Source: Verrucomicrobiaceae bacterium (GTDB lineage Bacteria; Verrucomicrobiota; Verrucomicrobiia; Verrucomicrobiales; Verrucomicrobiaceae). From it: 37,877 nucleotides of DNA. The notes beneath the pieces are model-generated. The model was not told where the DNA came from and made no database searches. It was given only the letters and a program-made list of their open reading frames with translations. Of the stretch, positions 1-37,877 are shown piece after piece; position 1 is the stretch's first letter, and the number at the start of each line of letters is the position of its first letter. The stretch spans positions 1-37,877 of the forward strand of contig JARXAL010000046.1 of the NCBI GenBank assembly GCA_029865835.1, written 5' to 3'. The translations under genes were made by a program, and so were the position numbers.

Positions 1-231
1 CGGTAGCGGCTTCTTGGGCGGCATTTCCTCCTCTTCGACTTGCTGCAGCATGGTCTGCCAGAGTTTGGAGTCCTTTTGCACACTCTGGAGTGAACCGAAG
101 TGAGTGAGATCGACGTCCCCCTTCTGCTTATCGGCGTTGTGGCAATCCAGGCAATAGGTCTTCAATAGCGGCTGAATGTCAGCAGCGTGAGCCGAGACAA
201 CAATCAGCGCTGCAAAGGTGGCAAGTCTCAT
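1..231 (-). CDS. Planctomycete-type cytochrome c protein (DUF1587/DUF1592 type), N-terminal part only
   Basis: The gene reads off the left edge, so only its first 77 codons are present. ATG at 231 opens a short signal peptide of about 16 residues ending in SAHA. A CLDCH heme-attachment motif follows near residues 27-31, then the QKGD and EEEMPP blocks typical of the PSCyt1 domain. The same order (signal, CxxCH, QKGD, MPP) appears in the complete DUF1592-type protein at 31709-34162, so I infer the same family. It starts 20 bp after the PhoD-like gene at 252-2606 and is probably co-transcribed with it. The product should be exported and bind heme covalently, with its catalytic role unknown. The downstream domains cannot be checked here. 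Confidence 0.85.
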   Translation of the reverse strand, partial: MRLATFAALIVVSAHAADIQPLLKTYCLDCHNADKQKGDVDLTHFGSLQSVQKDSKLWQTMLQQVEEEEMPPKKPLP

Positions 232-251
232 GCGTGTTCGAATCCGGAAGA

Positions 252-2606
252 TCAGCCGATCAGGTTTTCGCCACGATTTTCCTTTTGATGGATGGTAACG
301 GGCCAGCCTGGGAATTGATTAGTCGGCTTGCCATCGGTGGCATCGATGAGGAAGCGAAAGGACTCAATGAAGTACGTTTTCTTTTCCGTGTCGAAGGTGA
401 TGAAGCCAAAGCCACTGGCCTTCTCGTGAGCCTTATCATAGCGGTTTGGGGCTTGGCCTACTTGAGGATTTCCAACGGCGTAAATGTAGGCTTTGTTGCC
501 GAGTCCATCCAGGTACTCGCCGGTGTCACCATGGCCATGTTTAGGGCGATTGGCGTACGGCATTTTCACCTCGTCAGGCCGCCACCACCGCGGATACCCA
601 GCGGCGATGGCCGGGGTGCAGAAGGACCAGTTGCTGTCACGCTGTTTGTCCACGCCGTATTGAGCAAGAGTGGTCAAATGCTGGTCACCATTGATGTGCA
701 GCGCCATCGAGGGACGCAGGATGTCGATGGCGCGATTACGCGGTGTTTGCGGCCATCCGCCGGAATCGAGATCAGCCTTCAAATAGCCATCCTCGCTACC
801 ATGATGAGTGGCTGCATTGATGAAGACTGTCTGACTCAACAGGGCTTTGAGTGTGTGCCCGCGCCAGTCTTCCGACCATTGTTTGAGAAAGGCTTCCTGG
901 CGCTCGCCAAGCATTACGAGTCCCGGCTTATCAAGGGCGGCCGTGTCGAAGTCGACATCAAGCACGTGGTCCGCACGCCCAGCGCCAGTATCGACATGCT
1001 CAGGCCCACTCTTCCACTGGCGATCAGCGATAATGGCAAAACTAACGCCGCCATAGACCATATCACCATAGTAAACGCTGATATCCTGCAGGACGGGCTT
1101 GGGATCAAAGGCATCCGGATGATGCGCCACATTGGTTTTGTGAACGGCATTCACCATTCGAGCGGGCTCGATGTAGCCACCTTTGGAGGAGGCTCCACTG
1201 TCACCGACATCCATTTTCTTGCCGCCTTCGCCCCAGATGTTGCCCTGGAAGACATCGTGATCATCTGGAAGACAAAGCGTGGGAGCATTGCGCATGACTT
1301 CGCGGAAGGCCCAGCCATGCTGATAGAATTTGCGCAAGTAGTTCAGGATCGCAGGCTCAGCAGGTTCGCGAATGAGACCGAAACCGCCGTGGTTCTCATA
1401 GATCTGGTCGCCAGAGAAGAAAACGAGATCGGGATCGAGTTTGACCAAGTTTTCAGCCACGGGCGCATAGGGGAAGCCGTAGTCATTTTGGCAAGTGAGA
1501 GCGGCCATGCGCAAGGGGCGGCCTTCGGGGTTGGCTTTGATGGTGCCGGTCCACTCGTTCGGCGTTTCGCTTCCGTCTTTGTGTTTCTCCCGATACACCA
1601 GTTTGTAGGGCGTGGCAGTCTTGGCGTCCCAATTCGGAATGCGGAAGGTGGCCACCCAGGCATCGGGATCCAGCTTGGCTGGACCCAGCGATTTCCAAGC
1701 ACCGTTTTGCTGGATGTGCAGTTCGACGTTTTGATTGTCCTTGGCTCCCATGGGACCCGTGAGAGCGCTGATTTTCATCACGAATCCCTCGGCTGTGCGC
1801 GAGTCACTAAGCGAATACATCGACCACAAGATAGGGCCAAATCGATTTGCCTCGGTGACGGTGAATGCATCACCTTCCATCGTCCAGTTTTGGAATCGAT
1901 AGCGTCCGCCACCAGCTAATGGTGTGGCTTTAGCTTTGCCTTTTTTCTTTGCCGCGCCGGCAGCACCAGCGCTGAAGTTGTTGGCGAGAGAGACGTTACC
2001 GAGGAGCCTTTCCGCACGGACGGATTCGGTGATTGTAGCGAGCAGTTTGCCGGTCTCTGTATGGGTGGCTGCCAGCGTCAACGCGCATTGGTCACCGATG
2101 GCTTTTCCTTTGAGCGTGAGATGAATCTGAGCGAGATCGGACCCACTCGGGAGCGCGCTCCTTTGCGAACCCAAAATGAGCTGATCTCCTTGCCAGCCAG
2201 CATCGAAGCCTTTGAGCACAAAGCAATTGCTGCGATGCTCGTTGAGTTCGCTGCGGATGCCGATGCGGAAACCTGCACCGCCGTCGGCTTTGTTGATCTC
2301 AAGGCGAGTCAAAGTCACTGCCAGGGTGAAGCTGCCGTTTTGGGTGATTTGATGAGTCAGCGAATGCACACTCCGGCCCGCACCCGAGTTCAGGCATTCG
2401 GCACCGCCTTCACTGACACGCCAGTCTTCCATTGGGTTCGCCCAAAACTCGCCACCAAGGAAGACACGATCATGGGTCTTCGTCCAGTCGGTCGACACGG
2501 ACTCTTCGGCTAAAACTGAGGTTTGTCGGCTTGCGATGCCTGCGAACGTTCCAGCAGTGATGAGTTTGAAGCTGTTTCGGCGAGTGATTTTCGATGTCAT
2601 GTCCAT
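252..2606 (-). CDS. Tat-exported PhoD-like metallophosphatase with long N-terminal extension
   Basis: This 784-residue protein has a twin-arginine-like start (TRRNSFK, residues 8-14). Residues 45-250 are beta-rich and look like a concanavalin/LamG-type extension, with a lysine-rich linker near 218-227. The catalytic half begins near 365: TCQND (371-375), GDQIYE (399-404), DDHD (448-451) and HINGDQH (637-643). These match the metal-binding blocks of PhoD-like phosphatases, including the cysteine that binds iron in characterised PhoD. Such enzymes release phosphate from phosphodiesters or monoesters outside the cytoplasm using Ca and Fe ions. The substrate here is unknown. ATG at 2606 has no Shine-Dalgarno, and a second ATG two codons later is equally possible. 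It lies between DUF1501 (179 bp upstream) and a cytochrome gene (20 bp downstream). Confidence 0.9.
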
Positions 2607-2785
2607 TGGGAACGCTTTGGATCATCTGCTTTTTCCACTATTTTAGCGGCTGATGACTTTCAAAAGTCCTGCGGTGATACCTCGTGACGTCGTCAATTTT
2701 TGCATCGACGCTTTCGGTGAATCGAGACGAGACGCGATCGTGTGGAATCAGAGGGGCCGTTCCACCTTTTCAAGCGGAAGACCGA
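2607..2785. other. Intergenic gap between DUF1501 and PhoD-like genes
   Basis: This 179-bp gap is the only sizeable one in the minus-strand run from 8413 to 1, so it could hold a separate promoter for the PhoD-like gene. It contains a short palindrome at 2655-2668 (GACTTT, two bases, AAAGTC). I see no convincing promoter hexamers and no terminator with a T tract. Confidence 0.3.
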
Positions 2786-4276
2786 TCACGCCAGCAGCCC
2801 TTTGACCACTTCGCCATGCACGTCAGTGAGGCGGAAGTCGCGCCCCTGAAAACGGTAGGTGAGCTTTTTGTGATCCATGCCAAAGAGGTGCAGAATGGTG
2901 GCATGAAAATCGTGGATGGAAACGGGATCCCGATCAACGTGCCAGGCAAAATCATCGGTCGCGCCATACACTTGACCTCCCTTAATGCCGCCGCCAGCCA
3001 TCCAGAGGCTAAAGGCACCAGGGTGGTGGTCCCTACCGGTGATTGCCTTGTTGCCGGGGCGATTTTCACCCAGCGCCGTTCGACCGAACTCGCTGCCCCA
3101 GACGACAAGGGTGGTGTCCAGCAAACCGCGCTGTTTAAGGTCCTTCAGCAGCGCAGCGATTGGCTGATCGACCATCTGACAGTTGTGTGCGAGCTGGGGG
3201 TCCAGATTGCTGTGATGATCCCAGGAGGCGTGGATGACATTCACAAAGCGCACGCCACGCTCGACCATCCGGCGCGCTTGAAGGCAATGTCTGGAGAAGG
3301 TCTGAAAGTTGCCGATGCCTCCGAGATTGCTCTTTATGGGGGGCTCGATTCGGTTCACTCCATAGGCATCCAAAGTCGCCTGGGTTTCACCAGCGAGATC
3401 AACCAGTTCCGGAGCGGCACTTTGCATGCGGAAGGCGAGCTCGTAGCTGTTGATGCGGCTGGCAATTTCGGGGTCACCAATGTGCTTGTGTTGAAGATGG
3501 TTCAAATCATTCAGCGCAGCGAGGCTGGCGGCCTGCATCTCATTGGTGATCCCATCAGGGTTGGCGAGATTCAGCACTGGCGAGGTGCCATTGCGAAACA
3601 TCACCCCGCCATAGGATGAAGGTAGAAAGCCGCTTGACCAAGTGGAGCTACCGCCGGGAAGTCCCCGGCCTTTGCTCACCATCACCACATACGAGGGCAG
3701 TTCCTGGGAGGCATTGCCCAGACCGTAAGTGACCCATGAACCCACGCTTGGACGACCTAAAAGGGCAGCGCCACAGTTCAACATGAGTTGGCCCGGCAGG
3801 TGATTGAACTGATTGGTGTGCATCGACCGGATCAATGCAATATCGTCGGCACAGGTGGCGATGTGAGGTAGCAAATCGGAGATATCCATGCCGCACTGCC
3901 CGTGTTTTTTGAAGACTCGCTTGGTGCCCATGACGGTGGCGGTCTCTTTTTGCAAGAAAGCAAACTTTGCATTGCCGATGATGGAGTCAGGGAGAGCCTG
4001 CCCGTCATACTTGTTCAGCAGCGGTTTCGGATCGAACAAATCCATCTGCGACGGTCCACCTTCGAGGAAGATGAAGATGCAGCGCTCAGCCTTGGGCGCA
4101 AAATGCGGTTGGAGTGTGGCCAGAGGATTAACGTCACCGCCCAGCAAGCCATCCTGTTTCAGCAATGATGCCAGCGCGAGCCCACCCAGACCCGATGAAC
4201 TGGTCGCGAGGAAGTCGCGGCGGGTTTGGCGGAAACGTTCTTCGGGGGATAGGTCCGGAATAAGAGTGTCGTTCAT
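2786..4276 (-). CDS. DUF1501 family protein, Tat-exported
   Basis: This 496-residue protein belongs to DUF1501, a family related to the alkaline phosphatase/sulfatase fold and expanded in Planctomycetota and Verrucomicrobiota. The Tat motif TRRDFL lies at residues 18-23, followed by a hydrophobic stretch. GGPSQMDLFDPKP (73-85), WGSEFGRT (393-400) and GRDHHPG (414-420) are the family's typical blocks. Its molecular function is not established. DUF1501 genes almost always follow a DUF1549/DUF1553 cytochrome gene, as here: the start lies only 3 bp after the stop of 4280-6439, so the two are probably translationally coupled and may act as one exported complex. ATG at 4276 lacks an obvious ribosome binding site. 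Confidence 0.93.
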   Translation of the reverse strand: MNDTLIPDLSPEERFRQTRRDFLATSSSGLGGLALASLLKQDGLLGGDVNPLATLQPHFAPKAERCIFIFLEGGPSQMDLFDPKPLLNKYDGQALPDSIIGNAKFAFLQKETATVMGTKRVFKKHGQCGMDISDLLPHIATCADDIALIRSMHTNQFNHLPGQLMLNCGAALLGRPSVGSWVTYGLGNASQELPSYVVMVSKGRGLPGGSSTWSSGFLPSSYGGVMFRNGTSPVLNLANPDGITNEMQAASLAALNDLNHLQHKHIGDPEIASRINSYELAFRMQSAAPELVDLAGETQATLDAYGVNRIEPPIKSNLGGIGNFQTFSRHCLQARRMVERGVRFVNVIHASWDHHSNLDPQLAHNCQMVDQPIAALLKDLKQRGLLDTTLVVWGSEFGRTALGENRPGNKAITGRDHHPGAFSLWMAGGGIKGGQVYGATDDFAWHVDRDPVSIHDFHATILHLFGMDHKKLTYRFQGRDFRLTDVHGEVVKGLLA

Positions 4277-4279
4277 GTT

Positions 4280-6439
4280 CTAAGGCCTGTTGATAAACTC
4301 ATCCAGGTTCATGAGCACCCTAGCAAGACCTACCAGAGTCGCAGTCTGTAGCCGTTGATCGGAGGGGGTGGTGGATTCGATGATGCCGAGAATGTTAAGG
4401 GCCTCTTTTCCGCCGGATTCGACGCGGGCATAGTGCTCGCGGTAGAAGGCACTGAGGCGTTGAATCTCTACCGACTGAGGCGGGCGATTCAGGACGAGGA
4501 AGAAAAGATGGCGGAGGCGCAGGTCTATGTCCTTTGGAGCTTCGCGAATGACGCGGAGAGCCAGCGCTTGGGCGGCCTCGACGAAAACGGGATCGTTCAT
4601 CATGGTGAGGGCTTGCAAGGGTGTATTGCTGCGCTCTCGGCGCACGCAGGCGTCCGCAGCGTCAGGAGCATCAAAGGTTGTCAACATCGGATAGAGCAAG
4701 CTGCGCATGGTGAGGATGTAGAGGCCGCGGCGGTAACGTTCATTGCTCTGGCTGACCTCCCATTTCACCGACCGTCCGACGTCAAAGATATCGCCGGGAA
4801 GTGGCGGTTTGATGCTGGGGCCGCCTAAGTTGCGTGTGAGCAGGCCACTGGCGCACAGTGCGGAGTCACGAAGGATTTCGGCATCCAGGCGCAACCGGTT
4901 CTGCCGTGATAGCAGTCGGTTGAGGGGATCAAGAGCCACGATATCTTTTCGATGATCCGCGCTCTGTCGATAGGTGGCGGAGGTGACAATGAGACGGATC
5001 AGTTGTTTGCGGCTCCAGCCCTGGCGCATGAACTGAGAGGCGAGGAAGTCGAGCAGTTCAGGATGCGAAGGGGGCTCGCCGGTAGCGCCAAAATCATCGT
5101 GCGTGCTAACGAGGCCGATTCCAAAAAGTTTGCTCCAGAGGTGGTTCACCGCCACCCGGCTGGTAAGCGGGTGTTGAGGTGAAACAAGCCACCGAGCAAG
5201 ATCCAGGCGGTTGGCTTCGCGTTGACCTGAGTCCTGAAGAGCGGGTAGAGCAGAGAGGCTTGCGGGCATGACGTCGGGGCCTCGGCGGGCGTAGTCACCA
5301 GCCATGTGAACATAGGTTTGACGGCGATCCTGCGTGATCTCTGCAAGTGCGGGTGCCTTGGTGCTGACTTCATCACGGTCCTCGGTGTTGTTGAAGAAGG
5401 CGTAGAGGCTGTAGTAGTCGCGAATGGTGATGGGGTCGTATTTGTGAGTGTGGCATTGAGCACAGCCAACGGTTAGCCCCATCCAGACACGGCCTGTGGT
5501 GTTCACACGATCGGCGAGATTTTGAAATCGCGCCTCCTCCTTGTCCACGCCGGCCTCGGTATTCAATGCGGCATTGCGGTGGAAGCCGGTGGCGGTGATC
5601 TGATCGATGGTGGAATTGGGCAAGAGATCACCTGCGATTTGCTCAATGGTGAACTGGTCAAAAGGGAGATCACGATTGATGGCGTCGATCACCCAGTCAC
5701 GATACCTCCAAGCATTTGGACGCACCGCATCACCCAGGAAACCATTGCTGTCGGCATAACGTGCCATGTCCAACCAGTGACGCGCCCAGCGTTCTCCAAA
5801 GTGGGGAGAGGTTAGAAGACGGTCAACGAGACGGAGATAGGGCAGATCAGAGCCAGGCAAACGCTGGCATTCGGCGACGAACTTCTGAACTTCTTCGGAT
5901 GTTGGAGGAAGCCCCGTGAGGTCGAGTGAAACACGACGGATGAGTGTGGCGGGATCAGCCTGAGGCGCGGGCGTGAGGTTGTGACGGGAGAGCTCAGCGC
6001 AGATGAATGCGTCGATTGGATGGGACGCTTCTCCTGGTGGCGGAATGGGGTCTCGAATGGGTTGAAAGGACCAATGCTGCTGGTACTCCGCGTCTTCTGC
6101 TATCCACTGGTGGAAGAGCAACCGCTCCGATTCGGTGAGCTGTTTGGGGGAAGAGGGAGGCGGCATGACCTCTTCGACATCGTGTGAAGTGATGCGCTTC
6201 CAGAACTCGCTCTGCTCGGGTTGTCCGGGTTGGATTGCCTCTCGAGTGGCTTCAGCGCGCAAATCAAGTCGCAGATTCGCCTCGCGCTTGTCTTCGTCTG
6301 GTCCATGGCAGGCGTAGCATTTGGCTGCGAGGAGGGGGCGGATGTCGCGATTGAACTGTACCCGGTCGGCGGCCATGGATGCGAGACTCGGCAAAAGCCA
6401 GAGACTCAAGCAAAAGAACCGGGACGATGCGAGTGTCAT
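4280..6439 (-). CDS. DUF1549/DUF1553 Planctomycete cytochrome protein (PSCyt1-PSCyt2-PSD1)
   Basis: The 719-residue protein starts with a signal peptide (about residues 1-23). Its PSCyt1 domain carries heme motif CYACH (41-45). DUF1549 spans roughly 140-345, with the block SLDLTGLPP (171-179) and GERWARHWLDMARYAD (215-230), and a second CxxCH, CAQCH (326-330). DUF1553 follows from about 405, beginning with LDLARWLVS. It is at the short end for the family because only a brief linker separates the two DUFs; nothing looks broken. The protein should be exported and hold up to two c-type hemes. Its substrate is unknown, though the family is generally found with polysaccharide-degradation genes. 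It starts 9 bp after the sialate O-acetylesterase gene and leads directly into DUF1501. Confidence 0.93.
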   Translation of the reverse strand: MTLASSRFFCLSLWLLPSLASMAADRVQFNRDIRPLLAAKCYACHGPDEDKREANLRLDLRAEATREAIQPGQPEQSEFWKRITSHDVEEVMPPPSSPKQLTESERLLFHQWIAEDAEYQQHWSFQPIRDPIPPPGEASHPIDAFICAELSRHNLTPAPQADPATLIRRVSLDLTGLPPTSEEVQKFVAECQRLPGSDLPYLRLVDRLLTSPHFGERWARHWLDMARYADSNGFLGDAVRPNAWRYRDWVIDAINRDLPFDQFTIEQIAGDLLPNSTIDQITATGFHRNAALNTEAGVDKEEARFQNLADRVNTTGRVWMGLTVGCAQCHTHKYDPITIRDYYSLYAFFNNTEDRDEVSTKAPALAEITQDRRQTYVHMAGDYARRGPDVMPASLSALPALQDSGQREANRLDLARWLVSPQHPLTSRVAVNHLWSKLFGIGLVSTHDDFGATGEPPSHPELLDFLASQFMRQGWSRKQLIRLIVTSATYRQSADHRKDIVALDPLNRLLSRQNRLRLDAEILRDSALCASGLLTRNLGGPSIKPPLPGDIFDVGRSVKWEVSQSNERYRRGLYILTMRSLLYPMLTTFDAPDAADACVRRERSNTPLQALTMMNDPVFVEAAQALALRVIREAPKDIDLRLRHLFFLVLNRPPQSVEIQRLSAFYREHYARVESGGKEALNILGIIESTTPSDQRLQTATLVGLARVLMNLDEFINRP

Positions 6440-6448
6440 GGTAAGAAG

Positions 6449-8413
6449 CTACTTGGCTCGATAAGCCTCGACTTCAGTCGTAAAGGCGAAGGTATTGGAG
6501 AATCCTCCCGCCTCTTGTTGATGATGATCCAGGTAGGTAAGACGGATATGTCTCGCCTCGACATCCGGGAACTCGACAGAAGTCTGTTCGGACTTGCCCA
6601 GGGGGAAAACATGGCGTCCAACCTCTTTGAAGTTTTGGCCATCGTTGCTCAGGGAGATGGCGACTGTTTTGGTTGATCCGATCTCGGGCGTTCCCAACCG
6701 GATGAGATTCAGGGTTTGGGACTGTTTCAAATCAATAGTGACGTGTTTGGGAAAGGCGTCTGCGTTACTGGTGGCGAAGCAATGGGGAGCCCGGGTAGCC
6801 CATGAGCCATCCGTCAGACCCATGTCCCATGCCCAAACGTTTTTGTCACTGCTGATCCATTTGCAATCACGTGCCAAGTTGGGTCCAAGGTCAGGATCCA
6901 CAGGCCAATGGGTATGGAAGGCAGTCGCTGGGAGTCCGTCCTTGTCCATGAGATTCGGAATGGCGGTTTTACTCCAGGCAAAACGGACGCGGCGGGGCTG
7001 GGGGAATTTGGAGGACGTGACGATGACGCTATCGCCTTCGATGGTGGCAGTGCCCTCTCGGAAAAGTCCATCGCGCCCAGCGATTTCGAAATGGGTGAGT
7101 GGCTTGCCGTCGCGGGTGGCGAGCCCGGTGGAGGCGTTGTCGAACTTGACGCGGATCGCATTGCCTTCGATGGCGTGGCTGGCAAAGAGCGGGCCACTGG
7201 GGTCCACATCGCTGCGGCCATAGGTTTTGGCGAGAGCCCAGAGGGAGAGTCGGCGGGCGACTTCCTTTTTGTGGGCGGGATGGATATCCGGGACTTCGCC
7301 GATATCAGAAATGACGGCCATTCCGGTATGCGGGATGCGCAGGCACTCGCGTTGCGCCTGCCAGAACTGGGGCAAGATTTCGGGGTCTTCCTCTCCATAT
7401 TGGAACGGAGCGATTTGAACGAAGTAGAATGGCAGTTCGGGCTGTTGGAAAGCGGTGCGCCAAGAGGCCAACAAGGCTTTCTTTTTATCCGTGTAAACGA
7501 AGCCCTCATTGTGATTGGACTCGCCTTGATACCAAATCGCACCCCGAATTGCGAAGGGCACCAGAGGATGAATCATGGCGTTGTAAAGCGCGGTGGGGGT
7601 GCCTGCACCGGCAGTAAAAGTGGCTGGCTGGGCGGGGAGCGCGGGTACGGCTTGTTCGTTCTCCAGGGCAGAGCGGGCTGTCTTCGACCAGGTTTCGACA
7701 GCGGCGAGGTGCTCCTCCTGTTTGCGGCGGTAGGCGGCACTGCCTGGGAGCTTGGCTTGGACATCAGCAGCAAACTCCTTCAACTCAGACACCTCATCGA
7801 AGCCCGCCTCGCTCGTCCACGGTTCAATGCGAGTGCCTCCCCAGGCGCTTTGGATAATGCCGACTGGAACATTGAGCTCCGAATGCAATTTGAGTCCGAA
7901 GTAGTAACCGACGGCAGAGAAGCTGGCGACACTCTCGGGAGTGCAGGGCGACCAGACAGCAGGAACGTCGTCCTGTGGGGTGAGCGCCACTGTTTTGGGG
8001 ATCTCGATGATGCGCAAGTTAGGATGTGTGGCGTTCGGAATGTCGGCTTTGGAATCCGGCTTCATTTGCATTTCCCACTCCATGTTGGACTGCCCTGACG
8101 CGAGCCAAACGTCACCAACGAGCACGTCTTGAATCGAAACGGAGCCAATTTTCAGAAGTTGTGGCTCGGCAATCGCGGGCATGGGGTCCAAGGTGAGATT
8201 CCATTGGCCTGCGGCATTGGCCAGAGTGGTTTTTTTCTGATTGGCAAACTCGACCGTCACTTCCTCTCCCGGGTTGGCTTGGCCCCAAATGGGCACGGGC
8301 TTGTCCCGCTGGAGGACCATGTGATCACTGAAAATGGAAGGCATTCTTACGGCGGCGTAGCCGTTGGAAACGCAGGCAGAGAGGATGAGAAAGGCAGAGA
8401 TGAGCAAACGCAT
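6449..8413 (-). CDS. Sialate O-acetylesterase-type SGNH hydrolase with C-terminal F5/8C-like domain
   Basis: This 654-residue exported esterase has a signal peptide ending near residue 20. Next comes the family-typical FSDHMVLQRDKPVPIWG (28-44), then GQSNMEW (107-113), where the serine is the expected nucleophile. A later DIHPAHK block supplies the Asp/His part of the catalytic site. From about residue 515 to the end the sequence resembles an F5/8 type C (discoidin) carbohydrate-binding domain (VTIDLKQSQTLNLIRL, EARHIRLTYLDHH). Such enzymes remove O-acetyl groups from sialic acids, or in environmental bacteria probably from acetylated xylans and other glycans. It is the first gene of the minus-strand run to 1 and is divergent from the gene at 8542. 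ATG at 8413 lacks a Shine-Dalgarno. Confidence 0.9.
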   Translation of the reverse strand: MRLLISAFLILSACVSNGYAAVRMPSIFSDHMVLQRDKPVPIWGQANPGEEVTVEFANQKKTTLANAAGQWNLTLDPMPAIAEPQLLKIGSVSIQDVLVGDVWLASGQSNMEWEMQMKPDSKADIPNATHPNLRIIEIPKTVALTPQDDVPAVWSPCTPESVASFSAVGYYFGLKLHSELNVPVGIIQSAWGGTRIEPWTSEAGFDEVSELKEFAADVQAKLPGSAAYRRKQEEHLAAVETWSKTARSALENEQAVPALPAQPATFTAGAGTPTALYNAMIHPLVPFAIRGAIWYQGESNHNEGFVYTDKKKALLASWRTAFQQPELPFYFVQIAPFQYGEEDPEILPQFWQAQRECLRIPHTGMAVISDIGEVPDIHPAHKKEVARRLSLWALAKTYGRSDVDPSGPLFASHAIEGNAIRVKFDNASTGLATRDGKPLTHFEIAGRDGLFREGTATIEGDSVIVTSSKFPQPRRVRFAWSKTAIPNLMDKDGLPATAFHTHWPVDPDLGPNLARDCKWISSDKNVWAWDMGLTDGSWATRAPHCFATSNADAFPKHVTIDLKQSQTLNLIRLGTPEIGSTKTVAISLSNDGQNFKEVGRHVFPLGKSEQTSVEFPDVEARHIRLTYLDHHQQEAGGFSNTFAFTTEVEAYRAK

Positions 8414-8465
8414 AGCGGGTGGATTCTTCTACGCTGCCAAAAGAGTCCATCTGGCAACGCTGTGT

Positions 8466-8488
8466 GCTGTTCGCTAGCGAAGCTCAGC
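8466..8488. promoter_or_regulatory. 12-bp perfect palindrome in divergent promoter region, candidate operator
   Basis: Between the divergent starts at 8413 and 8542 lies the perfect palindrome TTCGCTAGCGAA (8470-8481), flanked by GCTG and CAGC in inverted orientation. A perfect 12-bp palindrome in a 128-bp divergent spacer fits a dimeric regulator site. Its central CGCTAGCG also occurs in the other large divergent region, at 28590-28597. No regulator gene lies beside it, so the role is inference. Confidence 0.35.
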
Positions 8489-8541
8489 GCTATCTCGATT
8501 CCGTTAAGAAGAGCGTCTTGTGCGTTTTGCAAAATAGGGGC

Positions 8542-10701
8542 ATGAAAACTCTTTTCCTTCCGTTTTCACTGCTCATGTCTGCCACCAACCGCCTGCCCTT
8601 GCTTCCCACTTTTGGCTTTCTCAGCCTGCTGAGTGCTTTCTTGCTGTTTCAAGTTCAGCCGTTGATTAGCAAATTCATTTTGCCCTGGTTTGGCGGGAGT
8701 CCTGGTGTGTGGACGACTTGCATGCTGTTCTTCCAGGTGGTGCTTTTTGGTGGCTATGCCTACGCGCATTTTTTGACGCGGTTGCCGCATCGTTGGCAGG
8801 GGATCGTTCATGCGTGTTTGATTGTGGCAGCCTTGGTTTGTCTGCCAATCACACCCAATGAAGCCTGGAAGCCCATGGGGGATGAAGATCCTGCGGGACG
8901 CATTTTGGCGCTGCTTTTGGCAACGGTGGGACTGCCGTATTTCGTTTTGTCGAGCACGGGTCCGCTCGTGCAGGTCTGGTTTACCCGGGCCACGAATGGA
9001 GGCAGTCCGTGGCGGCTGTACGCGCTATCGAACGCCGGTTCGTTGGCCGCGCTGCTGAGCTATCCATTCTTCTTTGAGGTGCGCTGGGATGTCACAGGGC
9101 AGACGTGGCTTTGGTCTGGGGCCTTCTTGATTTTCGCGGCTCTATCGGCGGCCATCGCCTGGCGGGATCGGGCGTTGCGGGTGGATCATTCATTGCCTAA
9201 CGCCGCATCCGGCCCGGAAGTGAAGCCGGTGACTTGGTCTAAGCGGGTACTTTGGGTCTTGCTGCCTGCGCTCGCAAGTGTGCTGCTATTGGCAACCACC
9301 AACCACGTTTGTCAGGATGTGGCCGTGATTCCCTTTCTATGGGTAGTGCCGCTGAGTTTGTATCTGGTCACGTTCATCATTTGCTTTGAGCATGAGCGCT
9401 GGTATCGGCCGTTGCTGTGGGCAACTCCTGCGATGCTGCTGGTGTTCCTAGCTGCGGTCTATGGCGGATTGGATTGGACCAGTGGCAGTTCGATACCCAT
9501 GCCATTTGGCTTTGATTGGAAGATGCCCTGGAGCATTGAAATCACCTACAAAATTGAACTTTTTATCTGCTTCGGAGCGATGTTCCTGGCAGTGATGGTT
9601 TGTCACGGTGAATTGACCCGCCTCAAGCCCGATCCCAAGCATCTGACGGAATTCTATTTGATGATGTCAGCAGGAGGTGCTTTGGGTGGTTTGCTGGTGA
9701 GTCTGGTGGCGCCTCGAGTGTTTGACAGCTATCGCGAATGGCCCTGGGGTTTAATGTTGGCGTTTGGGGTCGCTGCATTCGTGGCGACACGGGAGATTCG
9801 AGGATTGAAAGTTCGCTGGGTTCGCGAGATCCTCTCTATTGGTGGGTTTGCCCTGTTGATTGGGGGGCCTTCCATGATGCACAAATGGGGTCCCAAGGAT
9901 GAGGAACGACTGGAACGTGTGCGCAATTTCTATGGCGTCGTCTCGGTGGCTGAGGACTATGATTACGACTACGACATGGCTTGGCGCAGCCTTTATCACG
10001 GTGGCATCATGCATGGCATGCAGAACATGGGTGACAGCCTGAAAGAGAAGCCCTTTTCGTACTATGGTGAAGAGACCGGTGTGGGTCGCGCGCTACTTGT
10101 GGCACAGGCAGAGCCGGACGCGCGTGTGGGTGTGGTGGGCATGGGAACGGGAACAGCGCTTTGTTATGGCAGCAAGGGGCATGTTTGGCGTTTTTACGAG
10201 ATCAATCCAGTCGTGGAGAGATTGGCCAAGACTTACTTCACCTACATGGAAGACTTTCAGAAACGTGGAGGAGTGCTCGAGATCGTGAACGGAGATGGTC
10301 GATTGGCATTGGAGAAAGAGGAGTCTCAGCAATTTGACATCCTGCTGCTGGACGCTTTCAGCGGTGACTCGGTGCCGATGCATTTGCTGACCCGTGAGGC
10401 ATTTCAGATTTATCAAAGGCACATGAAACCGAATGGCATCATTGCGGTGAACTGCACCAACCGCTACATCGCGCTGGCTTCGGTGATCTACAAAATTGCG
10501 GATGACCTAGGCTATGGCAAAACCCGGATCGGCACGGATTTGGACGGGGACCATGAAATCACGGACTATGTTCTGCTGACGCGCAATGAAGCTTTTCTGA
10601 AGGCCAATCCATCTGAATCACCCTTTGATGAGGTACTGCTGGACGTTCCGGTTTGGACCGACCGTCGGCACAATCTGTTTGAGATTTTGGAGAAAGACTG
10701 A
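8542..10701 (+). CDS. Fused MFS-like membrane / spermidine synthase-like protein
   Basis: The 719-residue protein begins with a hydrophobic multi-pass half (about residues 15-450), rich in predicted membrane helices and of the type called fused MFS/spermidine synthase. The C-terminal soluble half carries a Rossmann methyltransferase-like fold: VGVVGMGTGT (about 529-538) for SAM-type nucleotide binding, then FYEINP, NGDGRLAL and DAFSGDS (about 603-609), all typical of the aminopropyltransferase family. The usual role is transfer of an aminopropyl group to make polyamines, but substrates of the fused form are mostly untested. I chose ATG 8542, preceded by AGGGG at very short spacing, over an in-frame GTG at 8419 that would put 41 unlikely residues before the first helix. 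A DYDYDYD run sits just before the catalytic half. It converges with 10708. Confidence 0.85.
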   Translation: MKTLFLPFSLLMSATNRLPLLPTFGFLSLLSAFLLFQVQPLISKFILPWFGGSPGVWTTCMLFFQVVLFGGYAYAHFLTRLPHRWQGIVHACLIVAALVCLPITPNEAWKPMGDEDPAGRILALLLATVGLPYFVLSSTGPLVQVWFTRATNGGSPWRLYALSNAGSLAALLSYPFFFEVRWDVTGQTWLWSGAFLIFAALSAAIAWRDRALRVDHSLPNAASGPEVKPVTWSKRVLWVLLPALASVLLLATTNHVCQDVAVIPFLWVVPLSLYLVTFIICFEHERWYRPLLWATPAMLLVFLAAVYGGLDWTSGSSIPMPFGFDWKMPWSIEITYKIELFICFGAMFLAVMVCHGELTRLKPDPKHLTEFYLMMSAGGALGGLLVSLVAPRVFDSYREWPWGLMLAFGVAAFVATREIRGLKVRWVREILSIGGFALLIGGPSMMHKWGPKDEERLERVRNFYGVVSVAEDYDYDYDMAWRSLYHGGIMHGMQNMGDSLKEKPFSYYGEETGVGRALLVAQAEPDARVGVVGMGTGTALCYGSKGHVWRFYEINPVVERLAKTYFTYMEDFQKRGGVLEIVNGDGRLALEKEESQQFDILLLDAFSGDSVPMHLLTREAFQIYQRHMKPNGIIAVNCTNRYIALASVIYKIADDLGYGKTRIGTDLDGDHEITDYVLLTRNEAFLKANPSESPFDEVLLDVPVWTDRRHNLFEILEKD

Positions 10702-10715
10702 GGCACCTCACAGTC
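10696..10715 (-). terminator. Hairpin across the convergent stop codons
   Basis: On the minus strand, GACT and GAG pair with CTC and AGTC around a GTGC loop with a two-base bulge, followed by TTTCTCC. It overlaps the stop region of the gene ending at 10701, and the minus-strand gene stops at 10708 inside it. It could end transcription from either side, but the T run is short. Confidence 0.3.
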
Positions 10716-11625
10716 CGAAAGCGGCGTCCATTTCCTGGGCGACGCCTTTGAGATAATCGAAGTCTCCGCCTGCTACTTCAGCAGCGAGCCAGCCGTGGAA
10801 GTTGATCTCGTGGAGGGCTTTGCGCACGTCCGCATAGTCGATATCGCCCTGGCCGATGGGTGTGAATTTTCCCTCAGCCCGCGAGAATCCTTTGACATCC
10901 AACTTGATCACTCGCTTGCCGAGTTGCCGGATCCAATCACCCATGCTGCCGTATTTCCAGTGATTGCCGATATCAAATTGCATGCCGACCCAGGGCGAGT
11001 TGAAGGCATCGACGTATTGAACAAATTTGGCTGCAGTTTGATCCGAGCCGCCGTCGTGGTCATAGCAAAACTGGTTCCAGACGTTTTCTATCACGATCGA
11101 AACGCCGAGTTCAGCGGCTAGAGGGACTGCTTTGGAAATGTTTTCAACGGACCGAGCCCAGATTTCGGTTTCCGGACCGTCTTCACCTTTACCGGCAACA
11201 AGCAAAACCGTGTGACCTCCAACAGCGTGGGTATCACGGATCGCTTGCTTGAGGTCTTCAAGTGCCTGGGCCCGGGTGGCATCATCAGCACTTGTGTGAC
11301 GAATCTTCCAGTGGCTGGCGCAGACCGTTCCGTCGACTGGCAAACCGCTGTCTGCGATGGCCTGACGAACTTCAGCGACGTCGTAGCCCGGGGCTTGCAG
11401 TTCGACGCCCATGAAGCCAGCTTCTTTGGCGGCGCGAAACTTGGCGGTGAGACCGCCATCGACTTTGATCATTCCGATTTTGAGCGTTTTATAGAGCCGC
11501 CCCGCCAATGCGTTGGGGATTTTGGGGTTCGCGAACGCCGCGTTCTGACGGCTTAAAAGGCTTCCGGCAAGGGCTGCGCTGCTCCACTGAAAAAAACGGC
11601 GGCGATTGAAGGCGAAATCTGACAT
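10708..11625 (-). CDS. Tat-exported sugar phosphate isomerase/epimerase-like TIM-barrel protein
   Basis: This 305-residue protein has a Tat signal (NRRRFFQWSS, residues 7-16, then a hydrophobic stretch to about 32). The rest fits the xylose isomerase-like/AP endonuclease 2 TIM barrel. Likely metal-ligand strands are IVIENVWNQ, VGMQFDIGN, VIKLDVKG and AAEVAGGDF, which carry the Glu/Asp ligands of the family. Related enzymes isomerise or epimerise keto- and aldo-sugars. Exported versions such as this are common in Verrucomicrobiota and Planctomycetota, but their substrates are mostly unknown. It begins 12 bp after the EF-hand gene at 11638-12390, so the two probably share a transcript. ATG at 11623-11625 lacks a ribosome binding site. 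Confidence 0.85.
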   Translation of the reverse strand: MSDFAFNRRRFFQWSSAALAGSLLSRQNAAFANPKIPNALAGRLYKTLKIGMIKVDGGLTAKFRAAKEAGFMGVELQAPGYDVAEVRQAIADSGLPVDGTVCASHWKIRHTSADDATRAQALEDLKQAIRDTHAVGGHTVLLVAGKGEDGPETEIWARSVENISKAVPLAAELGVSIVIENVWNQFCYDHDGGSDQTAAKFVQYVDAFNSPWVGMQFDIGNHWKYGSMGDWIRQLGKRVIKLDVKGFSRAEGKFTPIGQGDIDYADVRKALHEINFHGWLAAEVAGGDFDYLKGVAQEMDAAFGL

Positions 11626-11637
11626 GCAACCATTACG

Positions 11638-12390
11638 CTAGGATTTGGGAGGCTTTACAAGTTCATTGGTGCGGTGGACCTCGCTTTTTCTTCGCGACCA
11701 GATGACTAGGAACACGGAGGTTAGCGTGAACACACCAGCGACAGGCCAAAGCCATGAATCCTGGTGATCCGGCGTCAGATTTGGCGCGCTGGCAGGAGCT
11801 TTCACAAAGCCCGTATCGTAGGTGTACTCGGGCTCTTCAAAAGAGAAGGGCACGTCTAACGATTGGCCATCCTGCACATAGGTGCCGCGAATGGTTTGCA
11901 GCGTTCCAGTTTGTTCGAAGATTTCAAACCCGATCCAAAAGTCTTCAATCAGGGCCTCAACGGCGAGATCCAATGTGATGTCCATGTTGCGACCTTCATA
12001 TTGCGCGGGTGGCATGGGTGATGTGGATTGCGGGTCTGGCCAGAGGTAATCAAAACGGGCCTGGTCTCCCCAACTGGAAGGCCTTTGGTTCACTTCTAGC
12101 CTGACATGGCTGTTGAGGTAAGCGACCAAGCGCTGTTCGGCCGATTTGAGTTCGGTGAAATCGAGGTTGCCGTCGCCATTGGCGTCCACTCGGAGGAATC
12201 GGGTGATGGTCAAAAGATTGAAGGTAAATCGTATGACTAGTTGATTGGGCGTGATCTGCACTCGCATGTCACTTTGATCCGCCGGATGACTCCAAGCGAT
12301 CTGACATAAGCAGCTCAAGACGGTTACCCCAAACAAGGCTGCGAAGAGCCATTGACGGCCCTGGAGAAGGCGAAACTCTGGATCGATCAT
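11638..12390 (-). CDS. Exported EF-hand protein with C-terminal membrane anchor, function unknown
   Basis: I do not recognise the whole protein (250 residues). A signal peptide covers about residues 1-34, ending before SHPADQ. One canonical EF-hand calcium loop follows at about residues 69-80 (DANGDGNLDFTE, with acidic residues at loop positions 1, 5, 9 and 12). A transmembrane helix lies near the C-terminus (WLWPVAGVFTLTSVFLVIW) with a short basic tail inside the cell. The bulk is therefore expected on the outer face of the membrane. The HPADQ start is reminiscent of the N-terminal regions of HupE/UreJ-type exported proteins, which is a weak resemblance only. It precedes the exported isomerase by 12 bp, suggesting a shared job. 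Confidence 0.75.
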   Translation of the reverse strand: MIDPEFRLLQGRQWLFAALFGVTVLSCLCQIAWSHPADQSDMRVQITPNQLVIRFTFNLLTITRFLRVDANGDGNLDFTELKSAEQRLVAYLNSHVRLEVNQRPSSWGDQARFDYLWPDPQSTSPMPPAQYEGRNMDITLDLAVEALIEDFWIGFEIFEQTGTLQTIRGTYVQDGQSLDVPFSFEEPEYTYDTGFVKAPASAPNLTPDHQDSWLWPVAGVFTLTSVFLVIWSRRKSEVHRTNELVKPPKS

Positions 12391-12582
12391 TCGCTCTTGA
12401 TTCCCATCAAAGCTCGACCCGGGTTTGACGACCTGGGGACGATTTCACTGAGCAACCGGGGAAGGGTGAGGAAGCTTTTCATGGTGTGTCCGACTGGGAA
12501 CGTTCGTTTTGCCTGGGTCTAGCAGGGATCGCTATTTGAGGCGACGAGGTGAGGCCTGGAACTTGACCTGCTGGGTTCTCTG
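12391..12582. other. Divergent intergenic region
   Basis: This 192-bp spacer separates the EF-hand gene (minus) from the 178-residue gene (plus) and presumably holds both promoters. I see no clear promoter hexamers, strong inverted repeats or RNA structure in it. Confidence 0.3.
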
Positions 12583-13119
12583 GTGCCCGTTGCATGGAGC
12601 CAGCCCCTTTGCCTTGTGATTGTTTTACCGGACCCATTGCCGCCACCGAATCGCCTGTTTCGGATGTATGATGCTGGGGAGATTGATCGGGAGGTATTTC
12701 ATGCGGCGATGCGAGTGCATGCGGAAGGATTGATTGCCGAAATGGAGGAGGCGCGCCTGAACCCGCTGGCAGCCGCACTGGAGGAAGTTAGGCGCCGATT
12801 TGCGGAGGCCAAACTGACGCGACGCCACAATGAGGAGGAGATTCGAGAAGTGTTTGCGGCGTTGTCGGAATTGAATGATTTCCCGCCGGCGCTGCATCTT
12901 TGGAACGCTCAACATAAGCATGTGCCCCTGCGCTGTTTTTTGCGACCCGGGCAGGAGCCTGTGTTTCGTGTGCTCAAGTTTGAAGCCAGCACCTATCGGG
13001 CGTGGGTGACGATCGAGTATGGTGCCAGCGCCAAGAGTCAGGCCGTGCGTGAGGAGATCGATTTGATCCGCGAGGCGGATGGCCGCCTGCAATTGAGGGA
13101 CCGCAGGCGCCTTGCTTGA
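12583..13119 (+). CDS. Conserved-looking hypothetical protein, cytoplasmic
   Basis: I do not recognise a named family. The reading frame encodes up to 178 residues. It has a helical, charged first half (YDAGEIDREVFHAAM, then EEARLNPLAAALEEVRRR and a helix ending REVFAALSEL) and a beta-rich second half (VPLRCFLRPG, PVFRVLKFEA, AWVTIEYGA). There is no signal peptide or membrane segment. The balanced charged composition and the absence of a better frame support a real gene. The start is uncertain: GTG 12583 gives 178 residues, GTG 12616 gives 167 and ATG 12664 gives 151. The NRLFRMYDAGEI context suggests the start lies upstream of 12664. It converges with the ABC-F gene, with only 7 bp between stops. 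Confidence 0.6.
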   Translation: MPVAWSQPLCLVIVLPDPLPPPNRLFRMYDAGEIDREVFHAAMRVHAEGLIAEMEEARLNPLAAALEEVRRRFAEAKLTRRHNEEEIREVFAALSELNDFPPALHLWNAQHKHVPLRCFLRPGQEPVFRVLKFEASTYRAWVTIEYGASAKSQAVREEIDLIREADGRLQLRDRRRLA

Positions 13120-13126
13120 GTCGAGG

Positions 13127-14998
13127 TCAGGCTGGCGTGGTGGTCAATTTTTCCAGTTCGGCTGCGGCCTTTTCCCACTCAGACGTTTTCTTGTGCGTCT
13201 CAGTGCTTAATGCGTCGAGTTCCTGCTGGAGCGTCCTGGACAAGGCGGGGTCGGCAAAGGTGGCGGGATCTTGCAGAGCGAGTTCGACGATCCCCTTGCG
13301 TTTTTCGATGGCCTCGAGCCGACTTTCGGCTTCCTCGATTTTTGCTTCAAGTTCGCGTTTGCGTTTGCTGCGGGCATTACGGGCCTCAGCTTCGAGGCGT
13401 TTTTGTTCCTTGCTTTTGGCGCCGCCGCCGCTTGTGGGAGCGGCGGTTCGCATGGCGCTGGGTTGGTAGTTGCCGAGGTTGCCGTTGGCGGTGAGCGCGG
13501 CGCGCTCGGAGGTGGCCTTGGTCTTGTCGAGGTAGTATTGATAGTCGCCTGCGTAGCGGGTTAGCTGCCCACCGGAGACATGCAAGACGACCTTGGCCAT
13601 GCTGCGAATGAAGTGAACGTCGTGACTGATGAAAACCAGGGTGCCTTCGTAGTCTTCGAGTGCTCCGACGAGGGCGTCGATGCTGCCCATGTCGAGGTGG
13701 GTGGTGGGCTCATCCATGAGGAGGAAGTTTGGGGGTTCCAGGAGCATACGCACGAGGGCGAGGCGGCTCTTTTCGCCACCGCTAAGGACAGCAACGAGTT
13801 TGAAGACATCGTCACCGCGAAACAAAAAGGAACCGAGGAGGGTGCGGGCCAATTGCTCGCCGGGGCGACTGGGAAGATCCATGGCGGATTGAAGCACGGT
13901 GTGCTTCATGTTCAGCGTGTCGCCGCGATACTGGGAGAAGTAGCCGAATTGGGTGTTGTGTCCGGGCTCGACCTTGCCGCCTTGCGGGGTGAGCACGCCT
14001 GCGAGGAGCTTCAGCAAGGTCGACTTGCCCGCACCGTTGGGGCCAACAAGGACGATGCGCTCACCGCGCTCCACTTCGAAGTCGAGTCCCGTGTAAATGG
14101 GCAGGTCACCGTAGGCAAAGTCGACGTTTTTCATGGCAACGACGCGCTGGCCGGAACGCTTCGGCTGAGGGAAGCGGAACTTGACTTTCTTGTCCTCAGC
14201 GACAGGGGCTTCGATCTTTTCCATTCGATCGATCATCTTGAGTTTGTCCTGGGCACGGGAGGCAAAATTGGCTTTGGCTTTGAAGCGGTCGGCCCAGTCC
14301 TTCATCTTCGAGATTTCCTTCTGCTGGTTCTCGTAGGCGGCGATGAGTTGTTCCTCGCGCGCGGCCTTTTCCCTCAAGTAGTCGTCGTAGTTGCCTTTGT
14401 AGCGGGTGACTTTGGATTGGGCGATCTCGAAGATGGAGTCACACAAGGCGTTGAGGAAAACACGGTCGTGGGAAATGAGCAATATGGCGCCTGGATAGCC
14501 GGTGAGATAGTCTTGAAACCAGATGAGGGACTCGAGGTCGAGGTGGTTGGTTGGCTCATCCAGCAGGAGCAAGTCGGGTTCCTGGACCAGGAGCCGGGCG
14601 AGGTGGGCACGCATGACCCAGCCACCACTGAGAGTGTTGGCTTTCCGGTCAAAGTCCGACTCGCGAAAGGCGAGTCCTTTCAGGATGCGTTTGGCTTTGG
14701 GTTCAATCTCCCAACGTTCGTGTTCGTCGTGGACATGACTGGTGGCCAAACCGAGTACCGTGTCATCTCCCACGGGAGCGCTTTCCTGAGGCAGGAAGCC
14801 GAGGGTGGCTCCACGCTCCATGCGCACTTCCCCGTCATCGGGCGTGCCATCTCCCATGAGCATGGAGAAGAGGGTGGATTTCCCGGCGCCGTTGGGACCG
14901 ATGAGACCGACCTTGTCCCCGCGCTGAAGGTGAAAGGACACGCCGCTGAAGAGGGTGCGGCCGGCGTAGGTTTTGCTGACTTGAGTGACTGATAGCAT
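13127..14998 (-). CDS. ABC-F family ATP-binding protein (Uup/YheS-like)
   Basis: This 623-residue protein has two ABC domains in tandem and no membrane part, which defines ABC-F. Domain 1 has Walker A GPNGAGKST (34-42), signature LSGG (123-126) and Walker B LLLLDEPTNHLD (143-154). The interdomain linker (about 200-262) is charged and helical. Domain 2 has GPNGAGKST (319-327), LSGGEK (405-410) and LLMDEPTTHLD (426-436), with Thr where Asn is usual. Residues about 536-618 form a long charged coiled coil as in Uup. ABC-F proteins bind the ribosomal E site and relieve stalled or damaged translation, and some protect against antibiotics. A hairpin sits directly before the ATG, so translation may be controlled. 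Which ABC-F subfamily it belongs to is not certain. Confidence 0.93.
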   Translation of the reverse strand: MLSVTQVSKTYAGRTLFSGVSFHLQRGDKVGLIGPNGAGKSTLFSMLMGDGTPDDGEVRMERGATLGFLPQESAPVGDDTVLGLATSHVHDEHERWEIEPKAKRILKGLAFRESDFDRKANTLSGGWVMRAHLARLLVQEPDLLLLDEPTNHLDLESLIWFQDYLTGYPGAILLISHDRVFLNALCDSIFEIAQSKVTRYKGNYDDYLREKAAREEQLIAAYENQQKEISKMKDWADRFKAKANFASRAQDKLKMIDRMEKIEAPVAEDKKVKFRFPQPKRSGQRVVAMKNVDFAYGDLPIYTGLDFEVERGERIVLVGPNGAGKSTLLKLLAGVLTPQGGKVEPGHNTQFGYFSQYRGDTLNMKHTVLQSAMDLPSRPGEQLARTLLGSFLFRGDDVFKLVAVLSGGEKSRLALVRMLLEPPNFLLMDEPTTHLDMGSIDALVGALEDYEGTLVFISHDVHFIRSMAKVVLHVSGGQLTRYAGDYQYYLDKTKATSERAALTANGNLGNYQPSAMRTAAPTSGGGAKSKEQKRLEAEARNARSKRKRELEAKIEEAESRLEAIEKRKGIVELALQDPATFADPALSRTLQQELDALSTETHKKTSEWEKAAAELEKLTTTPA

Positions 14999-15018
14999 GG
15001 GCCGCTTTCCATAGCGGC
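14999..15018 (-). promoter_or_regulatory. Hairpin directly before the ABC-F start codon
   Basis: On the minus strand the sequence GCCGCT, loop ATGGAA, AGCGGC (15018 to 15001) forms a perfect 6-bp GC-rich stem two bases before the ATG at 14998. The only Shine-Dalgarno-like bases (GGA) are in the loop and the following stem arm. The fold could limit ribosome access and make expression depend on the state of translation. This is inference from sequence only. Confidence 0.45.
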
Positions 15019-15082
15019 AGTCGGGGTATCTTGCAAGGAGAGGGGTCGAACAGATCGCCTTCTGTTATGCAATGAGGGTCTA

Positions 15083-16534
15083 ATGCCAGGAATGAAAGCT
15101 ACCGTGCTGGATTCTCGTTGCTTATGGATGAAAAGACGCCGCTGTTTGTCCCTGCTGGTTGCTGCCCCGACGCTGGCGTCAACCGCAGAGCCTCAAGCCC
15201 TCTTCATTGAGGGCTATGCTGCCCGTCTCAGCGTGGTCCAGGGCGGGGAAATGGCTCTGCATGTCAGCACCAGCGGGGCGACGTTTGACGTGGAGATCGC
15301 CAGATTGGGAGCAGTTCGGGAGGTGGTATGGAAAAAGACCGGGGTGGTGGGCGTGAACCACCCGGTGCCGGATGACGCCTCTTCCCATGGCTGTCGTTGG
15401 CCAGAAAGCTTACGGGTGCCTGTGGCCATGGATTGGAAATCGGGGTATTACGAGATCAGTTTTCGCACGTCTGATGCGGGGGGGAAGTGGACTCATCGCA
15501 GCCGAAGAACCGCCGAGGGCAGTGCTTTTTTCATCGTGCGCACCGCCCAGCCTGGCAATCGTTCGAAGATCCTTCTGCAACTGGCGACCAACACCTACAA
15601 CGCTTACAACAACTGGGGAGGCTTCAGCGTGTATGCGTACAACAGTCTTTCGAATAACCAGGGGCATCGCGTCAGTTTTGAAAGGCCGCCAGCGTCCCAG
15701 TTTTTGCGTTGGGAACTGCCCTTTGTGAAGTGGGCGGAAGAGAATGGTTACGAGCTCGAGTTCGCTGCCAACTCGGATCTGGAATGGCATCCTGAGTTGC
15801 TGGCGCACTACAAGCTGGTGCTCAGTGTGGGTCATGATGAATATTGGTCCGCCCCGATGCGTGACCATTTGGAGAACTGGATCGGCAAGGGTGGAAATGT
15901 GGCTTTCTTCAGTGGCAACACCTGTTGCTGGCAAGTGCGCAGCGAGGATGAAGGGCGAGCCTTCACTTGTTGGAAACAAAACTACCATCTCGACCCGATC
16001 TTCCAGACGCAGGATTTTCAAACGCTGAGCACGCTTTGGAGCCATCACCTTGTGAAGCGGCCAGAGAATGCGCTCACGGGCGTCGGCTTTCTCTGGGGAG
16101 GCTATCGACGCAGTCATGGGCAGTTTATGGAGGGTCCAGCGGCTTATGAGGTACATCGGCCTGCACATTGGGTCCTGGCGGGAACGGGTCTCAAAACGGG
16201 AGATCTTTTCGGCGATCAGGATACCGTGGTAGGTTACGAGTGCGATGGTTGCGAACTGGAATGGAAGGATGGGGTGCCCTATCCTGCTGGCCGCGATGGC
16301 ACGCCAGCGTCTTTCGAGGTGCTGGCCACCTGCCCGGTGCGCTGGCATCCCGATGATGCGGAATGGTATGAACGTTGGGAAAAAGGCCGCACCGGAGCTG
16401 CCTGCATGGGCCTTTACACACGAGGTGGCACCGTTTTTACAGCTGGCACGACGGACTGGTCGCATGGCCTTCGGGGTGGGGATCCAATGGTGCAACAAAT
16501 CACCCGGAATCTGTTAGACCGTTTGTCGAAATGA
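15083..16534 (+). CDS. Exported N,N-dimethylformamidase large-subunit-like protein
   Basis: The 483-residue protein resembles the C-terminal domain of the N,N-dimethylformamidase beta subunit (DMFA2_C type). Supporting blocks are ATNTYNAYNNWGG (168-180), YELEFAANSDL (223-233), SVGHDEYWSAPM (248-259) and FFSGNTCCWQVR (275-286). Dimethylformamidase hydrolyses an amide to formate and dimethylamine using iron. This protein need not have that substrate. ATG 15083 is preceded by GAGGG at about 4 bp, one of the few good ribosome binding sites here. A later ATG at 15128 would place MKRRRCLSLLVAAPTLAS at the N-terminus as a signal peptide, so export is likely with either start. The dimethylformamidase itself is not normally described as exported. 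It is divergent from ABC-F and 46 bp before the heme protein. Confidence 0.75.
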   Translation: MPGMKATVLDSRCLWMKRRRCLSLLVAAPTLASTAEPQALFIEGYAARLSVVQGGEMALHVSTSGATFDVEIARLGAVREVVWKKTGVVGVNHPVPDDASSHGCRWPESLRVPVAMDWKSGYYEISFRTSDAGGKWTHRSRRTAEGSAFFIVRTAQPGNRSKILLQLATNTYNAYNNWGGFSVYAYNSLSNNQGHRVSFERPPASQFLRWELPFVKWAEENGYELEFAANSDLEWHPELLAHYKLVLSVGHDEYWSAPMRDHLENWIGKGGNVAFFSGNTCCWQVRSEDEGRAFTCWKQNYHLDPIFQTQDFQTLSTLWSHHLVKRPENALTGVGFLWGGYRRSHGQFMEGPAAYEVHRPAHWVLAGTGLKTGDLFGDQDTVVGYECDGCELEWKDGVPYPAGRDGTPASFEVLATCPVRWHPDDAEWYERWEKGRTGAACMGLYTRGGTVFTAGTTDWSHGLRGGDPMVQQITRNLLDRLSK

Positions 16535-16580
16535 GGCTCGATTATGCCGGCTGTCTTTGCGGTCTCTCTTCCCTCTTCGA

Positions 16581-18992
16581 ATGATCAAAACACTTCTATG
16601 CTGCAGCCTGATGCTTGCCTCTGCACGGGGTGGGTTGACGCCGGAGTTGGCGATAAAGATCGCTCCACTGCCGGAGGCGGCTGAACAGGGGGGGCTGCTT
16701 TTTGTGGATCTGAATGGGGACGGGCATGAGGACCTGCTCATCTCGAATCCCAAAAGTTATGGCGTTTATCTCTTTAATCCCGTAGCGAAGGCCAATGTGC
16801 AGTGGGAAAAGGGTTGGACACAGGTGCTGCGTGAAGGTCGTGCTGGCGATGCCGGCAGCCTGCCGTTGCTGGTGGATGCAAAGGGAGGGAACACCGGGGT
16901 TCGATTCCAAGAAGCAGCTTTGAGAGATGCCGACGGTGCTGTGCTGATGCCGTTGGCCGAGCTCTTGCGTGTGCCAGGGCCGGCACCGCTTTCGCCCGAG
17001 GACTCGCTCAAAGCCCTACACGTGAAACCAGGCTACACGGTCCGTTTGGTGGCCCATGAGCCACTGGTGCAGGATCCCATCTTTTTGGATTGGGATGCGC
17101 AGGGACGCATGTGGGTGGTGGAAATGGGTGACTATCCCTTTGCGCCGGGTGAAAAAACCACAGATGGCCGTAGCGGGCAGGAGAGCGTTTCACCCCTGCA
17201 GAATGGCCGCATCAAGATCCTGGAGGACACGGATGCCGACGGTGTTTATGACCGCGCCACGCTCTTTCTGGAGGGACTGCGGCACCCTACGGGGCTGGCC
17301 TTTTGGAAAGGGGGCGTCTTCATTTCCGCCATTCCAGACATCCTCTATGCCGAGGATACCGATGGGGATGGTGTGTGTGACAAACGCGAGCCCTGGTTCA
17401 CCGGTTTTACGGCGGGCAACCCCCAGCATCTGGTGAATGGTTTTGCCTGGGGACTGGATGGCTGGTTTTATGGGGCAAATGGCGACAGCGGCGGGGACAT
17501 CACCTGTCTGAAGACCGGGGCCAAGGTGAAACTGGGTACCCATGACTTTCGCTTTCATCCAGTCACAGGTGAGTTCCGGCTCGAAACCGGGCGCTCGCAG
17601 TATGGCAAATGGCGGGATGACTTCGGCAACTGGTTTGGCAACAACAACAGCACCCTGGGCTGGCATTACCACGTGCCCATGCGGTATATGGAACAGCACA
17701 CAGACCAGGTGGCGACATCGGTGCGGTCAGTCCTGAATGCCGACACCCGCGTGTTCACCATCAGTCCGCCGGTGCGGCGGTTCAACTGGGCCGGAGCCAC
17801 CCAGGTGCTCACGGCAGCCTGTTCGCCCATGCCTTGGTCGGATGGCAAATACGATAGCCTGTTGATCTGTGAACCGGCGAACAATCTGATTCGCCGGGAT
17901 GTGTTGGACTACTCCCGTTTTCCGCTCACCAGCACCCGTCATCCGGACGATACGAAGACGGAGTTTATTGCCGGCACGGACAATTGGTTCCGACCCACTT
18001 TGGTTCGGGAGGGACCCGATGGTGCTCTGTATGTCGTGGACATGTATCGGCTCGTTTTGGAGCATCCCGAGTGGATCCCGGCGGACATTGTCAAAGGCGT
18101 GGAGTTGCGTGCCGGGGAGGACCGCGGGCGCATCTTTCGCATCGCAGGCCCCACCGCAAGCCAAGATGGCCTAAGAGCACTGAAAGACCTGCCCATTGCC
18201 ATGCGCTCGCCTCATCGGTGGCAGCGGGATTCAGCTCAGCGACGGCTGCTTGAGTCCGGCGATCTTGCGGCTGTACCTTGGCTGCTGGCTCTTGCTCAGG
18301 AGGCAGCGATGACGCAGGGAGTGCGACTCCAGGCGGCATGGACGGCGGCCTTACTGGAGGAAAAGCATCGTCCCTCGCTGCTGGCCTTGGCGGAGAGTTT
18401 TCATCCTCACGTGCGTGGGGCTGCCCTGGTGGCGGCGGGCAGCCAGAACGTGACCCCGACTGAGCTTGCCACCTGGTTTCCCAAGTCGGCACCCCCTGCC
18501 GCCGCAGCCAAACTGCCCGTGATCACCCGCAACAACCCGGACCGGGTGGCGGTGGTAAACCGCTACGTCGATGAAGTCTCCAAGCTCCAGGGCGAGGCCA
18601 CCAGAGGCGAGAAAGTCTATCAAAAAGCTTGCATGGCTTGTCATCAATTGGGTGGAGCCGGTGCGGAGGTGGGGCCAAACCTGGAAACCGTAGCCGCTAA
18701 ACCCATGGAGCAGATCCTGGAAGCGATTTTTGACCCCAACAAAGCGGTGGAGCAGCGTCATGTCACCACGGAAGTAACTCAGACGGATGGCCGTGTTTTG
18801 GCAGGTTTGATCTCGGCCGACACACCCGGCGGTCTCAGCCTTCGGTTGCCAGGCGGAGGGGTTGTGCCTGTGCCCAGAGCCAAGATTCGCACCGTAAAAA
18901 CGCTCTCGATTTCCTTGATGCCGGAAGGTTTGGAGGCCGCGCTAACTGCGCAGGAAACAGCCGATTTACTGGCTCGTATTCGGCGCCGTTAA
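16581..18992 (+). CDS. PVC-type membrane-bound dehydrogenase / heme-binding protein
   Basis: This 803-residue protein starts with a signal peptide (MIKTLLCCSLMLASARG). A single FG-GAP/VCBS-like repeat (FVDLNGDGHEDLLISN) follows near residues 40-60. A beta-propeller-like region from about 130 to 520 matches the Pirellula/Verrucomicrobium membrane-bound dehydrogenase domain, with GYTVRLVAHEP, DTDADGVYD, DTDGDGVCD and GPDGALYVVDMYR. Helical repeats lead to a C-terminal heme-binding domain with CMACH at about 684-688. The family is thought to be periplasmic and to oxidise sugars or alcohols, but this is unproven. I chose ATG 16581 because the longer frame needs a TTG at 16557 and adds residues before the signal. 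It begins 46 bp after the dimethylformamidase-like gene and may be co-transcribed with it. Confidence 0.9.
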   Translation: MIKTLLCCSLMLASARGGLTPELAIKIAPLPEAAEQGGLLFVDLNGDGHEDLLISNPKSYGVYLFNPVAKANVQWEKGWTQVLREGRAGDAGSLPLLVDAKGGNTGVRFQEAALRDADGAVLMPLAELLRVPGPAPLSPEDSLKALHVKPGYTVRLVAHEPLVQDPIFLDWDAQGRMWVVEMGDYPFAPGEKTTDGRSGQESVSPLQNGRIKILEDTDADGVYDRATLFLEGLRHPTGLAFWKGGVFISAIPDILYAEDTDGDGVCDKREPWFTGFTAGNPQHLVNGFAWGLDGWFYGANGDSGGDITCLKTGAKVKLGTHDFRFHPVTGEFRLETGRSQYGKWRDDFGNWFGNNNSTLGWHYHVPMRYMEQHTDQVATSVRSVLNADTRVFTISPPVRRFNWAGATQVLTAACSPMPWSDGKYDSLLICEPANNLIRRDVLDYSRFPLTSTRHPDDTKTEFIAGTDNWFRPTLVREGPDGALYVVDMYRLVLEHPEWIPADIVKGVELRAGEDRGRIFRIAGPTASQDGLRALKDLPIAMRSPHRWQRDSAQRRLLESGDLAAVPWLLALAQEAAMTQGVRLQAAWTAALLEEKHRPSLLALAESFHPHVRGAALVAAGSQNVTPTELATWFPKSAPPAAAAKLPVITRNNPDRVAVVNRYVDEVSKLQGEATRGEKVYQKACMACHQLGGAGAEVGPNLETVAAKPMEQILEAIFDPNKAVEQRHVTTEVTQTDGRVLAGLISADTPGGLSLRLPGGGVVPVPRAKIRTVKTLSISLMPEGLEAALTAQETADLLARIRRR

Positions 18993-19028
18993 GGGCTCAA
19001 ACGTCAAGCATTGTTCTCCCTCTATGGT

Positions 19029-19061
19029 TCCGCATTTCAAAAAGTTTTGTGGAATGCTGGA
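19029..19061. terminator. Long imperfect hairpin between convergent operons
   Basis: Between the stops at 18992 (plus) and 19089 (minus) the bases TCC-GCATT-CAAAA pair with TTTTG-AATGC-GGA, with small bulges and an AG centre. The AAAA/TTTT arms sit at the top, not after the stem, so it is not a classic intrinsic terminator. Its place between two converging units makes a bidirectional transcription stop plausible. Confidence 0.35.
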
Positions 19062-19088
19062 CCCAGAAGAAAACACCAGCCCATGATC

Positions 19089-20057
19089 CTACCAGGGGGT
19101 GAACCGAAGTCCGAACAACGCCAGCACGCTCACACCGAGCAAGCTAAGCGCGGGGATGAACAGCGGATCGTAGAAGTCGATGACGCGTGGGCGCTTCTCC
19201 AGTACAACGACCTTTTTCATCTCGTCGATGCTCTTGAAGACGCTCGCCAATGCCTCGGGCGTGACGGCGTTGAAGACTTCGCCGCCAGTGGCACGGGTGA
19301 TGTTAATGAGCGGTTCAGAGATCTTATCGCCCGTGAGCATGATGCTGAAGACTGTGATCTTCTCAGCCCGCAAGTGCTCAATGACGGCAGCGTCGAGAGG
19401 CGGCTTGATGTCATCGCTTTCGCCATCGCTCATGAGGATGATCATGCGATCACCCTCGGGGCGTTGGGCGAGCATATCGGCCGCGCCATGCAGGGCTTTG
19501 CCGATAAAGGTTCCACCCCAAAATTCATCGGGCAGGCCGTGACGTCCCATGGAAGGCGGATCGAGCTTGGGGTTATTCGGTTCGATGAAGCGCTTGGAAA
19601 GTGGGATCGACTGCGTGTCGAGGGTGAGCGGCAGCCAATGAATAAAGGTTCGTGAGAAGATGGTGAGCCCGAAGGCATCGCCCTGGCGATAGGTGATGAA
19701 CTGCTCGATAGCATCCATTGCGGAGTCGAAGCGACGATGCCGGCCTTGTGCCTGCGAACCGTGGTCCTCGGCCATGCTCCCGGAGGTATCGAGCACGAAC
19801 TGCACGTTGTTGAGCTTCCGCTCCACTTCCGGTGGCGTGTAGGTCATCGGGTGCGCGAAAAAAATGATGGCAATCGCAAGCAGCGCAGCGGGTAGGCAGT
19901 TTGCGCACAGCACCATGAACTGCAAGATGCGACCCCGCCCCTGATGGCCGTGATCGAAGGGCATGGCGATGGGTTGTCCGCGTCTCGTCCACTCCCAGAA
20001 GGCGAGGATGACGGGCAGCGCGAGGAGGCCGAGCAGTTGCGGATGCTGGAAGATCAC
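19089..20057 (-). CDS. VWA-domain membrane protein (BatA-like)
   Basis: The 322-residue protein has two N-terminal membrane helices (about 7-22 and 47-68). A von Willebrand A domain follows whose metal site DTSGS lies at 90-94, with a later SDGESD block. A third helix covers about 297-317. This layout matches BatA/BatB proteins encoded with MoxR ATPases. They are thought to sit in the inner membrane and help assemble or protect envelope proteins or metal enzymes. It is the last gene of the eight-gene run. GTG at 20057 is used because it overlaps the previous stop in a GTGA tetramer, which fits translational coupling. The next structure downstream is the hairpin at 19029-19061. Confidence 0.9.
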   Translation of the reverse strand: MIFQHPQLLGLLALPVILAFWEWTRRGQPIAMPFDHGHQGRGRILQFMVLCANCLPAALLAIAIIFFAHPMTYTPPEVERKLNNVQFVLDTSGSMAEDHGSQAQGRHRRFDSAMDAIEQFITYRQGDAFGLTIFSRTFIHWLPLTLDTQSIPLSKRFIEPNNPKLDPPSMGRHGLPDEFWGGTFIGKALHGAADMLAQRPEGDRMIILMSDGESDDIKPPLDAAVIEHLRAEKITVFSIMLTGDKISEPLINITRATGGEVFNAVTPEALASVFKSIDEMKKVVVLEKRPRVIDFYDPLFIPALSLLGVSVLALFGLRFTPW

Positions 20058-20863
20058 GATGTGACCTCCAAGGTGTAGGGCTTGATGACGGCAGCAATCT
20101 CAGCGCTGGGCACGGACGAACTGGGATGATGCAGCCAGTGCTGGAGTTTCTTCAAAGCTTCGCTGGTGCTGCTGTTGCTGGCGATCTGGTCGAGCGAGGT
20201 GTGCATGGGCTCGGCATTGAGCGCGAGTTCGTTGCGCCAGCATTGCAGCATGACCATTTCCATTTTGGCCTTCGCATCGGCGTTGAGCGTGCCCGCTTCG
20301 AGTTGCGCGAGGAAGCTGCGCATCATCTCGGCGAGCGTGGGCGGCGGCGGACCTGCATCAGGCGCTACGGGCGGCTTCGGGCGTTTCCAAAAGATGAGCA
20401 GGAGCAGCCAGCCGATCCATAGCAGCGTGAGCATGGCCATCGACTCGTAATAGCGACCGCCCACATCGACGCGGATCTCCTCGGTCTCCTGGATGCGTGT
20501 GTCGAGGTTCTTCGAGAGCTTCGGGTCGCCTTCGAATTTGAACGCGGGCAGCCCTTCCAGCGTGCTGCCGTCATCGGCGTCGAGGTAGTCTTTGAGATCA
20601 AACGTGCCCGCGCGATTGACGATGTATCGAAGGTCGTAGATGCGGCGGTCGGGCTTCTCGGTGACTTCAGCGATGCGCACGTTCACGGCCACGCCCCACT
20701 TATACGGCGCGACGGCTAGCAAAGGGCCGCTGTAAGTGACGATGGCGGCTTGCTCGACGCCGAGCGGCACGCGCAGTGAGTCGTCCTTGGTTCGAGTGGC
20801 GATGTAAACGACCACGGCGCATGCGATGAACGCCGCGAACCAGAGTGCGTGCTTGCGTTTCAT
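20054..20863 (-). CDS. Membrane protein of MoxR operon, function unknown
   Basis: I do not recognise a named family. The 269-residue protein has a membrane helix at about 7-22 and an outer region of about 115 residues (DLRYIVNRAGTFDL, VRIAEVTEKPDRRIYD). A second helix lies at about 141-159 and is followed by a proline-rich joint. A cytoplasmic helical tail of about 95 residues completes it (LAEMMRSFLAQLEAGTLNADAKAKMEMV). The position between DUF58 and VWA genes is where DUF4381 or BatD-like partners often lie in such operons. The outer domain plus small inner helical domain fits that role, without proof of homology. It overlaps both neighbours by 4 bp (ATGA before, GTGA after), so its product is probably made in fixed ratio with them. 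Confidence 0.8.
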   Translation of the reverse strand: MKRKHALWFAAFIACAVVVYIATRTKDDSLRVPLGVEQAAIVTYSGPLLAVAPYKWGVAVNVRIAEVTEKPDRRIYDLRYIVNRAGTFDLKDYLDADDGSTLEGLPAFKFEGDPKLSKNLDTRIQETEEIRVDVGGRYYESMAMLTLLWIGWLLLLIFWKRPKPPVAPDAGPPPPTLAEMMRSFLAQLEAGTLNADAKAKMEMVMLQCWRNELALNAEPMHTSLDQIASNSSTSEALKKLQHWLHHPSSSVPSAEIAAVIKPYTLEVTS

Positions 20864-21723
20864 CGGCCCGAGCTACCTCCGAAGCCGCGACGGTTCAAAA
20901 AGTGACGCAGCTTACCGAGGATGGGCTGGTCGGTGCGGAGAAGCAGGTAATCGATACCGAAGCGTGTGAGTTCGCTTTTCCACTCCTCGCTCTTGATGAA
21001 GGCACGGCGTCCATGACCGACGAAGCTGCTACCAGACTCAGCTTCACTGCCACGGAAGATGCCTGCGCCTTTGATATTCAGCTCGGCAGGATCTTGGAGA
21101 TGCAGCACGAGGCAATCATGCTCTTGCGACATGACTTGCAGCGCCGCGAAGGCATCCGGGTCATGCAGATCGCTGAGCACGATGACGGTGGTGCGGCGCT
21201 TTAATGAAGGCGCAACTTCGCGGGCGCGTTTGGCGAGCGAAGTTTCTTCGAGAAAGTCGTGCAGGCGCAATTTGTGCGACCATTCCATCACGAGATTCCG
21301 CGAGAGCGTAGGCCGCACATGCAGCTCACGCGCGCCGCATCCGAGCAAGCCCACAGGTGTCATGCTCGTCTGCGCAGCGAGCGCGATGCCCGTGGCGATG
21401 CGCACGGCCCAGGCATACTTGCTCAGCGTTTGCGAGGTGATGCACATCGACGCCGAAGTATCGAGCAGCAGGAAGAGCGGGATTTGCTTCGGCTCCTGAT
21501 ACTCCTTGATGAAGAGCTTGCCGACACGCGCGGAGACTTTCCAATCGATGAACTTCACCGGATCGCCTGCCACATAGAGCCGCGACTGCGCATACTCCAG
21601 TCCGCCGCCGTGGAACACGGATTCCTCCTGCCCGAAGTTGAGGCTGTTGGCCAGTTGCTTGACCGTAACCTCAAAGTGCCGCGCATCGACGGGATCTGGA
21701 TTGAGTTGTACTTGGCCTTTCAT
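20860..21723 (-). CDS. DUF58 family protein
   Basis: This 287-residue cytoplasmic protein carries the DUF58 signature YVAGDPVKFIDWKVSAR (50-66), followed by a VWA-like core whose metal motif DTSAS starts at residue 88. DUF58 proteins are regular partners of MoxR ATPases, and together they are thought to act as an AAA+ chaperone and its adaptor. The gene starts 11 bp after the MoxR stop and ends in a 4-bp overlap with the next gene. ATG at 21723 lacks a Shine-Dalgarno, so reinitiation after MoxR is the likely way it is translated. Length is normal for the family. Confidence 0.92.
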   Translation of the reverse strand: MKGQVQLNPDPVDARHFEVTVKQLANSLNFGQEESVFHGGGLEYAQSRLYVAGDPVKFIDWKVSARVGKLFIKEYQEPKQIPLFLLLDTSASMCITSQTLSKYAWAVRIATGIALAAQTSMTPVGLLGCGARELHVRPTLSRNLVMEWSHKLRLHDFLEETSLAKRAREVAPSLKRRTTVIVLSDLHDPDAFAALQVMSQEHDCLVLHLQDPAELNIKGAGIFRGSEAESGSSFVGHGRRAFIKSEEWKSELTRFGIDYLLLRTDQPILGKLRHFLNRRGFGGSSGR

Positions 21724-21734
21724 GACGAGGTAAA

Positions 21735-22724
21735 TCAGCCCATGCCAGCGAGGATGCCTTCAAGCACTTGCTTGCCCGTGTGGCCTGCGGCGGAGGCTTC
21801 GTAGCTGACGCGGATGCGGTGCAGGATGACGTCTTCGGCGAGATCGAACAGATCCTCGGGCGTGACGTAATCGCGGTCATGCATGATGGCCCGGGCGCGG
21901 GCGGAGTTGATGAGCGCGAGTCCGGCGCGCGGGCTGCAACCGAAGTCGAGCAGCGGATTGTCGCGCGTGCGGCGCACGAGTTCGACGCAATGCTTCACGA
22001 AGACTTCGCTGACATGCACGGCCTGCACCGCTTCCATGGAGGTGACGAGATCGGCGACCGAGGCACCGGGACTGTCTTCGATCATGTCGAAGGCGGAGCG
22101 CGGAACCGCACCGCCATCCTCTTTTCGCAGACCCATGCCAAGCTGGCGTTGCAGGATCAGTTGTTCTTCATCGCGCGTCGGGTAGCCCAGGCGATGCAGC
22201 AGCATGAAGCGGTCAAGCTGCGCTTCGGGGAGGTCGAAGGTGCCGGATTGCTCCACGGGGTTTTGCGTGGCGATGACGAGGAAGGGCGTGGGCAGTTTGA
22301 GGTTCTGGCCGCCGATGGTCACCTTGCGTTCTTGCATCGCTTCGAGCATCGCGCCCTGCACCTTCGGGGCCGCGCGGTTGATTTCATCCGCGAGCAGCAG
22401 GTTCGTGAACACCGGCCCCCGATGGATGCGGAACTCGCCACTCTTTTGCTCGATGATCTCCGATCCGATGATGTCGGACGGCAGCATGTCGATGGTGAAC
22501 TGAATGCGTTTGAAGTCGAGGTTGATGGCCTTGGCGATGGTATTGACGAGCAGCGTCTTCGCGAGGCCTGGCAGGCCTTGCAGCAGCAAATGCCCGCCCG
22601 TGAGCAGCGCGATCATCACGCGCTCCACGACGACATCCTGGCCGACGACGATCTTCGCGACGCGTTCGCGAACTCCGGCGACGAACTGCTGCGGACTCTG
22701 AGGATTGGTGGTGGTAGTGGACAT
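21735..22724 (-). CDS. MoxR family AAA+ ATPase
   Basis: The 329-residue protein has Walker A GLPGLAKT (50-57) and Walker B LLADEIN (about 110-116). The sensor 1 region is FLVIATQNPVEQSGTFDLPEAQ, and the C-terminal lid includes SPRAGLALINSARA. These are diagnostic of MoxR ATPases. MoxR proteins use ATP to remodel partner proteins or insert metal cofactors, usually with VWA-domain partners, which are encoded on both sides here. It lies 24 bp after the 1187-residue gene and 11 bp before DUF58. The length is typical, and all motifs needed for ATP hydrolysis appear intact. Confidence 0.95.
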   Translation of the reverse strand: MSTTTTNPQSPQQFVAGVRERVAKIVVGQDVVVERVMIALLTGGHLLLQGLPGLAKTLLVNTIAKAINLDFKRIQFTIDMLPSDIIGSEIIEQKSGEFRIHRGPVFTNLLLADEINRAAPKVQGAMLEAMQERKVTIGGQNLKLPTPFLVIATQNPVEQSGTFDLPEAQLDRFMLLHRLGYPTRDEEQLILQRQLGMGLRKEDGGAVPRSAFDMIEDSPGASVADLVTSMEAVQAVHVSEVFVKHCVELVRRTRDNPLLDFGCSPRAGLALINSARARAIMHDRDYVTPEDLFDLAEDVILHRIRVSYEASAAGHTGKQVLEGILAGMG

Positions 22725-22748
22725 GAAGTGGTTGGGAAAAGGTTGTTC

Positions 22749-25700
22749 TTAAGTAGCGCTGCGGAGCCACTTCGATGCGATGGCGCGCAAATCAGTTTCG
22801 GACAAAGCGCCTGCACTGGCGCCGAAGCAGGCGGCTTCCACACGTTTGAGGTCGGATTGAAGTTCACTCTGTTGCGTGTCCTTCAGTTTCACGAGCGGAC
22901 TGGAGCACAGGCGACGCAGCAGGGCGACGACGGCGAAGCCATCGACTTCCTTGGGCATGGTGAAGACATCGCGGGCGCGTATGGGGCGCTCGGTTTTGCC
23001 CTTGCCGCGCAGGACGAGCCAGAGGAGCGAGGCAAACAGCAACCCGGCACCGCCGATGATCGCGGGCCAGAGGTATGGACTCTTGGATGCGACAATGGCG
23101 ACTTCCTGGGCGGTCATTTCGCGCCCGATTTGCACGGCGGGCTCCTTCAGCGTCGTGAGGTTCATGTCGGTGTAGCTGCTGTAAGTGACGATGGCGTCCT
23201 TCGCCTTGGGTTGAGGGAAGTGGAAGGTGATCGGCGCCTCGGAGGCGCGAACTTGGTCGCCATCCAAGGAGATCGTCCAGATGCGCTCGGAGCGTGGGGC
23301 GACTTGATCGGCCCAGGTGTTGAGTTCGGTGATTTGCAGGCCTTCGTGCGCGTTGATGTTCTTTATTGCGACGGTGTTGGCGGACTTCAAATCGAGCAGT
23401 TGCTCGATGTCGGGCACGAGGCCGCTGGCGGTGGCTTTCACTTCGAGGGTGAGGCCGCCGTTGATGTTGAGCTGGCGATTGTCGAGCGTTTGCGTGATCT
23501 CGATGTTGTTCGCGGGACGCGGTTCGATCTTATCCGTGGCGACTTTGATGGCGGTCTCGGCGGACTCGGCGGGGATGGTGATGGGGCCGCTGAGATCGAC
23601 GAACTTCAGTTCGAGTTGCACAGGCGGAATTTTGTCAACGCTGGCGTCCTTCGCGCGGACATGCAGGTAGGCGAGGATCGTTTCATCCCAGCCAGCCTGC
23701 GCGGTGGGTCGCGGTTTCACTTCAGGCGTGGCGAAGGTGAAGCTATGGATGTCGAAGAAGGGCGCGAGCGCTTCGGTGATGTTGAGTTCGAGTTCATCGC
23801 GCGGGCCTTGCGCAGCGCGCATCTTCTTCACGAGCGGGGATGGCTTCCTCTGCTGCTTCACGAGGCCGGCGTTGGCGTCGTTCGTGAGGTATTGGCCGAA
23901 GTGAGCTGCGCGGCCCATGGCCTCGGTGTGGACGATGCTGACGATTATGCCGAAGTCTTGATCGCGACCGACAGTGTTCGGGCCATCGACGCGAGTTTGC
24001 AGCCGCACTTCACTGAGCAGCTCATCAAGATAAGCGACCTGTTTTTGCGCGCCGAGCGTGAAGGGATCATCCTTGGTGATGACGAGCGAGCTGGCGAGAT
24101 AGCGGTATTTCAAATCCTCGTGCAGCGGGTCTTTTTCATCGGCGAGACGGTCGTTCACGATCTTGGCAAACATGCTGATGTGCGCCTTCGATGCCTTGCC
24201 CGGCAGGGCGACGAGGTGCTCGCGGATGCGCGTCAAAGCGGCGCGGTTCATGGCTTTGCTGAGATTGATCTGACCGTTTGAGCTGATGCCGAGCAGGCCA
24301 TTGAACCAGCCGAGGTAGGCCGCGACGTTGTAGTCGCCGGGAGCGATTTGAGCGACCTGAGTGCCATAAGCGACGGCTCCTCGATTGAAGTATTCCTGCG
24401 CTTGCAGGTTCTTCTCTTTGTAGCCGGTCATGCGCATCTTGCTGTCGCTGGCGACGAGTTCCTGGAAGTATTCGAAGTCGCCCCACTCGACGAGCAGCGT
24501 GCCTGCGAGTGTGAGCGCGCGCGTGCTGTCGCCATGGCCTGCGATCCAGCCGTCGATGAGCTTCAATGCGGTGCCGTAGCCTTCGCGCACGAGGTCGAGC
24601 GTCTGCGTTTCATCGCGCTGCGTCATGCCTGCCGTTTGAACGTCCATCTTGCGCCAGCGTTCGCCGAGATTCTTGCTCATGCGCGAGAGGATGAGGAAGA
24701 ACAAAGGCTCATCCATCTTGTCCATCGGGCCGAAGACTTTCTCGATGTGCGTGGTGCGATACGTCTCCGCGCTGCTATAGGCGAGATCGAAAGCATCGAC
24801 GACTTTGCTGTAATCCGCTGGTGCGATGCCGGCCTGACGAAACAGCGCCATCATGCGCGAGAGACTCTCGATGTTCTTCTCCATCATGATCGGCGTGACG
24901 GGGATGCGCGCGTCATCGGGCAGGTTGAACTTGCGGCGCAGTGGCTCGGGAATCTGCGGGTTGTGCGTCTTTGCCCACACGCCGAGGAAGTCCTCCGCCA
25001 GCGCGGCTCCGGCGCGTGCGCTGCGTTTGCCGATCTCGACGATGCGCTCCGCAGCTTGATCAAAGTTCGCGCCCGTGAGGATGAGCCGCGACATGGCGAC
25101 GTCCATGCGATCTCGCGCGCCCGCATTGAGCGCGGCGGCCCATTTGCCTGTCGGCGCGTGCGGCATGAGGTCTTCGGGCAGGATGAATTTCTGCTGGTTA
25201 CTCGTGGCGGATTTTTGCGTGAAGGTGTTCTCCGCTTCGCTGGCCCAAACATCAGCCATCAGCTCGATGACTTGAGTCCAAGGCTGCTCGCCGGGCTTCA
25301 CGAGATCGCAGAGCAACGCCGCGACACTGGCCTGCACGGCGATGTTGGACGTGCGGGTCAGCACATCGCCATTGCGATCGTTCTGCACTTTGCGTTCGAG
25401 CGCGGTGAGCAGTTTCATCGCGGTTTCTGGGTTTGATTTGACGAGTTCGGTGAAGACGGGTGCGAGCGTGCTGAGCGGCACTTGCGTGATGATCTTCGAG
25501 ATGTTGCTGATGGCTTTCTGCTTTTCCGAGTTTCTGTTTTTGTCAGTCGATGGTGCCAGGAGCTCGCGGATGTTTTCATCCCAGATGCGCTGCACCTCGC
25601 TGCGTTGAGTGTTCTCGCGCTGCTCCTGGGTGGCGACGAAGGCCATGAGTTCATTGCGCACGCCTTCATCGGCGATCTGCGCGATCTGATCGTTCCCTGG

Positions 25701-26312
25701 CAAATAGGTGCGTGCGAGGTCGCGGAAGTTGCCCGCGATGAGCACACGCGCCGCGAGCAGTCGCTTCGCAGGATCGGCACCGCCAAACTTGCCTGTGCCT
25801 TTTTGAAAGCGATCCAAGAGCCAGAAGCTCTCGTTCACCGGCACGGCGATGCCGAGGAGCTGGCCGAGCCTGCGCACATTGTCGTTGTTGAGTTCGGCGG
25901 GCGCGGCTTCGGAGAGTCCGACGATGTCATCGAGTCGCACCACGGGCTTCCGATTCTCGGTGAGGTCGGCGAGCATCTTGTTGTAAATCTTCACCGCGAG
26001 GTCCGGCGGCATTTGCTTCAGCTCCTCGCCAATCTTGGCCCAATCACCCGTGACGAAGCGCATGAGGAAGCGGTCGTTCGCGGGCAAGGTCGCGGGATCA
26101 GTGGTGCCGACGCGTTCGAGATGGCGCAGCAGTTCGCCTGGATCGCGCGTGAACTTTTGGTTCATGATCGACTCGTATTCCTTGATGAGCTTCGGGTCAG
26201 GCCCGGGGGGCGCTACGGGTGGTGGAGCAGGCGCGGGAACAGCCGGTTGTTGGGCTTGCGTGGCCGTGAAGATGACGAGCGCGAGTGCGGCGTAGAGATG
26301 AAGTGGGTTCAT
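22749..26312 (-). CDS. 1187-residue membrane-anchored protein of MoxR operon, function unknown
   Basis: I do not recognise this protein. A signal peptide (about 1-20) is followed by a proline-rich stretch (PAVPAPAPPPVAPPGP). A very long helical region from about 40 to 830 (RFLMRFVTGDWAKIGEEL, FVTGDW, YFNRGAVAYGTQVAQ) looks like TPR/HEAT-type solenoid repeats. A beta-rich part from about 870 to 1060 includes LTLEVKATASGLVPDIEQLLD, recalling BatD-like Ig domains. Near 1080-1100 lies one membrane helix (WPAIIGGAGLLFASLLWLVL), and then a cytoplasmic tail of about 80 residues. It is therefore anchored with most of its mass outside. It starts 9 bp after the proline-rich gene and ends 24 bp before MoxR. 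It may be the substrate-facing part of the MoxR machine; this is inference. Confidence 0.85.
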   Translation of the reverse strand: MNPLHLYAALALVIFTATQAQQPAVPAPAPPPVAPPGPDPKLIKEYESIMNQKFTRDPGELLRHLERVGTTDPATLPANDRFLMRFVTGDWAKIGEELKQMPPDLAVKIYNKMLADLTENRKPVVRLDDIVGLSEAAPAELNNDNVRRLGQLLGIAVPVNESFWLLDRFQKGTGKFGGADPAKRLLAARVLIAGNFRDLARTYLPGNDQIAQIADEGVRNELMAFVATQEQRENTQRSEVQRIWDENIRELLAPSTDKNRNSEKQKAISNISKIITQVPLSTLAPVFTELVKSNPETAMKLLTALERKVQNDRNGDVLTRTSNIAVQASVAALLCDLVKPGEQPWTQVIELMADVWASEAENTFTQKSATSNQQKFILPEDLMPHAPTGKWAAALNAGARDRMDVAMSRLILTGANFDQAAERIVEIGKRSARAGAALAEDFLGVWAKTHNPQIPEPLRRKFNLPDDARIPVTPIMMEKNIESLSRMMALFRQAGIAPADYSKVVDAFDLAYSSAETYRTTHIEKVFGPMDKMDEPLFFLILSRMSKNLGERWRKMDVQTAGMTQRDETQTLDLVREGYGTALKLIDGWIAGHGDSTRALTLAGTLLVEWGDFEYFQELVASDSKMRMTGYKEKNLQAQEYFNRGAVAYGTQVAQIAPGDYNVAAYLGWFNGLLGISSNGQINLSKAMNRAALTRIREHLVALPGKASKAHISMFAKIVNDRLADEKDPLHEDLKYRYLASSLVITKDDPFTLGAQKQVAYLDELLSEVRLQTRVDGPNTVGRDQDFGIIVSIVHTEAMGRAAHFGQYLTNDANAGLVKQQRKPSPLVKKMRAAQGPRDELELNITEALAPFFDIHSFTFATPEVKPRPTAQAGWDETILAYLHVRAKDASVDKIPPVQLELKFVDLSGPITIPAESAETAIKVATDKIEPRPANNIEITQTLDNRQLNINGGLTLEVKATASGLVPDIEQLLDLKSANTVAIKNINAHEGLQITELNTWADQVAPRSERIWTISLDGDQVRASEAPITFHFPQPKAKDAIVTYSSYTDMNLTTLKEPAVQIGREMTAQEVAIVASKSPYLWPAIIGGAGLLFASLLWLVLRGKGKTERPIRARDVFTMPKEVDGFAVVALLRRLCSSPLVKLKDTQQSELQSDLKRVEAACFGASAGALSETDLRAIASKWLRSAT

Positions 26313-26321
26313 GGAGTAAAA

Positions 26322-26927
26322 TTAGGATCCTGGCTTGTCGAGCTTCTCAAACTCTTGCAGCGCGCCGCGTCCGTCCGCGTTCGGAAGCGGTGGGGCGGGC
26401 GTGAGTCCTTTGGGGCCGTTCAGGAGCGCAGCGGCGGCGGCTTTGCCTTTGCCGCCTTCCGCACCGCCGCCTGCGGGAGTGCCTTTGGCGTCTTCTTTGA
26501 TGAGCAGCGCGGCTTCGAGATTCATCTGCTTCGGCGCGATGATGCCCTGCACGCCCTGCACCGCACGGATGGTGCTGATGGCAGCAGCGGGCGGTGGCGG
26601 AACGCCTTTCACTGTGTTTGGCGGCGTGGCCTGGATGCCATCGACTTTGTTGACGCCTTGCATAGCGGGAGGCGGTGGAGCCGGCTGCGTGACACCTGTG
26701 GGCGGCGGAGGCGGGACGGCTTGCGTCACGCCCGACGGTGGCGGCGGTGTTACAGGCACGACGGTTGGCGGCGCGATCTTCTTGATGCTCTGCACGGCTT
26801 CCTGCTTCACACCTTTGACGCCATTGATCGCATCAGCAGCAGGTTTTTCCTGCGCCATGGCGATGCCTGCTACGAGCAGCAAGGCAACAGCGAGTGAGTT
26901 GTTTGTTAGCCTGTTCATTGTCTTCAT
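26322..26927 (-). CDS. Exported proline-rich low-complexity protein
   Basis: This 201-residue protein has a signal peptide (about 1-25, ending AMAQ) and a lysine-containing start (INGVKGVKQEAVQSIKKI). A region of repeated PPPP blocks joined by GVTQ/GVNK/GVKG units covers about residues 52-112, and the tail is Gly/Ala-rich. No fold is evident, so it is probably extended in the envelope and may act as a spacer or binding strand. The signal peptide, tight operon position (ATGA overlap with the gene before, 9-bp gap to the gene after) and frame use argue for a real gene. Its partner, the 1187-residue protein, also begins with a proline-rich segment. No function can be assigned. Confidence 0.7.
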   Translation of the reverse strand: MKTMNRLTNNSLAVALLLVAGIAMAQEKPAADAINGVKGVKQEAVQSIKKIAPPTVVPVTPPPPSGVTQAVPPPPPTGVTQPAPPPPAMQGVNKVDGIQATPPNTVKGVPPPPAAAISTIRAVQGVQGIIAPKQMNLEAALLIKEDAKGTPAGGGAEGGKGKAAAAALLNGPKGLTPAPPLPNADGRGALQEFEKLDKPGS

Positions 26928-27478
26928 TTCTCAATCGTCTTCGCAAACTCTGCCGCGACACGGTCTTCATACTTCTCCAGCGCACCAGGCTCCTGATGCT
27001 CCGCGAGGAAGCGGAAGATCTGCCGCGTGCGCTCGGCGAAGGGCCGCCATTCTTCCTCGGCGGCACCGTTGGTCTTCAAAAGATAGGTCGCGTAATAGTG
27101 CACCTTGCCGAGCATCTCGCGCACGGCCCGGGTGATCTTCGCATCTTCGCCGTGCGTCTGCGCAGTCTCACGCAAGAGATTGGTCAGTTCTTCGATGCTG
27201 CCCGCGACATCGAGTAGCTCCAACTGCGCCTTCGATTTCGCCAGACGAATCTGATGACGCGCGAGCGGGGCTTCGGTCTTCGGCAGCTCAGCGCTGAGCT
27301 TGTCATACTCCTCGATGATGACCGCCCAGTCCGGCTCCCTCACGCGCTCCAGCTCGCGGATCTGCTCGACGTGCTTGCGCGCCGTGATGAGAGCCAGCTC
27401 GTTTTGACCTTCATTGAAGTGGTAATAAAGCGCCGCCACCGGACACAGCAGCCAGAGCAGGGTGAAAAACTTCCTCAT
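26924..27478 (-). CDS. Small membrane-anchored helical protein, function unknown
   Basis: I do not recognise the family. From ATG 27478 the protein has 184 residues: an N-terminal membrane or signal segment (FFTLLWLLCPVAALYYHF), then almost entirely charged helices (HVEQIRELERVREPDW, LARHQIRLAKSKAQLELLD, VREMLGKVHYYATYLL), which suggests TPR-like or coiled-coil pairs. In Bat operons a TPR protein (BatC) often follows a VWA gene, and this is the analogous place; homology is not shown. I chose ATG 27478 because it overlaps the preceding stop as ATGA. A longer frame to 27598 would lie inside the VWA gene. It overlaps the proline-rich gene by 4 bp. Confidence 0.75.
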   Translation of the reverse strand: MRKFFTLLWLLCPVAALYYHFNEGQNELALITARKHVEQIRELERVREPDWAVIIEEYDKLSAELPKTEAPLARHQIRLAKSKAQLELLDVAGSIEELTNLLRETAQTHGEDAKITRAVREMLGKVHYYATYLLKTNGAAEEEWRPFAERTRQIFRFLAEHQEPGALEKYEDRVAAEFAKTIEK

Positions 27479-28458
27479 CGTGCCAATGCCGCCTCCTTCC
27501 TGACGCTGCGCACCGTCCAGTCCGAGCCAAAGAACTCCAGCGCGACGGGAATGAACGCATAGATGAACGCGCCCAGCACCATCGCCAGCACCGCCCATTG
27601 CGTGAGTGTGAGCCCCTGATGCGGCAGCGCCAGCGGCACGACGAGATCGCCCAGCGCTTCTGTGGCGAGATGCTTCTCATTCACGTCATGATAAACGCCA
27701 AGTAACGAGGTCGCCACCCCTTGCAGCGTGTCGGCTTCCTGACGCGATTGATGGCCGTCGATGTAGCTTCCTTTGCGCGGATTGCCAACGCCAAGTACCA
27801 GCAACTCCCGCACCGAAGCCGGGCGCGGATTGATCGGCGCGAGCGGAACGGAGTCGCCGTCGGTGAGGATGATCATGCGCGTGCTGCCCTTGGGGAAGTT
27901 AGCCACGATTTCCAACATGCGATTGACCGCCGTGCCGAGATCCGTCTGACCGACCGGCATCGCATAGGTGAGTGGCAGCCCGTTGAACACATTGCGCACG
28001 AGTTCAGGATCACGCGCCTCCATCACCACGGGCAACGAGTCCGTGTAAAACCCGATCACGCCAAAGCGCAGATTCCCGCTCACGCGCTGGAGAATGCCCT
28101 CCACCACCTCACGCATCCGCGCGTGACGCGTCAGCGCGCCATCCGGCCCTGAGTCCTGCAAAAACATGCTCGGCGAAAGATCCGCGACAAACACCAACCG
28201 CGTCGCCTCCGCATCCTGGCGCTCCTTGGCCGTCGCATCATCTGGCGCTTCGAGTTTGAGCATCAGCAACGTCGTCACACCCCACGCAAACGCGGTCAGG
28301 CTCGCTACTCGCAGCCACGGCACCGCACGTGTCCATGGCAGACCACTCGCTCTCGGCCCAAAGGCCAGCCGCGCCGCCACCCGGATGCGCCGCGCATGCA
28401 ACCACTCGGCAAGCGAGACAAGCAGGAGGACGGCGATGGCAACAAACAGGGGGATCAT
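27475..28458 (-). CDS. VWA-domain membrane protein (BatB-like), first gene of MoxR operon
   Basis: The 327-residue protein has an N-terminal helix (IPLFVAIAVLLLVSLAEWL) and a second near 48-68. Its VWA domain has metal motif DLSPS (93-97) and a TDGDS block. A C-terminal helix (WAVLAMVLGAFIYAFIPVAL) completes it. This is the BatA/BatB arrangement, and the motif DxSxS is intact, so metal-dependent protein binding is possible. I chose ATG 28458; the in-frame TTG at 28479 adds 7 residues and is less likely. It opens the run down to 19089, and its promoter must lie in the 466-bp divergent region shared with the ECF sigma gene. Two VWA proteins in one operon, at opposite ends, suggest a paired complex. 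Confidence 0.88.
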   Translation of the reverse strand: MIPLFVAIAVLLLVSLAEWLHARRIRVAARLAFGPRASGLPWTRAVPWLRVASLTAFAWGVTTLLMLKLEAPDDATAKERQDAEATRLVFVADLSPSMFLQDSGPDGALTRHARMREVVEGILQRVSGNLRFGVIGFYTDSLPVVMEARDPELVRNVFNGLPLTYAMPVGQTDLGTAVNRMLEIVANFPKGSTRMIILTDGDSVPLAPINPRPASVRELLVLGVGNPRKGSYIDGHQSRQEADTLQGVATSLLGVYHDVNEKHLATEALGDLVVPLALPHQGLTLTQWAVLAMVLGAFIYAFIPVALEFFGSDWTVRSVRKEAALAR

Positions 28459-28924
28459 TCGTGAGCGGGAATAGAACAAACGGCTGTTCCGTAGGTTATC
28501 TAGCGTGGGTTGAAATGGCAGGTTCGATGGGTATCACCTGATTCTTCATCGGTGCGATGACCCTTCATCGGCACACGGGTTTTGAAGAGCGCTAGCGCCC
28601 ATAGACAAGACTGGCAGATTCTTTTCCCAATCCTGCCGCACAAAACGATTTCGTTGCCCGTTTGCAAATGGTGGCAATACGCCGACGCCGACTCTGCGAT
28701 AGGGACCGTGACCATCGCTAAAAGCGACTCGTGGGGTGAGGCGAGTTTCGTGGCACCAGACGAGTCGGGGAAGCAGGGCTTGTAGGCTACCAGCGGACCA
28801 TTTGTCACATCCAATGAGTCTGCCATCGCATTTTCAGCGCCGATGCGCGGCAATCGATGGAACTACAGCAAAAAGGCGAAGATATTCCGGCAAAGTCAGC
28901 CACTTGGTGGAGCATCATTGTTGA
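28459..28924. promoter_or_regulatory. 466-bp divergent control region between MoxR operon and ECF sigma operon
   Basis: I find no convincing gene in this gap; its small open frames look random. It holds a perfect palindrome GCGCTAGCGC (28589-28598), whose core matches the one at 8472-8479. It also holds two direct copies of TTCATCGG (28545-28552 and 28564-28571) 19 bp apart, about two helical turns, as expected for side-by-side binding. Promoters for both operons should lie here, but I cannot define hexamers with confidence. The length leaves room for an untranslated leader or small RNA. Confidence 0.45.
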
Positions 28925-29458
28925 ATGACGGAATTTGATCGCGAGCAGCATGACCATTTTCTCCGCCTCTTCATGGGCCTGGAGGAGTCCTTGCGTGTAT
29001 TTGTTCGGTCCTTGTTGTTCACTCATGACGAGGAGCGGGAGGTGATGCAAGAGGTGGCGGTGGTGCTCTGGCGGAAGTTTGATGCCAGTATGGACGGTGA
29101 GGCCTTTTGCCGCTGGGCTTTTGGCGTGGCACGCATGGAGGCTCTAGCGTTTCGACGAGATCGTGCACGGGATCGACACACTTTCGGCGACGAGGTCTTT
29201 GAACTGCTCTCGCAGACGGTGTTGGAGCACTCAGACTCGCTCGAGGCGGAACGCCACGCTCTTGATACCTGCCTGCAAAAACTCCCCGAAGATCAGCGGC
29301 AACTCGTGCAGACAGCGTATGCTCCCGGCGTGAAGATCGATCACCTTGCCGCACAACTGGGCCGCACCGCGATGGCTCTCTACAAAACCCTGCACCGCAT
29401 TCGCTTAACACTCATGGACTGCACACGTCGTGTGCTCGCTACCGAAGAACTGACATGA
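28925..29458 (+). CDS. ECF RNA polymerase sigma factor, Rhodopirellula/Verrucomicrobium type
   Basis: This 177-residue sigma-70 family protein has region 2 at about 20-85 (LRVFVRSLLFTHDEEREVMQEVAVVLWRKF-type sequence, then FCRWAFGVARMEALAFRRDRARD) and region 4 at about 115-165 (CLQKLPEDQRQLVQTAYAPG, DHLAAQLGRTAMALYKTLHRIR). Together these bind core polymerase and the promoter. The style matches the sigma group common in Rhodopirellula and Verrucomicrobium, which usually sits before a transmembrane regulator and exported enzymes. Here its stop overlaps the next start (ATGA at 29455-29458). It probably switches on the operon it heads, and perhaps the divergent MoxR operon too. ATG 28925 follows a TGA directly and has no Shine-Dalgarno. 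Confidence 0.92.
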   Translation: MTEFDREQHDHFLRLFMGLEESLRVFVRSLLFTHDEEREVMQEVAVVLWRKFDASMDGEAFCRWAFGVARMEALAFRRDRARDRHTFGDEVFELLSQTVLEHSDSLEAERHALDTCLQKLPEDQRQLVQTAYAPGVKIDHLAAQLGRTAMALYKTLHRIRLTLMDCTRRVLATEELT

Positions 29459-30381
29459 ACACAAAAGATCCACGCTTTGAAATCATCCGCCGGAGCCGCG
29501 ATGGAAACGCCTCATCAGAAGAACTCGCCCGACTCGAGGCCGGCCTGCGCGAAGATACTGACTTCCGCGAAGCCTATGTGCGCTACATGAATCTCGACGT
29601 GGCACTTAGCGCCGTAGCGAAAGCGGCACCACTTCCCTTGCCCACTGCGCCTCCTCAGCGGCCGCGCTGGATCACCTGGCGTCCCCTCACCGCAGCAGCT
29701 GCGGGTATTGTGTTTGGCATGCTTTGCACCTCGGTGGTGTTTGGGTTTGTGGCGCAGCGTACGGCGGTGAAGAAGATGCCGCTGAGTGTATTCGATGCCG
29801 GATTGGAAGATGCGAAGCAGATACTGAACGATGGCCTTCCGTCTCAAGAAGGGCAATGGGGCATAGATCACGCCAAGGTTGTTTCGGCAGACGGAAAAGT
29901 GACGCCTTTGACAGGACTGCACATGCTGCGCCTGGAGCCGATTCCGCGTGAGAAGCGTGTGAAAAACCATACTTCTCGTGCCTATCAGGTGCTTGACCTG
30001 CGTTCGCTTTCTGCCTCTGCCATGACGGACAATGCCGAGGCGGAAGTGTCGGCTTCGTTTTGCGCCGCGAATAGCGGCACTAGCTCGCGATACCTGATTC
30101 GTGCCATCGCCCTTGATGAAGCACCCGCAAAGGCCACGAAGAACTTTTGGTCCAAGGTGGAAAGCGATGGCGTCGTCTCCGAGTCGCAGCGTTTTGACAC
30201 CGCGCCCGGCTCTGCTGGTTGGCAAACCTTCTCGATGACCCTGCGCCTGCCACCAGGCTCAAAGACCTTGGTGCTCATTTTCGGTGCAGTCCCACCTGAG
30301 GATGGACCCCAGCCCGCCTCTGTGCATTACCTAGATGAAGTGCAGGTCTCACTGCTCTCTTCGGAAACCCCGCTTCCCTGA
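29455..30381 (+). CDS. Putative transmembrane anti-sigma factor with carbohydrate-binding-like outer domain
   Basis: The 308-residue protein has a cytoplasmic N-terminal helical part (about 1-50, RRSRDGNASSEELARLEAGL) like those that hold ECF sigma factors. A proline-rich joint and one membrane helix (about 78-100) follow. The outer domain of about 200 residues is beta-rich: SVFDAGLEDAKQILNDGLP, then QVLDLRSLSAS, WQTFSMTLRLPPGSKTLVLIFG and VHYLDEVQVSL. That pattern resembles galactose-binding/jelly-roll domains and is unlike FecR, whose domain I do not see. The 4-bp overlap with the sigma gene strongly suggests a sigma/anti-sigma pair. I infer that an extracellular sugar or polymer is sensed by the outer domain, releasing sigma. 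The name anti-sigma rests on position and topology. Confidence 0.75.
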   Translation: MNTKDPRFEIIRRSRDGNASSEELARLEAGLREDTDFREAYVRYMNLDVALSAVAKAAPLPLPTAPPQRPRWITWRPLTAAAAGIVFGMLCTSVVFGFVAQRTAVKKMPLSVFDAGLEDAKQILNDGLPSQEGQWGIDHAKVVSADGKVTPLTGLHMLRLEPIPREKRVKNHTSRAYQVLDLRSLSASAMTDNAEAEVSASFCAANSGTSSRYLIRAIALDEAPAKATKNFWSKVESDGVVSESQRFDTAPGSAGWQTFSMTLRLPPGSKTLVLIFGAVPPEDGPQPASVHYLDEVQVSLLSSETPLP

Positions 30382-30390
30382 TTCAAATCG

Positions 30391-31662
30391 ATGAACTCTA
30401 CATTCAATCGCCGCTTCTTCCTCCGCTCCACCGGCATCAGCATGGCTCTGCCATTCCTGGAGTCGCTCACAGGCCGTGTTTCTGCCAAAGCCGCTGCGGC
30501 ATCGTCACCGATGCGCATGGTCTGCATTGGCAATCTCCTCGGCTTTTATCCGCCTGCGTTCTTCCCCACAAAAGCAGGCGCGGATTACGAACTGCCGGAT
30601 TCAGTGCAGGCGCTGAAGCCGCATCAAAAAGACTTCACGCTTTATTCCGGCCTCGATCATGGAGTGAAGGGGGGTCACTTTGCCATGAGCTCCTTCCTCA
30701 GCGGCGTGCGCACTGCTGAGGCGAAAGGCATGCCGGAGGGCAATATCACGCTTGATCAACGAGCTGCCGAGACCCTGGGCGGAGCCACTCGCTTTCCCAC
30801 GCTTGCGCTGGGTTCGGAAAGCGGTATCCACGGTGGCTGTCTGATGTCTTGGACTCGCAGCGGCACTCGCGTTCCACCCATCTCCACGCCCCGTGAGTTG
30901 TTTCGGAAACTCTTCGTCTCCGATGGCGCTGCCGACATCGCCGCCTCGTTGGATCGATTGGATATGAAAGGCTCCATCCTCGACGCCGTGCAGGGCGACG
31001 CGAAGTCTCTCCAGCGTCAGCTCGTGCAGCGCGACAAAGAAAAGCTCGACGAGTATTTCACCTCGGTCCGCGATGTGGAAAAGCAGATCGAACTGCGCCG
31101 CAAGTGGGCGCATCTGCCGAAGCCGGAGGCGAAGATCGACGAGCCAAACAACAAGGATTTCGTCTCCGATCTGCCCGTGATGTATGACCTCATCGCCCTC
31201 GCTTTGCAGACGGATTCCACACGCATCGCCACGCTGGAGATCGGCGGTGATTTTGAAGCGGCAGCCTTCGGCTTGAACGGTGGCTACCACGGTCTCTCCC
31301 ATCACGGTCAGCGCGAGGACGCCATCAAAGGCCTCATCAAAATGGAGCGCTATCAGGTGGAGCAGTTCGCCAGGTTCTTGGAGAAGCTCAAGTCCATTCA
31401 AGACGGTGGCGGCACTCTGTTGGATCATTCCATGGTCCTCTTCGGCAGTGGCATGGGCAATGCGAACTCTCACCAGAACACCAACCTCCCAATCATCCTG
31501 GCTGGAGGTGGCATCAAACATGGTGAGCACAAGGCCTATCCAGCGAACGGCATGGGCAAGCAGCCTTTGTGTAATCTCTATCTGTCGATGCTGCAGCGTT
31601 TTGGTGCGGAGGTGGATGCTTTTGGAACCAGCACGGGCACGCTCCCAGGCCTATCAGCATAG
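30391..31662 (+). CDS. DUF1552 family protein, Tat-exported
   Basis: This 423-residue protein carries a Tat-type start (FNRRFFLRSTGISMALPFLESL, residues 5-26) typical of DUF1552. Family blocks follow: MRMVCIGNLLGFYPPAFFP, YSGLDHGVKGGHF, SMVLFGSGMGNANSHQNTNLPIILAGG. The fold may relate to the DUF1501/alkaline-phosphatase group, since both share the glycine-rich exported enzyme-like layout. No activity is established. DUF1552 genes are usually next to a DUF1587/DUF1592 cytochrome gene, as here. It starts 9 bp after the anti-sigma gene without a Shine-Dalgarno. Its stop codon lies inside a run of 9-bp repeats (31658-31693). Confidence 0.92.
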   Translation: MNSTFNRRFFLRSTGISMALPFLESLTGRVSAKAAAASSPMRMVCIGNLLGFYPPAFFPTKAGADYELPDSVQALKPHQKDFTLYSGLDHGVKGGHFAMSSFLSGVRTAEAKGMPEGNITLDQRAAETLGGATRFPTLALGSESGIHGGCLMSWTRSGTRVPPISTPRELFRKLFVSDGAADIAASLDRLDMKGSILDAVQGDAKSLQRQLVQRDKEKLDEYFTSVRDVEKQIELRRKWAHLPKPEAKIDEPNNKDFVSDLPVMYDLIALALQTDSTRIATLEIGGDFEAAAFGLNGGYHGLSHHGQREDAIKGLIKMERYQVEQFARFLEKLKSIQDGGGTLLDHSMVLFGSGMGNANSHQNTNLPIILAGGGIKHGEHKAYPANGMGKQPLCNLYLSMLQRFGAEVDAFGTSTGTLPGLSA

Positions 31663-31693
31663 GACCCATATGACTCATAGGACCTATTGGTCC
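31658..31693. repeat. 9-bp tandem repeat across a stop/start junction
   Basis: Four 9-bp units run in phase: CATAGGACC, CATATGACT, CATAGGACC and TATTGGTCC. The fourth is partly the inverse, so GGACC and GGTCC (31680-31693) form a hairpin. A second inverted repeat, CCTAT-CAGC-ATAGG (31650-31663), overlaps the left end. The array includes the DUF1552 stop (31660-31662) and one candidate start of the next gene (31670). It looks like a small dispersed repeat that has settled between genes. Confidence 0.6.
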
Positions 31694-31708
31694 CATTCTC
31701 TCTCCGCC

Positions 31709-34162
31709 ATGCTCCTTCGAAAAACACACAAATGGGGACAGCTGTTCTCACTTCTCCTCACTGCCCATCTTTTTGCCGGCCCTGCTGAGTTCCTCTCCAC
31801 CTACTGCAACGACTGCCACGGCTCTGAGAAACAAAAAGGTGATCGCCGTTTTGACACGCTCGCGCTGCCTGTCGCCAAGGTGGACACGCTGATCGACCTC
31901 AAAGACATCCTAGATCAAATCAACCTCGGTGAAATGCCGCCGGAGAAATCGAAGCAGCCCTCGGCCGATGAGCAAAAGGCCATCATCGAACAACTCACGC
32001 AAGCTCTCACAGCAGGCCGCGAAACGCTCGCCAGCACGGGTGGCAGCGCCGTTTTGCGTCGATTGAACCGTCACGAATACATCAACACCATCGGCGATTT
32101 GTTCTCACTGAACATGGCCGCCTTTGATCCGACCACCAAGTTCCCCCGCGATCAATCCGAAGAGCACATGGAGAACCTCGGCGATGTGCTTCAGACTTCC
32201 GGTTACTTGCTGGATCAGTATCTTGATGCCGCCGATACTGTGGTGGAAAAGGTCTTCGCTCATCAGCAGCAGCCGAAGGAGCAGGTGTGGCACTTCAAAG
32301 GAGAGTTCAAAACCAAAGCGAAGTCCGAGAAAAAGCGAAACGAATACGACAACCGTCACCTGCTCGTGATGGAGTGCATGGACTCAGACAAGCACACCGC
32401 CGGTTTCGGCTTCATCAAAGACTTCGAGGAAGGTGTGCCTGCGGACGGCTTTTATGAGATCCAGGTGCTGGTGAAGGCCATGAACCGACAGCATCCATAT
32501 GATCCTGAAATCTTCGGCACCGATATTCGCGAGCCTTTCCGATTCGGCATCGTGCCGGGCGATTCCAAACTCGGTCCCCTCGAACTTCCACATCCGCAAC
32601 AGCCGATGCTGGCTGAGCTCGCTCTGAATGACGGCGAATCCGAGTGGCGCACGATGAAGGTCTGGCTTGATGCTGGGCACACGCCCCGATTCGTCTTCCC
32701 GAATGGGCCTGAAGACATCCGCAAAACCTGGTTCAAGATTGCTGACTACCACAAGGATCTATGGCCGCAGTTCATCAGCGAGGACGACGAAGGCAAGCTC
32801 GGAATCGTTGAGGCCAAGCAGGTCACGTTGCATGTGTGCAAGTTCCCTCACATCCGCATTGATGAAGTCAAGATTCGCGGCCCGATCCATGACCAATGGC
32901 CGCCCGCGCCTCAGCAGGCTGTTTTGGGCAAACAAGGCTTCTCACCAAAAAACATGCGAGAGCTGCTCCAGACCTTTGCGGAGCGTGCTTATCGTCGTCC
33001 GGCTTCAAAAGACGAAATGGATCGTCTCATGGCCATCGCTGAAAAACGGATCAGCACGGGGCACACGCCGCTGGATGGCTTCAAAGCAGCATTGAAGGCC
33101 GCGCTTTGCTCGCCAGGCTTTGTCTACCTTTCTCAGGAGACGAAACAGGACTCCAAGAAGCTGTCTAATCAAGCGCTGGCTTCACGGCTTTCGTACTTCC
33201 TCTGGTCCACGATGCCGGATGCAGAACTGCTGAGCCAAGACCTCACGAAGCCAGACGTGCTCACCGCACAGACACGTCGCCTTCTTGACGATTCACGTTC
33301 CGATGCCTTCGTGGCAGGCTTTCTCGATAGCTGGCTGAATCTCCGTAACCTCGGTGGCATGCCGCCAGACCGGAGCGAGTTCGAGGAATACTACTCGAAG
33401 GGTTTCCAGGATGCCTTCAAGCAAGAGACTCGGATGTTCATGCGCGACCTCATGGAGCGTGATGCCAGCATCGTGAACTTCCTCGATAGCGATTACAGCT
33501 TCCTCAATCAACCGCTCGCCACACACTACGAACTCGGCGAGTTGGGCGCTCCCGCCAAAGCGCACGAGTTCCGCAAAGTCAGTTTCAAAAACAACAAACG
33601 CGGTGGCCTGCTCGGCATGGGTTCCGTGCTCACGATCACCGCCAACGGCATCGATACCTCACCCGTCACACGCGGCGTTTTCCTGCTCGAAAACATCCTC
33701 GGTACACCTCCACCACCACCGCCCGATGATGTGCCCGCCATCGATCCCGATGTACGCGGAGCCAAGTCCATGCGTGAGCTGCTCAGTAAGCATCGCGAAT
33801 CACCGAACTGCTACGGTTGCCATCAGAAGATTGATCCGCTCGGCTTCGCCTTGGAGAACTTCGACGCCATCGGCGACTGGCGTCCACGCATCGAAAAGAC
33901 CAAGATCGATTCGAGCGGCGAACTGCCCAGCGGCGAGAAGTTCGAAGACGTGGCCGGATTGAGAAAGATCCTCGTGCAACGCAAAGACCTCTTCGCCCAC
34001 ATGCTCACCGACCGCCTCCTCACCTATGCCTGCGGTCGCCGCATCGGTGCTCTCGATGAGGCCACGGTGGAGAAGATCGTCGCTGATTTGCCCATGAAAG
34101 AATACGGCCTGCGCTCGCTGATTGAAGCGGTGGTGTGCAGTGAGCCCTTTTTGACCCGCTGA
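31709..34162 (+). CDS. DUF1587/1595/1592/1588/1585 Planctomycete cytochrome protein (diheme)
   Basis: From ATG 31709 the protein has 817 residues: a signal peptide (about 1-25) and PSCyt1 with CNDCH (33-37). DUF1587 starts near 114 (VLRRLNRHEYINT). An inserted beta-rich region covers about 193-393, then DUF1595 (ERAYRRPASKDEMDRL), DUF1592 from about 485 (ALASRLSYFLWSTMPD), DUF1588 from about 630 (RGGLLGMGSVL) with a second heme motif CYGCH (701-705), and DUF1585 at the end. It is exported, probably a c-type oxidoreductase of unknown substrate, paired with DUF1552. ATG 31670 (AGGA 5 bp before it) is an alternative start giving 830 residues but sits in the repeat array. The open frame extends further upstream inside DUF1552, which is not believable. 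Confidence 0.92.
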   Translation: MLLRKTHKWGQLFSLLLTAHLFAGPAEFLSTYCNDCHGSEKQKGDRRFDTLALPVAKVDTLIDLKDILDQINLGEMPPEKSKQPSADEQKAIIEQLTQALTAGRETLASTGGSAVLRRLNRHEYINTIGDLFSLNMAAFDPTTKFPRDQSEEHMENLGDVLQTSGYLLDQYLDAADTVVEKVFAHQQQPKEQVWHFKGEFKTKAKSEKKRNEYDNRHLLVMECMDSDKHTAGFGFIKDFEEGVPADGFYEIQVLVKAMNRQHPYDPEIFGTDIREPFRFGIVPGDSKLGPLELPHPQQPMLAELALNDGESEWRTMKVWLDAGHTPRFVFPNGPEDIRKTWFKIADYHKDLWPQFISEDDEGKLGIVEAKQVTLHVCKFPHIRIDEVKIRGPIHDQWPPAPQQAVLGKQGFSPKNMRELLQTFAERAYRRPASKDEMDRLMAIAEKRISTGHTPLDGFKAALKAALCSPGFVYLSQETKQDSKKLSNQALASRLSYFLWSTMPDAELLSQDLTKPDVLTAQTRRLLDDSRSDAFVAGFLDSWLNLRNLGGMPPDRSEFEEYYSKGFQDAFKQETRMFMRDLMERDASIVNFLDSDYSFLNQPLATHYELGELGAPAKAHEFRKVSFKNNKRGGLLGMGSVLTITANGIDTSPVTRGVFLLENILGTPPPPPPDDVPAIDPDVRGAKSMRELLSKHRESPNCYGCHQKIDPLGFALENFDAIGDWRPRIEKTKIDSSGELPSGEKFEDVAGLRKILVQRKDLFAHMLTDRLLTYACGRRIGALDEATVEKIVADLPMKEYGLRSLIEAVVCSEPFLTR

Positions 34163-34187
34163 TCTGCTATCGAGATCTCCCCAACCT

Positions 34188-35600
34188 ATGAAGACAGCCC
34201 GCCGCCAGATCCTCAAAGCCTTCCCACTCTTGGTTTGGCAACGTCAGCTCCTTCACGCCGCAGAATCCCAAGCTCCCTATCTCGGCCAAGGCACCATGTG
34301 TGGTGAAGTCACCCAGTCCACCGCCTACCTGCAGACGCGGCTGACGAGCGCCACGGAACTAGATGCCAACGGTGACCTTCCAGGTGCCAACGGGGTGGCT
34401 TGTTTCGAATGGAGCTCAAAGGTGGATTTCAGTGATGCTCAGCGCACGATGTTTCAGGCTGCGAGTGATGCCAGTGACTTCATTCTCCGCGCTGAACTCA
34501 CCTCTCTGAAACCGAACACGGCTTACTACTACCGCCCGGTCTTTGGCAGCTCGGAAGCAAGCGCCAAGCCAGGTCCGGAGTGTTCCTTCAAGACCTTGCC
34601 GAGTGGTGAGACCGACACGCCGGTGAAGTTCATCGTGGGCAGTTGCATGAACTACAACTAGTTCATGCTCGGCAAGAAAGGCAAGGCCAGCGGGCCGGAG
34701 ACAGCTACGTCGGAAGATAAGCGACTCGGCTTCCCCTCCTTTGAAACCATGCTGAAGCTGCGACCTGACTTCTTCATCGGCACGGGCGACATTGTCTATT
34801 ACGACCACCCGCTTCGTGTGGCCAAGACGGTGCCACAACTGCGCAAGTGCTGGCATGAGCAGTTTCGCTTTCCGCGCATGATTGAATTCTTCCGTCACGT
34901 GCCGACTTATTGGTCAAAGGACGATCACGATTTTCGATACAACGAAGGCGACAACACCAGCAGCGAGCTGCCTTTGCCAAAGACCGGCATCGATATGTTC
35001 CGCGAGCAGTTGCCTGTGCCAAGCCCCAGCTACCGAACCCATCGCGTCGGCAAGAACCTGCAAATTTGGCTCACCGAAGGCCGTGACTATCGCTCGCCTA
35101 ATGAAATGGCTGATGGCCCGGGAAAATCACTCTGGGGCACCAAGCAGCGTGAATGGCTCAAAGCCACACTCAAGGCCAGCGATGCGAAATGGAAGATCAT
35201 CATCTCGCCCACGCCCATGGTCGGCCCCGACGACAAAAAGAAGATCGATAACCACGCCGACATCAGCGGCTTCCGACATGAAGCCGATGCCTTCTTTGCC
35301 TGGCTGCAGGAAAACAAGATCGATAACCTCAAGCTCATCTGCGGTGACCGTCATTGGCAGTATCACAGCATCCATCCATCGGGCATCGAGGAGTTTGCCT
35401 GCGGTGCGTTGAACGATGAAAACTCTCGGATGGGCGTCGCTCCGGGTGACAAGAAGGGCTCTGATCCACAGGCGCTGATTAAGCAGGAATACACCTCGCC
35501 CACACCCAATGGCGGCTTCTTGCAAATCACCGCCGGAGATGAACTCGTCCTCGAGCACCTCGACTCGCGAGGAAAGCAACTGCATCGCGTGATTAGATAG
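34188..35600 (+). pseudogene. PhoD-like metallophosphatase interrupted by an in-frame TAG
   Basis: Two same-frame pieces, 34188-34661 (157 codons) and 34665-35600 (311 residues), are separated only by TAG at 34659-34661 and one TTC codon. Read through, they make one 470-residue exported PhoD-like enzyme. It has a Tat-like start (TARRQILKAF), an N-terminal Fn3-like PhoD domain with KPNTAYYYRPV, then VGSC just before the TAG. After the TAG come GTGDIVYYD, SKDDHDF and CGDRHW. The normal residue at the TAG is probably Tyr (NYN-Y-FM), one base change away. The break separates the iron-binding Cys motif (153) from all other ligand motifs, so two pieces alone should be inactive. Sequencing error, recent nonsense mutation or read-through are all possible. 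All other codons look intact. Confidence 0.75.
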
Positions 35601-35640
35601 TTTCAAAGCGCATTCTTCCCATCGGAAACCTCGTTCACTT

Positions 35641-36354
35641 ATGAAAAGCCTCGTCTTAGTACTCACACTCGCCGTCCTGCCATCGGCTTATGCCGAGAAG
35701 CTCATATTTGAAGACAAGTTTGACCGCAACGAGTCGCAGGAAACTACGGAGGAAATCGGCCATGACTGGTCCACGAACAGCAAGACCCGCGCAAGTGGCC
35801 ACAAGCAGGTGGACCTGAAGGACGGGGCCATGCACATTGCGATGCATGCCGACGCGGATCATGCGGTGGGCGTCGGACACGATGCCGAGTTTCGCGATGG
35901 CACGGTCGAGATGCGATTCATGCTGGAGGATGCGCAGGATGTCCTCGGCGTTGATATAGCGGACCCTCAGTGCAAAGAAGTTCACTCAGGCCACCTGTTC
36001 AAAATTGATGTCGGCACCAAACAAGTGGTCGTAGACGATAAGAAGACGGGCGTCATGAACTTGAAGTTTTATGAGGCGCGGAAAGCAAAAACACTGACAC
36101 CTGAGCAGTTGGCGTTCATTGCGGCGCAAAAGAAGACATTCCCCGGCACCTTGGAGACGGGTAAATGGCATAGACTGCTGATCAAGATCGCTGGCGACAC
36201 CGTCAGCGTGTCCATCGATGGAAGCCCCGTGGCATCGGTCACCTCCGAAGGCGTTGCACATCCAACCAAGCGGCTGATTCGCCTCTCAGTGGGCCGACAG
36301 GCATGGGTGGATGATGTGAAGGTCTTTGCTTCAACGACAGCGAATGGGAACTAA
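35641..36354 (+). CDS. Exported lectin-like (DUF1080/concanavalin-type) protein
   Basis: This 237-residue protein has a clear signal peptide (residues 1-18, ending AYA). The rest is beta-rich: LIFEDKFDRNES, WSTNSKTRASGHKQVDLKDGAMHIAMH, FRDGTVEMRFMLED, GKWHRLLIKIAGDTVSVSIDG, RQAWVDDVKVFAS. These steps (FxDxFdR, KDGAL, WHxxxIxxxGdxxxxxxDG) fit a concanavalin A-like fold of the DUF1080/3-keto-disaccharide hydrolase type, but short and without a confident catalytic site. It may bind or cut a sugar polymer. Such proteins are common next to sulfatases and PSD genes. It lies 40 bp after the interrupted phosphatase and 7 bp before the sulfatase. Confidence 0.75.
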   Translation: MKSLVLVLTLAVLPSAYAEKLIFEDKFDRNESQETTEEIGHDWSTNSKTRASGHKQVDLKDGAMHIAMHADADHAVGVGHDAEFRDGTVEMRFMLEDAQDVLGVDIADPQCKEVHSGHLFKIDVGTKQVVVDDKKTGVMNLKFYEARKAKTLTPEQLAFIAAQKKTFPGTLETGKWHRLLIKIAGDTVSVSIDGSPVASVTSEGVAHPTKRLIRLSVGRQAWVDDVKVFASTTANGN

Positions 36355-36361
36355 ACCAACC

Positions 36362-37765
36362 ATGAAAATCCTCTTTTTACTCCTCGCCGGTCTACTGCTC
36401 GCTCCGCTGGCCTTGCTGCACGCTGCTGGCAAACCCAACATCATCTTCATTCTGGCCGATGATGCGGGCATTGGGGACTTCTCGGCATACGGCTGCAAGT
36501 ATGGCACTACGCCGAACATTGACCGCCTCGCCAGCGAGGGCATGAAGTTCACCCGAGCCTACAGCGGCAGCGCGGTGTGTGCGCCTTCGCGTTGCGTGCT
36601 GATGACTGGTCAGCACACGGGGCACGCGTTGCGCCGCGCCAATCAGAGCAAAATCGGCCTGCTTTCCCTTCCACCCGATCAAATGACGGTGGCGCGTTTG
36701 CTGCACGAAGCCGGTTACGCCACGGGTGGCTTCGGCAAATGGGGACTGGGCAATCCAGGCTCGACCGGGGTGGCCGAGAAGCAGGGCTTTGATGTGTTCT
36801 TCGGCTACTACGACCAGAAACACGCGCACGACTACTACACCGACCATCTGGTTCGAAACAGTGCCGATGTGCTTTACCAATTATCCGGCAAGGAAACGTG
36901 GGAAGACTATTCTCACACCCGCATCGCCAATGAGACGCTGAAGTTCATCGAGCAAAACAAGGACCGCCCCTTCTTTTGTTATGCCGCATGGACCCCACCA
37001 CACGGCGATTTCGTCATCCCAGAGAACCCAGTCTTTGGTGAGAAACAATGGCCGGAGGACATCAGGAACTACGCCGCGATGGTCGCTCTCGTTGACCGGG
37101 ATGTCGGTCGCGTGTTGCAGAAACTAAAAGATCTCGGCATTGATGACAAGACGCTGGTGATCTTCAGTTCCGACAACGGTGCCAACCCTGAGTTCATTGA
37201 GCCGCTCGGCAGCACCGGAGGCCTGCGCGGCTACAAGCGGCTGCTTTACGAAGGCGGCATGCGCACGCCATTCATCGCACGCTGGCCGGGCAACATTCAG
37301 CCCGGCACGACCAGCGACGCACTCACCTCGTTCATGGATTTTTTACCGACAGCAGCAGACCTCTGCGGAGTTCCCGCGCCGAAGGGCATCGATGGTCACT
37401 CCATCGCGCCGGCCTTGCTCGGGAAAGGTCAGCAAGAGCCGCGTGAATCGCTCTATTTTGAAATCTATGAGCCCTTCTTCCAGCAGGCCGTGCGCATGGG
37501 CGATTGGAAAGGCTACCGGCTCGGCACCAAAGCCCCGCTCGAACTCTACGACCTTAAAGCCGACCCTGCCGAAGCAGAAAACATCGCCGCTGCTCACCCG
37601 GACATTGTTCAAAAGATCGAAGCCATCATGACCGCCGAGCATACGCCCTCTCCCCATTACGATGCGCCTGAGCAAGGCAGCGCGGGCGGACCCAAAGCGA
37701 AGAAGAAAGCATCACTCCCCGAGCTGCTGAATGAGGAAAAACCAACGCCCAACGCCAAGCACTAA
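36362..37765 (+). CDS. Exported formylglycine-dependent sulfatase
   Basis: The 467-residue protein has a signal peptide (about 1-22). It shows the sulfatase hallmarks: metal aspartates in ILADDAG (about 30-36), and CAPSR at residues 73-77, where the Cys should be converted to formylglycine, followed by MTGQHTGH. A later FSSDNGAN block (about 268-275) supplies more metal ligands. It is about the usual length for the family and ends in a lysine/proline-rich tail (KAKKKAS). It should hydrolyse sulfate esters of polysaccharides or sugars outside the cytoplasm. The formylglycine-generating enzyme must lie elsewhere. I chose ATG 36362 because it opens the signal peptide. The longer frame would begin inside the previous gene. 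It heads toward another exported gene at 37775. Confidence 0.95.
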   Translation: MKILFLLLAGLLLAPLALLHAAGKPNIIFILADDAGIGDFSAYGCKYGTTPNIDRLASEGMKFTRAYSGSAVCAPSRCVLMTGQHTGHALRRANQSKIGLLSLPPDQMTVARLLHEAGYATGGFGKWGLGNPGSTGVAEKQGFDVFFGYYDQKHAHDYYTDHLVRNSADVLYQLSGKETWEDYSHTRIANETLKFIEQNKDRPFFCYAAWTPPHGDFVIPENPVFGEKQWPEDIRNYAAMVALVDRDVGRVLQKLKDLGIDDKTLVIFSSDNGANPEFIEPLGSTGGLRGYKRLLYEGGMRTPFIARWPGNIQPGTTSDALTSFMDFLPTAADLCGVPAPKGIDGHSIAPALLGKGQQEPRESLYFEIYEPFFQQAVRMGDWKGYRLGTKAPLELYDLKADPAEAENIAAAHPDIVQKIEAIMTAEHTPSPHYDAPEQGSAGGPKAKKKASLPELLNEEKPTPNAKH

Positions 37766-37774
37766 GTGAATTCA

Positions 37775-37877
37775 ATGATAAAACACAGTCTCACCCTCGC
37801 CACGCTCTTGTTGGCTCCGCTAAGTCACGCGCTCGACCAAGCGCCGCTCGCAAGCGTTCCAGTCGATCACCTCAAGG
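37775..37877 (+). CDS. Exported protein, N-terminal part only
   Basis: The frame from ATG 37775 reaches the window edge after 34 codons. It encodes a typical signal peptide (MIKHSLTLATLLLAPLSHA) and then a short mature start (LDQAPLASVPVDHLK). It begins 9 bp after the sulfatase stop, so it is probably the next gene of the same operon. The family cannot be told from this length. Confidence 0.6.
   Translation, partial: MIKHSLTLATLLLAPLSHALDQAPLASVPVDHLK

Follow-up and report, generated by a model that had tools for sequence, protein, structure and literature searches.

Independent exchange of sigma and ectodomain modules in a verrucomicrobial family of ECF sigma/anti-sigma gene pairs

Comparison of related loci across Verrucomicrobiota shows that a family of ECF sigma factors and their one-helix anti-sigma factors is built from two modules, which are inherited and exchanged independently of each other. 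The first module, about 0.95 kb in length, comprises the promoter, the sigma gene, and the part of the anti-sigma gene that encodes its cytoplasmic domain. The second comprises the jelly-roll ectodomain of the anti-sigma factor and the operon downstream. The family was traced from a 37,877-nucleotide stretch of a Verrucomicrobiaceae genome, referred to below as the window. Both the module exchange and a conserved transmembrane-coding tract at the join go beyond the original prediction made for this DNA, which had described the gene pair, its outer domain, and its operon.

The gene pair and its relatives

The sigma gene (28925-29458, + strand) encodes a 177-aa protein that matches the NCBIfam profile Sig-70_gvs1 (TIGR02989) over residues 11-166 with a score of 152.2 bits, above the cut-off of 124.55. 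It overlaps the gene for the 308-aa anti-sigma factor (29455-30381, + strand) by 4 bp, an ATGA at 29455-29458. The anti-sigma protein contains a single hydrophobic segment at residues 77-103 (Kyte-Doolittle maximum 2.14), preceded by a cytoplasmic N-terminal domain (residues 1-66; 29455-29652, + strand) that presumably binds the sigma factor and for which AlphaFold predicts three helices, at residues 6-15, 21-33, and 35-57. Profile searches of Pfam and NCBIfam match the protein to no family, FecR included, and place it in no named anti-sigma domain family. It nevertheless displays the features of a one-helix, class I-like anti-sigma factor, with a small helical cytoplasmic domain that co-evolves with the sigma factor and one transmembrane helix. 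The sigma/anti-sigma pair, with its 4-bp overlap and single helix, is thus as originally described, and so is an outer domain unlike FecR, PF04773 being absent from the window protein. The genome to which the window belongs (G000; 4 Mb, 86% complete) holds 24 Sig-70_gvs1 matches, eight of them above the curated cut-off.

Five full-length paralogues of the anti-sigma factor are encoded in the same genome, each adjoining a sigma gene and each without FecR. At one of these (C26), genes for sigma, anti-sigma, DUF1552, a DUF1592-type protein, and sulfatases follow in the same order as in the window. Other anti-sigma factors match the first 90 residues only, and some of them carry FecR (C237, for example), which points to the N-terminal ~90 residues as a common, presumably sigma-binding unit with different outer parts set on top. 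The N-terminal domain is also homologous to the N-terminus of FecR-type anti-sigma factors from these genomes.

This homology to the FecR-type proteins of the same genomes is what might be expected of ordinary FecI/FecR-type surface signalling, in which the signal would come from a TonB-dependent transporter encoded elsewhere, and locus L168 unites FecR and the family's jelly roll in a single protein. We nonetheless regard that explanation as highly improbable: FecR is missing from the window protein and from all five paralogues, and the genome yields only two hits to the TonB plug domain, of which one exceeds the family cut-off and neither is located on the contig of a paralogue. The absence of a TonB transporter from the window had already been noted in the original prediction; no linked TonB-dependent transporter is encoded there, elsewhere on this contig, or on the contigs of the paralogues. 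An ordinary FecR system was rejected on these two grounds, the lack of a FecR domain and of a linked TonB receptor. Across the family, PF04773 is absent from the 43 members scanned, and the FecR matches of the genome sit in other proteins.

Unusual architectures occur at two loci. The anti-sigma-like protein of L168 (4687-6063, minus strand) combines a FecR-like region, read by eye, with the jelly-roll ectodomain, a possible intermediate architecture, and L167 encodes a 2500-residue protein with the jelly roll among other domains.

Independent exchange of two modules

The family set was drawn from Verrucomicrobiota and consisted of 45 related loci, 43 further ones, and 20 later additions, which gave 83 + 15 members after removal of duplicates. 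The 45 initial loci were picked via helix peptides; because such seeding could bias the results, members picked otherwise were added and a synonymous-site test, which is blind to the helix-peptide bias, was used. A sigma gene lies directly upstream in all members with enough upstream sequence (83 + 15), and the ATGA overlap is kept in 86 of 98. With the five paralogues, this puts the gene pair well beyond what chance would produce. Among pairs of members within one genome, 1 of 72 has sigma factors at least 70% identical.

Sequence identities of the sigma factor and the N-terminal domain vary together (rank correlations of 0.76 and 0.61 for the first and the larger set, respectively; partial rank correlation 0.59), as against partial correlations of -0.04 and 0.02 in the two sets between the N-terminal domain and the ectodomain. 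The partial correlation with sigma, together with the homology to FecR-type proteins described above, lends weight to the earlier proposal that the N-terminal part pairs with sigma. Tree comparisons follow the same division. Each half rejects the tree of the other, by 7374 log units for the combined sigma and N-terminal domain data on the ectodomain tree and by 6761 the other way round, whereas sigma data favor their own tree over that of the N-terminal domain by only 307.

Individual loci display the exchange directly. L086 and L092 have sigma factors 97% and N-terminal domains 90% identical, with ectodomains only 36% identical; L092 and C194 share 96% identity in the ectodomain, compared with 47% in sigma and 31% in the N-terminal domain. 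L092 therefore belongs to both discordance classes, and unequal rates alone cannot explain the discordance. At the DNA level, L086 and L092 are 91% identical from -666 to +351 relative to the anti-sigma start, with no identity further downstream, and module 1 is likewise shared and module 2 different in L083/C194, L101/L111, and L104/L106. The converse arrangement, in which sigma modules differ, is seen in L092/C194 (93.5% identity from +210 over 3.2 kb) and L106/L111 (97% over 3.9 kb of module 2). The window itself has module 2 in common with L083, L084, L085, and L177 and differs from them in module 1. Overall, the DNA of the sigma module spans about -580/-670 to +290/+350 relative to the anti-sigma start; that of the ectodomain module begins at about +200/+235 and continues through kilobases of cargo.

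Classification under one set of thresholds yields 35 sigma-N types and 31 ectodomain types in 53 combinations, with nine types on each side having more than one partner; the result stands at other thresholds, and cycles in the graph of combinations vanish at strict ones. The ectodomain and cargo of the window (type e1) occur behind at least five sigma types: s2 in the window, s3 in L083 (and, by identity, L177), s5 in L085, s6 in L086, and s14 in L084.

The clear chimeras all come from metagenome-assembled genomes, and no clear-cut swap is found in the complete single-contig genomes of L157 and L163, though both carry the family. Several contigs, moreover, stop within these genes. Such a provenance is compatible with assembly artefacts, in which short-read assemblers would have joined paralogues at the conserved tract, yet we give this explanation almost no credence. 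Particular combinations of types turn up again and again in independent assemblies that have diverged by several percent: s6/e0 in L087, L092, and L097; s5/e0 in L088, L091, and C26; s3/e0 in L090, L093, and C194; and s2/e1 in the window, L079-L082, and L099. In addition, exact matches within a genome do not exceed 30 nt in the genomes checked. Misassembly is unlikely on both counts, and we retain genuine module exchange as the explanation of the chimeras. A shufflon with silent cassettes was also considered and rejected, there being no array of free ectodomain cassettes among the matches listed; many partial ectodomain matches in that list lie at contig starts.

At the left end of module 1 is a putative autoregulated ECF promoter, CGGCAA-N15-GGAGCATC (28888-28916, + strand). 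Its -35-like element CGGCAA (28888-28893, + strand) is followed by the 15-nt spacer and a -10-like GGAGCATC (28909-28916, + strand), which is separated from the sigma ATG by 8 nt. The motif is kept among members with s2-type sigma factors, the DNA further upstream being divergent, and many sigma types have in common a -35-like TTTTCGGCAA with a -10-like element that differs by sigma type. When up to one mismatch is allowed, the motif has six further matches in the window's genome, all of them within genes, so that the sigma factor probably serves mainly its own operon; a regulon beyond that operon was discounted because all six are intragenic. The close spacing between the -10-like element and the start (28909-28927 in the window) recurs in other sigma types, making near-leaderless transcripts likely.

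An interspersed repeat of ~80 bp is present upstream of several sigma modules of different types (L095 at about 1040-1150, L086, L092, L094, L101, L106, L121, L150, and G000:C157). It has 13 matches in genome G028 and two in that of the window, and no significant match in Rfam, the best lying far below its gathering score. The repeat is a possible upstream crossover site and remains a lead in that respect; it was not adopted as one, being found elsewhere too and missing at some loci.

The join and the transmembrane-coding tract

The junction between the modules falls at a 78-bp tract (29665-29742, + strand; codons 71-96) that encodes RWxxWRPLTAAAAGIVFGMxCTSVVF and spans most of the transmembrane helix. 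Across 1045 pairs whose flanks both fall below 45% identity, identity at fourfold sites of the tract is 0.57; the expected value is 0.33, and the flanks, which are saturated, reach 0.35 and 0.36. In a second sample the tract has 0.51, vs 0.35 and 0.33 in its flanks. This synonymous excess runs from codon 71 to codon 96, identity being at background level at codons 69-70 and 97, and where the helix protein has diverged the excess is absent (0.34, first set) or weak (0.39, second sample). These comparisons show codons 71-96 to be conserved beyond the requirement of the protein.

A change-point fit was made to discordant pairs, which are not independent of one another and whose counts are not counts of events. 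For 119 of 124 pairs, and for all 38 of a later sample, it locates the break within codons 62-110. Most breaks map to codons 70-75 if the ectodomain is shared and to codons 97-103 if sigma is shared, at the two limits of the conserved transmembrane stretch. Since conservation of the helix extends to every pair, the fit sets breaks at its edges and cannot count crossovers inside it. The sole locus that shows an internal crossover is L134, in which codons 84-93 (30 nt) are identical to L143 of the same genome and codon 94 onward matches another lineage. Exact matches within the tract have a median length of 17 nt and a maximum of 50. Runs this short lie close to or under the length that homologous recombination usually needs to be efficient.

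From these patterns we infer that homologous recombination in the tract is the means by which modules are swapped. We lean slightly toward the further view that the tract is a DNA junction kept by repeated exchange, giving access to a shared pool of modules and allowing sigma-operon connections to be rewired by crossovers in one helix. The modules could instead be exchanged while the tract is held by a different constraint, a signal at the mRNA or DNA level within the coding sequence, with breaks merely appearing there. Estimation of the change-points at the edges of a tract conserved across all pairs would be compatible with such a constraint, as would the shortness of the exact runs. Several observations make it unlikely, however. 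Predicted RNA structure is no better than in shuffled controls (z 0.34 to 1.06), the tract is confined to this gene family in the 54 genomes, little or no synonymous excess is left where the helix protein has diverged, and the L134 junction lies within the tract. Two specific candidates were rejected along the way: a conserved RNA structure, since folding z-scores are above zero in three members, and a dispersed recombination site, since the tract was found in no other gene of those genomes.

Ectodomain, cargo, and the proposed switch

The AlphaFold model of the anti-sigma factor, built with 43 sequences, shows the three N-terminal helices, then a helix region of poor model quality and, at residues 105-303, an all-beta part that forms the periplasmic or extracellular ectodomain (29767-30363, + strand). 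The pLDDT is 75 overall and mostly 80-92 in the beta part. Foldseek comparison of the ectodomain with the PDB retrieves the Fbs1 sugar-recognition domain, CBM16, CBM22, CBM61, and porphyran- and alginate-binding modules (E about 1e-5 to 1e-6, prob 1.00, target-normalised TM-score about 0.60-0.71), so that the galactose-binding or jelly-roll outer domain of the original prediction takes the form of a CBM16/22-type jelly roll. With rmsd values of about 4-7 A in superpositions on CBM-type folds, the likeness is at the superfamily level. By sequence, no Pfam CBM family matches the window protein or the members scanned, and the best PDB match, CBM22 4xun, is not significant (E 0.24). Residues E118, W135, D138, G154, W256, and D294 are invariant.

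The genes downstream all run in the same direction as the sigma/anti-sigma pair. They encode a DUF1552 (HXXSHH) protein (30391-31662, + strand; PF07586, E 2e-83); a planctomycete cytochrome c with Pfam domains DUF1587/1595/1592/1588/1585, whose ORF is listed as 31280-34162 (+ strand) and whose domains begin near 31784, the true start probably lying after 31662; a PhoD-like phosphatase with Pfam PhoD_N and PhoD domains (34188-35600, + strand); a concanavalin-like (LamG) or 3-keto-disaccharide hydrolase-like protein, with Pfam matches below curated cut-offs (35641-36354, + strand); and a sulfatase (36326-37765, + strand; PF00884, E 3e-59). The Pfam assignments agree with the sulfatase, DUF1592, and lectin-like genes first described for this operon and add DUF1552. 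The PhoD-like gene is split into two ORFs in one frame (34188-34661 and 34665-35600) by an in-frame TAG at 34659-34661; in L079, L081, and L082 it is an unbroken ORF of 471 aa. Elsewhere in the family, the first downstream genes encode PSCyt/PSD cytochromes, DUF1552, DUF4838, sulfatases, GDSL lipases, and others.

Downstream homology is kept in 63 of 76 pairs that share an ectodomain vs 1 of 18 that share a sigma factor, which supports coupling of ectodomain and cargo as a unit that moves as one. The L099 locus (10930-11121) has a window-type pair behind which the DUF1552 and DUF1592 genes are absent and only the C-terminal 64 residues of PhoD persist, as if the cargo had been deleted.

The modelled fold suggests an extracellular ligand, probably a glycan, which might, as first proposed, be the polymer broken down by the cargo enzymes. 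Contacts between proteins are another known role of jelly rolls. Moreover, the cargo travels with the ectodomain and consists mostly of DUF1552/DUF1592 cytochromes of unknown function, not of classical glycoside hydrolases. These features would suit a sensor of envelope state or of a partner protein, perhaps a product of the cargo, bound directly or as negative feedback. We hold this alternative to be possible but on balance doubt it, the top fold matches being mainly glycan-binding domains (CBM16, CBM22, CBM61, and Fbs1) and glycan-related genes, sulfatases among them, recurring as cargo.

With a glycan as the presumed ligand, the loci probably function as self-driven sigma/anti-sigma switches for their own operons, the two modules being swapped in the helix tract and sigma being freed by ligand-triggered cleavage. 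The sigma module would carry its own inhibitor domain and promoter, and the ectodomain module the genes under its control. Because each module would be self-sufficient, a crossover in the helix would yield a working switch in which an unchanged sensor and its genes answer to another sigma factor. Binding of the extracellular, probably glycan, ligand to the ectodomain would lead to cleavage of the anti-sigma factor, with the last cut made within the membrane by a site-2 protease, and the freed sigma factor would transcribe its own operon. A site-2 protease is encoded in the genome. In E. coli, RseP cleaves FecR (PMC8144685), and in Clostridium thermocellum, RsgI is cut by RseP and XAA motifs in its helix are ClpXP tags (PMC12203970). 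In the window family, a conserved AAAA where the helix begins resembles these motifs and may be analogous to them.

The clostridial SigI/RsgI system is the closest known analogue (PMC12203970, PMC6056542). It too has an alternative sigma factor in an operon with a one-helix anti-sigma factor, outer sensor domains of various kinds, CBMs among them, autoregulation, multiple paralogues within a genome, and a small-residue motif in the helix. It differs in its SigI sigma family, its dedicated autocleaving periplasmic domain, and its Gram-positive host; NCBIfam and Pfam hits include no RsgI domain, and the window sigma factor is Sig-70_gvs1 rather than SigI. Sensor diversity on anti-sigma factors is thus already known from RsgI, and shuffling, recombination, or swapping is not mentioned in the SigI/RsgI account of PMC6056542. 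With FecI/FecR the window pair shares an ECF sigma factor, a one-helix anti-sigma factor, and, via the FecR-type members in the same genomes, a homologous small cytoplasmic domain; it differs in having a jelly roll instead of FecR (L168 has both domains) and no linked TonB transporter. In ECF/class I anti-sigma pairs and in SigV/RsiV, the sigma factor and anti-sigma domain co-evolve, and RsiV binds its ligand, lysozyme, directly (PMC7406223, PMC4183432). The window family departs from these in that exchange of its outer part is uncoupled from the sigma-binding part. Exchange of variable modules across a conserved junction is familiar from type I restriction HsdS and Rhs polymorphic toxins. Here, by contrast, the exchanged units are two halves of a transcription switch, one holding input and cargo and the other sigma and promoter. 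Searches of open-access literature found no description of exchange between sigma and sensor/cargo modules at a conserved helix tract.

ECF sigma and anti-sigma factors are usually seen as co-evolving pairs, whereas in this family only the small cytoplasmic part co-evolves with sigma; the sensor outside and the genes under its control switch partners, and the point of joining maps to a helix. This ties the enigmatic DUF1552/DUF1592 cytochrome operons to a dedicated sensor, and assignment of its ligand is helped because one sensor/cargo module can be tracked across several sigma factors. The family also offers a natural set of functional joins for sensor building and a testable route to many non-cross-reacting sigma factors per genome. 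If the tract is indeed a junction kept by exchange, these bacteria would repeatedly reconnect their glycan-response operons to different sigma factors.

Follow-up and report, generated by a model that had tools for sequence, protein, structure and literature searches.

The question raised by this locus is how a single in-frame TAG inside an otherwise open gene of the PhoD phosphatase family should be understood. The first-pass annotation had left four readings side by side, namely a sequencing error, a fresh nonsense mutation, genuine read-through, or reinitiation. The window, i.e. the whole stretch of DNA that was analysed (37,877 bases), is either a full contig or the first 37,877 bases of one; the draft assembly to which it belongs totals 4.01 Mb, is split into 292 contigs and is 85.56% complete. 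Translation bore out the starting observation: the PhoD frame (34188-35600, forward strand) comprises 470 codons and ends with its own terminal TAG, the TAG at codon 158 (34659-34661) is its sole internal stop, and the first Met codon past it, at 34665, lies two codons on. The features of the locus are as follows.

34188 to 35600, forward strand: predicted PhoD-family phosphatase gene, a 470-codon frame interrupted at codon 158 (translation, PF16655 and PF09423, orthologue identity).
34188 to 34658, forward strand: N-terminal part, 157 aa, with an Arg-Arg signal-like start, MKTARRQILKAFPLLV (judged by eye, a candidate twin-arginine export signal), and PhoD_N (translation, Pfam).
34644 to 34646, forward strand: Cys153 codon; in the 2YEQ alignment this residue falls on the Fe3+ ligand of B. 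subtilis PhoD (invariant in 57 of 57 copies).
34645 to 34668, no strand: perfect inverted repeat with arms 34645-34654 and 34659-34668 and a 4-base loop (repeat search, DNA fold).
34659 to 34661, forward strand: in-frame TAG at codon 158, which is AAG in the orthologues L003, L004 and L005 (alignment).
34665 to 35600, forward strand: C-terminal part from the next ATG onward (311 aa), without signal-like start and without Cys153 (open reading frame, Pfam).
35346 to 35600, forward strand: 3' end of the gene, from an L013-like allele (diagnostic sites; the final 181 bases are 95% identical to L013).

Both parts of the frame retained recognizable domains. The N-terminal part matched PhoD_N (PF16655) with 36.1 bits, and the C-terminal part matched PhoD (PF09423) with 79.1 bits, above the curated cut-off of 27. 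Codon statistics also backed coding on either side of the stop, which ranked second among 759 in-frame stops in a codon-usage scan of a 376,632-base genome sample. Only in-frame stops with an open frame of at least 60 codons on both sides were counted, and the codon-usage model had been seeded mainly with genes of the window and of contig C236, plus the L005 orthologue, the stopped PhoD gene itself being among the seeds. The amino acid identity of the window PhoD to the intact orthologues L003, L004 and L005 was 92-93%. The closest orthologues that carry a name come from Verrucomicrobiaceae assemblies. Upstream lie a DUF1552 gene and a DUF1592/DUF1588 cytochrome-type gene; downstream come a gene that matches 3-keto-disaccharide hydrolase weakly, short of the curated cut-off, and a sulfatase.

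The stop lies beside the iron-ligand motif. Cys153 paired with chain position 124 of 2YEQ in the alignment, which corresponds to Cys-180, with an offset of 56, because the mature construct starts at codon 57; Cys-180 (precursor numbering) is reported as an Fe3+ ligand of B. subtilis PhoD (PMC4223295). The gene therefore shares with that enzyme, a member of the PhoD / purple acid phosphatase superfamily, the PhoD_N and PhoD domains and the ligand Cys that marks the Cys subfamily of PhoD. An Fe3+ and Ca2+ active site and phosphodiesterase activity are further hallmarks of PhoD phosphatases. The window gene differs from the B. subtilis enzyme in that the frame is broken five residues past the Cys, and the enzyme is probably not made. 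The first-pass annotation had placed the stop four residues after the Cys, whereas it is the fifth (Cys153, stop at 158). Its view that this Cys is an iron ligand and that each part is left without a full metal site holds: Cys153 sits on the N-terminal part and the remainder of the PhoD domain on the C-terminal part, and neither part alone would be expected to form the complete site. Outside this genome, Cys153 and Tyr156, close to codon 158, are invariant in all 57 copies. The residue at 158 is not a catalytic one, because it varies across the family (K 34, S 10, R 4, F 4, A 3, P 1 and E 1 in the same 57 copies).

To establish what codon 158 encodes elsewhere, a scan of contigs was used, which yielded 60 loci; together with the window copy and a paralogue these made 62, and in 59 of them the alignment covered codon 158 (58 besides the window). 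L053, L059 and L062 were left out of the count, as the site was not covered. Lys was encoded in 35 of the 58 other copies (AAG in 19, AAA in 16), the remainder having Ser, Phe, Arg, Ala, Pro or Glu codons. A stop was found at this codon in 0/58, and no further stops were present within the matched stretches of these copies. The Tyr that had been expected at this position was likewise encoded in 0/58, which rules it out as the original residue. In the three closest orthologues (L003, L004 and L005) codon 158 is AAG, and this appears from the alignment to be the ancestral codon.

The comparison was extended to the genus and the family. The orthologue of G002, which belongs to the same genus, is intact (93%), and its locus is identical to L005 over 8,775 bases; G001 and G003 contained only a more distant PhoD copy (56-61%). 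Among 68 family genomes, 24 gave 27 matches (E 1e-100 or better), and the window copy was the only one interrupted (0/26 among the others). Relatives with the same split, which the first-pass annotation had regarded as evidence against its proposal, were searched for among the aligned copies, the genus and the family, and none was found. The stop, without counterpart in orthologues or family matches, is therefore private and recent, and a frame-disrupting change missing from the orthologues is one mark of a pseudogene. An intact paralogue, L002, 62% identical, is present on contig C118, so this genome contains at least two close PhoD-type copies, one of them stopped.

What is new here is that the stop base coincides with the mismatched base of a quasi-palindrome. 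The motif is encoded in L003, L004 and L005 by an imperfect inverted repeat, GCATGAACT-ACAACA-AGTTCATGC, with 9-bp arms and a 6-base spacer, and within each of these genes it is the only repeat with arms of at least 8 bp. The base changed in the stop is the innermost mismatched base (A-A); it is now paired in the window, and the arms have become perfect over 10 bp. No other perfect inverted repeat with arms of at least 9 bp and a loop of 3-12 occurs in the 37,877 bases of the window. The single-strand DNA fold had a value of -10.2 kcal/mol in the window (z = -4.19) and -9.2 in L005, and 0/200 shuffles were as stable in either case. When all 4239 single substitutions of the L005 gene were generated, four reached a 10-bp arm. 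Only one of the 156 stop-making substitutions yielded an arm of at least 8 bp, and this was the observed change.

The inverted-repeat statistic is post hoc, and across the genome repeats this long are not uncommon, since arms of at least 9 bp also appeared in 31/500 codon shuffles of the L005 gene and 29 such repeats were present in the 376,632-base sample. The repeat is partly a by-product of coding the conserved motif CMNYNKFM; outer arms of 8-10 bp with the inner mismatch were found in 11 of the 58 other copies, the paralogue of this genome included (10 bp, AAG). In this paralogue the quasi-palindrome (L148:7246-7271) has 10-bp arms and the same motif and inner A-A mismatch as the window gene, and the gene is intact.

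A mismatch-closing change of this type is what template-switch mutagenesis leaves behind, as does an artefact of library preparation with the same geometry. Template switching that perfects quasi-palindromes is established in E. coli, and the reported cases (thyA hotspot, lacZ reporters; PMC7202029) resemble the present one in the one-base change that perfects an imperfect repeat; the window case differs from them in being natural, unselected, known from an assembly alone, and in creating a stop. We consider it rather probable that Lys158 (AAG) was recently changed to amber (TAG) by a quasi-palindrome template switch, and that this nonsense substitution inactivated one PhoD copy. The polymerase would stall at the quasi-palindrome of the motif, switch template for one base, copy the opposite arm and switch back, and the switch would close the innermost mismatch, turning AAG into TAG within a perfect 10-bp stem. 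Efficient termination at the TAG would then leave the 157-aa N-terminal part as the sole product, or no stable product at all. The cell would rely on the intact C118 paralogue, and the stopped gene would be a pseudogene of very recent origin or a polymorphism at strain level, with decay still to come.

The same geometry may also arise in the laboratory. End-repair fold-back on the imperfect repeat could have copied the mismatched base during library preparation, with low coverage making it the consensus, and this artefact, of the library or the assembly, is a lesser but serious possibility. Artefactual single-base calls at mismatches of inverted repeats are reported from sequencing libraries (PMC10908179), the 6-base spacer and the repeat of more than 8 bp are of that kind, and the source is a fragmented, incomplete draft. 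However, the filter described there requires the mismatch to be at least 2 bp from the ends, and the reported artefacts occurred at low variant frequency. In addition, the C118 paralogue, with a stronger repeat and the same inner mismatch, still reads AAG, and the 1323 substitutions that separate this genome from G002 in the aligned stretches include just one, the stop change, that falls in a perfect repeat of at least 8 bp of this genome. A second lone stop in the assembly, on contig C103, is not at any repeat. A plain random A-to-T substitution with a coincidental hairpin seems unlikely: nonsense substitutions are described as common and short-lived in bacterial genes (PMC7918605), but only 1/156 stop-making changes of the L005 gene creates such a repeat.

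Decoding of the TAG at some rate, programmed or tolerated, with production of the full-length enzyme, is very improbable. The frame and its conservation run to the gene end, and reports exist of bacterial genes with dN/dS below 1 whose in-frame stops were taken as read-through (PMC7918605), but the stop is absent from all other copies and family matches, RF1 is intact (455.6 bits, over the cut-off), and the CTA anticodon was found in 0/34 typed tRNAs. These comprised 33 Rfam matches and one tRNA detected by ARAGORN; those for Asn, Asp and Cys are missing, so the tRNA set is incomplete. TAG also terminates the DUF1552 gene, an ordinary gene of the window. The base after the codon-158 TAG is T, which raised termination in E. 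coli, where TAG reporters gave a mean read-through of 0.01-0.80% of wild type (PMC11126739). Recoding would call for a stop conserved among relatives, which this one is not, and for a suppressor tRNA or a missing RF1; RF1 is present, and no suppressor tRNA was found in the incomplete set. The literature consulted on read-through combined with metagenome assemblies held nothing specific. Reinitiation has a negligible probability; it would start at ATG 34665 and produce two separate chains, which would then assemble. The ATG is suitably close, two codons past the stop, but the C-terminal part would begin without a signal-like start and without Cys153, no purine-rich ribosome site was found ahead of 34665, and the ATG lies within an RNA stem, in the 3' arm of the hairpin. 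Met160 is kept in 39 of 57 copies and replaced or missing in 18, so that it is not a conserved start. Given the intact RF1, the lack of a UAG-reading tRNA among the 34 typed and the T after the stop, read-through and reinitiation are unsupported, and among the readings listed by the first-pass annotation the comparative evidence sustains a fresh nonsense mutation or an artefact. Genome-wide reassignment of TAG was also considered and rejected: RF1 is intact, no CTA tRNA was found, and the second stop of the assembly is a TAA.

Selection on the two parts is in accordance with a recent nonsense change. Between the window and L005, dN/dS was 0.24 before the stop (codons 1-157) and 0.08 after it (codons 159-362, the imported 3' end being left out). 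Changes on the window lineage were four synonymous and three nonsynonymous before the stop and five and one after it, the stop itself excluded and eight sites unassignable. Further decay of the PhoD frame (other stops, frameshifts, relaxed dN/dS) was looked for and not found. A single stop with low dN/dS fits a recent loss and argues against long decay, but the post-stop changes are too few to date the loss, and an intact downstream frame is equally expected if read-through still makes the protein. The lone stop, purifying selection and lack of other decay resemble the in-frame stops in bacterial genes described by Belinky et al. 2021 (PMC7918605); however, the window stop is absent from relatives, whereas that study demanded sharing to reduce artefacts.

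The 3' end of the gene has a different origin. Positions 34188-35262 are of L005 type at 241/268 sites that distinguish L005 from L013, the diagnostic sites of 35263-35345 are mixed (9 and 5), and 35360-35600 is of L013 type at 54/60 sites, with the junction between 35345 and 35360. Within 35263-35600 the sequence thus passes from L005 to L013 type; the final step of the change takes about 15 bases and preserves the frame. This succession indicates that the 3' end is an imported, recombinant in-frame replacement. The contig might be chimeric, but the two proxies have just 14 identical bases in common at the junction, which would be short for an assembly join. On the downstream side the similarity to L005 stops at the PhoD gene, and the downstream genes differ from those of close relatives, the order PhoD, 3-keto-disaccharide hydrolase-like gene and sulfatase being that of L017. 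In L005 a sulfatase directly follows PhoD, and in this genome that sulfatase is located on contig C236 (95%), where a further PhoD-like gene precedes it. The segment with these two genes (L123:1371-4838; the PhoD-like one encodes 628 aa) is 92% identical to the segment after PhoD in L013. A search of C236 for a remnant of the window PhoD gene gave no significant match. Judged from these arrangements, a PhoD/sulfatase cassette appears to be shuffled among relatives.

The second stopped gene, on C103 (L137:1511-2509), encodes a D-2-hydroxyacid dehydrogenase split by a single TAA at 2051-2053, both halves of which match Pfam; the position is GAC in G002 and GAG in G003. Across the 20 sampled stretches and the window it was the sole further clear case. 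Inverted repeats with arms of at least 6 bp were not found at this stop, which is thus not explained by the template-switch mechanism. Scattered nonsense changes, or consensus errors, therefore occur elsewhere in the assembly.

Most simply, the locus is explained by a fresh inactivating mutation, or by a sequencing artefact of the same hairpin, with no new reading of the genetic code. The stopped PhoD copy is judged to be an ordinary nonsense allele of recent date; its mutational explanation is a good one, but an artefact with this geometry can look alike. One candidate for recoding of a stop codon is thereby removed, and a testable mutational account takes its place. Before read-through is invoked for a lone stop in a metagenome assembly, the site should be examined for inverted repeats. 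It is doubtful, although conceivable, that the CMNYNKFM codons form a built-in quasi-palindrome in part of the PhoD family, a mutational hotspot at which one template switch would turn the Lys codon beside the ligand into a stop and serve as an off-switch. If the base is true, the gene would illustrate from nature how the codons of a conserved catalytic motif can form a hairpin that is prone to mutation.
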